Source: Lentimicrobium sp. (GTDB taxonomy: Bacteria; Bacteroidota; Bacteroidia; Bacteroidales; Lentimicrobiaceae). From it: 60,487 nucleotides of DNA. Made by a program: the position numbers and the translations under genes. The notes under the pieces are model-generated. The model was given only the letters and a program-made list of their open reading frames with translations. It was not told the origin of the DNA and did no database searches. The stretch covers positions 1 to 60,487 of the forward strand of contig JAHYJC010000028.1 in NCBI GenBank assembly GCA_019429275.1, given 5' to 3'. Each line of letters begins with the position of its first letter. Position 1 is the stretch's first letter. Shown here piece after piece: positions 1 through 60,487 of the stretch.

Positions 1-933
1 GCTGAGCTGCATCGTGGGAACCAGCGAACATGTAATTCTTGCGACCAAGTGCCACTGGCCTGATACTATTTTCAATCAGATTATTGTCGATACTAAATTT
101 ACCTTCGTCAATATAACGGACTAAACGAGGCCACAGTGTAAGGGTATATGCTATCGCTTGTCCAATGGCGCTTTTTGGGAGCACCCTGTTCAGCTTATCT
201 TTCAGCCATGTTTCCATTTCGAGAAGAATGGGTGCGGATTTTTCTTGCCTGAGTAATTTTATTTCATCGTGTGTGAGCCCGTGATCAAGTGCATGACGTT
301 CAATTTCATACAATCGATGAAACATTAGCAATGCCTCTGAAGCGAGCACAGGATCATTGTCTTTGGCATGCTCAAACTTACGCCGGGCATGAGCCATACA
401 GGCCATTTGTGTTATATTGGCTCCGTTTTTAAGGTTGTTGTATGCAGTATACCCATCGGTTTGAAGATGCCCAACAAAGTTTTTAAGTATTTCTTCGGGT
501 CCTACGCGCCCTCTGGTTTTTTGATAATCAAACAATACCAACCTGGCAAGCGGATCATAATAGACCCAATGGTATCCCTTGTGGGTTGCCCCGGGCTTGT
601 CGTTGGTTTGCACAGGTATGGGAGTTTCGTCGGCCATCATGTAATTACAGGCAAGTAACCTGCTTCTTAGTGTATTGTACAATGGTTCAAGCAATCTGCA
701 ACTTGCATTGAACCAGCCACCCATAGTAGATTCGGGAATGGTGAGTTTTTGGCGCTTAAACATTTGCACCTGACGGTAGAAAGGCAGATGGTCAACAAAC
801 TTGCTTACCAGTATATGAGCCAGTAAGCTTGCGCCGGCATTGCCTTTGGGTATTGGCAATGAAGGCAGTGCAGCTATGGCTATTTGAGTTTTTTCATCAT
901 CTTGTGATACAATGTATTTTGGCCTTACTATAA
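1..933 (-). pseudogene. IS66-family transposase TnpC, truncated at its N-terminus and running off the window
   Basis: Reading the minus strand from about 932 down to 1 gives one open frame that begins in mid-protein (IIVRPKYIVSQDD) and contains the hallmarks of IS66 TnpC: a zinc-finger-proximal RPKY, LLAHILVSKF, DHLPFYRQ, MADETPIPV, QTDGYTAY, CMAHARRKF and, at the window edge, DNNLIENSIRPVALGRKNYM followed by FAGSHDAAQ. No start codon lies upstream: the frame enters the IS3 element at 934 and stops there. The leucine-zipper and zinc-finger N-terminal part is missing, so the copy cannot be functional as it stands. The C-terminus lies beyond base 1. Family assignment is secure; the extent outside the window is unknown. 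Confidence 0.88.
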
Positions 934-997
934 TACTCCCCAAAATTTAGACCACAGGTTAAGTCAAACAAATGTTTTAATTTTAACCGTGGAAAAA

Positions 998-1288
998 ATG
1001 AAAAAAAGAATCAGAAGAAGTTTTACGGCCGCCTTCAAAGCAGAGGTAGCTGTTGAAGCGCTCAAGGAGCGTGAAACCCTGTCGGAACTTTCGAGTCGGT
1101 ATGAGGTACATTCGAATATGATAAAGAGATGGAAACAGGAATTTCTGGATCGATCGGCTGAGATTTTCGAAACATCGCCACCAGAAAAAGATTTTGAGGC
1201 TGAACGGGAGCGACTTTTTGCTAAGATCGGACAGCTTGAAATGGAGCGGGACTGGCTAAAAAAAATTTCAAAAAGGGCCGGACTATGA
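998..1288 (+). CDS. IS3-family transposase OrfA (HTH protein)
   Basis: OrfA binds the element ends and, through ribosomal frameshifting, supplies the N-terminal DNA-binding part of the transposase. The protein shows the HTH_Tnp_1 pattern: RRSFTAAFKAEVAVEAL, then LSELSSRYEVHSNMIKRWKQEF, followed by a leucine-zipper-like C-terminal helix (FAKIGQLEMERDWLKKISKR). I chose ATG 998 (MKKRIRRS); a GTG three codons earlier at 989 is also in frame. The stop overlaps the orfB start in ATGA at 1285-1288, and the A-run just upstream is a candidate frameshift site. Confidence 0.88.
   Translation: MKKRIRRSFTAAFKAEVAVEALKERETLSELSSRYEVHSNMIKRWKQEFLDRSAEIFETSPPEKDFEAERERLFAKIGQLEMERDWLKKISKRAGL
1258..1264 (+). 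promoter_or_regulatory. Putative programmed -1 frameshift site (A_AAA_AAA)
   Basis: Eight A residues (1258-1265) sit in orfA so that the zero frame reads CTA AAA AAA ATT. This is a canonical A_AAA_AAA slippery heptamer. The -1 frame is open from here into orfB with no stop before 1285, so slippage would give the OrfAB fusion transposase that is typical of IS3 elements. Confidence 0.6.
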
Positions 1289-2112
1289 AAGAATTGAGAG
1301 GTTATATAGCTAAAGGTGAGAAGATAAGCACCCGGGCTCAATGTGAGTTAATTGGCATAAATCGAAGTACGTCATATTATAAACCAGTAGGTGAGTCTTC
1401 TGAGAACCTGGAATTGATGCGGCTTATGGATGAGCACAATCTTGAACATCCGACCCACGGGGTATTGCAGATGCGGGACTTTTTATTTTTAGCTGGTTTT
1501 GTAGCCAATCCCAAAAGGGTTCGCCGCTTACTTCGGTTGATGGGAATTGAGGCCATTTATCCAAAAAGAAACCTCAGTAAGCTGGGCCATGCGAAGTACA
1601 TTAAACCCTATTTGCTCAGGGGATTGAAAATCACAAGGCCCAATCATGTCTGGGGCATTGACATTACATATATTCCCATGCGAAGTGGCTTCATGTACCT
1701 GGTAGCTATTATTGACCATTACAGCCGATATATTGTCGGATGGGATGTGTTTAACAGTCTTGATGCTGAAAATGCTCTAAGTGTTTTAAAAAAAGCAATA
1801 GCACGTAATAGGAAGCCTGAGATCATCAATTCAGACCAGGGATCTCAGTTCACTTGCGCAGTATGGACAGAGTTTGTTGATAATGAAGAAATTAAAGCAA
1901 GTATGGATGGAAAAGGCAGGGCTACTGACAATATCTTTATCGAGCGGTTCTGGCGCACTTTGAAGCAAGACTACGTTTATCTGAACCCGGAAGATAACGG
2001 TACAAATCTGTTTATAGGGCTAAAGAAGTTCATCGAATACTACAACACCCAAAAACCACATCAGGGCATTGGTAGTGCTTTGCCTGTAAGCCTTTATAAA
2101 CAAGCTGCCTGA
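1285..2112 (+). CDS. IS3-family transposase OrfB (DDE integrase core)
   Basis: OrfB is the catalytic part of the transposase and carries a retroviral-integrase-like rve domain. A helical N-terminal HTH_21 region (residues about 45-100, HPTHGVLQMRDFL) precedes the catalytic core. The DDE residues are visible: the first D in WGIDITYI (about residue 125), the second in INSDQGSQFT (about 185) and E in DNIFIERFWRTLK (about 221). The end YYNTQKPHQGIG is typical of the family. Its length of 275 aa is normal. It lies in the -1 frame relative to orfA and overlaps it by 4 bp. It appears intact, so this element may still be active. Confidence 0.92.
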   Translation: MKELRGYIAKGEKISTRAQCELIGINRSTSYYKPVGESSENLELMRLMDEHNLEHPTHGVLQMRDFLFLAGFVANPKRVRRLLRLMGIEAIYPKRNLSKLGHAKYIKPYLLRGLKITRPNHVWGIDITYIPMRSGFMYLVAIIDHYSRYIVGWDVFNSLDAENALSVLKKAIARNRKPEIINSDQGSQFTCAVWTEFVDNEEIKASMDGKGRATDNIFIERFWRTLKQDYVYLNPEDNGTNLFIGLKKFIEYYNTQKPHQGIGSALPVSLYKQAA

Positions 2113-2164
2113 GGTTATGAACAAAGAAAAAAGTAACAAAAAAGAAAAAAGCGGAAGTTGTTAA

Positions 2165-2213
2165 CTGTTAATATCGAGAATAACCCTATCGGGTTATTTC
2201 CCGATATTAACAG
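2165..2213. repeat. Large inverted repeat between orfB and the right end of the IS3 element
   Basis: The outer arms are 12 bp perfect (CTGTTAATATCG at 2165-2176 and CGATATTAACAG at 2202-2213). The inner arms are 8 bp perfect (AATAACCC at 2179-2186 and GGGTTATT at 2191-2198), around a 4-nt loop. The structure is not followed by a T-run, so it is not a classic terminator. It may insulate orfB from outside transcription or stop read-through; its function is unproven. Confidence 0.6.
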
Positions 2214-2307
2214 TACTCAATAATGACACTAACCTAAAGAAACTTAATTTTGGTCTAAAGAATAGGGAGTACTAAATGGTTTATTGCTGTAGTAAGGTTA
2301 TTTTTTA

Positions 2308-2339
2308 CAAATATAGTAAATTATATCTTTTTTGTCAAA
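2308..2339 (-). promoter_or_regulatory. Bacteroidetes-type promoter, probably from the IS66 element
   Basis: On the minus strand TTTG (2336-2339) is followed, after a 20-nt spacer, by TATATTTG (2308-2315). This is a perfect match to the TTTG-N19-21-TAnnTTTG consensus. It reads leftwards into the IS3/IS66 remains and lies between the IS3 end and the truncated GNAT gene. I take it as the original promoter of the IS66 element, now orphaned by the deletion. Confidence 0.6.
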
Positions 2340-2351
2340 CCGATTTTATAC

Positions 2352-2846
2352 TGGACGTTGAATGACCTTGATAGCCTGGTTCACCCTGCAAACAATTGGA
2401 ACATTGCAAAAAACCTGACTGACCAATTTTCCTATCCTTATACCGAAGCCCACGGAAAGGCTTTTATTGAAATGGCTACCAAAGATCATCCGGTTCATAT
2501 TTTTGCCATTGAAGTCGATGGAAAGGCATATGGTGCGATAGGAATCAATGAGCAGGAAGACATTCACAGGAGAAATGCCGAGTTGGGTTACTGGCTTGCT
2601 GAACACTTCTGGGGTCAGGGGATCATCAGTAGTGCAATAAAGGAAGTCGTTGAGATTGCTTTTTCGATATATGAAATTGACCGGATTTTTGCACGACCAT
2701 TCGGGACAAATCGGGCTTCGCAAAAGGTTCTGGAGAAAAATGGTTTTGTTTTGGAAGGTAGGTTTGAAAAAAATCTAATAAAATCTGAGATATTGCAGGA
2801 TGAATTAATTTATGCCATTCGACGCGAAAACCGAACGGAGAAATAA
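2352..2846 (+). CDS. GNAT-family N-acetyltransferase (RimJ/RimL-like), probably 5'-truncated
   Basis: Proteins of this type transfer acetyl from acetyl-CoA to an amine. The acetyl-CoA binding region is seen in ELGYWLAEHFWGQGIISSAI, and the FARPFGTNRASQKVLEKNGF motif is the usual C-terminal signature. Homologues begin about ten residues earlier with an RLILRPW-type strand. Here the homologous frame starts abruptly at WTLNDLDSL (2352). The only start codon available near it is TTG at 2358, giving 162 aa. The sequence upstream (to 2351) carries an IS66-type outward end and promoter. I infer the first codons were removed by the IS66 insertion, so the gene may be a pseudogene. The rest of the frame is intact. 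Confidence 0.75.
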   Translation, partial: WTLNDLDSLVHPANNWNIAKNLTDQFSYPYTEAHGKAFIEMATKDHPVHIFAIEVDGKAYGAIGINEQEDIHRRNAELGYWLAEHFWGQGIISSAIKEVVEIAFSIYEIDRIFARPFGTNRASQKVLEKNGFVLEGRFEKNLIKSEILQDELIYAIRRENRTEK

Positions 2847-2901
2847 ATATCTTTAATCGCTGAAATTGCATTAATAGCATACAATCAAACAAAAATTTCA
2901 A

Positions 2902-3339
2902 ATGGCTGAAAAAAAATCAAAACCCGTTGAAATCAAAACTAAAGAAAACGCTGCCAGTGTTGAGGATTTTATCAATGCTGTTGCCGATGAGCAAAAACGC
3001 AAAGACAGTTTTGCGATTATAGAAATGATGAAAAAGGTAACCGGAGCAGTCCCAATGATGTGGGGTAGCTCAATCATAGGCTTCGGTAATAAACGATATA
3101 AGAGTCCGGCTACCGGCAGAGAAGTTGATTGGCTGGTTATTGGTTTTTCGCCCCGCAAGGCAAATCTGGCATTATACCTCTCAATGAACATCAAAGCGCA
3201 TGAGGAGACGCTGAAGAAACTGGGAAAGCACAAGATTGGAGTGGGTTGCTTATACATCAATAAGCTTGAGGATATCGATTTGGAAGTGCTGATTGAATTG
3301 ATAGATGAATCAGTAAAACGAAACCAAATTACTTCATAA
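2902..3339 (+). CDS. DUF1801 domain protein
   Basis: This 145-residue cytoplasmic protein belongs to the DUF1801 (YdhG-like) family. The pattern VEDFINAVADEQKRKDSFAI, then VPMMWGSSIIGFG and a C-terminal basic patch ending in LEVLIELIDESVKR, is characteristic of the longer DUF1801 subgroup. The biochemical role of this subgroup is not established. It starts 55 bp after the GNAT gene. A second, shorter DUF1801 protein occurs at 30646. The N-terminus is Lys-rich (MAEKKSKPVEIKTKE). Confidence 0.8.
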   Translation: MAEKKSKPVEIKTKENAASVEDFINAVADEQKRKDSFAIIEMMKKVTGAVPMMWGSSIIGFGNKRYKSPATGREVDWLVIGFSPRKANLALYLSMNIKAHEETLKKLGKHKIGVGCLYINKLEDIDLEVLIELIDESVKRNQITS

Positions 3340-3408
3340 ACCAAATTATCAGGGCAGCAATCATGACCTATTAAGTTAAGATTATATTCACCAAAGGTAA
3401 ATGAACAA

Positions 3409-4998
3409 ATGAAACGACTTTTACTGATTTTATCACTATCCGGACTTATGGCAAATGCCTGTTCTCAATCTACTTTGTTGTGGTCTGAAGATTATGCAGT
3501 CGGATTAAATACCTATTATTCGGATTTTCCTGAAATTCAAACTCATGCAGACACCATCAAAGTAATTGGCATTCAAAATACAGATCAAGGACAAAGATTA
3601 CTGATGGTAAAGTATGACTTGAACGGAGACATAATTACAACAACGACTTTTGGAAGTGATTCAGTGGATAACAAAACCCTTTTTGATTACAAATTTGATA
3701 ACACCAAACATCTATATATACTCCAAAAAGAGAAAACTGGTTTCTACAAATCAAAGGTTGTACTTCAAAAATATTCACCCGAAGGGTATTTGATCTGGGC
3801 AGAACAGATTCAAAATCCTGCCGACACTTCCTACACTCCTCACGCTCTGAGCCTGGTAAATGACACCTGTTTGTTTGTTTCAGCATACAAGGAATACGAT
3901 TATCCCCAGCCGGGCGATGATGTAATTGTTACCGTTAGCCTTCCCTGTTTATACGCATTTAATTCAAACGGAAGCTACTTGTGGAAGAGAGAATTTAATC
4001 CTGAAACCGAATTTTCAGGGTTTGCATACGACATCTTTGTGCACAACAACACCGCATTCATTTTTACCTATGATCAAAAAATTTTAAAAGTTGACCTGAA
4101 TAACAACCTTACCATAGACACAAATACAGGCATTATAAACGGAATAAATGATGTTCAGTTAACACCTGATAACAATCTTCTGATTACTGCATTGACAAAA
4201 TACAGGGTATCAAAAGTCAATTTGAGTGGCTCATTGATATGGACACAGCAATATGGAACCAATTTGCCATCTTATGTTTTTGGCGACGAAATGAAAGCAA
4301 CCATTCAGGATGCTGAAGGTAATATTTACATTACAGGAAAACACTATGGCCTGAATTATGGAACTCCCGATTATACAAATGCAGACATACTTACGCTTAA
4401 ATACGATAGCTCAGGAAATCTCATCTGGCAAAACAGATACGAATATCTTATAAATAATGCTGACATTGGAAATACAATCTGTCTGAAAAACGGTCAGATT
4501 TATGTCGGCGGAGGAAGCCAAAGCGCCGGACAGGGAACAGATATGGATTATGTGGTATTAAAAATTGATGCTGCAACCGGAGAATCCACTGGCATTTACA
4601 GATACGACGGGCTTGAAAACGGAGATGATGCAGTCACTTCTTTGGCTGTTTTCGATAACGGAAATGTTGCACTAACAGGTTTAAGTTACAGAAATACGCG
4701 ATATGACTGGACAACCCAACTACTTTCAGATGTGGTTCTTTCAGCCCAAAACCTTAGACCTGAAGATCGCTTTCAGGTTTACCCCAATCCTATAAAGAGG
4801 GGAGATGTACTGACAATTACCGCAAACGGAATCACTGCGTATTCAATCATATCAACATTGGGACATGTAGTTCAGAGCGGAAAAGCAGCACTCAGCAACA
4901 TCAATAAAATTAGTATTAACAATTTAGTAAGTGGGATGTATTTCCTCCGGTTAGAAGCTGACCAGGGGATTACGGTTAGGAAAATTGTTGTGAATTAG
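3409..4998 (+). CDS. T9SS-secreted protein with beta-propeller-like repeats
   Basis: A signal peptide (MKRLLLILSLSGLMANACSQ) is followed by repeating blocks of about 50-60 residues of the type ILTLKYDSSGNLIWQNRY and YVVLKIDAATGE, as in SBBP or delta-60-like propeller repeats. The last 80 residues are a T9SS type A sorting domain: VYPNPIKRGDVLTI, a GxxVxxGK-like strand, and the ending GMYFLRLEADQGITVRKIVVN split over two strands. The protein is therefore exported through the inner membrane and then secreted or anchored to the surface. The A-C at the signal end could also be a lipobox, but a T9SS cargo with signal peptidase I cleavage is more likely. Ligand or substrate is unknown. Confidence 0.85.
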   Translation: MKRLLLILSLSGLMANACSQSTLLWSEDYAVGLNTYYSDFPEIQTHADTIKVIGIQNTDQGQRLLMVKYDLNGDIITTTTFGSDSVDNKTLFDYKFDNTKHLYILQKEKTGFYKSKVVLQKYSPEGYLIWAEQIQNPADTSYTPHALSLVNDTCLFVSAYKEYDYPQPGDDVIVTVSLPCLYAFNSNGSYLWKREFNPETEFSGFAYDIFVHNNTAFIFTYDQKILKVDLNNNLTIDTNTGIINGINDVQLTPDNNLLITALTKYRVSKVNLSGSLIWTQQYGTNLPSYVFGDEMKATIQDAEGNIYITGKHYGLNYGTPDYTNADILTLKYDSSGNLIWQNRYEYLINNADIGNTICLKNGQIYVGGGSQSAGQGTDMDYVVLKIDAATGESTGIYRYDGLENGDDAVTSLAVFDNGNVALTGLSYRNTRYDWTTQLLSDVVLSAQNLRPEDRFQVYPNPIKRGDVLTITANGITAYSIISTLGHVVQSGKAALSNINKISINNLVSGMYFLRLEADQGITVRKIVVN

Positions 4999-5059
4999 AA
5001 TATCATTTACAAGGTTAACCAGCGATAATTGCAGCCAGCCAGAAATAATCACTAAAAAG

Positions 5060-5091
5060 TTTGGAATGCCTGGCGCATTTCACTATATTTG
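5060..5091 (+). promoter_or_regulatory. Bacteroidetes-type promoter upstream of the SDR gene
   Basis: TTTG at 5060-5063 and TATATTTG at 5084-5091 are separated by 20 nt, a perfect match to the phylum consensus. It lies about 100 bp before the start at 5193, so a leader of roughly 95 nt is expected. Confidence 0.6.
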
Positions 5092-5192
5092 AGAAACATT
5101 TGAGATTGTTTCCAAAGTAATTTACAGAGCTATTCAGGAAAAAGGTGTTTGCATTGGCTTGATGATGTTTATCAATAAAATATTTATAAGCG

Positions 5193-5981
5193 ATGGTGCA
5201 TACTTTAATTACCGGGGGGAGCATGGGCTTTGGCCGCTCCCTTGCATTTGAGTGCGCCCGCAGAGGCATGAACCTGTTGCTTGTCGCCTTGCCAGGTAAG
5301 GAACTCGAAAACACAGCAAGCCGGATTTCATCAGAATTTCAGGTTGATGTCAGGTATCTGCCTATTGACCTGACTGAATTGGATGGGCCAAAAAATCTGT
5401 ATAACTGGTGCTGTGACCAGAATCTGAAAATCAACTGTATCATAAACGATGCAGGACTTGCCGGAGCAACTTTGTTTGCTGAATCTCCAGTGGAATACAG
5501 CGATGCCAGAATCCTGCTGAATATCAGGGCCCTTACCCTTATCTGCAGGTTTTTCATTCCCATATTAAAGCAGCATCCCAAAGCCTGGATCCTTAATGTT
5601 GGCAGCATGGCAGCATATTTTCCAATTCCTTACAAAAGCGTTTATTCTGCAACAAAAGCCTATGTGTTAAACTTTTCGAAAAGCCTTGCAGTTGAGTTAA
5701 GACCTTCTGGCATACAGGTTTCGGTTGTCTGCCCAAATGGTATAGAAACCAATCCGGGCACCATTGCACGCAACAGAGCACACAAAAACTGGGGAAAGTG
5801 GACCAAAATGGACTGTGATAAGCTTGCAGCATTCACTATAGAAAAAATGTTGCAGGGCAAAAGAGTTATTGTACCCTTGTTTATCAATAAATTTCTGCTT
5901 GCCTTCCGAAAATTATTCCCTCCCCCTTTATTGATGTGGACTCTGGAAAGAGAGTTCAGGGCTGAGCCGCGCTCGGACTGA
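5193..5981 (+). CDS. Short-chain dehydrogenase/reductase (SDR)
   Basis: This is a classical SDR oxidoreductase of 262 aa. The Rossmann nucleotide-binding motif TGGSMGFGR lies at residues 7-15, the NNAG motif appears as NDAG, the catalytic Ser is in LNVGSMAAY, and YSATKAY supplies the YxxxK pair. The R/R pattern after the glycine motif suggests NADP(H). The substrate cannot be read from the sequence; the closest style is the short-chain dehydrogenases annotated as YqjQ/DltE-like. It stands alone behind its own promoter. A hydrophobic C-terminal stretch (FINKFLLAFRKLFPPPLLMW) could be membrane associated. Confidence 0.85.
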   Translation: MVHTLITGGSMGFGRSLAFECARRGMNLLLVALPGKELENTASRISSEFQVDVRYLPIDLTELDGPKNLYNWCCDQNLKINCIINDAGLAGATLFAESPVEYSDARILLNIRALTLICRFFIPILKQHPKAWILNVGSMAAYFPIPYKSVYSATKAYVLNFSKSLAVELRPSGIQVSVVCPNGIETNPGTIARNRAHKNWGKWTKMDCDKLAAFTIEKMLQGKRVIVPLFINKFLLAFRKLFPPPLLMWTLEREFRAEPRSD

Positions 5982-6175
5982 GGTTACCAAATTTTGGCCA
6001 GGCTTTTGCAAAGCGGAGATCAACTATGCAGAGTATGCCAGCCGGATTTAGGCAGGCAGACCAGTCTGATTTTTCCAAAATCCGAAAAAAATAAATAAAT
6101 TTGGCAAAGTAACAAAAGCGGACTTCAAACCCTTTTAGCGAATTATGTAAAATTGATAGACCAAAATTCCCGATA

Positions 6176-6745
6176 ATGATAAACAAAGGGAAGAAATTAT
6201 CGCCGGCACTAACTGATGAACTACTCAAAATTTTGAAAAACCGGTTTGAGAAAAATGTATATCCGGCAAAGGTAGGAATTGCATGGCCTGAAGTTTCCAA
6301 AAGGCTTTTGGCAAATCCCGGAAAACTCTGGTCACTAAGCGAAATGGAGAGAACCGGTGGAGAACCTGATATGGTTGGCCTTGATGAAAGCACAGGCGAA
6401 TACACTTTTTTTGATTGTTCGGCCGAAAGTCCTGTCGGTCGACGAAGTATCTGCTATGACCGTGAAGGGCAGGAGTCGAGAAAAGAACACAAACCCGAAA
6501 ACAATGCCCTGGATATGGCTACAGCTATGGGGATCGAACTTCTGAATGAAGAAGAATACCGAAAGTTGCAATCTTTCGGAAATTTCGATATAAAAACCTC
6601 AAGCTGGGTTAAAACGCCTGCCGAGATCAGAAACCTGGGAGGAGCCCTGTTTTGCGATCGACGCTATAACCGTGTTTTTGTGAATCACAACGGTGCATCC
6701 TCTTATTATGGTGTAAGAGGTTTTCGGGGTCGGCTAAAGTTCTGA
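6176..6745 (+). CDS. DUF4256 domain protein
   Basis: The 189-residue protein matches the DUF4256 family over its whole length. Recognisable blocks are LLKILKNRFEKN near the N-terminus, MERTGGEPDMVG, FFDCSAESPVGRRSICYD, MGIELLNEEEYR and the C-terminal RVFVNHNGASSYYGVRGFRG. There is no signal peptide or membrane segment, so it is cytoplasmic. No function is known to me. A partial promoter (TTTT-N20-TAAATTTG at 6072-6103) lies upstream. Start ATG 6176 is the first in frame. Confidence 0.8.
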   Translation: MINKGKKLSPALTDELLKILKNRFEKNVYPAKVGIAWPEVSKRLLANPGKLWSLSEMERTGGEPDMVGLDESTGEYTFFDCSAESPVGRRSICYDREGQESRKEHKPENNALDMATAMGIELLNEEEYRKLQSFGNFDIKTSSWVKTPAEIRNLGGALFCDRRYNRVFVNHNGASSYYGVRGFRGRLKF

Positions 6746-6861
6746 ACGGGATATCTCAAACAATCTGTAACTTTGACGTAAAGTATTTCGATCAGCCAAA
6801 TACACCGGTAAGTGTCGGTTTATGGTTGTAATAAAACTACTGAAAATAACAGCAATAGATC

Positions 6862-8298
6862 ATGTCGATCCGCCTGAATGATTTTACGCGCTTTGCCAAT
6901 TCGCTGCTCCCACACGAAGTGGCCTATCTTCATTCCATCAACCAGTTTAAGGATCAGGAGAATATTGACATCATCAACCTTATCCTGCATAATACCCTGA
7001 ATCCGGAGCAGACTTTTCCCTACAAAACTTCCATCGATAAGCGGAAATATTCAAATCTGAAAATCTGGATCAATCAAAGGCTGAAAACTGCCGATGTGGA
7101 CAGCAGTTATGAGTGGCTTCTTGAGATTGACCACAAGATCATGACCGACACCATCTCGCCAAAGGAGGAGGATGTTTTGATAAGAATGGTCAGAGGATTT
7201 AAGAAACCCCCTTATTATTTTCTTCGGTTTTATGAAATCATCAGGAATTATCGTTTTTATCTGCTCATCAGGTTCAGGCATTATTACAACCGAATTGTGG
7301 ATCAGTTCCTGTCTGATTATCTGGAGCTTTATAAAGAATGTAGCGCAGTGAATCTCAGGTTGCACGAAGCCACCATCGACATTGTGAACCAATATGCCCT
7401 TAACAATGCCGATTCGCGAAAGTGGGAGGAGTGGCTCACCAGAATCTTCTACAACGAAAATCTCGATGGCCTGAACCGCTACCTGGCCGTAGTCAGGCTT
7501 ACTCTTATTTACTTCAATTACAGGGAATATGATAAGCTTGACCGCATTTATGATGACCTTGATAAAATGTTGAAAAACGGGGAGTTTTATTCAAGGCGTA
7601 TACTGTTGAATTATTACTCCAACAGGGTAATGTTGCACACCAGGCGCAATGAGCCGGAAACGGCGCTGGAATACGGATTTTTATCCATCAGGCAGCATTC
7701 AAACGATTACCTTCATTATGTGAATAACCTATGTGCAGTGCTGCTCAGGCAAAACTACAATGCCAGGGCGCTTAAACTGATGCAGGATACTTTCCCTGAA
7801 CTGAAGCATACCCGAAGCAATCACAACAGGGTAGGGTTTGCCTCATTCTACATCAGGGCACTGAACAAGAATAATCGCGCCTCTGAGGCTGCGGATTATG
7901 CCGAAACATTCCTGAATGGATACAAGGAGCAGATTTTTGACTTCCGTTGGCATACTTTCTTTTCGGCCTGGCTGCAATCGTTGATTTTACTTGAAAAGTA
8001 CGGCCGTATTTTGCAAATTGCCAAACGTTATGGATTGATGAAGCGTGAAGAGGAATACCGGCTGAGGGCAGTTTATATCCCAACCATAAGCTGGTATCAC
8101 TCGGTAGCATCCTACAAAGAGTTGGAAATCAATGAGAAAGGTTTGTTCCGGCAATTGTTGGAGCCAACATATACTTTGATTTCCGATCCGCACAAATGCC
8201 GGTTAATGGCTGATTTGGGCAAAGAACTACATCCGCATGTTCCTGAAATATTTCATACTGACGGGACTTTCAGAAAAAATATTCTTCCAGAAGAGTAA
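6862..8298 (+). CDS. Unrecognised cytoplasmic helical-repeat protein
   Basis: I do not recognise this 478-residue protein. It has no signal peptide and no membrane segment. It is almost entirely helical, rich in Tyr, Arg and Leu, and the middle and C-terminal parts (about 190-430) consist of paired helices such as YREYDKLDRIYDDLDKML, PETALEYGFLSIRQH and YNARALKLMQDTFPEL, spaced like TPR or TPR-like repeats. This suggests a protein-protein interaction scaffold. It stands alone, with a possible -7 box (TAACTTTG, 6768-6775) in front. A 246-bp spacer with no clear signal follows. Confidence 0.6.
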   Translation: MSIRLNDFTRFANSLLPHEVAYLHSINQFKDQENIDIINLILHNTLNPEQTFPYKTSIDKRKYSNLKIWINQRLKTADVDSSYEWLLEIDHKIMTDTISPKEEDVLIRMVRGFKKPPYYFLRFYEIIRNYRFYLLIRFRHYYNRIVDQFLSDYLELYKECSAVNLRLHEATIDIVNQYALNNADSRKWEEWLTRIFYNENLDGLNRYLAVVRLTLIYFNYREYDKLDRIYDDLDKMLKNGEFYSRRILLNYYSNRVMLHTRRNEPETALEYGFLSIRQHSNDYLHYVNNLCAVLLRQNYNARALKLMQDTFPELKHTRSNHNRVGFASFYIRALNKNNRASEAADYAETFLNGYKEQIFDFRWHTFFSAWLQSLILLEKYGRILQIAKRYGLMKREEEYRLRAVYIPTISWYHSVASYKELEINEKGLFRQLLEPTYTLISDPHKCRLMADLGKELHPHVPEIFHTDGTFRKNILPEE

Positions 8299-8544
8299 TC
8301 ATTAAAATTTAGTGCAAACTTTTTAGTGCAGAATTTGGTTTGCTGAGGCAGAGTGGTAGTTTAAAAATTAAAGTCAGACAGGTATCTTATATTAATAAAA
8401 TTATTGATCTACAATATTATAGCTTAAATATAAGTCGATTTTCCTATAAAAGTCAGGCCACATAAATTATTACTCTCGCTTTCATTCATTTGAGATTGGC
8501 CTTTACTTCGCTCATCAATTCCAGAAACCTTAAAAGTATTAAAT

Positions 8545-9723
8545 ATGAGAGAAGTTGTCATTGCATCGGCTGCCCGCACGCCCATAGGGTCCTTTGGCGG
8601 TAGTCTTGCCAGTTTAAGTGCTGTTGAACTCGGAACCATTGCAGCAAAAGAAGCCATCAAGAGGGCAGGAATTGATCCTGGAACAGTTGAAGATGTCATT
8701 GTTGGAAATATATTGTCGGCTGGACTTGGACAAAACGTTGCGCGACAGATTTCGATTTATGCCGGTGTTCCCGAATCAGTTACTGCCATGACCATCAACA
8801 AACTTTGTGGTTCGGGGTTAAGGGCTGTGAGCATGGCTGCGCAGTTCATCATGCTTGGCGATGCCGATATTATTCTTGCCGGGGGAACAGAAAGCATGAG
8901 CAATGCTCCTTACCTTCTCACAAAAGGGCGCTATGGCTATCGCATGGGTGATGGTAAAATTGTTGACAGCATGGTTTACGACGGGCTGACTGATACTTTT
9001 AACAACTATCACATGGGCGTAACTGCCGAAAATATTTCACAACGCTGGCACATCAGCCGGGCTGAACAGGATGAGTTTGCTGTCAACAGCCAGTTGAAGG
9101 CCGAAGCAGCTCAAAAGGCAGGCAAATTCTGCGACGAAATAGTGCCGGTATTAATTCCTCAGCGCAAGGGCGATCCAATTGTTGTTGATACCGATGAATA
9201 TCCCCGGCATGGTGCTACCCTTGAAAAGATGGCCAAACTGCAACCTGCTTTTGCAAAAGAAGGAACTGTAACTGCCGGTAATGCTTCAGGAATTAACGAT
9301 GGAGCCTGCATGCTGGTGGTTATGTCGAAACAAAAAGCTGATGAACTGGGTGTAAAACCTCTGGTTACTATAAAATCTTATGCCTCAGTAGCCATTGACC
9401 CGGCCATCATGGGCTATGGGCCGGTACCTGCATCGCGTAAAGCGCTTGAAAAGATTGGTTATTCGGTTGATCAGATCGATCTGGTTGAAGCCAATGAGGC
9501 TTTTGCGTCTCAGTCAATTGCGGTTGTTCGCGATCTGGGCCTCGATCCTGCAAAAGTAAATGTAAACGGAGGAGCCATTGCCCTGGGCCATCCCATTGGC
9601 GCTTCGGGGGCACGCATCCTTACCACACTAATTTATGAAATGCTAAGGCGCGATGCTAAAACCGGTCTGGCTACACTCTGTATTGGAGGCGGCATGGGTA
9701 CATCTTTGATAGTTCAGCGATAA
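8545..9723 (+). CDS. Acetyl-CoA acetyltransferase (thiolase)
   Basis: Thiolases interconvert two acetyl-CoA with acetoacetyl-CoA plus CoA, or cleave longer 3-ketoacyl-CoA. The full-length 392-residue protein retains the nucleophilic Cys88 (NKLCGSGL), the His349 motif ([12 protein letters not shown]) and the acid/base Cys379 (CIGGGMG). It resembles the biosynthetic/degradative short-chain type (AtoB/PhaA/ThlA). It is the first gene of an eight-gene co-directional block; the next gene, a FabG-like reductase, starts 44 bp later. In this company I favour thiolytic cleavage of acetoacetyl-CoA, but the direction cannot be read from sequence. Confidence 0.93.
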
Positions 9724-9767
9724 GCGTTTATATCATTTTAAAGTAAAAGAATAAAAGAAAAAATTCA

Positions 9768-10511
9768 ATGAAAAGACTTGAAAACAAAGTTGCCATAATT
9801 ACCGGAGGCGCCGACGGTATTGGAAAAGCCACTGCCCTTCGTTTTGCCCAGGAAGGTGCAGTTGCTGTTATCTGGGACCTGAACGAAGAAAAGGGGAAAC
9901 TACTGGCGGAACAGATTCTTAGCGAGCAGGGTAAAGCTGATTTCTATAAAGTTAACACAGCAGACTTTCAGCAAGTTGAGGCAGCAGCAGCTTCAGTGGC
10001 TGAGAAATACGGAAAAATTGATATCCTCATCAACAATGCCGGCATTACCCGCGACTCAACCATGAAGAAGATGAGTGTAGATCAGTGGCAACAGGTGATT
10101 GACGTGAATCTGAGCGGTGTATTTTACTGCACCAAAGCCGTTTCGCCCTACATGGTTGACAAAGGATATGGTCGCATCATCACAACATCTTCAGTTGTAG
10201 CGTTGTACGGAAACTTTGGTCAGACAAATTATGTGGCCACCAAGGCAGGAGTTATTGGTATGACCAAAACCTGGGCAAGAGAATTCGGGCGCAAAGGGAT
10301 TACAGCCAATGCTGTGGCCCCTGGATTTATCTCCACAAACATGGTAGCAGCCATGCCTGAAAATGTTTTGGCAACCATGCGCGAAAAGGTCCCCGTTGGC
10401 AGATTGGGTATGCCCGAAGAAATAGCTTCGGCATTCCTTTTTCTGGCATCCGGTGAAGCCGCCTACATTAATGGAGCCGTGCTGAGTGTTGACGGTGGAA
10501 TAACCATTTAA
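9768..10511 (+). CDS. FabG-like 3-oxoacyl/acetoacetyl-CoA reductase (SDR)
   Basis: This is an SDR of 247 aa with TGGADGIGKA (NAD(P) binding), NNAGITRDS, catalytic Ser in TTSSVVALYG, Tyr/Lys in NYVATKAGVIG, and the PGFISTNM and LSVDGGITI blocks that are typical of FabG/PhbB enzymes. It reduces 3-oxoacyl thioesters or works in reverse as a 3-hydroxyacyl-CoA dehydrogenase. It sits between a thiolase and a KAS III-like gene (11 bp gap). A role on CoA rather than ACP substrates is likely from context, because no other fatty acid synthesis genes are present. I do not assign the symbol fabG for that reason. Confidence 0.9.
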   Translation: MKRLENKVAIITGGADGIGKATALRFAQEGAVAVIWDLNEEKGKLLAEQILSEQGKADFYKVNTADFQQVEAAAASVAEKYGKIDILINNAGITRDSTMKKMSVDQWQQVIDVNLSGVFYCTKAVSPYMVDKGYGRIITTSSVVALYGNFGQTNYVATKAGVIGMTKTWAREFGRKGITANAVAPGFISTNMVAAMPENVLATMREKVPVGRLGMPEEIASAFLFLASGEAAYINGAVLSVDGGITI

Positions 10512-10522
10512 TCAGTTTCAAA

Positions 10523-11512
10523 ATGCGAAACGCAGTCATATTGTCAAGCGGAGCCTATGTACCCGAAAGGGTAGTGCCCAATAGCTATTTCGATGAACTA
10601 CTGGGTGAAAATGTGAGTGACTGGCTGATTGAAAATGTGCATATTCACGAAAGGCGGTGGGCTGCTGAGAATCAGTCAACTGCGGACTTGTGCATACCTG
10701 CCGCCCGACAAGCCATGGAAAGGGGAGGATTGAAACCCGAAGAAATAGACCTGCTCCTGATTTCAACCGATACACCTGAGTTTATTTCGCCTTCCACTGC
10801 ATCAAAAGTGCAGTATGAGCTGGGACTGGTAAATGCCGGAACTTTTGATATCAATACAGCATGTGCCGGATTTGTTACTGGCATTGACATTGGTTCAAAA
10901 TACATAAGATCTGATGAACAGTACAAATATGTGATGGTGATCGGTGCCTATGCCATGAGTAAGTACCTGAATATGAAGGATAAAAAAACAGTTACTCTTT
11001 TTGCTGATGGTGCTGGAGTTGTTATTTTGAAAGCAGAAGAAACTGAGCATCGGGGTTTTCTCGCCAGTGAGCTGAAAACCCAGGGGCAGTATTATGGTTA
11101 CATGGGTATTTATGCCGGTGGAACTTTTCAGCCAGTGACGAATCAGGTAATTGAAAATGAAGATCATCTTTTGAAATTTGTACAAAAATTTCCTAAAGAA
11201 CTTAATCCTGAGATGTGGAGCCAGATGGCAACAGATCTGACTAAAAGAATCGGTGAAACCCCTGCAACAGTGGATCACTTTTTCCTGACACAAATCAACA
11301 TCAACAGCATCTGGGAAACCATGGACAGGCTTGGCGTTGAGCGTGAAAAAGCGCATACCATCATGCAATATTACGGTTATACCGGATCAGCCTGTATTCC
11401 TCTTGCCCTGGATGATGCCATAAGTAAAGGAAAAGTGAAAAGAGGTGAATTGCTGTTACTTATTGGGTCCGGAGGCGGACTGGCATTCGCTTCAGCGGCC
11501 TTCAGGTATTAA
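10523..11512 (+). CDS. 3-oxoacyl-ACP synthase III-like protein lacking catalytic His and Asn
   Basis: The 329-residue protein has the KAS III (FabH) thiolase fold: the active-site Cys114 (NTACAGFVTG), FADGAGVVIL, and a C-terminal GSGGGLAFASAAFRY like FabH. FabH uses Cys-His-Asn for decarboxylative condensation. Here the His position of the PHQAN motif is Thr256 (LTQIN), and the Asn position of the GNTSAAS motif is Tyr286 (GYTGSA). Only the acyl-accepting Cys is left. Decarboxylation of malonyl thioester is therefore unlikely; acyl transfer, a non-decarboxylating condensation or a regulatory role is possible. Its neighbours are a thiolase and reductase upstream and a symporter downstream (72 bp). 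Confidence 0.85.
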   Translation: MRNAVILSSGAYVPERVVPNSYFDELLGENVSDWLIENVHIHERRWAAENQSTADLCIPAARQAMERGGLKPEEIDLLLISTDTPEFISPSTASKVQYELGLVNAGTFDINTACAGFVTGIDIGSKYIRSDEQYKYVMVIGAYAMSKYLNMKDKKTVTLFADGAGVVILKAEETEHRGFLASELKTQGQYYGYMGIYAGGTFQPVTNQVIENEDHLLKFVQKFPKELNPEMWSQMATDLTKRIGETPATVDHFFLTQININSIWETMDRLGVEREKAHTIMQYYGYTGSACIPLALDDAISKGKVKRGELLLLIGSGGGLAFASAAFRY

Positions 11513-11584
11513 AAAAATCTGAAGATTGATTCATTTTACCACGTTTAGCTAGTTTTAAAAGATAACATTAAAAATGATTAAACC

Positions 11585-13141
11585 TTGGCAACAACATCAC
11601 AGGTAACAGGTGCCTGGATCCTGATTATCCTCTACATGGGGGTAATACTTTTTTTTGTGATCCGTGGAGCGCTTAAAATCAAGAGTATCTCTGATTATGC
11701 GTTGGGAAACATCATGTTTTCTCCTGCAACAGTGGCTTTGTCGCTAGCTGCCAGTATGACCAGTGCCGCCACTTTTGTGATCAATCCGGGGTTTATCGCC
11801 AACTTTGGCATAAGCGGAATTATTTCTTACGGAATTGTACTTCCGCTTGCCTCAATGATTTCACTCGCCATTCTGACCAAAAGTTTCAGAAAGTATGGAC
11901 AATCGGTCAAAGCCCTTACCCTGGCCCAATGGATTGGTGACCGTTACAAGAGCAGGAATTATGCCTTGTTCATGGGATTTCTATCGCTACTTCTGCTTAC
12001 TTTTATTGTGCTTATTGCTGTGGCCATAACTCAGGTTCTTTCAAAAGCCCTGAATGCTGATCCGGTGATTGTGCTGGTTGCAATTGTGGTTTTCATATTT
12101 GGTTATATGATGTTTGGTGGTGCCAACAGCATGGTCTATACCAACACCATTCAGGCTGGGATAATGCTGGTAGTGGCAGTTATTTTGCTTACTTCGGGAT
12201 ATGAACACTTCAGCCAGGGCATTGGCAACATGATGCAGAAACTTGCTGCCATCGACCCAATGCTTATTAAGCCCACCAATCCTGAAAGTCCTTTGTTCCG
12301 TGATTTTTATGAAATAATTTTTGCACAGGTTGTAGTTGGAATTGCCATAGTTGTGCAACCTCACATCATCACAAAATCTTTGCTACTGAAGCGAGAAAGT
12401 GATGTAAACCGGTTTTTGGTCATTGCAGTGGCAGCCGAACTTCTTTTCTTTTTTGTGGTCGTAACCGGACTATACGCCAGGCTTACTTTCCCTGATCTGA
12501 GCATTGATGGTGTTTCCCTGAAAAACGACGCTATCATTCCGACCTACGTAATGCAGACCTTTTCAAACGGATTTTTTGCTGTGGTTGTTGGTCTGCTCGT
12601 TGTACTCGGCTTGCTCTCTGCCGGCATCTCAACTCTTGAAGGATTGATCCAATCCCTTTCAACTACCATTACCTCCGACATCATCAGGCCATTGGCAGGA
12701 AAGCGACAGTTTTCTGATAAGGCTATGATAGCGCTGAACAGATCGGTTATTGGACTTATGGCCGTTGTTACCATCTGGCTTTCTTACAGTCAGATAACTG
12801 CCCCAAAGTTGAGTGTGGGAATTTTTGCACAGAACGGGGTTTATGCCTATTTTGCTTCAGCCTTTGTACCGGTAATTTTTGGAATTTATTACAAAAAGAT
12901 GAAGGCATCGGTAGCTTTCATTGGAACAGTAATCGCTTTTGGCGTGCATTTTGCAGTCTATTATTTTATGCCATTTCTTGTTAATGAGCAGGGGATGTAC
13001 TTCGGAGATTTTACACGTTACCTCGAAGGCCCTGTGAGAAATCCGGCTATAGCTTGCTCGACTGCTGTAATTATATCCACAGTTTCAGTATTGATTATGA
13101 TATTGCTTGACAAGAAATCCGATAAACCTATACAGCTATGA
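11585..13141 (+). CDS. Sodium:solute symporter (SSS/PutP family)
   Basis: This inner-membrane secondary transporter of 518 aa has about 13 hydrophobic helices. Family features include ASMTSAATFVINPGF near the second helix, LAQWIGDRYKSRN, and GGANSMVYTNTIQAGIML, the SSS signature region. It couples sodium (or proton) influx to uptake of a small organic solute. Context points to an organic or hydroxy acid. No in-frame ATG precedes the first helix: a stop lies just upstream, and I use TTG 11585, which gives MATTSQVTGAW before the helix. ATG 11636 would cut the helix. The stop overlaps the ligase start by 4 bp, which indicates translational coupling. Confidence 0.9.
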   Translation: MATTSQVTGAWILIILYMGVILFFVIRGALKIKSISDYALGNIMFSPATVALSLAASMTSAATFVINPGFIANFGISGIISYGIVLPLASMISLAILTKSFRKYGQSVKALTLAQWIGDRYKSRNYALFMGFLSLLLLTFIVLIAVAITQVLSKALNADPVIVLVAIVVFIFGYMMFGGANSMVYTNTIQAGIMLVVAVILLTSGYEHFSQGIGNMMQKLAAIDPMLIKPTNPESPLFRDFYEIIFAQVVVGIAIVVQPHIITKSLLLKRESDVNRFLVIAVAAELLFFFVVVTGLYARLTFPDLSIDGVSLKNDAIIPTYVMQTFSNGFFAVVVGLLVVLGLLSAGISTLEGLIQSLSTTITSDIIRPLAGKRQFSDKAMIALNRSVIGLMAVVTIWLSYSQITAPKLSVGIFAQNGVYAYFASAFVPVIFGIYYKKMKASVAFIGTVIAFGVHFAVYYFMPFLVNEQGMYFGDFTRYLEGPVRNPAIACSTAVIISTVSVLIMILLDKKSDKPIQL

Positions 13142-14658
13142 TTACCAATGACTGGAGCGCTCAATGGGCTAAATACAGTGCTGATAAAGTGGCTGTTGAA
13201 GAGTATGAAACAGGGCGGAGTCTTACCTATATGCAGCTCAATCAACTGGCTATCCTTTATTCGGATTTTCTGATCAGTGAATGTGGGCTGAAGAAAGGCG
13301 ATCGCATCGGCATACTGGCCGAAAACTGTCTTGAATACGTTTTATTACTCTCTGTGGCGCAGAAAACCGGATTTATCCTCGTTCCTCTGAACTACCGTCT
13401 TACCCCACGCGAAATTGATTTTCTTATCAGCGACAGTGATCCGATACTACTGATTACTGAATCTAAATTTGAAGAGAAAGTCAGGGAAACTCCTTCTTTC
13501 GGAAATGTTAGGTTTCACTTTGATTTAGCGATTTTTCAGGGAAAAACAAAAGAGTTTATTGCAAAACCCGTTGAAAATAAAATTGACACTTCATTATCAG
13601 GCACAATCCAGGATGATCCCGCTTTGATTATTTATACCAGTGGTACAACGGCTTTTCCTAAAGGATCGGTTTATACCCACGGAATGATGTTCTGGAACAG
13701 CATAAACACCCAACTCAGGTTAGATATTACTGCAGCCGATCGTTCGGTAAATCTGGCTCCTCCCTTCCACACCGGCGGCTGGAATGTGCTCCTTACTCCC
13801 TTTCTGCATCATGGAGCCTACACCTTGATTATGAAAAGTTTTGATGCAGATAAAGTACTCGAAGTGCTTGAAAAATATAATCTTACCATTTTTTGGGCAG
13901 TGCCCACAATGCTTAAAATGATGTCTGATTCTCCGGCTTTTGATCAGGCTGATCTTGAAAAAATCAGATATTTTGTGGTTGGCGGAGAGGCAATGCCAGT
14001 TCCCCTTATCGAGAAATGGCACAGTAAAGGAGTTCCCATCCGTCAGGGCTATGGCCTTACCGAAGTCGGGCCCAATGTCACTTCACTTAACCATCAGGAT
14101 GCGACCCGAAAAGCCGGTTCTATTGGAAAAGAAAATTTTTACTACAAAGCAAAACTTGTTGATGAAAATGGCAACGAGGTCGCTGTAAATGCTTTGGGTG
14201 AACTTGTGCTCAGCGGTCCAACCGTTACACCCGGCTATTGGAGAAACCCTGAAGCTACTGCTGCTACCATCAGGGATGGGTGGTTTCACACCGGCGACAT
14301 CATGCGACGTGATGATGAGGGATTCCTGTTTGTTGTTGACCGGATCAAAAATATGTATATTTCAGGGGCAGAGAATGTTTATCCCGCTGAGGTTGAATTT
14401 CTGCTTCGGAGCCATCCCGGCATTGATTCAATTGCAATTATTGGCGTGCCTGATGAGAAGTGGGGCGAAAGCGGAATGGCTTTCGTTGTTGCGCGACAGG
14501 GCTTTCCCCTCTCCGAAAAGGATGTTTTCAAATTCTGTGAAGGCAAGCTTGCAAAATATAAGATCCCGAAGTACGTTAACTTTTTGAATGAATTACCAAA
14601 GAATGATGCCGGAAAGATTGACCGGCAACAACTCAGAAAAATTGCAAATCAATCATAA
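13138..14658 (+). CDS. Acyl-CoA synthetase (AMP-forming, ANL superfamily)
   Basis: The enzyme activates a carboxylic acid with ATP to the acyl-adenylate and then to the acyl-CoA. The 506-residue protein has the P-loop-like YTSGTTAFPKGSVYTH (about 165-180), GYGLTEVGP (about 304), WFHTGDIMRRDDEGF, DRIKNMYISGAENVYPAEVE and the catalytic-Lys end NDAGKIDRQQL. Overlap with the symporter gene (ATGA) suggests that import and activation are coupled. The substrate is not predictable from the motifs; size and style fit short- to medium-chain or hydroxy acids. Compared with many family members the first TSGTT motif has AFPKG instead of GxPKG, a mild change. Confidence 0.92.
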   Translation: MITNDWSAQWAKYSADKVAVEEYETGRSLTYMQLNQLAILYSDFLISECGLKKGDRIGILAENCLEYVLLLSVAQKTGFILVPLNYRLTPREIDFLISDSDPILLITESKFEEKVRETPSFGNVRFHFDLAIFQGKTKEFIAKPVENKIDTSLSGTIQDDPALIIYTSGTTAFPKGSVYTHGMMFWNSINTQLRLDITAADRSVNLAPPFHTGGWNVLLTPFLHHGAYTLIMKSFDADKVLEVLEKYNLTIFWAVPTMLKMMSDSPAFDQADLEKIRYFVVGGEAMPVPLIEKWHSKGVPIRQGYGLTEVGPNVTSLNHQDATRKAGSIGKENFYYKAKLVDENGNEVAVNALGELVLSGPTVTPGYWRNPEATAATIRDGWFHTGDIMRRDDEGFLFVVDRIKNMYISGAENVYPAEVEFLLRSHPGIDSIAIIGVPDEKWGESGMAFVVARQGFPLSEKDVFKFCEGKLAKYKIPKYVNFLNELPKNDAGKIDRQQLRKIANQS

Positions 14659-14698
14659 TCAGTTCAATAATAAACAAATCAACCTAAATTAAATTAAA

Positions 14699-15529
14699 AT
14701 GAAAAACAAAAGTTTATTAATGTTAACTATTGCCTTTGCAGGCATAGTTGGATTCTCATCGTGCAGCAAGGATGAAAACCTGGCTCCAAAATTCACCAAA
14801 GCTGAATTATCAGCCGATAATAAGATAATTACAGTCACTTTTTCAGAAGGTGTATATGCCAATGCAGATAAAACGGGCGCACTTGATGCAACTTCATTGT
14901 TGGTAACGGCACCGGCTGATATTGATTTTACCTATACTGTTGATCATACCGCTGGAAACGCTACCGCCAGTGTGAATCTTGTTATTACTTCCGTTATTCA
15001 GGGAACTGAGAAGTTTACCATCAAACCAGCATCAGCCACATCTATTTACGATAATGAGGGTGAACCTATGGAAGCCGCTGCTATGATTGAGAGTAACGCT
15101 GCCTCAAAAGATCTTGGGATTATGGGCAAATGGCTTTCGGAAGGTGACAATGTTGCACCATTGCTTGTTACCTATTTTAATGTGCTGAAAGTTGAAGCTG
15201 AATTCAAAACTGACTATACCTACGTTGTTAACCAGTTTAATATTGGCAATACCACCACAGTTCCTGATTTGGTATTTACCGGTAATTATGTAATTGAAAA
15301 ATCGACATTTGATAACATATGGACTGTAACTGTTAACCAGGATTTGCCTTATGCAGCAGTAGCATCTGGAATTTTTGAAGTCAAAACGAATCCCGAAGTA
15401 CTTTGGTATGAAGTTGTTCAGACAAGTGGTACACAAAATGTTCCACCAACACCTGCTGATGGGTTTGGTAGTTCAAACGGTGGTACATTAGGAACCATTA
15501 ATATCCAGAAATTTATTCGCGTTCAATAA
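14699..15529 (+). CDS. Lipoprotein with SbsA/Big_5-type Ig-like domain
   Basis: A lipoprotein signal (MKNKSLLMLTIAFAGIVGFSSC) places the 276-residue protein on a membrane surface. Residues about 30-130 (FTKAELSADNKIITVTFSEGVYA, split by strands) resemble the bacterial Ig-like SbsA/Big_5 domain. The C-terminal half (ILGKW-like IMGKWLSEGDN) resembles the lipocalin-like strands seen in many Bacteroidetes lipoproteins. It begins 40 bp after the ligase gene, in the same direction. A substrate-binding or surface accessory role for the adjacent barrel is likely but not shown. Confidence 0.7.
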   Translation: MKNKSLLMLTIAFAGIVGFSSCSKDENLAPKFTKAELSADNKIITVTFSEGVYANADKTGALDATSLLVTAPADIDFTYTVDHTAGNATASVNLVITSVIQGTEKFTIKPASATSIYDNEGEPMEAAAMIESNAASKDLGIMGKWLSEGDNVAPLLVTYFNVLKVEAEFKTDYTYVVNQFNIGNTTTVPDLVFTGNYVIEKSTFDNIWTVTVNQDLPYAAVASGIFEVKTNPEVLWYEVVQTSGTQNVPPTPADGFGSSNGGTLGTINIQKFIRVQ

Positions 15530-15574
15530 CTAACCCGGTTGGTATTTTAGTGGATTGAAAAAATGAATTGAGGC

Positions 15575-15604
15575 AAGGCCGATTTTCAACTGATCTTCGG
15601 CTTT
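15575..15604 (+). terminator. Weak hairpin between the lipoprotein and barrel genes
   Basis: AAGGCCGA (15575-15582) pairs with TCGGCTTT (15597-15604) including one G-T pair, with a 14-nt loop and a T-rich but interrupted tail. It could attenuate transcription between the enzyme genes and the barrel and hydrolase genes rather than stop it. Confidence 0.35.
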
Positions 15605-15634
15605 GCTTTCTTTAAACTCCTTAAATTGTGATGT

Positions 15635-17248
15635 ATGAATAAGATTTTTACACTTTTTTTGGTCATCTTGTTTTCCAATATTCAGCTGATTTTGGCCCAA
15701 ACCAGCAGTGAGAATCAGACAATGAATACCAATAAATTCAATCTGTTTAGTGAGGATATGCCATACAATGCCAAGGCGAATAAAGAATTTCAGTTTCTGG
15801 CATTTTTTATAAACCAGAGCGTACATTCTAACATGTATCCCAAGGCAAGTTTGTTCAACGGACAATTGGTAGGCAGACTTTTTGGGCCAAATTCTTCATC
15901 TACCACCGATTCAGTCAAATCAAATTATTTTGAGCAACGCATTATCCCCTTTTTCATTTATCAGCCCAAACTGTTTAATGGGAAAGCAATTTTGCGTGCC
16001 TCTTTTGAAATTGACTGGACCTGGGGTGACCAAGCATATGGACTCAGCGGCAATAAAGGCGCTGCAATCAATGCCGATCAGGTTAATCTTCAGACACAAA
16101 ACATCGAACTGGAATTGATTCCAATAAAAGATGTAGCTATAAATTTAGGCTTACAACGTCTTTATGACACTCCATACAATCCTTATCGCACCATGTTTGA
16201 TAAAATGACAAATACGGGATACCGGCTTGCCTATTGGGGGACTGATGCAGTAGGGATCTCGGCGCGCTACGATGGTGATTATCAGAAATTAAAGGCTGGT
16301 TTTTATCTTTTATATGAGAATAATACTGAAGGAGATGATGATGTAACACTTTCAGAGCTGGTTTATCAGCAAAAGTTGAGCCTGAAATGGAGTGCGGGTG
16401 CTTCGGTTTATTATGTAAAGGATCGTGGCAAAGGACAGGGGGGAGTATCCGTTTTCGGACAAGGCCTGGCCAGCACACTGGCTGCTTATAATGGCTCTTT
16501 TGTATTTGATATGCAGAAAGACTATAAGGCAGACATTGTATGGTTAGGAGCCACCATCAGCCGAAATCCTGACTTTTGGATAGATCCTTTTCAGTTAACA
16601 GGCTTTGTGAACTATAATCTTGGAAATGTTCATTCGAGGGTAGGTGATACCTATGAAAAGACTGCCGATATTGGAGGTTTTGCAGGCAATATCAGGGCGG
16701 CATATCGCTATGGCCGTACTTTAAATGATTACTTTTCAGCCGATTTTATTTATGCTACAGGCGACCCTAACGGTATCGACGATAAAAAATACAAAGGTGT
16801 AATTACTGGGAACAGTTGGGGAATGCCTTCAAATATTTTTATTGGTACTGGAGGATATCTATTATTTCCTCATGCAAACGTTGTAAACAGATTTACTCCT
16901 GTTGTAGCAGATATTTCAAATATGGGCTATGGACTGATAGGTGGAACTTTGAACCTGGCTCATGATTTTATTCCAAACAGACTGAATGCCAAAACCGGCA
17001 CAGCCATGGCCATAAGCCAGGCTAAGCCTCAGGGCGGCGGTTGGAGTCTGGGAACCGAATTAAATGGTTCGGTTTCATACACCATTGGCCCATACATGAG
17101 CGTTGAAATGCATGGCGCTTATCTATGGCTTGGCGATTTCTTCGACAGTCGCGACAGCTCCCATGGATCATCAATTAATGGAAATTCAGAAACCCGGCCG
17201 ATTAACCCTTATACGATATTCCTGGTCTATAAATGGTTGATGTTTTGA
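15635..17248 (+). CDS. Outer-membrane beta-barrel protein, porin-like
   Basis: A signal peptide (MNKIFTLFLVILFSNIQLILAQ) precedes about 515 residues made of alternating amphipathic strands rich in aromatic residues (for example ILRASFEIDWTWGDQAYG, VGISARYDGDYQKLKAGFYLL split over two strands). It ends in a strand with a terminal Phe (FLVYKWLMF), which is the signature recognised by the BAM complex. There is no TonB box or plug, so I read it as a diffusion porin or export channel, not a TonB-dependent receptor. Its position between the lipoprotein and the lipoprotein hydrolase suggests it passes the hydrolysis product into the periplasm. The exact family was not identified. Confidence 0.7.
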   Translation: MNKIFTLFLVILFSNIQLILAQTSSENQTMNTNKFNLFSEDMPYNAKANKEFQFLAFFINQSVHSNMYPKASLFNGQLVGRLFGPNSSSTTDSVKSNYFEQRIIPFFIYQPKLFNGKAILRASFEIDWTWGDQAYGLSGNKGAAINADQVNLQTQNIELELIPIKDVAINLGLQRLYDTPYNPYRTMFDKMTNTGYRLAYWGTDAVGISARYDGDYQKLKAGFYLLYENNTEGDDDVTLSELVYQQKLSLKWSAGASVYYVKDRGKGQGGVSVFGQGLASTLAAYNGSFVFDMQKDYKADIVWLGATISRNPDFWIDPFQLTGFVNYNLGNVHSRVGDTYEKTADIGGFAGNIRAAYRYGRTLNDYFSADFIYATGDPNGIDDKKYKGVITGNSWGMPSNIFIGTGGYLLFPHANVVNRFTPVVADISNMGYGLIGGTLNLAHDFIPNRLNAKTGTAMAISQAKPQGGGWSLGTELNGSVSYTIGPYMSVEMHGAYLWLGDFFDSRDSSHGSSINGNSETRPINPYTIFLVYKWLMF

Positions 17249-17270
17249 TAATTCATTAAAAAATACTACA

Positions 17271-18230
17271 ATGAAAACATTAAAAAAAATGAAAATCAAC
17301 TCAATCACCTTGATTTTATTGCTACTGGTTACCGCCTGTAATCCCTATAAAAATCTTACTAAAATCAACTCTATGAGCGAATTGAAGTATGATTACCCGG
17401 TTCATTATGCTGATCTCAACGATGGAATCAAACTGGCTTATGTTGATGAAGGTAAAGGAGACGAAACCATTATCATGATCCATGGATTAGGTAGTTATCT
17501 GCCCGCATGGAAAAAGAACATTAGTGAGTTAAGTAATTATTACCGTGTTATTGCCATTGATCTTCCGGGATATGGAAAATCATCCAAACTGCCCCACAGT
17601 GGATTAATGTCATTTTATGCCGGTGTTATTGCTGACTTTATTCAGAAGCTGGAATTGGGACCGGTTAACCTGGCCGGTCATTCCATGGGAGGGCAAATAT
17701 CAATGGTGCTCACCCTGGAAAAGCCTGAGTTGGTTAAAAGGCTGATTTTGGTTGATCCTGCTGGTTTTGAAGTTTTTCATGCCGGACAGAAGAACTGGTT
17801 CAAAGATGTAATGACTCCCAATCTCGTCAGGTTAACTACTTTAGAGGCTATTGAAACCAACCTGGCCAGTAATTTCTACCGGATGCCCGATGATGCCCGG
17901 TTTATGATTGAGGATCGAATCGTAATGCGAGATGCCAGTGACTTTGAATTGTATTGTCTGGCAGTCGCCCGATCAGTTCATGGTATGGTCGATGAGGCTG
18001 TTATCGAAAAAATTCATAACATTAAAGTACCTACCCTTATTTTCTTTGGTGAAAATGATATGTTAATTCCCAATCGGTACCTCAATCCTGGTTTTACCAT
18101 TAAGATTGCTGAAACAGGTGCTGATCTTATCCAGAACAGTAAACTAATTATGGTTCCGAAATGTGGACATTTTATGATGTTTGAAAAGCCTGAAGTCTTT
18201 AATGCTGAAACCAGAAATTTTATTCAATAA
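17271..18230 (+). CDS. Lipoprotein alpha/beta hydrolase
   Basis: The 319-residue protein has a lipobox (LLLLVTACNP) and a complete alpha/beta hydrolase fold: oxyanion HGLGSYLPAW, nucleophile Ser in AGHSMGGQ, acid Asp in FFGENDMLIP, and His in KCGHFMMFEKPE. It resembles the ester and C-C hydrolases of the MhpC/HsaD type with a small cap. Membrane anchoring means it acts outside the cytoplasm, probably on an ester or oligoester. Two ATGs (17271 and 17289) are possible; both keep the signal. It is the last gene of the block and is followed by a strong terminator. Confidence 0.87.
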   Translation: MKTLKKMKINSITLILLLLVTACNPYKNLTKINSMSELKYDYPVHYADLNDGIKLAYVDEGKGDETIIMIHGLGSYLPAWKKNISELSNYYRVIAIDLPGYGKSSKLPHSGLMSFYAGVIADFIQKLELGPVNLAGHSMGGQISMVLTLEKPELVKRLILVDPAGFEVFHAGQKNWFKDVMTPNLVRLTTLEAIETNLASNFYRMPDDARFMIEDRIVMRDASDFELYCLAVARSVHGMVDEAVIEKIHNIKVPTLIFFGENDMLIPNRYLNPGFTIKIAETGADLIQNSKLIMVPKCGHFMMFEKPEVFNAETRNFIQ

Positions 18231-18278
18231 AATGGATTTATCTTAAAGATTAATCTTAGATGGACCATGAGACCATAA

Positions 18279-18304
18279 AAGCCGGAAGAGATTCCGGCTT
18301 TTTT
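18279..18304 (+). terminator. Rho-independent terminator after the hydrolase gene
   Basis: AAGCCGGAA and TTCCGGCTT form a perfect 9-bp stem around GAGA, followed by six T. It marks the end of the 8.5-18.2 kb block. Confidence 0.85.
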
Positions 18305-18784
18305 ATTTGAATGATTCCGGTTATCGTTTGGCAGAAAACGCCAATCTGTTTTTTTTTGCGTATAGTCCGATCGCATAATACTTGTGATAATTGCCTGTTG
18401 TTTGCTATTCATTTTGTCAGATATTACTTTATTAATGACATTTATAGGCCAGGGCAGTATAAAAGATTCAATAAATTTCACTAAATTTACACCGGAATCA
18501 CAATCTTGATTTAAAAAGCGCATGGATTTCATTCATAATTCATGTCGGCTGACTTTCCTTATCTCCTTAAAACCGGGATAATATACCTGTTGGACCTGCC
18601 TTTAATTCAACAACTTGAATAAGCTTACTGATTAAATCGTTACAACCTGGAATTAACATCAGGATCAACCTGCATCCTGAGTAAAGTTCCCGATTCAATT
18701 CTTTTTTTAAACGATTTCAGTAACTAAGAAAAATATACCCTTTCAGGATAATTTTCAAGGTCTGAATTATAAAATTGTTTATCA
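18305..18784. other. 480-bp intergenic region without recognised gene
   Basis: This AT-rich spacer precedes the giant glucan synthase gene. I found no RNA gene, repeat or convincing promoter match. A minus-strand frame of 102 codons that runs through the terminator has no protein-like features and is left out. The promoter of the downstream gene must lie here. Confidence 0.5.
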
Positions 18785-21700
18785 ATGGTGAAAGTGAAAA
18801 AGGCTTCAATTTCCGATATATTATCCATCTTGCGTTTCAGAAACCCGAACAGTGTCCTGTTGAGGAAATCTAAAAACCAGGAACCTTTCCGTTCTGAGCT
18901 CTATAGCTCGGATCAGATGAATCTGCATGGCGAGGTGCTGGCCCGTTCGCATAAACTTCTCAAAAATAACACTCATGATCAACTGCTGAAACGACTTGAC
19001 GAAAATGAAAATACGCTACTTGGGGTCAGGAAACTTTTTGTCGATAATATTCGTACGGGTAAAACAATAGTTACTCCTGCTGCCGAATGGCTGCTCGATA
19101 ACTTTTACCTTATCGAAGAACAGATTGTGATTGCCAGAAGGCATTTACCCAAAGGTTACAGCGAAGATCTGCCGTACCTTGCCAATGGCATTTCGGCCGG
19201 AATGCCGCGTGTATATGATATTGTTCTGGAAATTATATCGCACAGCGATGGCCGGGTTGATATCAAAAGCCTCACCAGTTTCATTGATGCCTATCAGAAA
19301 TATACAGTTCTTACACTGGGCGAATTATGGGCCATACCAATTATGCTCAGGCTGGCTGTTATTGAAAATCTTCGAAGGATAGCCGTGAGTGTGGCTTTGG
19401 ATATGATCGAACAGAACCTTGCTGATTTCTGGGCCGACAAGATGATGGCTACGCTGGAAAAGGAACCGGGCAATCTGGTTCTGACAGTAGCTGATATGGC
19501 GCGCGCAAAGCCGGCATTGGAAGGTCCCTTTGTAGCTTCATTTACAAGGAAACTGCAGGGCAAAGGCCCTGCGCTGGCCTTACCATTGAGTTGGATGGAA
19601 CAGCAACTTTCAGGAGCAGGCTTGAGTAGCAGAGATCTTATCAGACAAGAAAATCATAAACAGGCCGCCGATCAGGTGTCAGTCAGGAATAGTATCAGCA
19701 CTTTACGATTTCTTGGCGGAATGGACTGGCAGGAGTTTGTTGAAACCCTCAGCCATGTAGAGCAGGTGTTACGACAGGATCGCAATGGAACCTATTCACA
19801 GATGGATTTTTCAACCCGCGATAGTTATCGCCATGTTGTTGAAACCATGGCTAAATACAGCCCGTTGTCTGAAACTGAAATTGCTGCAAAGGTTCTTGAG
19901 CTTGCACGTGAAAACTCAGGTGAAGACCCTGAATCAAAAAGGAAGGAGCACGTTGGCTACTACCTTATTGACAAAGGGCGGAAGACCACCGAACAGGCCG
20001 TGGGAATGCAGTATTCGCTCAGGCAGATAATAAACCGTGTGGCTGGCCGGATGCCGGTATTTCTCTACATTTCTTCAATTCTGTTTATAACCATTGCTGC
20101 GACTGCTGTAATCGGATATTACACTTATAGCTATGGTATTCATAGCTGGCTGCTGTTAACGCTGGTTGGTCTGTTGGTTGCTTCTGGTTCCGCCCAACTG
20201 GCTGTTTCGCTTGTGAATTGGTTGTCAACGATTCTGGTAAAACCTAAGCTGCTGCCAAGAATGGATTTCTCGAAGGGAATCCCTCCGGAGTGCCGCACCC
20301 TTGTTGTTGTTCCAACTATGCTATCGGGCAAGGAATATATAGAAGAACTGATTGAAGCTCTTGAAATAAGGTTTCTGGCCAACAGGGAAGAAAACCTTCA
20401 TTTTGGGTTATTAACAGATTTCCTCGATGCCGATGAAGAGCATATGCCCGGTGATGAAGAATTGCTGGAAATTACCTGTAAACGTATTGCAGATTTGAAT
20501 AAAAAATATTATCAACCTGACCAGGAGATATTTTTCCTGTTTCATCGTCCCAGAAAATGGAACCCTGCCGAAAAGAAATGGATGGGGTATGAACGCAAAA
20601 GGGGAAAACTAGCTGCGCTCAATGCTTTAATTTTGAGGAGTGAGCATAATGAATTTTCAGTAGTCACGGGTAATTTCAGAATACTCACCAATGTAAAATA
20701 TGTCATTACACTCGATTCGGATACACAAATGCCAAGAGAATCTGCATGGAAGTTTATTGCTACCATGGCTCATCCGCTCAATAAGGCTATCTATAATAAA
20801 GAAAAAAGGCGTGTTACTGATGGCTATGGCATTCTGCAGCCCCGGGTAGGTTCTGGCATTCCGAAAGGGGCTTCGTCGCTTTATTTGCAAATCCAGGGCG
20901 ATGTTTCCGGTATCGATCCATATACCCGGGTTTCTTCCGATGTATATCAGGATCTTTTTGGTGAAGGATCGTTTATTGGAAAGGGGATTTATGATGTTGA
21001 AATATTTGAGCAAACATTGCACAATGTATTTCAGGAGAACCGGATATTGAGTCACGATCTGATCGAAGGCTGTTATGCACGCTCCGGTTTAATCAGCGAT
21101 GTGTTGCTGTATGATGATAACCCTTCTCAGTATAGTGCTGATATTAAGCGGCATCACCGGTGGATAAGAGGCGACTGGCAGATAGGCGCCTGGATATTGC
21201 CTTTTATCACCCTGGGCAATGGGAAGATGTCTGTTAATAAACTTTCCGCAATATCAAAATGGAAAATCATAGATAATCTGAGAAGAAGCTTACTACCGCT
21301 TACTCTTTTGCTTTTGTTGTTATTGGGTTTAACTGTGCTTCCTGAACCCGGATTCTGGGTGCTGGCAGTAAGCGTTATTTTGTTGTTTACACCTTTGGCA
21401 GAAGCTGGCTGGAAACTGTTTCATAAACCAAAGGACTTCAGATTTGTAGCACATTTGACCGAACTAAAAGATTCAATTAAGGAGGCATTTATCCGCTTTA
21501 TATTCACTATTGCTGTATTGCCTTATGAAGCATTTAAGTTTACCGATGCTGTTTTACGGACTAAATGGAGATTAATTGTAACACGCAGAAAGTTACTCGA
21601 ATGGACCCCTTCTGCAACTGAATCGCGCAATGCAAGCAATGACTTATTTTCAGCATACAGGTCAATGTGGATTATTCCTTTTGCTTCACTTGCCAGTCTT

Positions 21701-24700
21701 GCATTTTTAATATCCCTGAATCCCGGAACGTTATACCTTGCTTCACCTGTTATATTTCTGTGGCTGTTGGCCCCGGCAATTGCCTGGTGGTTCAGCAAGC
21801 CTATAGTTGAGGATGATCCGGATCTCAATGAAGAACAAATTGAATTTCTTCATAAGTCAGCACGAAAAACATGGTCGTTCTTTGAGCAGTTTGTTGTTGC
21901 CGAGGAGAATTGGCTTCCTCCCGATAATTTCCAGGAACAGCCTTCTCCTGTAATTGCCCACCGGACCTCTCCGACGAATATTGGCTTGTCTCTGCTGGCT
22001 AATCTTGCAGCTTATGATTTTGGCTATATTACCGGTATTGAAATGGCTGCCAGATGCAGTAATACCATACTGACGTTGTTAAAAATGGAGCGTTTCAGGG
22101 GGCATTTCTACAATTGGTACAATACACTGACGCTGGAAACATTGCGGCCAAGGTATGTGTCCACAGTCGATAGCGGTAATCTTACCGGTCATATTCTTAC
22201 GCTGAAGCAGGGCATCCTGGCATTGCCTGACCAACCGGTTTTCAAGCGCAATATCTACGAAGGATTAAGGACTTCAGCATGGATTATCCGCGATTTATCG
22301 AAAGGTGAACCCCAGGGAACTACAGTCAATATTCTGAAAATATTGGATGAAGCAATCCTCGATGAAACATTATCATTAACAAGTCTCAAAAAATATCTGG
22401 ATAACCTGATAGCACTTTCAGGAGAGTTAAATGCACAACAAAATGAGGGCGATGCAGAACTGACTGTTTGGACAAACAGATTTCTATCTCAGACAAAACG
22501 CGTTAGGGATGATATGTCAGAACTGATCCCCTGGCTGGATTTGTTACCTGCACCGGATGATTTCGTGATTAATGCTGAAGCAGACTTTATCCCTTCATTT
22601 TCGAACATTCACGAATTGGCTGCGATGATCTTACACAGCATTGATTCGTATGAACTTACTACTATCAATGCTGAAAACAAGCAATGGGCTGCTGAGATGC
22701 GGCTTATGCTGGAAAAAAGCATCAGTCAGGTTCAAGAAAGGCTAACGTTTGTGGATCAGATAGCTGAAAACTGTGAACGATTGAGTTCCATTGAATACAA
22801 TTTTCTGTATGATAAGTCTACCCGTTTATTGAGTATCGGCTTTAATGCTGATGAACAAAAAAGAGACAACAGCTACTATGATTTGTTGGCGTCCGAGGCT
22901 CGTCTGGCTGTATTTGTCGGCATAGCGCAAGGAAAACTCCCACAGGAAAGCTGGTTCGCGCTTGGCCGCTTATTGACCAACTCAAGTGGAGAACCAATCC
23001 TGATCTCCTGGAGCGGATCTATGTTTGAATACCTCATGCCACAACTTGTGATGCCAACATATGAAAATACATTACTCTATCAGACCAACAAGGCGACCCT
23101 GAAGCGACAGATAGAATATGGAGGACAACGTGGAGTACCATGGGGGATTTCAGAATCTGCCTACAATGAAGTGGATGCAGCGATGAATTACCAGTACCGT
23201 GCATTCGGTGTTCCGGGTCTCGGGTTAAAACGCGGTCTCGAAGCCGATCTTGTCATCGCTCCTTATGCCTCTATGATGGCTTTGATGATTTCTCCTGCAA
23301 AAGCCTGCGCAAATCTGCAATTTATGACCGGTGAGGGTTTTGAGGGCGATTATGGATTTTATGAGGCCATTGATTATACGACCAGCCGTCAGCCAAGAGG
23401 CAAATCGCACAGTATTTTATATTCCTACATGGCGCACCATCAGGGAATGGGCTTCCTTTCGCTTGCGTATCTTTTACTTGGTAAGCCAATGCAGCGAAGA
23501 TTCGAGGCTGAACTTCGTTTTCAGGCGACTTTACTTTTACTTCAGGAGCGGATACCAAGAGCTACCATTTTTTATGCGCATACTGCAGATTTTACAGAAA
23601 CACATTCCCCGGCAGATGATGTGCGGATTCGCAGCATCAGTAGCCCGAATACCAGAATGCCGGAGATTCAGCTTTTGAGCAATGGAAGTTACTTTGCCAT
23701 GATTTCCAATTCCGGGGCTGGCTACAGTCGCTGGAGAGGTTTTGCAGTTACGCGCTGGCGCGAAGATGCCACCAAAGAAGACCGTGGCATCTTTTGTTAT
23801 ATCAAAGACATAGGCACAGGACTGATCTGGTCTAATACGCATCAACCAACATTGCAACCAGCAGAGGATTATGAGGTAGTATTCTCACAGGGGCGGGTGG
23901 AATTCCGACGTCAGGATTACGGATTCATTACCAAAACCGAGATCGTGATTAGTCCTGAGGATGATATTGAAATGCGACGTATCAGGCTGACAAACAAAAA
24001 CCTCACAACAAAAGTACTGGAGATCACAAGTTATACTGAAGTGGTTCTTGCCAGTCAGGCTTCCGATGAATCGCATCCGGCATTCAGCAATCTTTTTGTC
24101 CAAACTGAGATTCTACCTGAACAAAAAGCAATTATATGTACCCGAAGGCCTCGTTCCAAAGATGAAAAACCACCGTGGATGTTTCATCTTATGGAAGCCC
24201 ATAACACAGAGATTGAAGATGTTTCATACGAAACGGACCGCATGCAGTTTATTGGCAGAGGCAAATCTTTAGTGAACCCTCAGGCGATGGAAGTTGAATC
24301 GCTTTCAGGAAGCCAGGGATCAGTTCTTGATCCGGTTGTAGCAATCCGTTATCGCATCAGCATAAAGCCAAATCAACCAGCTATCATTGATTTGATTTAT
24401 GGAATAAGTGAGACCAGGGATGGTTGCGAAGCATTGATGCACAAATATCAGGACCGCTACCTGAAAAAACGTGCCTTTGAACTTTCATGGACACACAGCC
24501 AGGTGCTTCTGCGACAAATAAAAGCAACTGAGGCTGATGCCCAATTATACAGTCATATGGCATCATCGGTTGTTTTTGCAAATCCTGAATTGCGGGCAGA
24601 AGCATCTGTTATTCAGATAAACAACAGGGGTCAGTCGGGACTCTGGAGCCATTCGGTTTCGGGCGACTTGCCCATAGTTTTGTTGCATGTTTACGAGCCT

Positions 24701-27511
24701 GACAGTATTGAACTTGTTAAACAAATGATACAGGCCCACACTTACTGGCGTTTGAAAGGATTGGCTGTTGACCTCGTTATCTGGAACGAAGATTATGGTG
24801 CTTACCGGCAAATGTTGCAGGATAAAATTCTGGGTTTTATAACGACTGAGGCTTATAGTAATCCGGATATCAATCAACCGGGAAATATTTTCGTTAAATC
24901 CGCAGATCAGTTATCGACCGAAGACAGGGTGCTATTTGAGAGTATTTCCCGCATTATTATTGATGATAAAAAAGGAAGTCTTGCCGATCAGGTAGGCCGT
25001 TTTGTCATTGAAAAAGCTATGCTTCCCTTATTAGAGGCAAAGCCTTCACTTGCTCAGGAAATTATATCCAACCTTACCTTGCCTTCTGACCTTTTGTTTT
25101 TTAACGGTATCGGCGGATTTACACCAGATGGGAAAGAATATAAAATCAGCATTAATAAAAGTAGAACAACACAGGCTCCCTGGGCCAATGTGATTGCTAA
25201 CCCGGAATTCGGAACCGTTATTTCTGAAAGCGGGTCGGCTTATACCTGGGCTCTAAATGCGCATGAATACCGCATAAGCCCATGGAGTAATGATCCGGTA
25301 ACCGATGCCGGGGGTGAAGCATTTTATATCCGCGATGAAGAAACCGGGGTTTTCTGGTCACCCGCACCTTACCCCAAATCCGGAACAACATCATATATTG
25401 TAACACATGGTTTCGGATACTCTGTTTTTGAACATATTGAGGAAGGTATCTATTCTGAAATGCGCGTATTTGTGGACAAAGAAATGCCGGTAAAATTTAT
25501 CATCCTTAAAATTCAGAACCGGTCGGGTCGCGAAAGAAAACTTTCTGCCACAGGTTATATTGAAATGATTCTGGGAGATGTTCGTTCCAAAACAAATATG
25601 CATATCACTTCAGAACAGGAACCCGAAACCAGTGCATTGTTGTTCAGAAACAGGTATAACTCTGCATTTTCGGAGCGTGTTACATTTTTCAGGGTTGATG
25701 CCAATAGCCCGGGTTATACAACAGACCGCTCAGTCTTTATTGGAAGAAACAGAAGCCTGGCAGACCCACAGGCCATGACAAGGAAAAAACTTTCAGGCAG
25801 GAGAGGAGCAGGTATGGATCCTTGCGCTGCATTGCAGGCAAAATATGAGCTGCTCGACGGAGAGGAAAAGGAGATCGTTTTCCAACTGGGAAATGCTACA
25901 GATACCCATTCAGTCCTGGCTCTCATCCGCCACTTTTCAAGAAAAGACAATGTTCGTCAGTCGTTTTTAGCAGTTAAGGAATACTGGAATGAAGTGCTGG
26001 GAACCTTGCAAATAAATACTCCTGATAATTCACTTAACATTTTGGCCAATGGCTGGTTGTTATATCAGACACTGGCCTGTCGCATTTTTGCACGAAGCGG
26101 ATTCTACCAATCCGGTGGTGCTTTTGGTTTCAGAGACCAGTTGCAGGATGTATTGTCGTTATTGTTATCAAAACCTGAAATAGCCAGGTGGCAGATACTG
26201 TTAAGCGCCTCAAGGCAATTCCCCGAAGGGGATGTTCAGCACTGGTGGCACCCACCTGAAGGGCGTGGTGTGCGAACACGGTGCTCCGATGATTTGCTGT
26301 GGCTTCCTTTTGTGCTATCACGCTATGTTGACGTTACGGGAGATACAGAAATACTGAATGTTCAGGTTGGCTTCCTGGAAGGCAGGCAATTGCGACAGGA
26401 TGAAGATTCGCTTTACGATCTGCCGGTTCACACAGCTTTATCTGCATCCCTGTATGAACATTGTGTCAGGGCTATTAAATACAGCCTGCGTTTCGGAGTG
26501 CATGGTTTGCCATTCATTGGTTCGGGCGACTGGAATGATGGTATGGATCAGGTAGGGAATAAGGGTAAGGGCGAAAGCGTTTGGCTTGCATTCTTTCTTT
26601 ATGATGTGCTGGTTCAATTTACCGGTGTTGCGAAAATTGTTGGTGATAATATGTTTGCTGAAACCTGCACAAAAGAAGCGGGTAATCTCAAGCTAAACAT
26701 CGAATCTACAGCATGGGATGGAAAGTGGTTTAAGCGTGCATGGTTTGACGATGGCACACCCTTGGGCTCGAATGTGAATACTGAATGCAGTATTGATGCA
26801 ATTGCCCAGAGTTGGTCGGTTTTATCCGGTGTAGCTGATGATCAACGCAAAACCACAGCCATGGCTTCGCTGGATAAATACCTGGTAAACAGAAATTTGA
26901 AACTTATTCAACTTCTCGATCCTCCGTTTGATAAGGATGGCCTCAATCCTGGTTATATAAAAGGTTATGTACCCGGTGTCAGGGAGAATGGCGGACAATA
27001 TTCTCACGCTGCCATATGGGCACTTATGGCTTTTGCGAATTTAGGAGACCGCGGAAAAGTCTGGGAGTTATATAGCATGATCAATCCCATAAACCATTCT
27101 TCAAATGCTGATGATGTTAAGGTTTATAAAGTTGAACCCTATGTTATGGCGGCTGATGTATATGCAAATAAATCGCATCAGGGCAGAGGCGGGTGGACCT
27201 GGTACACGGGCTCCGCTGGCTGGATGTACCAGTTTATTTTAAACTCATTGCTGGGCATTGAAAAACAGACAGATAAACTGATATTTAATCCATGTTTTCC
27301 AAAAGAATGGCCTTCTGTGTTTTTCGCCTATAAATTCGGTAATACAATTTACAGCATAACAGTTTTTCAGGATGACGCAGGGTTGGAATCGTGGTGTAAA
27401 AGCAATAATGAAAGGTGTTTGGGTAATTCGGTTGCTCTTGTTGATGATGGACTGGTTCATGACATAGAGGTACATGTAAACATTAAAGTTAATTTAGACA
27501 TGGAACAGTGA
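18785..27511 (+). CDS. Cyclic beta-1,2-glucan synthase-like protein (GT84 + GH94, NdvB/ChvB type)
   Basis: This 2,908-residue protein has the layout of cyclic beta-1,2-glucan synthases. After an N-terminal helical region (1-420) come two helices (425-490) and a processive GT84-like transferase with TLVVVPTML (about 505), LDSDTQMPRE (about 642) and RHHRWIRGDWQ (about 788). Further helices lie at 833-1008. A glycoamylase-like domain (about 1040-1570, AHHQGMGFLSLAYLL) follows, then two GH94-type beta domains (from about 1630 and 2108) and the GH94 (alpha/alpha)6 domain. The GH94 acid motif SGDWNDGM is at 2580-2587, and GWTWYTGSAGWMYQ lies near the end. Such enzymes polymerise UDP-glucose, trim the chain by phosphorolysis and cyclise it. 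It stands alone. In Bacteroidetes the product may be a linear or cyclic beta-glucan; that is inference. Confidence 0.88.
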   Translation: MVKVKKASISDILSILRFRNPNSVLLRKSKNQEPFRSELYSSDQMNLHGEVLARSHKLLKNNTHDQLLKRLDENENTLLGVRKLFVDNIRTGKTIVTPAAEWLLDNFYLIEEQIVIARRHLPKGYSEDLPYLANGISAGMPRVYDIVLEIISHSDGRVDIKSLTSFIDAYQKYTVLTLGELWAIPIMLRLAVIENLRRIAVSVALDMIEQNLADFWADKMMATLEKEPGNLVLTVADMARAKPALEGPFVASFTRKLQGKGPALALPLSWMEQQLSGAGLSSRDLIRQENHKQAADQVSVRNSISTLRFLGGMDWQEFVETLSHVEQVLRQDRNGTYSQMDFSTRDSYRHVVETMAKYSPLSETEIAAKVLELARENSGEDPESKRKEHVGYYLIDKGRKTTEQAVGMQYSLRQIINRVAGRMPVFLYISSILFITIAATAVIGYYTYSYGIHSWLLLTLVGLLVASGSAQLAVSLVNWLSTILVKPKLLPRMDFSKGIPPECRTLVVVPTMLSGKEYIEELIEALEIRFLANREENLHFGLLTDFLDADEEHMPGDEELLEITCKRIADLNKKYYQPDQEIFFLFHRPRKWNPAEKKWMGYERKRGKLAALNALILRSEHNEFSVVTGNFRILTNVKYVITLDSDTQMPRESAWKFIATMAHPLNKAIYNKEKRRVTDGYGILQPRVGSGIPKGASSLYLQIQGDVSGIDPYTRVSSDVYQDLFGEGSFIGKGIYDVEIFEQTLHNVFQENRILSHDLIEGCYARSGLISDVLLYDDNPSQYSADIKRHHRWIRGDWQIGAWILPFITLGNGKMSVNKLSAISKWKIIDNLRRSLLPLTLLLLLLLGLTVLPEPGFWVLAVSVILLFTPLAEAGWKLFHKPKDFRFVAHLTELKDSIKEAFIRFIFTIAVLPYEAFKFTDAVLRTKWRLIVTRRKLLEWTPSATESRNASNDLFSAYRSMWIIPFASLASLAFLISLNPGTLYLASPVIFLWLLAPAIAWWFSKPIVEDDPDLNEEQIEFLHKSARKTWSFFEQFVVAEENWLPPDNFQEQPSPVIAHRTSPTNIGLSLLANLAAYDFGYITGIEMAARCSNTILTLLKMERFRGHFYNWYNTLTLETLRPRYVSTVDSGNLTGHILTLKQGILALPDQPVFKRNIYEGLRTSAWIIRDLSKGEPQGTTVNILKILDEAILDETLSLTSLKKYLDNLIALSGELNAQQNEGDAELTVWTNRFLSQTKRVRDDMSELIPWLDLLPAPDDFVINAEADFIPSFSNIHELAAMILHSIDSYELTTINAENKQWAAEMRLMLEKSISQVQERLTFVDQIAENCERLSSIEYNFLYDKSTRLLSIGFNADEQKRDNSYYDLLASEARLAVFVGIAQGKLPQESWFALGRLLTNSSGEPILISWSGSMFEYLMPQLVMPTYENTLLYQTNKATLKRQIEYGGQRGVPWGISESAYNEVDAAMNYQYRAFGVPGLGLKRGLEADLVIAPYASMMALMISPAKACANLQFMTGEGFEGDYGFYEAIDYTTSRQPRGKSHSILYSYMAHHQGMGFLSLAYLLLGKPMQRRFEAELRFQATLLLLQERIPRATIFYAHTADFTETHSPADDVRIRSISSPNTRMPEIQLLSNGSYFAMISNSGAGYSRWRGFAVTRWREDATKEDRGIFCYIKDIGTGLIWSNTHQPTLQPAEDYEVVFSQGRVEFRRQDYGFITKTEIVISPEDDIEMRRIRLTNKNLTTKVLEITSYTEVVLASQASDESHPAFSNLFVQTEILPEQKAIICTRRPRSKDEKPPWMFHLMEAHNTEIEDVSYETDRMQFIGRGKSLVNPQAMEVESLSGSQGSVLDPVVAIRYRISIKPNQPAIIDLIYGISETRDGCEALMHKYQDRYLKKRAFELSWTHSQVLLRQIKATEADAQLYSHMASSVVFANPELRAEASVIQINNRGQSGLWSHSVSGDLPIVLLHVYEPDSIELVKQMIQAHTYWRLKGLAVDLVIWNEDYGAYRQMLQDKILGFITTEAYSNPDINQPGNIFVKSADQLSTEDRVLFESISRIIIDDKKGSLADQVGRFVIEKAMLPLLEAKPSLAQEIISNLTLPSDLLFFNGIGGFTPDGKEYKISINKSRTTQAPWANVIANPEFGTVISESGSAYTWALNAHEYRISPWSNDPVTDAGGEAFYIRDEETGVFWSPAPYPKSGTTSYIVTHGFGYSVFEHIEEGIYSEMRVFVDKEMPVKFIILKIQNRSGRERKLSATGYIEMILGDVRSKTNMHITSEQEPETSALLFRNRYNSAFSERVTFFRVDANSPGYTTDRSVFIGRNRSLADPQAMTRKKLSGRRGAGMDPCAALQAKYELLDGEEKEIVFQLGNATDTHSVLALIRHFSRKDNVRQSFLAVKEYWNEVLGTLQINTPDNSLNILANGWLLYQTLACRIFARSGFYQSGGAFGFRDQLQDVLSLLLSKPEIARWQILLSASRQFPEGDVQHWWHPPEGRGVRTRCSDDLLWLPFVLSRYVDVTGDTEILNVQVGFLEGRQLRQDEDSLYDLPVHTALSASLYEHCVRAIKYSLRFGVHGLPFIGSGDWNDGMDQVGNKGKGESVWLAFFLYDVLVQFTGVAKIVGDNMFAETCTKEAGNLKLNIESTAWDGKWFKRAWFDDGTPLGSNVNTECSIDAIAQSWSVLSGVADDQRKTTAMASLDKYLVNRNLKLIQLLDPPFDKDGLNPGYIKGYVPGVRENGGQYSHAAIWALMAFANLGDRGKVWELYSMINPINHSSNADDVKVYKVEPYVMAADVYANKSHQGRGGWTWYTGSAGWMYQFILNSLLGIEKQTDKLIFNPCFPKEWPSVFFAYKFGNTIYSITVFQDDAGLESWCKSNNERCLGNSVALVDDGLVHDIEVHVNIKVNLDMEQ

Positions 27512-27516
27512 AATAT

Positions 27517-27542
27517 GAAAAACAGCCTTTAGCTGATTTTTT
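27517..27542 (+). terminator. Probable terminator of the glucan synthase gene
   Basis: GAAAAACAGC and GCTGATTTTTT form a short stem with one bulge around CTTTA just after the stop codon, ending in six T. A second small hairpin (CAGCGA/TCGCTG) occurs near 27600. Confidence 0.5.
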
Positions 27543-27713
27543 GAAAACCTTTCAAATGTGATGCATTGCTCTATTGTTACTCAGTGTTTCTAACTGTGGC
27601 AGCGAATCACGTCGCTGTTTGAGTTTAATATCAATGCAGCGGCAATATGTTTTTTAGGGAATTTCATTTTAAGTTGAAGTGAAATGTTGATTTTAATCCC
27701 TTGAACAATATGC

Positions 27714-29345
27714 CTAATGCTTGACAATTCTGCTCACAGGTATTTTCTGGAAATAAAGACTTCTGAGCCCTTCGTATAATATTCCTATTGTTTCTTCATC
27801 AACCATTGTCATGCATGAGTAACCAAAACTTTCGGGACTGTAAAATTCATATTGCAAGGATTCGGGCCATGAATTTCCCTGGTCTGTGCTGGCTTTTATG
27901 GTCATGTGGATGCGCGAAATTTTGTCGTTGGGATTTGAGAAAAACAAAACTTGTTGCATTTTTCCGTTTACCAAACTTTGTGAACTGATGAGGCTTGCCA
28001 TGCAGTTTGGCTCGGGCAACGCCGAATTGCTGGTTTGATGCGTGGTCCATGTTTTACCTAAATCTTTGGTGTCCGAAACAGCCCTGCCATTTGCCGGCCC
28101 CTTTTCGGTGCGGTTCAGGTCATCGCGCATATTGAGCATCAGGCTGCCATCTTCAAGCTGTACAACCTGTGCTTCAGTGGTTTGGGGTTTGGCTCCGCTG
28201 CCAACCTGCCAGGTTTGGCCGTGATCTTTGCTGAAGATCAGCGTTGAGTATGGTACTTGCTCAGCATCTTTAAACTGTGCCGGAAAAACAAGAGTACCAT
28301 CTTCCATAGAAATTCCACGGCCAGGACCCTGAAAAAACAGGTGCCATTCTGGATTTTTAACCTGTTGTGTTATGTTGATGGGTGCTGACCATGTATGCCC
28401 GTCATCCGTACTTTTTGCCAGCATAAACTGCCCGGTTTCTGATGGTTCAAGGCCGGGTTTTGAATTTGACCAGGCAGATTTACCCGCATTGCCATGATAC
28501 CAGAGCGCTGCAACCCAAATTGTATTGGTCATGGGATCAAATAAAATACAAGGGTCGCCGATGCCATTTTCTTCTTCGGGCAAGGCGCCCCATTCGCCCA
28601 TGTCCATAATTAATTTCATGGGTTCCCAGGTGTTTCCGCCATCTGTACTTCTGCTCATACCCACATCTATATCGCCCTGTAAATCGCCGCTGCCTGAATA
28701 GCGAATGTCGTAAACGGCTACCAATGTCCCTTTATTTGTTGTAATAATTCCCGGTATACGGTAAGTGTTGCAGTCATCCTGCCCCTCAGCCCGCAATACT
28801 TTGGCAACCCCAAATGAATAATTTTCATCTGCAATAATTTTGTGCGATTCTCCTGATTCAAAATCAAGGCTGACAGAATTCAGGTTGAAAAATGAAAGTA
28901 TATCTGCATTGGGATTGCCATCGAATTTTACACTAAAAACATGATCGCCGTTAAGTAAAAGCTGCTTTCCGATAACTACAGTTGTATAGTTAACCTCTGA
29001 AGTTGAACCAAATTGAAAAGGCTTCGTAATTTCGGGTTCAGAGCCTGAATAAGTTACTGAAAGTGAAGAAATACAAGAGATCTGGCTGTTTTCCTGAAAT
29101 TGAAAAGTAATTTTTTCAAGAATTAAGGGATGAACGCTATCATCAATGCTGAATTTAACCAGCACCAGTCCATTATCGGTTTTACCAAGAAACAATGGGA
29201 TATGCAGTTGCACCAGTTCAGTTGACGAAAGATTGATTTTTATAATTCCGGTCTCTTTCTCGCATTGAAAGGCAATTGTAGTCATTATCAGGAAGATGAG
29301 CAATAACATTTTGAATTTGAAGTAATTATCCTTTATTTTTTCCAT
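27714..29345 (-). CDS. Exo-alpha-sialidase (GH33), lipoprotein
   Basis: Sialidases release terminal sialic acid from glycans. The 543-residue protein has a signal with lipobox-like ending (TTIAFQC, Cys28), a sialidase-associated N-terminal beta domain (about 40-180) and a six-bladed propeller beginning with TYRIPGI (the RIP arginine). At least four Asp boxes are visible: SRSTDGGNTWEP, AKSTDDGHTWSAP, SKDHGQTW and ASTDQGNSWP. GDPCILFDP and QGPGRGISMEDGTLVFP match the family. A second in-frame ATG at residue 13 is possible. No sialic acid catabolic genes (nanA, nanK) lie nearby, so the enzyme may free host sugars for another use or feed a locus elsewhere. Confidence 0.9.
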   Translation of the reverse strand: MEKIKDNYFKFKMLLLIFLIMTTIAFQCEKETGIIKINLSSTELVQLHIPLFLGKTDNGLVLVKFSIDDSVHPLILEKITFQFQENSQISCISSLSVTYSGSEPEITKPFQFGSTSEVNYTTVVIGKQLLLNGDHVFSVKFDGNPNADILSFFNLNSVSLDFESGESHKIIADENYSFGVAKVLRAEGQDDCNTYRIPGIITTNKGTLVAVYDIRYSGSGDLQGDIDVGMSRSTDGGNTWEPMKLIMDMGEWGALPEEENGIGDPCILFDPMTNTIWVAALWYHGNAGKSAWSNSKPGLEPSETGQFMLAKSTDDGHTWSAPINITQQVKNPEWHLFFQGPGRGISMEDGTLVFPAQFKDAEQVPYSTLIFSKDHGQTWQVGSGAKPQTTEAQVVQLEDGSLMLNMRDDLNRTEKGPANGRAVSDTKDLGKTWTTHQTSNSALPEPNCMASLISSQSLVNGKMQQVLFFSNPNDKISRIHMTIKASTDQGNSWPESLQYEFYSPESFGYSCMTMVDEETIGILYEGLRSLYFQKIPVSRIVKH

Positions 29346-29743
29346 AGATTAAATTCCAGTTGTTTCTTCAGAAAATTCAGCCTTTTCTGGTTCATAAAAA
29401 ATGATGAAAAATATATTCTTTAAAGATAATTGAATTTTTCCCTCAAAAATCCACAAATAATCCTCCTTATATTTGAATTTATTCATTAAATGCAATTTAC
29501 CTAACTTACTTAATGCAGGTTGATTTTACTTTAATTCTAATGATAAAGAAACTGTTTCGCACTGGAAATTTTGGTCTATTAGAACCAAAGGATCATCCAA
29601 TCTCCTTCATGCAAAGCATAACTGATAAGATGTTATGCTTGTAATGCAGGATCAGATTGATTACTTTTGTTTTGACTGCGTGGATTATGGCTGGCTAAAA
29701 AATCTTCCTGAATATCAATTGCAAAATTTAATAATACCGAATC
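29346..29743. other. Divergent intergenic region between sialidase and pirin genes
   Basis: This 398-bp AT-rich spacer holds the promoters of both divergent genes. For pirin, CTTG (29638-29641), a 20-nt spacer and TACTTTTG (29662-29669) form a partial Bacteroidetes promoter. For the sialidase a TATCTTTA box occurs on the minus strand near 29420, with a poor -33 match. No repeat or RNA gene was seen. Confidence 0.4.
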
Positions 29744-30625
29744 ATGTCAAACATCAATCTTGTAATTGAAGAAAGAACTGCTGACATCGGAAAATTTCAG
29801 GTGGGCAGGCTGCTTCCTTTTCGCCTTAAAAGGATGATTGGCCCGTTTGTCTATATCGATCATATGGGTCCGGTGCTATTGATCGGGAATGAAAATATGG
29901 ATGTTTTGCCACATCCTCATATCGGTTTATCTACACTTACTTTTTTGATGGAAGGTAGTCTGATGCACAGGGATACCCTGGGCAATGAAATTGAAATCAA
30001 ACCCGGAGAGGTGAACTGGATGACTGCAGGGATTGGTATCGTTCATTCCGAGCGTACTCCGCCAATGTATCGCAACAAATCCAAAAACATTCACGGACTG
30101 CAGATCTGGGTAGCACTTCCCAAAAATCTGGAAACGATGAATCCCGGATTTTTTCAAATAGAAGCTGAGGAAATTCCCAAATGGAGCATTAACAATGCCG
30201 ATTACAAACTGATTGCCGGTGAAGCCTTTGGACAAAAATCACCAGTTCCGGTTTACAGCAAATTGTTCATGATTGAAATAAAAAGCGGTAAGGAGCATGC
30301 CTTAAATTTCGGGGAAGAGTTGTTTGGCGAAATAGGCCTGTTTATTCTTGAAGGAAGTGTTATCAGCGAAGGAATTGAGTACGGCCATAAAAAACTGCTT
30401 GTAATGGAGAAAGGTAAATTTGAGGGCTTCACTATGGCTGCAAATAGCATTATTTATATTTTTGGCGGCGAACCCTTTCCCGAAGAACGATTCATCGATT
30501 GGAACTTTGTATCGTCAAATAAAGAGCTGATTGCAAAAGCAAAACAAAAATGGATAGATCAGAAATTTGAGAAAATTCCGGGAGATGATCAGGAATTTCT
30601 ACCTTATCCTTCTTTTAAAAAATAG
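29744..30625 (+). CDS. Pirin family protein (cupin)
   Basis: Pirins are bicupin metalloproteins; some have quercetin 2,3-dioxygenase activity and others act as redox-linked regulators. The N-terminal cupin keeps all four expected iron ligands: His57 and His59 (LPHPHIGLST), His101 and Glu103 (GIVHSER). The second cupin is degenerate, as usual. Length is 293 aa, normal for the family. It is followed 20 bp later by a small DUF1801 gene in the same direction. Confidence 0.92.
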   Translation: MSNINLVIEERTADIGKFQVGRLLPFRLKRMIGPFVYIDHMGPVLLIGNENMDVLPHPHIGLSTLTFLMEGSLMHRDTLGNEIEIKPGEVNWMTAGIGIVHSERTPPMYRNKSKNIHGLQIWVALPKNLETMNPGFFQIEAEEIPKWSINNADYKLIAGEAFGQKSPVPVYSKLFMIEIKSGKEHALNFGEELFGEIGLFILEGSVISEGIEYGHKKLLVMEKGKFEGFTMAANSIIYIFGGEPFPEERFIDWNFVSSNKELIAKAKQKWIDQKFEKIPGDDQEFLPYPSFKK

Positions 30626-30645
30626 ACTGGCTGTTTTTATTAATC

Positions 30646-31020
30646 ATGGTTTTCGTCATCATTCAAAATGTGGACGCTTATATTGCTTCTTTCCCTCTGG
30701 AAGTGCGAGAAATTCTGTTTCAAATCCGTGCGATTATAAAGAAAAAAGCACCTAAAGCCATTGAAACTTTAAGCTACGGAATGCCAGCTTACAAAGTTCA
30801 TGGCAGTGTGCTCGTTTATTTCGCTGCTTTTAAAAATCACATTGGATTCTATGCCACACCTTCAGGACATGAGGAATACAAAAAAGAATTATCTGCATAT
30901 AAACAGGGCAAAGGCTCTGTTCAGTTTTCGCTCAGCAAAACTATTCCTTATGATCTGATTGGACAAATTGTGGAGTTCAGGGTTTATGAGAACGCGTTGA
31001 AAGCGAAAATAAATAAATGA
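30646..31020 (+). CDS. DUF1801 (YdhG-like) protein
   Basis: This 124-residue protein shows the short DUF1801 pattern: VDAYIASFPLEVREIL, ETLSYGMPAYK, YFAAFKNHIGFYATPSG, and KGSVQFSLSKTIPYDLI. Related proteins include the proposed iron chaperone YdhG/Fra of Bacillus, but the activity of this subgroup is unproven. It probably forms a two-gene unit with the pirin gene. Confidence 0.85.
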   Translation: MVFVIIQNVDAYIASFPLEVREILFQIRAIIKKKAPKAIETLSYGMPAYKVHGSVLVYFAAFKNHIGFYATPSGHEEYKKELSAYKQGKGSVQFSLSKTIPYDLIGQIVEFRVYENALKAKINK

Positions 31021-31059
31021 TGAAATCGGTTTAAAACTGATAAATTGACAATACCTGTC

Positions 31060-31090
31060 TTTGATTCTGCCTAAAAATGAATTATATTTG
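31060..31090 (+). promoter_or_regulatory. Bacteroidetes-type promoter of the small lipoprotein operon
   Basis: TTTG (31060-31063), a 19-nt spacer and TATATTTG (31083-31090) match the phylum consensus exactly. The start codon at 31178 is 87 bp downstream. Confidence 0.65.
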
Positions 31091-31177
31091 GATTGGTTTT
31101 TGTTTTGTGAATGTGAAATCAGAAAATAAGCCGCCTTTTAAAAACAAAGCGATAAATTAACTCAAAAAACAGAAGAG

Positions 31178-31390
31178 ATGAAAAAATGGATTTTTATAAT
31201 CCCGGTATCCATGGGATTATTGTTTGCCTGTACCGGTGGCCGGCAGAATAATGAAGCACAAAAGTTAATGGACGAAAAAACCGATGCCATTGAACAATCC
31301 ACTCTTGAGCTTGAAGAGGCCATTCAATCCTCCGAGCTGGAAATGGAAGAGGTTCAGAGTGAATTAGATACATTGTTAAACGATCTTTAA
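31178..31390 (+). CDS. Small acidic lipoprotein, coiled coil
   Basis: The 70-residue product has a lipobox (GLLFACTGG), so the mature form is about 53 residues. This is nearly all one acidic helix (EQSTLELEEAIQSSELEMEE) with heptad spacing, similar in size and layout to Lpp-like envelope spacers. I do not recognise a named family. The gene lies 10 bp before the exported coiled-coil gene and shares its promoter; the two products may interact. Confidence 0.75.
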   Translation: MKKWIFIIPVSMGLLFACTGGRQNNEAQKLMDEKTDAIEQSTLELEEAIQSSELEMEEVQSELDTLLNDL

Positions 31391-31400
31391 ACAATCAATC

Positions 31401-32288
31401 ATGAAAAAAATAATTTTGCTGGGCGCAATTGTACTTACAACTGGTGCAATGACCTTTGCCCAGGTTAAAGTGCAACAAGTTAAAAAAGAGGTTGCTGTTC
31501 AGGCTCAGGAGCAGGAAACCGGTGTGAAAGCTGTAAAGAGCCCTACAAAAACCGATCAGGCAGTCAAACAACTTCCTCCGCAGGAACCCCAGAAGGCGGA
31601 TCAGCCGGTTGTAAAACCCCCTCAGAAACCACAGAATGTTCCAACAGTTTCAACTGATCCCGCCAAAAAAGCAGCAACTCAAAAGGTACAGGCTACCGAC
31701 CAGAGTGTAAAACAGGTGCCTCAGCAAAAACTGCAGGAATTAGATGATAAGGCTTTGAAGGAGAAAGAGTTGATTAAGGAAAAAGAAAATGAGATCAACA
31801 GACAAAAGGAGGCTGAAAAACTCAGAATAGAAAAAGAGAAAAAACTTGAAGCTGAACGTAAAGTTTTGAGCCGTGAAGATGTTAAAGTTCCTGAATCGAA
31901 AGCAAAAGAACAAAAAGAATTAAAGTCTGATGAAAATCAGGGGAAAGGCAATGCTTATGGAAGAAACAAAGGCGGACTAAGTGGCAGGGAATTTGGCCAG
32001 CAACGTTCGGCCGATGCCAAAGCAGCTGCTCAGATCAAAAGAGATGAAGCACAACGCAAAATCCAGATTCAGCAGGATCAGGTCAATGCAAATGAAATAA
32101 AAATAAAGGAAGCCAGGGAAAGAGTTAAGGAACAAAGAGCCAAAGGCAAAATCTCTGCAAAAGACGAAAAAGCCAAAAATGAAAAGCTGAACCAGGCTGA
32201 AGAAAAGGTAAATGAAATGAAACGCATTATTGATAAACAAAAGACTGAACTCGAAAAACTCGATAAGGAACTTGAATCTCAAAAATAG
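31401..32288 (+). CDS. Exported Lys/Glu/Gln-rich coiled-coil protein
   Basis: A signal peptide (MKKIILLGAIVLTTGAMTFA) is followed by a low-complexity Pro/Gln/Lys segment (about 25-110) with repeated QPVVKPPQKPQ-like and VKQ(L/V)PPQ-like units, and then by long charged helices to the end (ELIKEKENEINRQKEAEKL and similar). The middle contains a Gly-rich break GKGNAYGRNKGGLSGREFG. It is predicted to be a periplasmic elongated protein. No enzyme motif is present. The strong positive charge of the repeats could bind nucleic acid, lipopolysaccharide or cell wall. Confidence 0.7.
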   Translation: MKKIILLGAIVLTTGAMTFAQVKVQQVKKEVAVQAQEQETGVKAVKSPTKTDQAVKQLPPQEPQKADQPVVKPPQKPQNVPTVSTDPAKKAATQKVQATDQSVKQVPQQKLQELDDKALKEKELIKEKENEINRQKEAEKLRIEKEKKLEAERKVLSREDVKVPESKAKEQKELKSDENQGKGNAYGRNKGGLSGREFGQQRSADAKAAAQIKRDEAQRKIQIQQDQVNANEIKIKEARERVKEQRAKGKISAKDEKAKNEKLNQAEEKVNEMKRIIDKQKTELEKLDKELESQK

Positions 32289-32312
32289 TTAAACTCCTTT
32301 CGCAATTTCAAT

Positions 32313-32346
32313 AAAAAACCGGAAAAAGCAATTTTCCGGTTTTTTA
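32313..32346. terminator. Bidirectional Rho-independent terminator
   Basis: AAAAAACCGGAAAA pairs with TTTTCCGGTTTTTT around a short loop. It sits between convergent genes ending at 32288 (+) and 32383 (-) and can serve both. Confidence 0.88.
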
Positions 32347-32382
32347 ATTATAATACCTGAAGTGACATTAAAAGCCTGAATA

Positions 32383-34848
32383 TCAGTTTTTCAATCCTTC
32401 TTTGATCCTGTCTTTCACGATTTCTGTCAGGCTTTCATAGGAGAGGCTTTCCGGGTAAACAGGTTTCAGGAAATCAATACTGATTTTGGTCCATAACCTT
32501 GGAAAATAACTACCCTTGGGCAAAGCCTTGAAAGCGCCTGAGATGGCTACCGGCACAATAGGAATTTTGAGTTCGCTTGCCAGAATGGCAAAAGTTTTCT
32601 TGAATTCGCCCATTTCTCCTGTTACTGTCCGGGTTCCTTCGGGGAAAATGATCAGGCTTCGGTTCTGCTTCAAAACTTCTGCCATTTTCTGAATGGATTC
32701 TTTCAGGTCTTTGTTCAGGTCAACAATAATAATGTTATTTCTGCTAGCCAGAAACTTCAGCCAGCGCTTGCGGATGTGTTTTTCTTTTGCATAAAAGTAA
32801 GTACGCTTCATCTGCTGATTGGTCAGGTAGGCTGCCACAAACATTCCGTCGAATGAACTCTGATGGTTGGGCGCAAGAATAAAAGGACCTTCGGGGATGT
32901 TTTCGTTACCTTTTACACGATAGCGGAAAAAGAGGTGAAAAAAGATACGGAATGAGTACATCAACCATCGCCCAAGCGCCCAGTTTCCCGGTAATTTTAG
33001 ATTTACCTTTTCCAGAATTATGTTCGTCCAGTTGATGCGGGCATCTTCCTGCCTGGTCTTGTGTTCGGCAACATATTCCGATAGCTTCCGCACATCGCCA
33101 AAGGCTGTCATGGCTACCGGTTCAATACTTACTCCGAAATTCTGTTGCAGCCATGCCTGAAATCCCACCTTATCCAGAGAATCCATTCCAAGATCCATTT
33201 CAAGGTGATGGTGCGGCCTGACCTTGCGACCTTTTTCTGATTCGAGGTATATTGCAATTAATTTAAATTCAGGACTTTCAGGAGTAGTTTCAAATTCATC
33301 TTCATGTTGTTCAACTGCAAGGTCGCTGAGACGGAAGCGCTGCAGTTTACCCAGCCGGGTGCGTGGCAGATCTTTATCGGTAAGGAAAAAACGCATGATT
33401 TTTTTGTAGGGCGAAACACTGTTATTAAATGGCTCTACAACCTGTCTGCGAAATTTTGCTTCAGCCTCCTGTGAAATGCCTTCAGTTACAGTTTCAGGAT
33501 CGGGGACAATAACGACTTGTAACATGTCATCCCTGAAAAATACGCCACAATCCTTAACCAATGGCGATTCCAGAAGTTTTGTCTCCAGTTCGGTGGGATT
33601 AACATTTTTCCCGTTTGAAAGGATGATGATCTCTTTTTTTCGCCCTGTAATGAAAAGGAAGCCGTCTTTGTCAAAATAACCCAAATCACCGGTGTAGAGC
33701 CAGCCATCCTGAAGCACTTCGGCAGTCTCTTCAGGGCGGTTGTAGTAGCCTTTCATAATGTTTGGCCCTGAAGCAAGAATTTCACCATCTTCAATGCGTA
33801 CTTTGGTATCGAACATCAATTCTCCGGGCGAACCAATTTTTACTCTGCCTGGTCTGGTAAATGTAATCATGGGGGCTGCTTCGGTCATACCGTAGCCTTC
33901 AAGTACTTCAAAACCAAGCACCTGAAAGTCATTTCCTACTTCAGGGTCAAGGGCAGCGCCTCCCGAGACCAGCACTTCAACCGCGCCACCAAGTTTTTGG
34001 TGAACTGTGTTGAATATTTTTCTGGAAAACTTCTTAGACTTCAGCTTCGATGCGATTTTAAACAACAAACGGGCAACGGCACTCTTGTTTACCTTGTCCA
34101 TGATTCCCTTGCGAATGGCAGCATAAAGCCTTGGTACCCCAATAATTACATGAATAGAATTATTGCTTAGTGTTGCCATAATATCCTCCGATGCCATGGA
34201 TGGGCTGATGGCGATGGTGGCTCCCAGGTAAAGAGGTATAACCATAGTGCCCATAAGTGGAAAAATATGGTGTAGTGGCAAAAGTACCATTACATTGGAG
34301 TCGTGACGATAAATTGGAATATGCTCTGATACGGCACTTATATTGGTTATCAGGTTACGATAGCTCAGCATCACACCTTTTGGACTGCCTGTGGTGCCCG
34401 AAGTGTAAATGATAACTGCAGTGTCCTCTTCTTCATGGTCAGGATGGCCAGTCTTGGAACCCTCACATACTTCAGACTTCTCCAGTTCATTTATTATCAG
34501 CAGTTTAGTTTCAATTCCCGATTCGTTAATGGCTTCGGTCATTTGAGCACTTTTCTCTTCAGAACAAAAGACCACCGAGGGCGACGAATCTTTCAGAATG
34601 TAGGCAACTTCTGAAGTCGAAGCCATGAAATCAATGGGAATATTCACGCCCAGTTTACTCCATGTGGCGTAAAAAGTATAAATCCAGCCTGGCCGGTTTT
34701 CTGAAAATATGACTACATGATCGCCGGGATTGATGATGAACTTTTCAGAAAAAGTCTGAATTTTCTTATGCAGATTAATATAGGAGATTTTCTCATCTCC
34801 GAAAGAAATGGCAGTTTTTTCGCCATTATATTGAAGCATGTTGTACAA
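32383..34848 (-). CDS. Acyl-CoA/ACP ligase - acyl carrier - PlsC acyltransferase fusion
   Basis: This 821-residue protein joins three activities. Residues 1 to about 510 are an AMP-forming ligase (YTSGTTGSPKGVMLSYRN near 150, GYGMTEAAP, GWLYTGDLGYFDKDGFLFITG, GRKKEIIILSNGKNVNP). Next is a carrier domain with the phosphopantetheine Ser in LGMDSLDKV (about 556). The end (about 640-821) is a PlsC-type acyltransferase with APNHQSSFDG (HX4D) and FPEGTRTVTGE. The chemistry suggested is fatty acid activation, loading on the built-in carrier and transfer to a lysophospholipid, as in E. coli Aas, but with the domain order reversed and the carrier built in. It sits alone on the minus strand. Confidence 0.9.
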   Translation of the reverse strand: MYNMLQYNGEKTAISFGDEKISYINLHKKIQTFSEKFIINPGDHVVIFSENRPGWIYTFYATWSKLGVNIPIDFMASTSEVAYILKDSSPSVVFCSEEKSAQMTEAINESGIETKLLIINELEKSEVCEGSKTGHPDHEEEDTAVIIYTSGTTGSPKGVMLSYRNLITNISAVSEHIPIYRHDSNVMVLLPLHHIFPLMGTMVIPLYLGATIAISPSMASEDIMATLSNNSIHVIIGVPRLYAAIRKGIMDKVNKSAVARLLFKIASKLKSKKFSRKIFNTVHQKLGGAVEVLVSGGAALDPEVGNDFQVLGFEVLEGYGMTEAAPMITFTRPGRVKIGSPGELMFDTKVRIEDGEILASGPNIMKGYYNRPEETAEVLQDGWLYTGDLGYFDKDGFLFITGRKKEIIILSNGKNVNPTELETKLLESPLVKDCGVFFRDDMLQVVIVPDPETVTEGISQEAEAKFRRQVVEPFNNSVSPYKKIMRFFLTDKDLPRTRLGKLQRFRLSDLAVEQHEDEFETTPESPEFKLIAIYLESEKGRKVRPHHHLEMDLGMDSLDKVGFQAWLQQNFGVSIEPVAMTAFGDVRKLSEYVAEHKTRQEDARINWTNIILEKVNLKLPGNWALGRWLMYSFRIFFHLFFRYRVKGNENIPEGPFILAPNHQSSFDGMFVAAYLTNQQMKRTYFYAKEKHIRKRWLKFLASRNNIIIVDLNKDLKESIQKMAEVLKQNRSLIIFPEGTRTVTGEMGEFKKTFAILASELKIPIVPVAISGAFKALPKGSYFPRLWTKISIDFLKPVYPESLSYESLTEIVKDRIKEGLKN

Positions 34849-34985
34849 TTCTGTTGCTTTTTAAAGGTGAAGTAAATGAATGCTGATATACAGGCTGAAT
34901 TTTGGTTTAAAATCAAAGTTTTAGCATCCCGATTCATGAGGAACCTGGATTGAATGGCGAAGTAAAGCCCCGGTCATTCTTTTTG

Positions 34986-35018
34986 CAAAGATAATCAAAT
35001 TTAGAGCAAAATACTAAA
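34986..35018 (-). promoter_or_regulatory. Promoter of the ligase-acyltransferase gene
   Basis: On the minus strand TTTA (35015-35018), a 21-nt spacer and TATCTTTG (34986-34993) fit the Bacteroidetes consensus with one mismatch in the -33 box. A leader of about 135 nt would follow. Confidence 0.5.
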
Positions 35019-35105
35019 GTTGTGGAAATAACTTACAATCAATGAGTGCTTTAGAAAAAATTTGCGGCGTTTCAATAATTTAAGCTAATGAATATCTTTA
35101 CCCGA

Positions 35106-35939
35106 TCAGGACAGTTCTTTGATTTCATTGAGCAGGCTTGCTTTCTGACGGTGATTAAGATTAAGCAAATCAATTACTTTTTCGTTATTTTTGAGATCGG
35201 AGCACAGAAGAAAGTCATTGTCGATTAGCAATTGTTTTTGTTTTTTATTTAATCCTGAAATAACTGTTACGGGGTACAAACCTGTTGTTTCTATCAGCTC
35301 TTTGAGGCTTCCCCGGCGTGGATAATCCCAACCCACCAGGTGCAGTCCGATGCATTTGCCGTAATCGGCGGCATCTTCCGAAAAGCGTGTGTTTGTAACA
35401 ACCCATCCCTGAAAGTTTTTCCCGGAATTTTCGGATTTTTTCTCTAAAACGGCTTTCACATCCAGAAACCTGGATTGAATATATAGCGGAATTTGTACAC
35501 TGCAAATCTTTCCGGCTGTATTGTGATATTTGCATTCAATGAGATTTATTTGATTTTCCCTCCCTGCTATCACATCTATCTCATGGCTCACACATTGTCC
35601 CTGAATTATTTGTCCTGTTAGCGTGTGATATCCCATCCTCCCCAATAGCGCACCTATATATTTTTCGAAAGGGTAACCAGTCGGGCCGATTTCCAGGATT
35701 GCCTGTTTGAGGCTGTATCGCGAAGCTGTTGATTTAACTTTGGCTCTGAGTAACTGAAATGCTTTCCGGTAGATGTTTTTTGTAGGAATGCCTTCAAAGA
35801 GATTCTTTTTTATTTCATTGATAATATTGTGAATCATTTCATCGGATGCTCCGGAATTTTTCAGGGAACTATACAACTTCTCCTCAGAAAACTCCTGGTT
35901 TTCGCCCGATGATTTCCTGACGGATATGGTGCTGCTCAT
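35106..35939 (-). CDS. ATP-cone plus Mrr-like restriction endonuclease-fold protein
   Basis: The N-terminal 85 residues (ISVRKSSGENQEFSEEKLYSSL, in two pieces, ending KSTASRYSLKQAIL) match the ATP-cone nucleotide-binding domain known from ribonucleotide reductases and NrdR. Residues about 90-210 carry a PD-(D/E)xK nuclease core of Mrr type: GYPFEKYIGALLGRMGY, then HEIDVIAG (Asp122) and IECKYH (Glu135, Lys137). The last 60 residues form a helical tail. The gene has its own promoter and no methylase neighbour. Nucleotide-controlled cleavage of damaged or modified DNA is a reasonable inference, not shown. Confidence 0.82.
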   Translation of the reverse strand: MSSTISVRKSSGENQEFSEEKLYSSLKNSGASDEMIHNIINEIKKNLFEGIPTKNIYRKAFQLLRAKVKSTASRYSLKQAILEIGPTGYPFEKYIGALLGRMGYHTLTGQIIQGQCVSHEIDVIAGRENQINLIECKYHNTAGKICSVQIPLYIQSRFLDVKAVLEKKSENSGKNFQGWVVTNTRFSEDAADYGKCIGLHLVGWDYPRRGSLKELIETTGLYPVTVISGLNKKQKQLLIDNDFLLCSDLKNNEKVIDLLNLNHRQKASLLNEIKELS

Positions 35940-35964
35940 AATTGGAAATTAAATAAACAGGATG

Positions 35965-35997
35965 TAAAGTTAATGAAAGATGACGAATTTAGCCAAT
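35965..35997 (-). promoter_or_regulatory. Promoter of the ATP-cone nuclease gene
   Basis: On the minus strand ATTG (35994-35997), a 21-nt spacer and TAACTTTA (35965-35972) approximate the consensus. It lies 25 bp before the start codon. Confidence 0.45.
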
Positions 35998-36027
35998 TGA
36001 ATCGATCGTCTTGCATCTGCTTTAAGA

Positions 36028-36714
36028 CTAAAGTTTAAGCCTTCTAGCCCTTTCAAAGACTTTCACAATGGCTGCCATCAGCAGGACTTCACCGGCAATA
36101 AATATCAGCCAGTTATAACTTTGAGGCGTATACTTTATGAGTCTCTCCATAATATCGATGATGGGAGTCGCAAAAATAATTCTTATATAATCAATTGTAA
36201 ATGAAAGTATTACAATCAGGCTTCCAGCTATCATCAACAGCCATGCGGAAAATTTGATTTTTACTTCAAAACCTTTCACCTGCAGATAAATGATTGTTAG
36301 TGTATAAATTATCATGGTGATGGAAAGCAGACATGGAGCAAGCACAGGCCCGACCCAGGGAACAGGAAGTAGAAACAGGATGTCCCAGTCCAACAGGCTT
36401 GCAGGCCATCCAAGTAAAAAATACAAAAATATGTAGTAGAAAATGTCCCAGATGGCGAAGCAGAATAGGAAAAAGGCAAACCGCTGTGCAAAGTTTTTTC
36501 CGGCAATGATGGCGATGGTCAGCAGCATGATCAAAGTTGATGCCTCACGCAATAATTCGGTGAGCAATATCCGGTTTTCCAGCGGAACAAGCGGAAAGAT
36601 AAATCCATCGGGATAATATAGCGACCTCAGGTAGACTACCACCGCCGATTCCATAAATCCCATGGCAATGCTGAAGACCAGGAGCAGGAATAAGATTTTG
36701 TAAACTGGTTTCAT
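36028..36714 (-). CDS. Unrecognised multi-pass membrane protein
   Basis: The 228-residue product has about six to seven hydrophobic segments separated by short loops (for example ILFLLLVFSIAMGFMESAVV, FAFFLFCFAIWDIFYYIFLY, LLMIAGSLIVILSFTIDYI). No family motif was recognised; a conserved-looking MGFMESAVVVYLR occurs after the first helix. It is the last gene of a four-gene minus-strand operon and starts 14 bp after the SDR gene, so it is likely linked to the same lipid or sugar modification, but the role is unknown. Confidence 0.6.
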   Translation of the reverse strand: MKPVYKILFLLLVFSIAMGFMESAVVVYLRSLYYPDGFIFPLVPLENRILLTELLREASTLIMLLTIAIIAGKNFAQRFAFFLFCFAIWDIFYYIFLYFLLGWPASLLDWDILFLLPVPWVGPVLAPCLLSITMIIYTLTIIYLQVKGFEVKIKFSAWLLMIAGSLIVILSFTIDYIRIIFATPIIDIMERLIKYTPQSYNWLIFIAGEVLLMAAIVKVFERARRLKL

Positions 36715-36728
36715 CGTTCAGGAAAAAG

Positions 36729-37547
36729 TCAATGCATGCGTGCTTCAAATTTTTTGATGTTTTTTATGATTAGTTTCTCAACCATCATTGGAAACCGGGG
36801 CTGCAGGAAGGCATTTAGCTTTCCCAGCGGAGTCAGAACCGTGATGAATTTTCTTTTGGTGATATTTTTTATTACAGCCAGAGCAACCGATTCCTTTGAT
36901 TTCACATCTTTATTGTCCCTTGTTTTTAGCACCCTGGCTGATCCATCGGCTTCGATGGTTTCTTTTCCTGCATCAATTTCAGTGATTCCAACATAAATTA
37001 AACCAACATGGATGTTATTCCGGTGCTCTTCAATGCGTATGGATTCAGCCAGTGCCCTTAGCGCCATTTTTGAGGCACTGTATGCCGAAGTTCCGGGCAG
37101 TCCCCTTATCCCGGCGAGGCTGGAAATAAATACAATACTGCCCTGGCTTTCCCGCAAATACGGGATAGCCGGAATCGTTGGATTTGCCACACCAAGCACA
37201 TTGCTGTCGAAAATGGTTTTAAAAACCACCGGATTCAGGTCAGCCACATTGCCACGCATCGATACTCCAACATTGTTGATGAGGATGTCTATTTTTCCAA
37301 AATGCTGAATTGCTTCATCAATCAGTGCTTTCCCACCTTCGGGCAATGACACATCGGCGCAAACACTGATTACGTTTTCATGTATGCTTTTGATCTCTTT
37401 TTCAGCCTCATTCAGCCTTTCAATGTTTCTTCCGTTGAGAACAATAAATGCTCCCCGGCTTGCCAGTTGATTGGCAAGCTCCCTGCCAATACCACGGCCC
37501 GATCCGGTGATTACAGCTACTTTCCCTTTAAAATCATAAGTACTCAT
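36729..37547 (-). CDS. Short-chain dehydrogenase/reductase
   Basis: This is an SDR of 272 aa: TGSGRGIGRELA, NNVGVSMRG, Ser in VFISSLAGIRG, and YSASKMAL with the catalytic Tyr and Lys. The C-terminal extension (ITVLTPLGKLNAFLQPRFP) occurs in SDRs acting on lipid-like substrates. I start it at ATG 37547 (MSTYDFKGKVAV). The frame stays open for 75 more codons upstream, but those overlap the CPBP gene in another frame and lack SDR similarity. With this start it overlaps the CPBP gene by 4 bp, so the two are translationally coupled. Confidence 0.87.
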   Translation of the reverse strand: MSTYDFKGKVAVITGSGRGIGRELANQLASRGAFIVLNGRNIERLNEAEKEIKSIHENVISVCADVSLPEGGKALIDEAIQHFGKIDILINNVGVSMRGNVADLNPVVFKTIFDSNVLGVANPTIPAIPYLRESQGSIVFISSLAGIRGLPGTSAYSASKMALRALAESIRIEEHRNNIHVGLIYVGITEIDAGKETIEADGSARVLKTRDNKDVKSKESVALAVIKNITKRKFITVLTPLGKLNAFLQPRFPMMVEKLIIKNIKKFEARMH

Positions 37548-38296
37548 GTTTGCGATCTTTTGTAATGGATGTCGGGATGAAATTTCAAAGCTGTAAAGCT
37601 GTTGGTCAATGCCATGCCCAAATGAACCAGAAAAGCAATCCAGATTGTTCCTGACTTGATGGTAAGAATGCACAGAACCAGGCCAAGGGGAATGGCTCCC
37701 AGGGTTTCTGTCAGGCCTTTCGGGATGTGTGTGGCCGAATACAGCGCAACGTTGATTGCAATAGCGGTCCATATACCGAGGCTTGCTGCCAGCGGAAACA
37801 ACAGAACTCCTCTGAAGAGAAATTCATAGCCCAGAAGATACAGAGCCCATCCAGCAATGTTTATCCCTACAGTCCTGTTTGTCCAGATGACAGCCCTGAT
37901 CATTGGATAATTTACGAGGTTCTCAGGTTTTTGAGCACTGATGTAGGCCAGCGGAATAACAACAATCCATAAACCCACAGTCCATAAAACCGAGTACATG
38001 GTAGTTTCAGGAATCCAGTTCACTCCCAGGTTGGCCAATGAATAATCAGGCACCATTAAAAGAAAAAGCAATGCCGGTAGAACTCCCATTGTTATAAAGC
38101 CGAAAATCCGGTTAAAGGTGATGTGGTTTACCGATGCCTGATCAGAATCTGTTTTTTGATAAAAATATTTCCTGACTTTTGCCGAACCGGCAGTAAACCA
38201 GTAGATAATAAAAAACAGAATGGCGGAAATTATGGGTACTACCGTTTCCTGATCGCCTTTCTGCCAGGATAAGTCAATTCCCAAAGATTGTATCAT
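37544..38296 (-). CDS. CPBP (CAAX/Abi) family intramembrane protease homologue
   Basis: The 250-residue protein has seven to eight membrane helices. The family motif EExxxR appears as YEFLFRG, so the first Glu is replaced by Tyr. The second motif is YSATHIP (usual FxxxH), and the third His is in FLVHLGMALTN. The changed first motif makes full glutamic protease activity doubtful. Members of this family process prenylated proteins, bacteriocins or immunity factors. It overlaps its neighbours on both sides by 4 bp, which places it in a tightly coupled operon with a sugar-nucleotide-like epimerase and an SDR. Confidence 0.78.
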   Translation of the reverse strand: MIQSLGIDLSWQKGDQETVVPIISAILFFIIYWFTAGSAKVRKYFYQKTDSDQASVNHITFNRIFGFITMGVLPALLFLLMVPDYSLANLGVNWIPETTMYSVLWTVGLWIVVIPLAYISAQKPENLVNYPMIRAVIWTNRTVGINIAGWALYLLGYEFLFRGVLLFPLAASLGIWTAIAINVALYSATHIPKGLTETLGAIPLGLVLCILTIKSGTIWIAFLVHLGMALTNSFTALKFHPDIHYKRSQT

Positions 38297-39282
38297 ACGT
38301 TAACTTTTTTTAGGTAATTATTTTCAAGAAACCATTGGTAACATTCTTTAATCGCAATCTCAATATCGGTTTTTGTAATTTTCAGTTCTTCCCGGCTGCC
38401 GTCATCGGTCATGAACTGATTGTCGCAAGATATTCTGGCCATAGGGTAGGAAAGGAGTGGCTCCCGGCGGAACATATAGCCGTACCCACTCCCAATCAGC
38501 CCTGAGAATTTCACCAGAAAGTCGGGAATTCTGAGCCTGGGTTCTGGGATACCAACAATTCCGGAGACTTTCGCAAGAAATTCCTGGTACGACAGATTTT
38601 CATTACAGGCAAGGTAGCATTTTCCTACTTTTCCATAATCAAGGCTATTGGCAATGGCTGTGGCCACATCATTAACATGAATAAAGTTTCTGCCGCCACC
38701 TGTATAAAACTTTAATTTTCCTTTTGCTGCAGCAAGAATCATTTTGCCTGAACCCGGCAAACTGTCGTATGGACCGATCATAAAAGAGGGCAGAATGGCA
38801 AGGGCTGGTAAATTTCTGTTTTTTACTGCTTCCATTACCATGCTCAGCGCCTGGTGTTTGGTGTCAATGTAATCCAGTCCGTATTTTGAACCCGGAAATG
38901 ATGATTTTCCTGAAGCATCAGGCTTTGCATTTACTGAACTTCCTGAGCCAATAAAAACTAATCTACTGATTTTGTGCTGAAGAACGGCTTCAATTATGTT
39001 AAGTGTGCCCTCAACATTTATTTTTCTGATGGTTTCAGAACGCGGGGGCCAGATGCGGGTAGATGCAGCGGCATGAATAACAACATCCTGACCTTTCATG
39101 GGTGAGATCAAAGTTTCCGGTTGAAGCAGGTCTCCGGTAAATCTTTTAATATCAAGGCCTTCCAGCGTTTTTGCTTTGGAAGTGGGGTGTATCAGGGCGC
39201 TTACCTCATGACCTCTGGCCAGTAAAAGCCGGGTAAGGTTGCTGCCAAGCATACCATCAGCTCCGGTTATCAGAATTTTCAT
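38293..39282 (-). CDS. NAD-dependent epimerase/dehydratase (extended SDR)
   Basis: Extended SDR with TGADGMLGSNL (NAD binding), HAAASTRIWPP, GSGSSVNAK, and YIDTKHQ giving the catalytic Tyr-x3-Lys. The family includes dihydroflavonol-4-reductase-like and 3-beta-hydroxysteroid-like enzymes and sugar epimerases; the style here (DVVIHAAA, FIHVNDVATAI) is closest to dihydroflavonol reductase/3-beta-HSD-like members. I start at ATG 39282 (MKILITGADG). An upstream in-frame ATG at 39336 lies before the probable -7 box and would add residues unlike the family. It is the first gene of the four-gene operon. Confidence 0.85.
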   Translation of the reverse strand: MKILITGADGMLGSNLTRLLLARGHEVSALIHPTSKAKTLEGLDIKRFTGDLLQPETLISPMKGQDVVIHAAASTRIWPPRSETIRKINVEGTLNIIEAVLQHKISRLVFIGSGSSVNAKPDASGKSSFPGSKYGLDYIDTKHQALSMVMEAVKNRNLPALAILPSFMIGPYDSLPGSGKMILAAAKGKLKFYTGGGRNFIHVNDVATAIANSLDYGKVGKCYLACNENLSYQEFLAKVSGIVGIPEPRLRIPDFLVKFSGLIGSGYGYMFRREPLLSYPMARISCDNQFMTDDGSREELKITKTDIEIAIKECYQWFLENNYLKKVNV

Positions 39283-39306
39283 GTTTTGGATTCGTTTTTT
39301 CCAACA

Positions 39307-39337
39307 CAAATATGAGGGATTTTTAATAGAATCCAAC
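39307..39337 (-). promoter_or_regulatory. Promoter of the epimerase-CPBP-SDR operon
   Basis: On the minus strand GTTG (39334-39337), a 19-nt spacer and CATATTTG (39307-39314) approach the consensus. It supports the start at 39282. Confidence 0.45.
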
Positions 39338-39529
39338 CATTAGCTGTTAAATCCAGGAAAATTATTCAATAGTGATACACATAAACCGATATCATTATTG
39401 ATCACAGTATTAAATGTCAGTTCGTTTTATGTGGTTTGATCAGGATAAAATGGCTCAGGTAATTTCTTTTGCTTTTGAGCTGTTGCTATAAAGTATTCCG
39501 TTTATTTGTTTCTATCTTTGCACCTTAAT

Positions 39530-39604
39530 GGGACGTTAGCTCAGTTGGTTCAGAGCGCATGCTTCACACGCATGAGGTCACTGGTTCGAGCCCAGTACGT
39601 CCCA
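39530..39604 (+). tRNA. tRNA-Val (anticodon CAC)
   Basis: The cloverleaf folds completely: acceptor GGGACGT with ACGTCCC, D arm GCTC/GAGC, anticodon stem CATGC/GCATG around loop TTCACAC (anticodon CAC), and T arm ACTGG/CCAGT with TTCGAGC. Discriminator is A; CCA is not encoded. A TATCTTTG box at 39513-39520 just upstream fits the -7 element, without a clear -33 box. Confidence 0.93.
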
Positions 39605-39687
39605 CACTGATAAACAGCTACTTATATGTTACTCTGTAGGTGGTTTTTTGTTTATATAAAAAAAAATCGCTTTACGCTGTTTCAGCA

Positions 39688-40473
39688 TTATTCCGGCTCA
39701 GGCATGTGATATTCGAACCCTTTGCCCCGAAAATAAACCAATGTTCCATCGTTTCTTAAAAAGCTGTCAAGGCCGCCAATCCCTTCTATTATTGTGCCTT
39801 TGGGTGAAATGTGATTTTCGAAAATCTTAAAGGTTTTCAGTGATTTGCCGTTTATTACAGTAGTGATGACTGAATCCACGGTGTAAATGTTTGCCAGAAA
39901 TCCGTTCCAGGCATTGAAGGGCAGGGTATCACCAGCTTTAAGGCTGAAATCGTAAAGGATGTATTCCCTTTGTCCGGTAAAATAGTTGTGGAAGTAGCTG
40001 CTGTTTGTTGCAATATACACCCTTCTGGTTGCCGCATCCTGCCTCAGAAATGCTGCATATCCGGTTCTTACCGTCAGGGTTCCGGGAGTTTGCTCGGGAG
40101 ATTCATCCTTCAGGTTCCAACGATAATTTTTCCTGACCCAGTGTAACTTTTTATATAGGTGTGGTTGCTCGGGCAAAAAGTTGTCATAACCCAGCATGGT
40201 AGGCCGTATAAGTGTCGTATCTCCCGAAAAATAGAACCAGGAAGTGTCAATGTTGTAAGTCCAGTTATCATAATAAGGATGACTTACTCCTACTGTATAG
40301 CGGCGGGTTTCTATCCAAAGGGCAGAGTCAGGAAAAAGAAAAAAATCTTCTTCAATAATAAGGCTATCCGGATCAGGAATTACAGGATCATGAACCACAT
40401 CACCAGGTTCCTTTCTACAGGAAAATAATAACAAGATTAAAATTGCAGTTACGATCTGTAAGTAAGGTTTCAT
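39688..40473 (-). CDS. Lipoprotein of unknown function
   Basis: The lipobox ILLLFSCRKE (Cys19) follows a typical signal, so the 261-residue product is membrane anchored. The mature part is rich in Tyr, Trp and short beta strands, with phrases such as YFTGQREYILYDFSLKAGDT and GIGGLDSFL that occur in many Bacteroidetes lipoproteins with beta-sheet folds. No family was identified. A partial promoter lies directly upstream. Confidence 0.7.
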   Translation of the reverse strand: MKPYLQIVTAILILLLFSCRKEPGDVVHDPVIPDPDSLIIEEDFFLFPDSALWIETRRYTVGVSHPYYDNWTYNIDTSWFYFSGDTTLIRPTMLGYDNFLPEQPHLYKKLHWVRKNYRWNLKDESPEQTPGTLTVRTGYAAFLRQDAATRRVYIATNSSYFHNYFTGQREYILYDFSLKAGDTLPFNAWNGFLANIYTVDSVITTVINGKSLKTFKIFENHISPKGTIIEGIGGLDSFLRNDGTLVYFRGKGFEYHMPEPE

Positions 40474-40491
40474 GAGTTCGGCTTTGGGGAT

Positions 40492-40522
40492 TAAAGTTAT
40501 GGTGTTATTTAATTATTACAAT
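40492..40522 (-). promoter_or_regulatory. Promoter of the lipoprotein gene
   Basis: On the minus strand ATTG (40519-40522), a 19-nt spacer and TAACTTTA (40492-40499). It lies 19 bp from the start codon. Confidence 0.4.
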
Positions 40523-40607
40523 GAATTATTTCGAATAAAACAATAATCTGAAACCTTAAGGTCTTAAATTTGGATTTCAATTTGATTGATCAAACAAATT
40601 CATCGCC

Positions 40608-41786
40608 ATGAATAAGAAAAACAAACCTGATGCATCGGGCCGCCGTAATTTCTTTAAACTGGCTGCTGCCGGAAGCCTGGGTGCAATCCTCGCTCCGTCA
40701 CCACTAAAAACCGTTCTGTCGCAGGTTCAGGACACTGATAAACCGTCCACCAATATTGCCGATGCATTGAAATTTCCAAAAACTGAGACATCCATGCCCG
40801 GGAAATTTCCTGGCAAGGTAGTGAAAGTTTATAATCCGGGCTCTGTTGAGGATGATAAACCGGTAAAACCTGTGGCCTACAAAATGCTTTCAAATGCCAT
40901 GCTGAAACTGACAGGTGCTGAATCACTTTCTGAAGCCTGGCTGATGTTTGTGCAGCCACATGAGAAAATCGGGCTGAAACTGAACCCCATAGGCGGCAAA
41001 CTGCTGTCAACCAGTCATGAGGTGGTGCAAAGTGTGATTGACCAATTGTTGGAAGCGGGCATTCCGAAAGAGAACCTTGTGCTTTTCGACCGCAGGGAGT
41101 TTCAGTTGCACGAAGCTGGTTTTACTGCTGAAGCCTATCCAGATATCGGAATAACCGGCACCGAAAAAAAGGATGCCGACGGTTCATATTACGGCAAGGA
41201 TGGAAAATTGTACAGCGAGGAGATGATTGACAGGGATTGGTATTATTTTGCCGATGTAGATGGAGAATATGACGATTATACAATACCGTATATGGTAAAC
41301 GGGGGCAAGTATTCTTATTTTACGAAAATCTGCACACAGCAACTTGATAAAATAATCAATATTCCTTTACTGAAAAATGCAGGAGCATCCATTACATTGT
41401 GCCTTAAAAATCTGGGTTATGGTGTAATATCAAATACCGGCCGGCTGCATGCTCAACTCTGGGGTGATACCAGCGCCGAAGTATGCTGTTTCCCTCCGGT
41501 GCGCGATAAGGTTGTGCTGAACATTGCCGATGGACTCCGTGGTTGCTTTCAGGGCGGGCCTGGCGCCAATCCACAGTTTATCTGCAACTATAACACTGTT
41601 TTGGTTGGAACTGATCCTGTGGCTGTTGACCGCATTGGCTATGATATTGTGCTCGCAAAACGCATTGACGAAGGCATACAGCAGGAAGATTCTCCCCGCG
41701 GCCGGCAGTTTATGGAATATGCAGCTCAACTTGGGTTGGGTGAAGCCGATATAACAAAGATCAACCTGATCGAAATGAACAGCTAA
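40608..41786 (+). CDS. Tat-exported DUF362 domain protein
   Basis: The N-terminus SGRRNFFKLAAAGSLGAIL is a twin-arginine signal, so the 392-residue product folds in the cytoplasm, probably with a cofactor, before export. The body matches the DUF362 family: KIGLKLNPIGGKLLSTS, VQSVIDQLLEAGIP, LVLFDRREFQL, IINIPLLKNAGASITLCLKN (split), GAN-type VLVGTDPVAVDRIG. Some DUF362 proteins contain iron-sulfur clusters, but no ferredoxin-like Cys cluster is visible here. A DUF6599 gene follows 56 bp later. Confidence 0.82.
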   Translation: MNKKNKPDASGRRNFFKLAAAGSLGAILAPSPLKTVLSQVQDTDKPSTNIADALKFPKTETSMPGKFPGKVVKVYNPGSVEDDKPVKPVAYKMLSNAMLKLTGAESLSEAWLMFVQPHEKIGLKLNPIGGKLLSTSHEVVQSVIDQLLEAGIPKENLVLFDRREFQLHEAGFTAEAYPDIGITGTEKKDADGSYYGKDGKLYSEEMIDRDWYYFADVDGEYDDYTIPYMVNGGKYSYFTKICTQQLDKIINIPLLKNAGASITLCLKNLGYGVISNTGRLHAQLWGDTSAEVCCFPPVRDKVVLNIADGLRGCFQGGPGANPQFICNYNTVLVGTDPVAVDRIGYDIVLAKRIDEGIQQEDSPRGRQFMEYAAQLGLGEADITKINLIEMNS

Positions 41787-41842
41787 CAGAAAGGCTTTAT
41801 ACTTATTGATTTAATAACTCCTTATACTTTGAAATATTCCGG

Positions 41843-42664
41843 ATGAACAAAATATTCACCCTGATTATCCTTGTCTGTGCGATGAATATCGCAGCACAGG
41901 AAACCTTTGTGTTTGACGAAGGCAGTGTGCCGGATATAAATTCCCTGAACTCCAGGTTCTTCGACCATGACGGACTTTGGGGTTACATTAATGGTGGCGC
42001 CGACCTTTACCTGGAGTATGGTTTTGAGCAGATTACTGTGTTAGATGTTAAAGCCAATGGCCTTGATTATAAGGCTGATATCTATAAAATGACTTCGCCC
42101 GAAGCTGCATTCGGCATTTTCAGCATCTCCCGATACAAATGCAGGGATTCAGGCGTGCTGTGCGAAAATGATTGCGCCACGCCTTATCAATACATTGCCG
42201 CCAAAGGAACTTATTACCTCTCGGTTTCAAATTCAACCGGTTCACTGGAGCACCAGGAAATTATTCTTAAAATTGCCAGAGAAATCCTTGCGCAGATACC
42301 CATTGAAAAAGTAACCGTTCCTTCCATTTTCAGCCATGAGCTATTGTCAGATAATTCAGGCAGTCTCAAGCTGATAACCGGACCCCTTGGGATGCAAAAT
42401 GGTTTTGTCCGCTGGGATAGGTTGTTTACCGGTTTCACCAACTATACCGTCTGGATTTTGCCGGTAAAACAAGATGACACAAATTACACTGTTTCACTGG
42501 TGTCATTTAAGAATAATGAGGATGAGGTTTCTTTCCTGAAGAAAAATGAGCTTCAATTGAAAAATGCTTCAATTTTGTTTCCAAACAGAGATGGCGGTTT
42601 TTTCCTTTTCGAAGGAAATGTTCCTGATAATCTGCTGAATATGATACAGAACGGCGGTTACTGA
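41843..42664 (+). CDS. DUF6599 family exported protein
   Basis: A signal peptide (MNKIFTLIILVCAMNIAAQE) precedes a 254-residue domain with WGYINGGADLYLEYGF, EAAFGIFSISRY and the C-terminal FLKKNELQLKNASILF. These blocks match the DUF6599 family, whose genes often occur beside DUF362 genes. Function is unknown. The pair 40608-42664 is probably one operon producing two partner proteins outside the cytoplasm. Confidence 0.72.
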   Translation: MNKIFTLIILVCAMNIAAQETFVFDEGSVPDINSLNSRFFDHDGLWGYINGGADLYLEYGFEQITVLDVKANGLDYKADIYKMTSPEAAFGIFSISRYKCRDSGVLCENDCATPYQYIAAKGTYYLSVSNSTGSLEHQEIILKIAREILAQIPIEKVTVPSIFSHELLSDNSGSLKLITGPLGMQNGFVRWDRLFTGFTNYTVWILPVKQDDTNYTVSLVSFKNNEDEVSFLKKNELQLKNASILFPNRDGGFFLFEGNVPDNLLNMIQNGGY

Positions 42665-43184
42665 AAGGGTACAATAGATCCTGTAAAGATTAATTCAACC
42701 TTGCCAACTGGTTGAATCACTGTGCTGAATTCACATCTCCTTATTTTTTTTGTTTCATTGTCTGAATGCCCTGACTATTAAAAGTAAGCGTTCAATCTAA
42801 AATATTTTTTAAGTTACATCGGTCACGATGCTGCTGTTCGGCTGTCAATTTTCCTGATTTTGGAATAAATCATACTAAAAAATATTTTGTATATTGTTGA
42901 AAAACAGATATATAAAAAGTCATTGTAAATAAAATCAACAGGTGTTTAAAAAATATACAATCAGCCTAACAAACAGAATATCAATAATATATAAAATAAT
43001 TCTAAAATAAGTGTATAAAAAATCAACACATTCGATTGTATATAAAATAAACAAAAACTTTATAACAAATTGAATATCAATAGGATAAAAGGTTAAAAAC
43101 TCCTTTGGCACACTTGTTGCCTATGGGTATGCGTAACTAAGAAACTTCGGAATAAAATACTTAAACAATATAAACTTAACCACC
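42665..43184 (+). promoter_or_regulatory. Very AT-rich 520-bp control region of the redox operon
   Basis: The region upstream of 43185 is strongly AT-rich and contains recurring words. GAATATCAATA occurs at 42976-42986 and 43072-43082. ATATAAAATAA occurs twice (within 42988-43050), with further TATAAAA variants near 42910 and 43015. The spacing, 30-210 bp upstream of a sigma-54 promoter, is where enhancer-binding activator sites are expected. The words are candidates for the binding site of the NtrC-type regulator encoded at 49560, or bendable DNA. Confidence 0.45.
43106..43120 (+). promoter_or_regulatory. Sigma-54 (RpoN) promoter
   Basis: TGGCAC (43106-43111), five bases (ACTTG) and TTGC (43117-43120) match the sigma-54 consensus TGGCAC-N5-TTGC exactly, with GG at -24 and GC at -12. 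The first gene of the operon starts 64 bp after it. The operon region also encodes a sigma-54 activator, which supports the call. Confidence 0.88.
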
Positions 43185-44816
43185 ATGAAAACAAGATTCT
43201 TTTTAAGCGCAATGCTTCTGTTTGTTTTTGGGTTTTCAACCTATATCAAAGCAGAAAACGAAGCCAGTCAAAAGCTTACTGTAGCAGCAACACCCGGATT
43301 TGAGGCTTTGCTCTCAGGCTGGGAAGCTGCTTACAACAGCTCAAATCCGGAAAGTCCGGTCATTACCGCCGAACAGTCAAAAGCAGGTTTATGGGTTACA
43401 GGTTCAGAATATCTAAGCCAAAATCCGGAATTAAACAAGAAATCGGTGATTGTTGGACGCAATGTTATTGTTCCGGTCTTTAACTCAAACCACCCTTATG
43501 CTGATCTGATAAATCAGCAAGGTGTGACTCCTTCATCACTTTCAAATCTGTTTCAGAGCGGTGAAATCATGAACTGGTCAGTACTTACAGGCAATAAAAC
43601 TGCCGGTAAAATTAAACTGGTTGTGATGAATGATCCTTCCATGCTTAGGCAGATTGAAATTTTCCTTAAATGCAAAATCGACATGGATAGAGTTACGGTT
43701 TGCGCTACCGAAAGTGATTTCCGCACTTTGATTTCCAGCGATGTTTTAGCACTTGGGTTTGTGAATTTGCCGGTTGTCCTCAATGAAAATGAAGCTGCAT
43801 TTGCTAAAAATTTCAGTATACTTCCTATCGATCGCGACGAAAATGGCCGTATAGATCCTATGGAAAATTTTTATCAGGATGCCGAAACTTTCACAAGATC
43901 GGTTTGGATCGGAAAATATCCTCAAACACTCATCAACAGTATTTCAATTGCTTCGGCATCTGCTTCTCTGAGCCCAGATCAGGCCGCCTTTATCAACTGG
44001 GTACTCAGCCAGGGACAAAATCAATTGGTAATCAATGGATTTACTGAACTTTCAGGACCAGAACGCCAGGCTAACCTTTCAAAACTTAGTCAGCCTTTAA
44101 TCATAACAGAAGTTACTGACACTTTCTCTGCAAAACTTATTATGTTGCTTATGATTATTGGTGGTATTGCAATAATTGGACTTTTAGTTACCTGGTTATT
44201 CAGTACAGGTATCAAAGATGCCAAACCACTTGCAAACAGACAAGTATCCGGGGTTTTTAATGAGGGCAGTCTTGCAATTCCAAAAGGACTTTTATTTGAC
44301 AAAACCCACACCTGGGCTATTATGGAAGCCAATGGAAGCATTAAAGTGGGATTAGATGATTTTATTCAGCAACTTACCGGGATTGGAACAAAAATTTCGG
44401 CAATGGAACTGGGCGAAAAAGTTACTAAAGGCGACCGTCTGATAACTATTTTGAGTGAAGGAAAACAAATGTCGCTCAGGTCACCCATATCTGGTATTAT
44501 AAAGGCAAAAAATCCTGATGTTGAACAAGGCATTACACCGGGTTCACTTGTCGAAAACTGGATTTACAAGATAGAACCAGCCAACTGGAAACGTGATTCT
44601 CAGTTTATGTTCAGGGCCGACCAATATAAAGAATGGCTGAAGGGAGAATTTACCAGACTTCGCGACTTCCTTGCCAGCACAATGAATGCACATGCACCTC
44701 AATACGCACACATAACCCTTCAGGATGGCGGTGAGCTTAAAGAAGGCCTGTTGACTGAGCTCGGACCCGAGGTATGGGAAGACTTTCAGAATGGCTTCCT
44801 TGATTCAGTAAGATAA
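43185..44816 (+). CDS. Membrane protein: PstS-like binding domain fused to GcvH/lipoyl-like domain
   Basis: A signal peptide (to about residue 23) is followed by a periplasmic PstS-like solute-binding domain (about 24-310; VIVGRNVIVPVFNSNHPYA, then SSLSNLFQSGEIMNWSVL). One membrane helix (about 316-340) leads to a GcvH-like domain (about 365-470; FDKTHTWAIME, VGLDDFIQQLTG, LRSPISGII). By the positive-inside rule the last part is cytoplasmic. Lys427 lies in the lipoyl loop but one residue away from the canonical spacing; Gly426 takes that place. The C-terminal segment holds LQDGGEL and EVWEDFQNGFL, shared with the protein at 46989. It is the first gene after the sigma-54 promoter. I infer a ligand- or redox-linked scaffold of a membrane complex. 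Confidence 0.8.
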   Translation: MKTRFFLSAMLLFVFGFSTYIKAENEASQKLTVAATPGFEALLSGWEAAYNSSNPESPVITAEQSKAGLWVTGSEYLSQNPELNKKSVIVGRNVIVPVFNSNHPYADLINQQGVTPSSLSNLFQSGEIMNWSVLTGNKTAGKIKLVVMNDPSMLRQIEIFLKCKIDMDRVTVCATESDFRTLISSDVLALGFVNLPVVLNENEAAFAKNFSILPIDRDENGRIDPMENFYQDAETFTRSVWIGKYPQTLINSISIASASASLSPDQAAFINWVLSQGQNQLVINGFTELSGPERQANLSKLSQPLIITEVTDTFSAKLIMLLMIIGGIAIIGLLVTWLFSTGIKDAKPLANRQVSGVFNEGSLAIPKGLLFDKTHTWAIMEANGSIKVGLDDFIQQLTGIGTKISAMELGEKVTKGDRLITILSEGKQMSLRSPISGIIKAKNPDVEQGITPGSLVENWIYKIEPANWKRDSQFMFRADQYKEWLKGEFTRLRDFLASTMNAHAPQYAHITLQDGGELKEGLLTELGPEVWEDFQNGFLDSVR

Positions 44817-44870
44817 TCACAGAAAAATTTTCAATCAAACCTAAACCTTTCACTCTACTAACTAACTCCT

Positions 44871-45740
44871 ATGATTATCAATCGACGAAATTTTTTCAAG
44901 GCGATGGGAGCAACTGCGGTTGCCCTTTCGATAGGCAAAGAGGCTTCAGCATCTGCCGGTGAAATTTTGCAAAACGATGACGAACTCAACGGTATGTTGT
45001 ACGACAATACCAAATGTATCGCTTGTCATGGTTGCGAATACGATTGTGCCGAGGCACATGGTCTTGAGTATCCCGATATTCCGGAAAATCCTCCGATACG
45101 AAAGACCAACGAAGCACAACTCACTGTTGTCAACACCTATGAAACCTCGAAAGGGCCAATGCATGTCAAAGTTCAGTGTATGCATTGCAACCAGCCGGCC
45201 TGCGATGCTGCCTGCCTCACCCAGGCAATGCATAAAATGGAAGATGGCCCGGTTGTCTGGCGCGAAGACAAATGCATGGGGTGCCGCTATTGTATGATAT
45301 CATGCCCCTTCGACATTCCGAAATTTGAGTATCAGAGCACCAATCCAAGGATCATGAAGTGCGATTTGTGTTATGAAAGGCAGAAGGAGGGCGAAATGCC
45401 AGCCTGTGCCTATAACTGTCCTCAGGAAGCCCTGTTGTTTGGAAAACGAAGAGACCTGATTAAAGAAGCAAGAAAAAGAATACACGAAGAGCCAGAAAAA
45501 TACATCGATTATATTTATGGCGAATACGAAGCAGGTGGAACCTCATGGATGTACCTTTCGGGTGCACCGTTTGAAGAACTGGGATTCAAAACCAATATCC
45601 AGAAATCTTCATACCCCGGCCTTACCAAAGGGTTTATTTCGAGCATAGCTCCGGTCGATATATTATTGCCTGCTGCATTGCTGGGTATTTATGAAGCAAC
45701 AAAATCCCGGACCAATCATTCAACCGAAGAAGAGGAATAG
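44871..45740 (+). CDS. Tat-exported ferredoxin-like subunit with four [4Fe-4S] clusters (HybA/DsrO type)
   Basis: The twin-arginine signal INRRNFFKAMGATAVAL directs the folded 289-residue protein to the periplasm. Four Cys groups are present: CIACHGCEYDC (about 48-58), CMHCNQPACDAAC (about 103-115), CMGCRYCMISC (about 132-142), and CDLC with CAYNC (about 162-185). Each can bind one [4Fe-4S] cluster, giving an electron wire. The C-terminal block GGTSWMYLSGAPFEELGF and the hydrophobic end (PVDILLPAALLGIYEA) resemble HybA. It lies 3 bp before the NrfD-like gene and so likely passes electrons between that membrane protein and a periplasmic partner not encoded here. Confidence 0.92.
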   Translation: MIINRRNFFKAMGATAVALSIGKEASASAGEILQNDDELNGMLYDNTKCIACHGCEYDCAEAHGLEYPDIPENPPIRKTNEAQLTVVNTYETSKGPMHVKVQCMHCNQPACDAACLTQAMHKMEDGPVVWREDKCMGCRYCMISCPFDIPKFEYQSTNPRIMKCDLCYERQKEGEMPACAYNCPQEALLFGKRRDLIKEARKRIHEEPEKYIDYIYGEYEAGGTSWMYLSGAPFEELGFKTNIQKSSYPGLTKGFISSIAPVDILLPAALLGIYEATKSRTNHSTEEEE

Positions 45741-45742
45741 CC

Positions 45743-46969
45743 ATGGACAAAACACAAATCGTATATACAGATAATAAGGACAATAAATTCTGGAAATTTA
45801 TCCTGAATGAACTGAAACCCAAAGGAAAGATATTCACTCTTTTCAACATTATCAGTTTTCCGGTGATGGTATTGGGAATCATAATCATTTACATCCGTTT
45901 CAGGGATGGCATAGGTGCTGTAACCAACCTGAACCAGGAAATTCCCTGGGGATTGTGGATTGGTTTTGATGTGGTTACCGGTGTTGCATTTGCTGGAGGG
46001 GCGTATATTCTGGTATTCATGGTCAACATTCTGAACATGAAACAGTACAAACCCATCTTACGTGTAACGGTACTCAACGGATTCCTGGCCTATCTTTTTT
46101 ATTCGGCAGCCCTTTTGCTCGACCTTGGCCGTCCGCTAAAGGTCATCAACGTTATCATTGGAAACAATTTCGGTGTCAGCTCAGTACTGTTTCTTGTCGG
46201 ATGGCACTTTTTACTCTATATGCTCGCACTTTTGCTTGAGTTTTCGCCGGCAATTGCGGAGTGGCTCAATGCCAGAAAGCTAAGGAAAGTGCTGACAGGT
46301 ATAAGTCTGGGAGCCGTTATTTTCGGAATCACCCTCTCGGTTCTTCATCAATCCGGAATCGGAGCCTTGTACCTTATGGCCGTCGATAAAATTCATCCGC
46401 TGTGGTATAGCAATTACCTGCCCCTGCAATTTGTGGTGGCCAGTGTATTTGCAGGTATTTCGATGGTAATTTTAGAAGGGTCAATCAGCCATAAAGTTTT
46501 CTCCTATCAGTTGGAAAAAGACGCGCATCATCAGCACAATAAAATACTCACCGGTTTATCCAAAATCTGTGCAGGAGCCTTATTCGCCTACTTTTCGCTA
46601 ATGGTTATTGTTTTTGTGCATGGTAAAGACTGGAAATATATGAACTCAGGATGGGGTTCGTGGTACCTATTCGAAATGATTGGATTTGTAATACTTCCTA
46701 TGATACTTTTCTATTTCAGCTACAGGCACAAAAATATGATTCTGATTCGTGTGGCTGCGGTGCTTACACTGTTGGGAGTTATCCTGAACAGAATGAATAT
46801 ATCAATTATAGTCTACCGCTGGATGGATGTCGAAAGATATGTACCCACCTGGCAGGAGTTTGTGGTAACCTTCACCATCATTTTCATTGAAGTGTGGGTT
46901 TTCCGCTGGATTATTACCAGAATGCCCGTTCTTCGGAAATCTCCGGAATGGGTTCGTGGAGATCATTAA
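45743..46969 (+). CDS. NrfD/HybB-like integral membrane quinone-interacting subunit
   Basis: The 408-residue protein has about ten membrane helices and the NrfD/HybB pattern: IPWGLWIGFDVVTGVAFAGG, LLLDLGRPLKVINVI, WHFLLYMLALLLEFSPAI, and HQSGIGALYLMAVDKIHPLWYS (read in parts). Such proteins exchange electrons between quinone and a periplasmic iron-sulfur subunit, some with proton translocation. It pairs with the HybA-like gene as in hydrogenase-2, Dsr and Act complexes, but no hydrogenase, molybdopterin or cytochrome subunit is encoded nearby. The GcvH-like gene follows 19 bp later. Confidence 0.92.
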   Translation: MDKTQIVYTDNKDNKFWKFILNELKPKGKIFTLFNIISFPVMVLGIIIIYIRFRDGIGAVTNLNQEIPWGLWIGFDVVTGVAFAGGAYILVFMVNILNMKQYKPILRVTVLNGFLAYLFYSAALLLDLGRPLKVINVIIGNNFGVSSVLFLVGWHFLLYMLALLLEFSPAIAEWLNARKLRKVLTGISLGAVIFGITLSVLHQSGIGALYLMAVDKIHPLWYSNYLPLQFVVASVFAGISMVILEGSISHKVFSYQLEKDAHHQHNKILTGLSKICAGALFAYFSLMVIVFVHGKDWKYMNSGWGSWYLFEMIGFVILPMILFYFSYRHKNMILIRVAAVLTLLGVILNRMNISIIVYRWMDVERYVPTWQEFVVTFTIIFIEVWVFRWIITRMPVLRKSPEWVRGDH

Positions 46970-46988
46970 CCTAAAAACATCATAAAAA

Positions 46989-47705
46989 ATGGACACATTT
47001 CATTATTACAACATGTTCGAAACCAAGGGAATCGAATATCTGATTACCATTGTATTTTTCCTGCTGCTTATCCCTTTCTGGATCATCCTTAATAACCGTG
47101 AAAAAGTAGTCAAAGGCATTCAATATGCACTGGGCGTTCTCTCATTGAGTAAAATCAGAATACCACAGGGTATTTATTACTGTCCCGATCACACCTGGAC
47201 CTACCTTCGCAAGACCGGAGCAGCCCGCATAGGCGTTGACGATTTACTAACCAGCATTACCGGAAAGCTCATGCTTGAGCCTGTTGTAAATGAGGGTGCC
47301 GAAGTTAAAAAAGGAGATCCCATTGCAAAAATCATTCAGGATAAAAAGCAACTGACCGTGCATTCTCCATTAACTGGCACAATAAAGCTGTCAAATCATC
47401 AGATTATGGAAAATCCTGATTTGATATTGAGTGATCCTTATGGACAGGGCTGGATGTTTGAAATTAAACCACAGTCGTGGAAGTCCGAAACAAGTGGTTA
47501 TTACCTGGCAGATGAAGCTGTAAAATGGACCTCGGACGAAATCGTACGCTTTAAGGATTTTCTTGCGCAATCACTTCAGAAACATAACGACACGCCATCA
47601 CTGCTTGCGTTGCAGGATGGGGGTGAACTCCGCAAACACCTGCTTGCCGATCTGCCTAATGAAGTGTGGATTGATTTTCAGCATGATTTTTTGAAAACTT
47701 CCTGA
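46989..47705 (+). CDS. Membrane-anchored GcvH/lipoyl-like protein
   Basis: The 238-residue protein has one N-terminal helix (about 17-35, IEYLITIVFFLLLIPFWIIL) with positive charges after it, so the rest is cytoplasmic. Residues about 60-165 resemble glycine cleavage H protein: CPDHTWTYLR, RIGVDDLLTSITGK, VHSPLTGTI, and DPYGQGWMFEIKPQSW. Lys119 in QDKKQL stands at the canonical lipoyl-lysine distance from the SP of HSPLTG. The C-terminal LQDGGEL and EVWIDFQHDFL are shared with the protein at 43185. No glycine cleavage partners (GcvT, GcvP) are near. It may carry lipoate as a redox arm next to the NrfD subunit. Confidence 0.85.
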   Translation: MDTFHYYNMFETKGIEYLITIVFFLLLIPFWIILNNREKVVKGIQYALGVLSLSKIRIPQGIYYCPDHTWTYLRKTGAARIGVDDLLTSITGKLMLEPVVNEGAEVKKGDPIAKIIQDKKQLTVHSPLTGTIKLSNHQIMENPDLILSDPYGQGWMFEIKPQSWKSETSGYYLADEAVKWTSDEIVRFKDFLAQSLQKHNDTPSLLALQDGGELRKHLLADLPNEVWIDFQHDFLKTS

Positions 47706-47809
47706 GCAGAAGGCAAAGCGCGCTGAAATGGCTTGTCACAGGGGCTGTAAATGTGCTTAAAAAATAAAGCTCCGGACGTTTTACTAAATCTGCCCGTACC
47801 AATTAGAAT

Positions 47810-47846
47810 CAGCCGCAAAAGTCTTAACTTAGCGGCTGGTTTTTTA
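47810..47846 (+). terminator. Rho-independent terminator between the redox operon and the sensor kinase gene
   Basis: CAGCCGC and GCGGCTG form a 7-bp GC-rich stem; the loop can extend it through AAGT/ACTT. Seven T residues follow. It separates the four structural genes from the regulatory genes and lies within the first codons of a longer kinase frame, so it argues for the later kinase start at 47871. Confidence 0.78.
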
Positions 47847-47870
47847 ATTTCATTCCATATTCTCAGCGAG

Positions 47871-49556
47871 ATGAATACAACAGATGGATCAAATAAGTTA
47901 AAGTCATCGGGGAGATTCCGGACACTGGTAAACAAGTATCTGCGCTTTCATTCATCAATTTATAGCCGTGTACTAATTATGATAGCCCTTATGGCGGTGA
48001 TGTTATTTGTCTCATTCAGCATCATTTTCCGATCGGTAAACGATCAATATCTGAATGCCATCATTCACCAGAATGGCAACAACATCAGTTCCATCGTTGA
48101 AGGGGCGCTGTATCATTCAATGCTCCGAAACGATAAAACCGCGTTATACAATACCCTCGATATTATCAATTCGCTGAGTGGTATCGATGAGGTAAACCTT
48201 TACAACGATTTTGATACCCTGGTTTACTCTTCGTTTTCTGCAGATGCCACACATTTCAATGAGCCAAACTGCATAAAGTGTCATGAATCGTTGGATGCAC
48301 TTTTTCCGGGTAATGCCCGGACTTATCGTATTGTTGATGTAAACAGCGCCTGCAGCATGTACAATGAGCAGAATAAAAACCGATACCTTTTGATCCGCAA
48401 CCCTATACTGAATGAACGATCATGTTATACCAGCAGTTGCCATGCTCACGGCGAAGGTGAAGACATTCTTGGGTCATTGATCATAAAGATGCCACTTGCT
48501 GAATTCGATGCGGCAGTCACCAAATCTTCATCAAAATATTTCTCATTTGCTGTACTGGCTACTTTTTTACTTTCTGCCATTCTGGTTTTATTTACCCGAA
48601 GGAACATTAAAAAACCTCTGAATGAACTGGTTGAAGCCAGCGTTTCTGTTGCCAGAGGCGACAAAGATAAACGTTTGATCATCAGGCCAAGACAACTTGA
48701 TGATATGCGAATTGTCTCCATCGCGTTCAACGAAATGCTTGATAAACTTAAATCGGCCAATATTGAACTCGAAAACTGGTCGAGGCAACTCGAACATAAG
48801 GTACAGAAAAAGTCGGAAGAACTCAGCTCGGTTCAGAATGAACTGATCCAGATTGAAAGGATAGCCTCACTGGGGAAACTGTCGGCTTCGGTCGCCCACG
48901 AACTTAATAATCCTTTGTCGGGCATATTGGTGTATGCTAAACTCATTCAGAAACAGCTCAATAGTCCCACGCTAGATGATGCCAAAAAAGATTCGGTGAT
49001 GAAACATCTGCGGCTGATTGAGACAGAAACCAAGCGTTGTGGCGACATTGTAAAAGGTTTGCTCGATTTTTCGCGCAAGGATCAAACCGATTTTGAGCCC
49101 TGCCACATCAACGAAATCCTTAAAGAGACTTATGACCTGGTGCATCATCAGATGAAAATTTCCAACATCGGGTTTCTGATAAACTTTGAAGCTACAGCCG
49201 ATATGATCTCCTGCAGTCCAAACCAAATCAAACAGGCCTGCCTGGCCATGCTGGTCAACGCATCGGAAGCAGTACCTGAAAATGGCGAAGTCATCATTAA
49301 AACCCATAATCCCGACGAAAAGCACATCGTCGTCGAAATAATTGACAATGGAAAGGGGATTTCGGAAGAGAACCTTCCGCACATATTTGAGCCCTTCTTT
49401 TCGACCAAGCACGAGGCATCGGGCATCGGACTTGGCCTGGCTATCGTACATGGCATTGTTCAAAGCCATAAAGGGCAGCTTTCAGTAGCTTCACAACCAG
49501 GAAAAGGAACAACATTTTCAATTACATTACCACTCACCGGAATAAAAAATCTTTAA
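47871..49556 (+). CDS. Sensor histidine kinase with c-type heme-binding motifs in the sensor domain
   Basis: With the start at ATG 47871 the protein has 561 aa: helix (about 34-53), a periplasmic sensor (54-220), a second helix (about 224-242), HAMP, coiled coil, HisKA with SVAHELNNPLSG (His343) and HATPase_c (NASEAV, DNGKGIS, GIGLGLAIVHG), NtrB style. The sensor contains CIKCH (Cys134-His138), a CxxCH c-heme site, and CYTSSCH (Cys185-His191), a CX4CH variant. This points to redox, oxygen or NO sensing by covalently bound heme. An in-frame ATG 40 codons earlier is less likely, because a terminator lies in that stretch. The response regulator follows 3 bp later. Confidence 0.88.
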   Translation: MNTTDGSNKLKSSGRFRTLVNKYLRFHSSIYSRVLIMIALMAVMLFVSFSIIFRSVNDQYLNAIIHQNGNNISSIVEGALYHSMLRNDKTALYNTLDIINSLSGIDEVNLYNDFDTLVYSSFSADATHFNEPNCIKCHESLDALFPGNARTYRIVDVNSACSMYNEQNKNRYLLIRNPILNERSCYTSSCHAHGEGEDILGSLIIKMPLAEFDAAVTKSSSKYFSFAVLATFLLSAILVLFTRRNIKKPLNELVEASVSVARGDKDKRLIIRPRQLDDMRIVSIAFNEMLDKLKSANIELENWSRQLEHKVQKKSEELSSVQNELIQIERIASLGKLSASVAHELNNPLSGILVYAKLIQKQLNSPTLDDAKKDSVMKHLRLIETETKRCGDIVKGLLDFSRKDQTDFEPCHINEILKETYDLVHHQMKISNIGFLINFEATADMISCSPNQIKQACLAMLVNASEAVPENGEVIIKTHNPDEKHIVVEIIDNGKGISEENLPHIFEPFFSTKHEASGIGLGLAIVHGIVQSHKGQLSVASQPGKGTTFSITLPLTGIKNL

Positions 49557-49559
49557 AAA

Positions 49560-50906
49560 ATGGCAAAGAAAATATCAATGCTCATCGTAGATGACGAGGA
49601 ATCGGTCAGAGATTCTCTGTACAACTGGTTCATCGAAGACGGATATGATGTGCAGTCGGCAGAAAATGCAAAAACTGCACTTAACATGATAGAAAACAAG
49701 GCATACGATATTGTTCTGGCCGATATCAAAATGCCCGGCATGGATGGTTTGGAAATGTTAAAACGCATAAAATCAATCAAATCCGATTCGGTAGTTATTA
49801 TAATGACTGCTTTCGCCACGGTAGATACAGCTGTTCAGGCGCTCAAAGATGGTGCTTTTGATTATGTTACCAAGCCATTTGATCCTGATGATTTGTCACA
49901 TCTTATCCGCAATGCTACAAAACAGATTGTACTGGCAAATGAAAATGAAAATCTAAGGAGCCGTATTGTAACGCTTGAACATGTCGAAGACCTGATCGGC
50001 AACAGCGCACCCATGCAGGCTGTGCTTAAAGAAGTGGAAAGGGTTGCGGTTTCCAATGCTTCGGTAATCATAACAGGAGAAAGTGGTACAGGTAAAGAAC
50101 TAATTGCCAGGGCTATACATGCAAATTCTCCGCGAAGATTTTTCTCAATGGTGAGTGTTCATTGTGGTGCATTATCCGAAAGTTTGCTCGAAAGCGAACT
50201 GTTTGGCCACGAAAAGGGAGCTTTTACCGGTGCTGTGTATAACCGCAAGGGCCGTTTTGAAATGGCCGATAGCGGAACCATTTTCCTTGATGAAATTGCA
50301 ACTATTTCGCAAAAAATGCAAATTGAACTCCTTCGTGTACTCGAAAGTAAAAGCTTTACCCGGGTTGGAGGGAACAAACAAATTTCATCGGACTTCAGGG
50401 TGATATGCGCCACCAACAAAGACCTCAAAAAAATGGTCGACCTGGGCACTTTCCGTGAAGATCTTTATTACAGGCTGAATGTAGTTAATATTCTTATTCC
50501 GCCTTTGCGTGAGCGCAGAGAAGATATACCCATTCTGGTAGATTATTTTATCCGTAAGTATTGCAATGCCATGAGCCGAAACCTCATGACTATTGAACCA
50601 GCCGCTTTACGAAAGCTTCAGGAATTTGATTTTCCGGGCAATGTACGAGAACTCGAAAATATGATTGAACGGGCCATTGTTGTTGGTAACGGCAAAGAAA
50701 TCAAGGTAAAGGATCTGCCGCTCAGCGGAGTGGCTCAGGCTACTCCCAGCTCGGTTGAAAGCCTCGATGATCTTGAAAAGAAACACATACAGATTATTCT
50801 TGACAAGTATAACTGGAACATTTCCAGGGCATCGAAAGCACTTCAGGTTGACAGGGTTACGCTCTATAACAAGATAAAGAAATTCGATCTTAAACAACCC
50901 AATTGA
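49560..50906 (+). CDS. NtrC-type sigma-54-dependent response regulator
   Basis: The 448-residue protein has a receiver domain with phospho-acceptor Asp55 (VLADIKMPGMDG), a AAA+ domain with Walker A GESGTGKE (173-180), the sigma-54 contact loop GAFTGA (220-225) and Walker B TIFLDEIA, and a Fis-type HTH (NISRASKALQVDRVTLYNKI). It activates RNA polymerase with sigma-54. The only clear sigma-54 promoter in the window is at 43106, so the redox operon is its likely target. It is coupled to the kinase gene with a 3-bp gap. Confidence 0.95.
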   Translation: MAKKISMLIVDDEESVRDSLYNWFIEDGYDVQSAENAKTALNMIENKAYDIVLADIKMPGMDGLEMLKRIKSIKSDSVVIIMTAFATVDTAVQALKDGAFDYVTKPFDPDDLSHLIRNATKQIVLANENENLRSRIVTLEHVEDLIGNSAPMQAVLKEVERVAVSNASVIITGESGTGKELIARAIHANSPRRFFSMVSVHCGALSESLLESELFGHEKGAFTGAVYNRKGRFEMADSGTIFLDEIATISQKMQIELLRVLESKSFTRVGGNKQISSDFRVICATNKDLKKMVDLGTFREDLYYRLNVVNILIPPLRERREDIPILVDYFIRKYCNAMSRNLMTIEPAALRKLQEFDFPGNVRELENMIERAIVVGNGKEIKVKDLPLSGVAQATPSSVESLDDLEKKHIQIILDKYNWNISRASKALQVDRVTLYNKIKKFDLKQPN

Positions 50907-50964
50907 CCAGAAAATCATCTATCTTTTTTTTCTGAAACCCTGACTGCCAATCAACCCAAGGTAA

Positions 50965-51513
50965 ATGAGTCTGCCCTCAGTACAACTTATCGCAATAGGT
51001 AACCCCGAGATTAAAATACTGGGGGAGCTATCGAAAATTGTAGGGCACGAATTCGCAGTTCCGGTTAATCTCAGAACTATTTACATGGATCTGAATCCTT
51101 ATTTTGATCCAACGCGCAAGCAATATAACGGCAATGTCTTGCTCAGGGAAATAGATCTGAATTTTGGAAACGACGATACAAAAACCATAGGTTTGTTTGC
51201 TGTTGATTTGTTTATTCCCATTCTTACCTATATATTTGGACAGGCCTACCTGAATGGCAGGAGTGGCATAGCTTCGGCTTACCGACTCAGGAACGAAAGG
51301 TATGGCCTGCCCGGCGATGATGAGGTACTGAAACAAAGATTCAGCAAGGAAATCATTCATGAACTGGGCCACGCTTATGGGCTGATCCATTGCCACACAC
51401 CCCGCTGTGTGATGCAGTCGAGTACCTATGTTGAAGATATCGATCAGAAAAAGACTGCTTTGTGTAATGATTGCCGCGAAAAGCTGGGATTGGTAACGAT
51501 TAAACCGGGGTGA
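50965..51513 (+). CDS. amzA: Archaemetzincin-type zinc metalloprotease
   Basis: The 182-residue protein contains the full archaemetzincin signature HExxHxxGxxHCx4CxM...CxxC: His132, Glu133, His136, His142, Cys143, Cys148, Met150, and Cys167 and Cys170. The three His bind catalytic zinc and the four Cys bind a structural zinc. There is no signal peptide, so it is cytoplasmic. It begins 58 bp after the regulator gene, in the same direction. The natural substrate of bacterial archaemetzincins is not known. Co-location with the redox module may be chance or operon membership. Confidence 0.93.
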   Translation: MSLPSVQLIAIGNPEIKILGELSKIVGHEFAVPVNLRTIYMDLNPYFDPTRKQYNGNVLLREIDLNFGNDDTKTIGLFAVDLFIPILTYIFGQAYLNGRSGIASAYRLRNERYGLPGDDEVLKQRFSKEIIHELGHAYGLIHCHTPRCVMQSSTYVEDIDQKKTALCNDCREKLGLVTIKPG

Positions 51514-51760
51514 TAATCCGCCTTTTGGTTTTTCAATGGAAAACTAAACTATTCATGTAGTCAATTCCATTATATTTTCCCAACATTATGGCGCATTGCT
51601 GGCATTCGGAAAGCTCCGTGGCTGTGAAACAAAACCGGGCGCATCAGAAATCATATCCCAAAACAAGCAGGGTTGCCCTTAGGCATGTGAAGTTCAGATT
51701 TCTAAAATCACTTTTCAAATTTTATTTTACTTTTAATGCACCGAAGATCAAATATAAATC

Positions 51761-52885
51761 ATGAAATATATTTTTTTTATAGCCGTATTCAATGCATTGT
51801 TTTTTGCGATTCTTATTCTGCAGAAAAAAAAAGCATTGCATGATAAAATATTGATTTACTGGTTACTATATTTAGGTTTATATACTGGCATTTATACGTT
51901 GTTTTCTGAAACCTTATTCACAGGTTTTCACCTGCTTTCGGCAGGTTTTATTTCTTTACTAATGCTTCATGGGCCTTTCCTGTATTTATATATTGCTGCA
52001 TTGATTGAACAAACATTTCAGTTCAACTGGAAAAACCTGCTCCATTTTCTTCCTTTCGTACTCTTCAACATTTTTCTGCTTGTTGCTTCCTTATTTCCGG
52101 AAATATCGGGAAGAATAAGGTTAGACCATATAGATAGTGAACAGGGTATCCCTTTACTTTTTAACCTGTTTTTGATACTCACGGCATTATCGGGTCCGGT
52201 CTATTTTCTTTTGTCCATCAGACTTTTCAGGAAAATGGACATCGATATTTTCAATAATTTCTCTACGGCTGAAACTATTAATCCCGACTGGCTCAGAAAA
52301 CTGGTTTATTCATTTGGAGCCATCTGGACCGTATTGATCATTTTTGCCTCTATCCATCACCTTTTCCATTTTTTCTCATGGGTTTTTTGTACCGATGGAT
52401 TATTCCTTTCATTATCCTTTTTTATCATGCTGATTGGATATTTTGGCTTAAAGCAGAAGGAAATCTTTATTCATTATCCTGGACAAGAAATTGAATATGT
52501 TACAGAACCTAAGGCAAAATATGCAAGAACGCTGTTAAAGGAAAAAGATATTGAAATTTATGCAGACAAAATAACCCACTTTATGAGTTTGGAAAAACCT
52601 TACCTGGATGCTGATCTCACATTGCCGCAATTGGCTGGCATGCTCGAAATGCCGGCGCATCACCTTTCAAGGGTTATTAATGAAAAGTTCAAGGTCAATT
52701 TCTTTGATTTTGTTAACAGGTACAGGGTAGAGGAAGTGAAATCTAAAATAGACAACCCCCGGTTTGATAATTTATCTCTATTGGGTATTGCCTTCGATTG
52801 TGGATTTAATACCAAATCGGCTTTCAACAGGGTATTTAAAAAAATTACCGGACAGACACCTACCAAATATAAGAAACAATCATAG
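51761..52885 (+). CDS. AraC-family regulator with membrane-embedded N-terminal domain
   Basis: Residues 1 to about 235 form seven to eight hydrophobic helices (such as IYWLLYLGLYTGIYTLF and LLHFLPFVLFNIFLLVASLF), and the C-terminal 110 residues are an AraC HTH domain: LTLPQLAGMLEMPAHHLSRVIN, FFDFVNRYRVEEVK, IAFDCGFNTKSAFNRVFKKITGQTPTKY (in parts). Such proteins sense a signal in or across the membrane and bind DNA at the cytoplasmic face. It lies upstream of the DUF6448 gene, which might be its target. Confidence 0.9.
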   Translation: MKYIFFIAVFNALFFAILILQKKKALHDKILIYWLLYLGLYTGIYTLFSETLFTGFHLLSAGFISLLMLHGPFLYLYIAALIEQTFQFNWKNLLHFLPFVLFNIFLLVASLFPEISGRIRLDHIDSEQGIPLLFNLFLILTALSGPVYFLLSIRLFRKMDIDIFNNFSTAETINPDWLRKLVYSFGAIWTVLIIFASIHHLFHFFSWVFCTDGLFLSLSFFIMLIGYFGLKQKEIFIHYPGQEIEYVTEPKAKYARTLLKEKDIEIYADKITHFMSLEKPYLDADLTLPQLAGMLEMPAHHLSRVINEKFKVNFFDFVNRYRVEEVKSKIDNPRFDNLSLLGIAFDCGFNTKSAFNRVFKKITGQTPTKYKKQS

Positions 52886-52965
52886 TGCGCTGCCCTTCAA
52901 TATATTACATTATTAAAAAAGTCCTATTTTATAATTATGGACATTAATCTGGCGCTCAATGGGTA

Positions 52966-53013
52966 CTACTTTACGAAGTAGGTCGCATATCGAAAGTCCT
53001 GAATGTACTTTTG
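52966..53013 (+). promoter_or_regulatory. Inverted repeat and -7 box before the DUF6448 gene
   Basis: A perfect inverted repeat CTACTT-TACG-AAGTAG (52966-52981) lies 24 bp before a TACTTTTG -7 box (53006-53013). No good -33 box is seen, so an activator such as the neighbouring AraC protein may bind here. It also supports the start at 53054. Confidence 0.4.
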
Positions 53014-53053
53014 TATCAATATTTTTTCAGTAAGAACCAATAAACAAATTACT

Positions 53054-53701
53054 ATGAAAGCAAAAGTATCCGATCGGGGAACTGAGAGTCATGTGAAACT
53101 CCACCCGAAAGCCAATGTAAAATCATTGCTCTTTATCGCGATGACCTCTTTTTTAATGATGTTCGCAACACTTCCTGCATCTGCACATTGCGATTCTTAC
53201 GATGGACCCACCATTAAGGATGCAATCAAAGCGCTTGAGACCAACAATGTGACTCTGGTTTTGAAATGGATTAAGCAGCATCAGGAGCAGGAAATCATAT
53301 CTCTGTTCAATAAAACGTATAGCCTGAGAAATGGAGACAAAGAAGTTTATACCATTGTTGAAAAGCACTTTTTTGAAACCCTGGTAAGGCTCCACCGTGA
53401 AACCGAAGGTGCCCCTTATACAGGCCTGAAACCTGCCGGGACAACCAAAATGATTGTTAAGCTAAGCGATCAGGCATTGGAACAAAATGATATTGATGGC
53501 CTGCTCATAAAGCTAAACAACCATACGGATGCGGTGATAAGGGCAAAGTACGAAAAAGTCGCAATATTAGAAAAAGCTAAAAATGAATCTCCTGAAAAAG
53601 GCCGCGAATATGTGGAAGCGTATGTTGATTACACCCATACCCTGGAGGCTATACATGATATGGTTGAACGAGGAAGCGGACATTCAGTCCATAAACATTG
53701 A
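53054..53701 (+). CDS. DUF6448 family exported protein
   Basis: A signal region (KSLLFIAMTSFLMMFATLPASA) precedes a 165-residue helical domain starting AHCDSYDGPTIKDAIKALE. This start and VTLVLKWIKQHQEQEI match the DUF6448 family. Function is unknown; the HCD at the mature N-terminus and C-terminal His residues (GSGHSVHKH) could bind metal. I start at ATG 53054, because the longer frame from 53003 runs through the probable promoter. Confidence 0.75.
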   Translation: MKAKVSDRGTESHVKLHPKANVKSLLFIAMTSFLMMFATLPASAHCDSYDGPTIKDAIKALETNNVTLVLKWIKQHQEQEIISLFNKTYSLRNGDKEVYTIVEKHFFETLVRLHRETEGAPYTGLKPAGTTKMIVKLSDQALEQNDIDGLLIKLNNHTDAVIRAKYEKVAILEKAKNESPEKGREYVEAYVDYTHTLEAIHDMVERGSGHSVHKH

Positions 53702-53741
53702 AAGTGCATGAACCGAGCCTAAATTTACAGAGAGTTGTATC

Positions 53742-53774
53742 ATCTTCCCCGATGAATTTCGGGGAAGATTTCTT
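53742..53774 (+). terminator. Rho-independent terminator after the DUF6448 gene
   Basis: ATCTTCCCCGA and TCGGGGAAGAT form an 11-bp perfect stem with a 6-nt loop, followed by a T-rich tail. Confidence 0.85.
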
Positions 53775-53911
53775 ATTTCAGATTCACGAAAATGTTGAAA
53801 ATGAAAATTGTGTACGATCATATGTATTAAGGAGATTTTCCTTATTTCTTTTCGGCTATTTAGGTCTTCTCAAATAGCTATAAACATCTTATATCAATTT
53901 AAATTAAGACA

Positions 53912-54613
53912 ATGAAAAAAATGATTTTTCTGCTTGGTTTGGTGATTCTGGTAAGCGCAGCTTTTACGCAGGAAACAAGAAAAGGGCTTATTGGCATTGC
54001 AATCGGGCCATCCATTCCACTGGGTGATTTTGGCGACAGTGAATTTAACAATGAAGATGCCGGGTATGCAAAAACCGGCATGCATTTAAATTTTAATTTC
54101 AGCTATAAATTTAATGAGAACCTGGGCATAGCAGCCTTATGGACAGGAAATGCACATGCCATAGATGCTGAAAGCATGATTGAATTGTTCTGGGCCACTG
54201 ACCAGTCGCTTAATTGGGAACTGGAAACCGAGGCATGGTCGTCGGGTAGCCTGATGGGCGGATTGCTTGTTTCGTTTCCTTTCAATAAAATAGACTTTGA
54301 TATTAAAGGACTCATCGGATTTTCTTCTTCAACCATCCCAAACATCATTGTAAATGCATCCGATGGCTTTAATACTGTTGAAATAAAACAAAATGAAGCT
54401 GATGCAATGGCTTTGGCAATTAATCTCGGAGCAGGTTTCAGGTACAACGTTTCAGAAAAAATGGCACTGACCCTGAATATGGATTATTTCACTACAAAAC
54501 CTGAATTTGAAGTCGCTACTACCTCAGATTTTGGATTTTCGTCAAACGACAAAATCAAACAGGCAATGAACATGCTGAATTTTTCGTTTGGCATCGGATA
54601 CCGTCTGAAATAA
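53912..54613 (+). CDS. Outer-membrane beta-barrel protein
   Basis: A signal peptide (MKKMIFLLGLVILVSAAFTQE) is followed by a small barrel of about 210 residues with alternating strands (GLIGIAIGPSIPLGDFGD, HLNFNFSYKFNENLGIA, LAINLGAGFRYNVSEKMALTL split) and an end strand FSFGIGYRLK. It fits the OMP_b-brl family of Bacteroidetes. Function is unknown. A small hairpin (GCTATTT/AAATAGC) occurs in its 5' leader near 53857-53879. Confidence 0.75.
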   Translation: MKKMIFLLGLVILVSAAFTQETRKGLIGIAIGPSIPLGDFGDSEFNNEDAGYAKTGMHLNFNFSYKFNENLGIAALWTGNAHAIDAESMIELFWATDQSLNWELETEAWSSGSLMGGLLVSFPFNKIDFDIKGLIGFSSSTIPNIIVNASDGFNTVEIKQNEADAMALAINLGAGFRYNVSEKMALTLNMDYFTTKPEFEVATTSDFGFSSNDKIKQAMNMLNFSFGIGYRLK

Positions 54614-54639
54614 ACTGACCACAGCCTGTAAGACTTAAA

Positions 54640-54679
54640 CCCCGCTCCCGCGCGATTGCATCGCGTGGTAAATAATAAT
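54640..54679 (+). repeat. REP-like hairpin repeat, copy 1
   Basis: A 40-bp unit identical to 54775-54814. It contains CGCGAT-TGC-ATCGCG, a perfect 6-bp stem with 3-nt loop, and ends in GGTAAATAATAAT. It lies just downstream of the barrel gene. Confidence 0.8.
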
Positions 54680-54774
54680 TACCGATAAATATTCAGTAGT
54701 GAAATCGATTATACCGGAGAAAAGGGAATTTTTATACAATATTATTGTAGTTAAATGCTGCCACAAGATACAAT

Positions 54775-54814
54775 CCCCGCTCCCGCGCGATTGCATCGCG
54801 TGGTAAATAATAAT
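54775..54814 (+). repeat. REP-like hairpin repeat, copy 2
   Basis: Second exact copy in the same orientation, 135 bp from the first. The two are in the non-coding gap between the barrel and the M4 protease genes. The DNA between and after them (to 55099) shows no convincing gene. Confidence 0.8.
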
Positions 54815-55099
54815 GAGCAATCGAATCCCAGCCTGACTGCATCGAGCACATCGGAGCAGACTGGAACTTCAGGACTGAACCCAGATTGCTTCGGGAATTA
54901 ATTTGTATTTTCCCCTTTTTTCTAAAGCGTAAAACATTCGAAAGCAATAGCTTATGCAGGACATAATCAAAATAAAACGGTTGAGATCCCGGAATTCTTA
55001 TCGGTGGATAAGTATGCATCCCGAAAACCCAACCGTTTCTTATTGTCAGTTGTTATGAATTTATAAGGTTAAGACAGCCTGATTATAAAAGATTATAAA

Positions 55100-58000
55100 C
55101 TAATAACGGCTGTTAACCAGTTTAAGTGTGCGGATGGTTCCGTCGGTAAACTGAAGCACGCAGATAGACAAGCCGGGCTTAAGCAGATTTCCTTCAACTT
55201 CTATCTCGTAAATCGTTTCAACTTCAACTGGCCCATCGAAAAGAGTCAATATCTCACGGCCTGTGTAGTCAAATAACCTGAGTGTAGCATTTCCCTCTGA
55301 TTCAACTGTAAAAGAAACTGTGGTGCTATTATTGAACGGATTAGGATAGGCTGTAAATTCGCTCGGATAGTATCCGGTAGCTTCTGAAACAGGAGATGAG
55401 CTGAATGGCGGACAATTGTGGTCGGCGCCGCAGGCAGCGATCGAACCACCCTGATCAAGAATTGCGCCTACAGCTTCAACCGCAATGCAAAGGGTAATTG
55501 GTTTGCCGGGACCCACAGGGGTTATAGAAGGTGGTGCAAAATGACATACCTCCACTTTATCAAGTTTATTGCCACAGCGAACATCGACCACGCAGATTGT
55601 CACATCATCGGTTATGCTGCAACCGTTAGCATCGGTGAGGGTCACTGTATAGGTCGTTGTTATCAGTCCGGGGCATACCGTATGGGTTTGTTCGCCTCCA
55701 TCGCTCCATGATATGTTGTACGGAGGGACCCCGCCTCCTTCTCCTGACCAGTTGATGATGGCACATTCCATTGGTGGGTAGCCGTAATAAACCGTTTGGT
55801 TATCACCTGCATCTATAGTCAGTGGGTCAGGCTCGATGAGGGTAATCGCTAAACTGATAGAGCAGCCGTTGAGGTCGGTGGTGGTAACTTCGTAAGTGCC
55901 GGCAGAGAGGCCTGTGGCGGTAGCCGTTGTCTGCCCGTCACTCCAGAGGTAGCTGTAGCCGGGGACACCCCCGCTTGCTAAAGCTGTAGCCCAACCATCG
56001 CTACCTCCGTTACACGATATGTTATAGCCGTTATAATTGCTTAATGATTCAATAGATAATTCCAGCAATGGAGGTTGCTGCAGACTGAAATTAAGGCTTG
56101 TATTGCAACCGTTCGCGTCATAGATGTTGACGCTGTAATCACCTGCGGCGAGGGAGGTAGCCCTTTTTGTAGTCTGCCCATCGCTCCAGAAGTAACTGTA
56201 GGGTGGAGTTCCTTCAGCGGGGAAGGCTTCAGCCCAACCATCATTGGCTCCGTTGCATGAAACGTTGAACCCATTATAATCAGAAAAAGTGATTCCTGAG
56301 GTGAGTTCATTGGGTTCAGTCACCAAATAACTAAGTGATATACCACATCCATTAGCATCGGTTACGATTACAGAGTAATTGCCTGCCTGCAATCCGGTTC
56401 TGTTTTGGCCGGTGTCTCCGTCGTACCACTGAAATTCAAAAGGCTGAGCTCCACTGACCGTTAGTGTAATGGCCCCGTCGGATTCGCCGGCACAGGTTAT
56501 GTGGGTGACTGTACCGGATACATCCAGGAAAGGATCGCCTACGCCAACTGCATACCAGGCATTGGTCACCTGTTGTACTTCGGATGAGCAGGTGCCGTAA
56601 AGATCCTCTGCAGCCTCAATGGACCCTGTTCGGGCAGCGGCATGGTTGGAAGTAGTAGTAAGTTTTAAAACCAGAGTGCGGAAGGCGATGTTACTTGCTT
56701 TATTTGTCCCAATGCCGGTTACATCATAGTTGTCCCCGTTGTCATTTGTGCCGGTTCCCCCTTCACTAAGCAGGTAGAACCAGTAACTCATAACGCCGCA
56801 GTTGGTATGCACTCCACCGTGATCATCTGAACCAGTGTAATAGTTTGTTCCCAGATAGGTATCCGGCAATCCAAGAGCTTTCGGATCTATCATTGACCGG
56901 ATGGGGCCATCGTCTCTGTCAGACCCCAAAAGCCAGTTATTGGATCCCAGAGCATATAGTTCGACCATTTCTCCGAAAATATCTGAAAAGGCTTCATTCA
57001 GTGCTCCGGGTTCGTTCAGGTATTGCAGCCCGGCAGAAGTTCCTGTAACGGCATGGGTAAATTCATGGGCAATAATATCAACGGCCGCATAACAGTTGCT
57101 CAGGACCCCGGCACTTCCCAGACCAATTTTCATCCTGGATCCATTGAATGCCATAGAGGCATTGTTCGGGCTGAACGGTGCCGCGTCACCAAACCAGGCA
57201 TTGATGTATGCTTTTATATCGCTGCCGCTGCCGTTGTAAGATGACCTTCCGTGCACGTTGTTATAGTACCAATAGGCTTGTTTGGCTTCCCACATCACCG
57301 TGGCCCCGAAAACTTCATCCTGGGTAGTCCAGGTGTTCGTGGTGTTTTCTATTTCTGTGACATTCATAACATTTGTGGTGCTTCCCCAGTCACGCACCCA
57401 GATATTGGGGTTCTGGCAGTCGTCGTTCAAGCGGTAGAGTTCGGATGTGTATTTTTCGGTGCGCACCGTCCTGTTCCCATTAAAAATGGAGGCAAAAGAA
57501 ACCTCAGGTTCACACTGTGAGGCCAGCGGAAGGGAATACAGGATCTCACCGGTGAGTGCATCGACAATGATCCGTTGTTCGCTGTTGAGCGCCCAGATAT
57601 CAAAGCTGTAGGCAAGCCTGAATTCATCCTGGTAGCTGATTCCGAATTTGGTGAGGATAAGTTTGCCGGCAGGGTAGTAAGTGGCACTCGGATCTTTCCG
57701 TTCGGTTTTGAGCTCGTTTTCCCAGAAATCTGATTCCCATAAGTAACCGTCTGCTCCAAAATAATCCAGCGCTTTTTTCAGTGCATCTGCTTCAGTCAGT
57801 TTAGGGGTAGTGCTCATTTCAGGAACTTTGAAAGCATTACCCCTGAATGAGGTAACCTTTCCGTCCCTTGCCTGCACGATGTATTGCCCCCCGTCAACGG
57901 GAATTCCCTTGTAGTATTGATCATACCTGTCGTGTACATAACCCAGATTATCAGATTCTGATCTGAGGAGTTTAAAATTTACCTCCACCGGCATGTCGAA

Positions 58001-58252
58001 ATTTTGTTTCAGCCAGGAGATGAATTGTGCGGATCCAATTGCTGCAGTTGACTGAAATCTGACTGCTGCCGGATATTCACCCGGTTGTCCCTGATGGACA
58101 TAATTCGCACCGGTTACTATTGAAGCGGCATCCTGCCCGCTATACTCCTGAAGCCGATAACCCTGTTGCCCGTTGGTATTTAAACTGAACGACAAGACCA
58201 TCAGTAAGGAGATGATGCCATAAAAGCATCTTTTTGTAAAGTTCCTTTTCAT
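55100..58252 (-). CDS. Secreted M4 (thermolysin-like) metalloprotease with SprB repeats and T9SS sorting domain
   Basis: The 1,050-residue protein has a signal peptide (to about 28), an FTP/PepSY-type propeptide, and an M4 catalytic domain: HEFTH (zinc ligands His396 and His400, catalytic Glu397), NEAFSD (zinc ligand Glu420), and GGVHTNCGV (His482). From about 580 come three SprB-type repeats of roughly 70 residues (TCAGESDGAITL, SCNGANDGWAEA and SCNGGSDGWATA, each ending NGC-x-ISL), then a fourth related unit. The last 85 residues are a T9SS sorting domain (AYPNPFNNSTTVSF to the end). It is therefore an extracellular or surface protease. It stands alone on the minus strand. Confidence 0.95.
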   Translation of the reverse strand: MKRNFTKRCFYGIISLLMVLSFSLNTNGQQGYRLQEYSGQDAASIVTGANYVHQGQPGEYPAAVRFQSTAAIGSAQFISWLKQNFDMPVEVNFKLLRSESDNLGYVHDRYDQYYKGIPVDGGQYIVQARDGKVTSFRGNAFKVPEMSTTPKLTEADALKKALDYFGADGYLWESDFWENELKTERKDPSATYYPAGKLILTKFGISYQDEFRLAYSFDIWALNSEQRIIVDALTGEILYSLPLASQCEPEVSFASIFNGNRTVRTEKYTSELYRLNDDCQNPNIWVRDWGSTTNVMNVTEIENTTNTWTTQDEVFGATVMWEAKQAYWYYNNVHGRSSYNGSGSDIKAYINAWFGDAAPFSPNNASMAFNGSRMKIGLGSAGVLSNCYAAVDIIAHEFTHAVTGTSAGLQYLNEPGALNEAFSDIFGEMVELYALGSNNWLLGSDRDDGPIRSMIDPKALGLPDTYLGTNYYTGSDDHGGVHTNCGVMSYWFYLLSEGGTGTNDNGDNYDVTGIGTNKASNIAFRTLVLKLTTTSNHAAARTGSIEAAEDLYGTCSSEVQQVTNAWYAVGVGDPFLDVSGTVTHITCAGESDGAITLTVSGAQPFEFQWYDGDTGQNRTGLQAGNYSVIVTDANGCGISLSYLVTEPNELTSGITFSDYNGFNVSCNGANDGWAEAFPAEGTPPYSYFWSDGQTTKRATSLAAGDYSVNIYDANGCNTSLNFSLQQPPLLELSIESLSNYNGYNISCNGGSDGWATALASGGVPGYSYLWSDGQTTATATGLSAGTYEVTTTDLNGCSISLAITLIEPDPLTIDAGDNQTVYYGYPPMECAIINWSGEGGGVPPYNISWSDGGEQTHTVCPGLITTTYTVTLTDANGCSITDDVTICVVDVRCGNKLDKVEVCHFAPPSITPVGPGKPITLCIAVEAVGAILDQGGSIAACGADHNCPPFSSSPVSEATGYYPSEFTAYPNPFNNSTTVSFTVESEGNATLRLFDYTGREILTLFDGPVEVETIYEIEVEGNLLKPGLSICVLQFTDGTIRTLKLVNSRY

Positions 58253-58752
58253 GATGATTATTTTTGGTGAATAAAGAAAGGTGTCTTTTATTGTTACAGG
58301 GGAATTTATCTAGATTTAATGAATGTCATCTGCAATTTTAAAAATTCAGGACTCTGATGCCAATTATTCCATTACAATGAGAAATCCCGCTTGATTCATT
58401 CTGAACCGGGACATAATAATATTAAAAAAAGACAGTTTGAGGTAGTAAATCAGAGCTAATGAGATGCCAAATATAATCAAAATATAGTTGCAAATCAAGT
58501 ATTCTGCATTATTTGTTCTGAGTTTAAGATATTGAAATATAATATATTTATAGATGGTTTTCTTCTGGTATAGTAATGAAAATAATACAAAACAGTAGGG
58601 TGTAATATTCTTTATGAGATTCAGGCCTTAGAAGAGATCTGATACTTCCGGAATTTTTTCAGGCTTGTATCGAACATGCATAGGATTTCTGAAAATAAGA
58701 GATGAAACATCCGGACAACCCTGTAGTGCAGGTAATTATATGCCGGCCGGCA
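58253..58752. other. 500-bp intergenic region without recognised gene
   Basis: This AT-rich spacer lies upstream of the M4 protease gene and downstream of the His-rich barrel gene. No RNA gene, repeat or consensus promoter was found; a minus-strand promoter for the protease must lie here. Confidence 0.45.
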
Positions 58753-59247
58753 TCAGAATCCCACTCCGAAGTGAATGCCTACGCCCATGTGCATATCATT
58801 TTTATCTATACCAAACCCCAGCATTGGCCCCACATGAAAATTATGAATGATGAACTCCCAGGCGGTTTCAAGATGCATGGCAAACACAGCCTGATTGATT
58901 TTATGTCCCTCAAAAGCTAAACCGGGTCCCAGTCCGATGTGCAGATTTTCAACCGGCCGATAACTTAGAAAAATGTTGAGTGAATTATGTTTGTGATCAT
59001 CAAAAATCTTTTCGAAACCCAAACCTATTCCCGCTTTCGATTTCGGAAAATTATAGGTATAATGCAGGTGAAGACCATAGGTAAGTTCTTTCTCATTCAA
59101 TAAATAAACGGGGAAAGCACCTACACTGATCTCGTTTTTATGGTGTTCATGCTCATGATGATCATGGTCGCCGGTCTCCTGGGCTTTTGCAACAGAAAAG
59201 TTCAGTAATAATGAAAGAATAAGCAGGATTTGTCTGGGTGATGTCAT
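58753..59247 (-). CDS. His-rich small outer-membrane beta-barrel protein
   Basis: A signal peptide (MTSPRQILLILSLLLNFSVAKAQ) is followed by a His-rich stretch GDHDHHEHEHHKNE, which is likely to bind zinc or another metal, and a barrel of about 130 residues (LHLHYTYNFPKSKAGIGLGF and similar) ending with a terminal Phe (IHFGVGF). I start at ATG 59247; the longer frame to 59364 lacks signal features and crosses a TACCTTTG -7 box (59272-59279). The next gene in the same direction, upstream, encodes a ZIP metal transporter, which supports a role in metal handling. Confidence 0.72.
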   Translation of the reverse strand: MTSPRQILLILSLLLNFSVAKAQETGDHDHHEHEHHKNEISVGAFPVYLLNEKELTYGLHLHYTYNFPKSKAGIGLGFEKIFDDHKHNSLNIFLSYRPVENLHIGLGPGLAFEGHKINQAVFAMHLETAWEFIIHNFHVGPMLGFGIDKNDMHMGVGIHFGVGF

Positions 59248-59529
59248 GTTTGTTACACTTGATAAAAGTGGCAAAGGTAAGAAATCTGCTTCTGTTCCGG
59301 CGAAGGATGTCACTTTTCGGAGGATTGGGCACCTCCGGAAACTGGAAATTGATCGAATTTTCATATACTTTTTACCAGCCAGGAATAGGATCAGTTGCCA
59401 TCTGCAGGCGGTTTTCTTTCAGGCCTCACCAGGATTAGTGTTTACTCTCCGGTTAGCTTACAAGCCTTGAGAAACCTTTGTTCCGGGCAATTTTTTATGC
59501 ATCACAGGCAAGGTAAACTTTATGTCCTT

Positions 59530-60336
59530 CTAAATAAACAACAATAAACTCAAAGCCATAACAGCCATTCCTCCAATTAAACCTCCGATTGCAATGTGAT
59601 GTTCTCCATATTCTTCAGCTGTCGGCAATAATTCATCAAGTGAAATATATACCATTATGCCGGCAACTCCGGCGAATATTAAGCCGAAAGTAGAATCGTT
59701 GAAAACACTAAGAAGTATAAAAAAACCCAATAAAGCGCCGACAGGTTCTGCCAGGCCGGATAAAAAAGATAACCAAAATGCTTTCTTTCGGTTTTTTGTT
59801 GCATAATAAATTGGAACAGATACGGCAATTCCTTCCGGAATATTATGTATTGCAATAGCTATAGCAATGCTTATTCCAAGCGTCGGATCATTCATTGCGG
59901 CCATAAATGTTGCCAATCCTTCCGGGAAATTATGAATCGCTATTGCCAGTGCCGAAAATAATCCCATTCTTAGCAGCTTTTTACTGTTTTGGGGATTTAA
60001 GTTTTTTTCTTCAATATTTTTTATTTCATGAGGATTTTCAAATGATGGAATCAGCTTGTCAATTAATGCGATTACAGCTATTCCGGCGAAGAAGGCACTA
60101 ACTGTATAAATATTTCCTGCCTTTAAACCATGCGCTGCAGTCAAGGATTCTTTTGCTTTCACAAAAATTTCCACGAATGAAACATAAATCATTACACCGG
60201 CTGAAAATCCCAATGAACCAGCCAGGAATTTTGGATTGAACTTTTTTGATAAAAATGACATTAAACTACCAATTCCTGTAGCCAGGCCTGCAAAAAGGGT
60301 TAATCCAAATGCAAATAAAATATTTTCCGGATTCAT
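59530..60336 (-). CDS. zupT: ZIP family metal transporter (ZupT-like)
   Basis: ZIP transporters bring zinc, iron or manganese into the cytoplasm. The 268-residue product has eight helices; the metal sites are [10 protein letters not shown] (helix 4) and [10 protein letters not shown] (helix 5), and [11 protein letters not shown] follows. A short His-poor loop ([10 protein letters not shown]) lies between helices 3 and 4. I start at ATG 60336 ([12 protein letters not shown]). An open frame to 60462 reaches into the repeat region and adds unlike residues. The IS21-like end lies about 30 bp upstream, so native control may have been lost. Confidence 0.9.
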
Positions 60337-60367
60337 AAAATATTTAATTAATTGAGTAATTGATAAA

Positions 60368-60423
60368 TAGCACAACATCGTTGACACTTTTTTTCGTAGC
60401 ACAACATCGTTGACACTTTTTTC
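60368..60423 (+). repeat. Two tandem 27-bp repeats, probable left end of an IS21-like element
   Basis: TAGCACAACATCGTTGACAC followed by a T-run and C occurs at 60368 and again at 60397, a 29-bp period. Multiple repeats at each end with a TGTCAACG-type core are known for IS21-family elements. The ORF start that follows at 60470 fits this. Confidence 0.5.
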
Positions 60424-60469
60424 AAAAATCGTTCTTTGACATATTTTTTTCGTATTGTTCAAATAAAAA

Positions 60470-60487
60470 ATGGACGAATACGAGAAA
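60470..60487 (+). CDS. Start of a gene cut by the window edge, possibly IstA transposase
   Basis: ATG 60470 opens a frame MDEYEK running off the window. Similar openings occur in IS21 IstA proteins, and the tandem end repeats 50-100 bp upstream suit that. Only six codons are visible, so this is a weak call. Confidence 0.3.

Follow-up and report, generated by a model that had tools for sequence, protein, structure and literature searches.

We report a seven-gene unit in the genome of Lentimicrobium sp. for which the best explanation, one that in our judgement has about an even chance of being right, is an inducible menaquinone-reactive electron-transfer complex encoded along with a control circuit of its own. 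The window analysed is a stretch of 60,487 nucleotides, in which the unit occupies positions 43185-51513 with all genes on the forward strand (Table 1). The six open reading frames (ORFs) listed in a first-pass annotation of this DNA were all confirmed at their positions on that strand, and the unit was found to be longer than had been seen, since it extends past the regulator gene into an archaemetzincin gene. The complete seven-gene order is present in 21 of 28 close loci, and the remaining seven have a contig end inside the unit; one of these seven (L081) also has no protease gene beside the regulator. As the order recurs in other genomes, the arrangement is not a product of chance and is not unique to this genome, the outcome against which the first-pass annotation had asked for its proposal to be checked. 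Outside the unit, no gene cluster was found in more than four of the 28 close loci (flanks of up to 9 kb), and the absence of a catalytic subunit, already remarked upon for this locus, is therefore a conserved trait of the unit. The upstream DUF362 and DUF6599 genes were considered as parts of the unit and rejected, as neither recurs in the close loci.

Table 1. Features of the unit and of its upstream region, in positions of the window; dyad matches are to TGTTGA-N5-TCAACA
Feature	Position	Strand	Remarks
Dyad 1, putative activator array	42924..42940		TGTAAATAAAATCAACA; 10/12 match
Dyad 2	42943..42959		TGTTTAAAAAATATACA; 9/12 match; 19 bp after dyad 1 (start to start)
Dyad 3	43012..43028		TGTATAAAAAATCAACA; 10/12 match; 69 bp after dyad 2
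Dyad 4	43037..43053		TGTATATAAAATAAACA; 9/12 match; 25 bp after dyad 3
Sigma-54 -24/-12 promoter	43106..43120	+	TGGCAC-N5-TTGC; 10/10 match
PstS-like periplasmic domain (EF-hand loop), one membrane helix and GcvH-like domain, predicted cytoplasmic	43185..44816	+	543 aa
HmcB/HybA-like Fe-S protein	44871..45740	+	Tat-type start; 16 Cys
HmcC/HybB-like NrfD-family membrane subunit, predicted quinone-reactive	45743..46969	+	
Second membrane-anchored GcvH-like protein	46989..47705	+	238 aa
Histidine kinase, sensor region with CxxCH and Cx4CH heme c motifs	47871..49556	+	ORF opens at 47751
NtrC-type sigma-54 activating response regulator	49560..50906	+	
Archaemetzincin (peptidase M54) with metal-site motif	50965..51513	+	

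The NrfD-family subunit matched PF03916 at 55.5 bits (cut-off 25.8), and its best named match was HmcC at 377 bits (equivalog cut-off 550). The five residues that were probed in QrcD (D70, Y110, D120, S138 and Y150) correspond to D76, Y117, D127, S147 and Y159 in the window protein and are identical in all 17 aligned NrfD proteins of the module, namely that of the window and 16 of the L035-L054 set. A study of QrcD describes D70, Y110, S138 and Y150 as essential (PMC13059093). Because the five residues are kept, the NrfD protein of the unit should react with menaquinone, and the quinone-linked membrane redox module that had been proposed for this locus is supported.

The Fe-S protein matched Fer4_11, with HmcB as its best NCBIfam match (315 bits, equivalog cut-off 420), and its 16 cysteines are the number required for four [4Fe-4S] clusters. 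Its Tat signal scored 17.9, below the cut-off of 22.7. The N-termini of 22 Fe-S proteins were read, and twin arginines were present in all six of the named loci that were rechecked; the RRxF motif is missing from 2 of the 27 Fe-S proteins of the close group. The topology as read from the sequence would place the Fe-S protein in the periplasm and the GcvH-like domains in the cytoplasm. In the L035-L054 set, 16 Fe-S proteins were inspected and none has an export signal or twin arginines ahead of its Fe-S domain, L039 having an unclear long extension; this does not agree with a single topology for all members.

Under the preferred explanation, the NrfD protein would have its quinone site on the periplasmic side of the membrane, and the Tat-exported Fe-S protein would carry electrons between this site and a redox partner in the periplasm whose gene lies elsewhere, most likely a cytochrome of the soluble or the multiheme kind; by virtue of these two roles, the pair may act in the manner of the QrcC-QrcD pair. 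No gene for a periplasmic partner is conserved adjoining the close-group loci, which leaves the electron acceptor a matter of conjecture; several of the sister clusters carry cytochromes bearing 4-5 or 13 CxxCH motifs.

NrfD-type complexes have a central place in anaerobic respiration. To our knowledge, every complex named in the abstract of a review devoted to them (PMC8076601) has an enzyme or cytochrome partner. The unit resembles QrcABCD, the menaquinone reductase of sulfate reducers, in combining an Fe-S protein with an NrfD-family membrane subunit in which the five probed residues are retained, but it contains neither a QrcA nor a QrcB gene, adds GcvH-like proteins, a kinase, a regulator and a protease, and its NrfD protein scored 71.9 bits against the QrcD model (cut-off 570). 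The Hmc complex of Desulfovibrio (HmcABCDEF) supplies the best named matches for both proteins, although at scores below the equivalog cut-offs, and no multiheme HmcA was found among the ORFs of the window. HybA and HybB of [NiFe] hydrogenase 2 represent the same family pair at 218 and 224 bits, again below the cut-offs (263 and 450); a hydrogenase partner for the unit was rejected, as no PF00374 match was found in the genome, which is 96% complete. No published complex with the composition of the unit was found among open PMC papers, in agreement with the first-pass annotation, which knew of none. A recurrent NrfD unit that has no enzyme or cytochrome partner, possesses GcvH-like subunits devoid of the lipoyl lysine and carries the genes for its own control would be a new kind of quinone device, present in several phyla, and would also give the H-protein fold a new role.

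Both GcvH-like proteins matched GCV_H above its cut-off of 22.2 bits, the fusion at 46.5 and the second protein at 70.7, and the fusion also matched PBP_like_2 at 21.1 bits, below the cut-off of 27. The predicted structure of the fusion (model mdc433cdea277, mean pLDDT 73.6) had phosphate-binding proteins as its top Foldseek matches and also matched H-proteins (TMt 0.70-0.73), while an alignment-profile comparison with one phosphate-binding protein gave an E value of 9e-9; the PstS-like domain would thus be assigned at fold level. By sequence and by model, the GcvH domain resembles the glycine cleavage H protein and LbpA of the sHdr system; however, the proteins of the unit are membrane-anchored, have a C-terminal extension and do not conserve the lipoyl lysine. 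LbpA itself is reported to be lipoylated and essential in sHdr (PMC10332631).

The place of the canonical lipoyl lysine is taken by Gly in the fusion of the window and by Lys in its second GcvH-like protein and in the true GcvH of the genome. In the close group, Lys was found there in 0/25 fusions and 0/27 proteins of the second kind (0/52 in all); among 65 other aligned proteins, two have Lys and two a gap at this place, and of the 18 first GcvH-like proteins in the L035-L054 set one has Lys. The lysine expected of a glycine cleavage H protein is absent at family level, the second protein of the window being the exception. A lysine does occur one residue further on in the close group, in all 23 scored fusions (2 unscored) and in 22 of 25 scored second proteins (2 unscored), and in the wider family that place is often Arg. 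Sister clusters contain fusions of GcvH-like domains with receiver domains, and the Asp motif is intact in 13 of the 14 inspected.

According to the preferred explanation, the two GcvH-like domains would face the cytoplasm and act as subunits for docking or control, not as lipoyl carriers. A bolder version, which we offer tentatively and consider rather unlikely as a whole, would make the lipoate-free domains phosphorelay-linked adaptors that dock on and gate the cytoplasmic face of NrfD-type quinone complexes, being membrane-tethered here and receiver-fused in the sister clusters; the adaptors and the quinone pair, with the kinase and the regulator, would then make up a single membrane device able to read as well as set the quinone redox state.

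The unit contains the two-component system that had been attributed to it, with genes for both a kinase and an NtrC-type regulator. The kinase has a HAMP-HisKA-HATPase architecture and, judging from the lengths of its relatives, probably starts near 47871 and not at 47751; its CxxCH and Cx4CH motifs are invariant across 14 aligned kinases. The regulator (Response_reg-Sigma54_activat-HTH_8) keeps the receiver Asp motif, Walker A, GAFTGA and a Fis-type HTH, the features that define a sigma-54-dependent response regulator. In architecture the two proteins are like ZraSR, AtoSC and other NtrC-type sigma-54 two-component systems, but these differ from the unit in that its sensor region carries CxxCH and Cx4CH and in that a redox operon and a four-dyad array lie alongside.

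The sigma-54 control suggested by the first-pass annotation agrees with the perfect promoter match, which starts 69 bp downstream of dyad 4 and 79 bp ahead of the start codon and whose score was reached by 0 of 200 shuffles; an RpoN gene is present in the genome. Four 17-bp dyads lie upstream of this promoter. The exact pair pattern of dyads 1 and 2 was found in the genome at this operon only, with one other place when two mismatches were allowed, and that of dyads 3 and 4 likewise at this operon only, with five other places at two mismatches. Single dyads in a stricter form occurred nine times elsewhere in the genome against seven in the reversed control, with no cluster of three outside this operon, so that neither the pair searches nor the single-dyad search gave a second array indicative of a wider regulon in this genome; the stricter pattern recovers three of the operon's own four dyads and could therefore miss further targets. 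A plain sigma-54 search of the genome returned a list of sites too long to use.

The four-dyad layout was recovered in the window and in all 22 testable relatives, each scoring higher than any of 20 shuffles allowed equal freedom, in a test that limited the gaps to 18-19, 69-70 and 24-25 bp and had no shuffle control for the promoter step; dyad 4 scored poorly in several relatives. The -12 element reads TTGA in 16 of the 22 relatives. A strict promoter scan matched 1/22, and weighted scans gave the form TGGCAT-N5-TTGA, with the best site being reached by 35 of 200 shuffles in L062 and by 50 of 200 in L069. Since regulator and dyads co-occur, we infer that the operon's own regulator binds the putative dyads. 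The kinase heme motifs would read a redox state or ligand and lead to phosphorylation of the regulator, which would then bind the four dyads and switch on its own operon from the sigma-54 promoter. The conserved array makes the proposal directly testable, as it predicts which regulator acts, where it binds and that the operon is inducible.

It is also conceivable, as a minor though real possibility, that the unit is a quinone-linked redox sensor in which the kinase hemes are coupled to the menaquinone pool through the NrfD/Fe-S pair, with the GcvH-like domains relaying or tuning the signal, and in which the output is regulation and not respiration. The kinase is the only recurrent gene of the close group whose predicted sensor region bears c-type heme motifs, the recurrent partners are a kinase, a regulator and a protease, and the receiver fusions of the sister clusters point the same way. 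However, the redox operon is the only target found for the dyad array, for which reason an effector fits better than a pure sensor, and the 13-CxxCH cytochromes of several sister versions are typical of electron transport.

HmcB/HmcC and HybA/HybB, the nearest named families, normally serve a partner, which would be consistent with an orphan electron-input module that serves a known oxidoreductase, the gene for this catalytic subunit lying at another place in each genome. We consider this improbable, as the genome has no [NiFe] hydrogenase match, the NCBIfam equivalog cut-offs are not reached and the same set of neighbours recurs without any catalytic gene. Least probable is the route that was originally proposed, in which a lipoylated GcvH-like domain would move electrons from a cytoplasmic dihydrolipoyl-type carrier to quinone. 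The canonical lysine of the window's second protein and the lysine one residue later in the close group speak for such an arm, but the canonical residue is absent from nearly all members counted, so that a lipoyl arm cannot be the general mechanism; the frequent Arg at the next place in the wider family and the lack of any commonly recurring gene outside the unit argue against it as well.

In the preferred explanation, the archaemetzincin may adjust or turn over part of the control circuit. Its gene was found in 22 of 28 close loci, beside that of the regulator. The motif HEXXHXXGXXHC-X4-CXM-X17-CXXC is matched by the protein of the window and by 30 of 35 loci with a last spacer of 16 and not 17; of the five that miss it, three are cut by contig ends and two (L080 and L117) have Asn replacing Gly.

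The open reading frames of the first-pass annotation were found to be correctly placed, and its six family calls were backed by Pfam and NCBIfam, namely a PBP-like/GCV_H fusion (the fusion), an HmcB/HybA-like Fe-S protein with 16 cysteines, an HmcC/HybB-like NrfD protein, a second GCV_H protein (GcvH2), a HAMP histidine kinase and an NtrC-type regulator. The PBP match of the fusion scores under the Pfam cut-off, and the first PDB matches of its structural model (mean pLDDT 73.6, pTM 0.51) were phosphate-binding proteins. A canonical EF-hand calcium loop, DRDENGRIDPME, lies in its PstS-like domain (residues 216-227; 43830-43865) and has a counterpart in 21 of 21 aligned fusions. Among 42 kinases of named loci, the putative heme motif CxxCH was present in 41 and an exact Cx4CH in 39. 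Of the three kinases outside the exact Cx4CH count, two have Cx5CH or Cx3CH and one carries neither putative heme motif.

The unit is larger than the set first annotated, with an archaemetzincin gene coming after and adjoining the regulator. The metal-site motif of this protease is present with a last spacer of 16 residues; the spacer is 17 residues in the motif as described in the abstract of PMC3427221. The DUF362 and DUF6599 genes directly upstream on the same strand (40608-42664) were rejected as members, being not recurrent with the unit.

Related clusters were seen after a search of 296 Bacteroidota genomes (phylum inferred from record titles) with GcvH2 as query, and 20 fetched regions. 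An NrfD alignment was then scanned against named genome contigs, and 28 of the best 80 of at least 475 confirmed loci were picked as a close group by their window-like GcvH2 or fusion genes. The four-gene order from which a membrane redox module had been proposed recurs: among these best 80 of at least 475 loci, the full seven-gene order was found in 21 of the 28 close loci, the archaemetzincin in 22 of 28 and the PstS-like part in 22 of 25 first GcvH-like genes (those of L063 and L080 are without it and that of L076 is cut), and outside the unit no gene occurred in more than 4 of 28 (flanks up to 9 kb, many shorter). The remaining seven close loci all reach a contig end within the unit, and one of them, L081, is also without the protease beside the regulator. 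NrfD matches at E ≤ 1e-20 occurred in 16 of 149 genomes of the window's taxonomic order, its own included. Among the genomes listed, two others are of the same genus, one with such a match and one without; the distribution is therefore patchy.

Other loci belong, by title, to Syntrophaceae, Deltaproteobacteria, Gemmatimonadota, Acidobacteriota, Phycisphaerales and others, and include variants in which the GcvH-like protein has a cysteine-rich N-terminus, with the Cys motif kept in 10 of 11. GcvH-like proteins of L035 (5536-6402) and relatives have an N-terminal motif CIWM..GV..YKLCDR.F.C..C, possibly a metal site; Pfam recognises the GCV_H part alone or nothing in these proteins. L050 (from 9955) and L052 hold GcvH-GcvH-FeS-NrfD clusters without kinase or regulator within the fetched region, and L050 retains a dyad cluster ahead of its first gene.

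The lipoyl-type arm proposed for the module was not supported as a general mechanism. The true GcvH of the window genome served as register; at the lipoyl position the window fusion has Gly and the window GcvH2 has Lys. In the close group (from the best 80 of at least 475 loci) none of the 25 fusions and none of the 27 GcvH2 proteins has Lys there. Of 65 other proteins aligned, 2 carry this Lys and 2 have a gap at the position, and in the fetched L035-L054 set the Lys is present in a single one of 18 first GcvH-like proteins. A gap-free motif check agreed with this alignment-based count, placing Lys one residue later in 23 of 23 scored fusions and 22 of 25 scored GcvH2 proteins of the close group (2 of each not scored); other groups often have Arg at that position (14 of 65 not scored). 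From work on E2 lipoyl domains, a one-residue shift of the lysine would be expected to block lipoylation.

The GcvH-like domain appears to be tied to phosphorelay. Response_reg and GCV_H are joined in one protein in sister clusters, twice in L049 and once each in L105 and L107. The receiver Asp motif is intact in 13 of 14 inspected receiver-GcvH proteins and the KPF motif in all 14; an adaptor or control role is suggested. In L048, L049 and L051 the receiver-GcvH fusions have a cytochrome with 13 CxxCH motifs in their vicinity. Taken with L092, L107 and L108, such fusions occur near cytochromes with 13 or 5 CxxCH motifs.

Two QrcD proteins were aligned with 17 module NrfD proteins, that of the window and those of 16 fetched relatives (N. 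vulgaris numbering, constant offset 8). QrcD residues D70, Y110, D120, S138 and Y150 are kept in all 17, and PMC13059093 reports QrcC Y113 and QrcD S138, D70, Y110 and Y150 as essential; the Fe-S/NrfD pair is thus likely to be competent for menaquinone. A Tat signal was absent in 16 of 16 inspected Fe-S proteins of the L035-L054 set, so that these may face the cytoplasm despite the same NrfD residues, possibly as a second topology class.

The control region combines four dyads of the type TGTTGA-N5-TCAACA with a sigma-54 promoter.

Control elements upstream of the unit
Feature	Position	Basis
Sigma-54 element	43106	perfect match
Four 17-bp dyads	42924, 42943, 43012, 43037	motif search

With no spacing rule (sites ≥9/12), the four-site layout was found in the window itself and also in the loci L062, L064, L066, L072 and L080. 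A template from these loci (gaps 18-19, 69-70 and 24-25 bp) was then fitted more widely: in the window, as in each of 22 close relatives, its summed score was above the best of 20 shuffles with the same freedom, dyad 4 being weak in several. In a search 40-100 bp past dyad 4, run without a shuffle control, the best sigma-54-like site lay at 67-70 bp in 15 of 22 relatives, with 5 more at 58-59 bp and 2 at 55-56 bp; the -12 element is TTGA in 16 of 22. Clusters of at least three dyads occurred in 20 of 28 close loci versus 9 of 72 other loci (loci including the best 80 of at least 475) and 0 of 100 shuffled loci, and 9 of 10 dyad clusters of other loci are directly upstream of the first GcvH-like gene.

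Within the window genome, exact dyad pairs occur at this operon alone. Allowing 2 mismatches, pair 1-2 was found at one other place (reversed control 1) and pair 3-4 at five (control 1). A stricter single-dyad form gave 12 sites (control 7), 3 of them at this operon; none of the remaining nine is within a cluster of three, and the only sigma-54-like site near them (L204) faces the wrong direction. As the sole array found is the operon's own, the control circuit probably has the redox complex as its output. We prefer to read the unit as an inducible quinone/periplasmic electron-transfer complex, a reading we hold with about even confidence, over a pure redox sensor, which seems rather unlikely.

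No paper in the open-licence PMC literature was found to treat GcvH together with NrfD, or to bring glycine cleavage system H together with both NrfD and a response regulator. A term search of the main text of the NrfD-complex review PMC8076601 did not return GcvH, glycine cleavage or kinase. One open-licence PMC paper combines NrfD, kinase, sigma-54 and heme and deals with hydrogenase and succinate dehydrogenase neighbourhoods.

Across the whole window genome, 299 sigma-54-type sites with at most 1 mismatch were counted versus 86 in a reversed control, pointing to a wide use of sigma-54.
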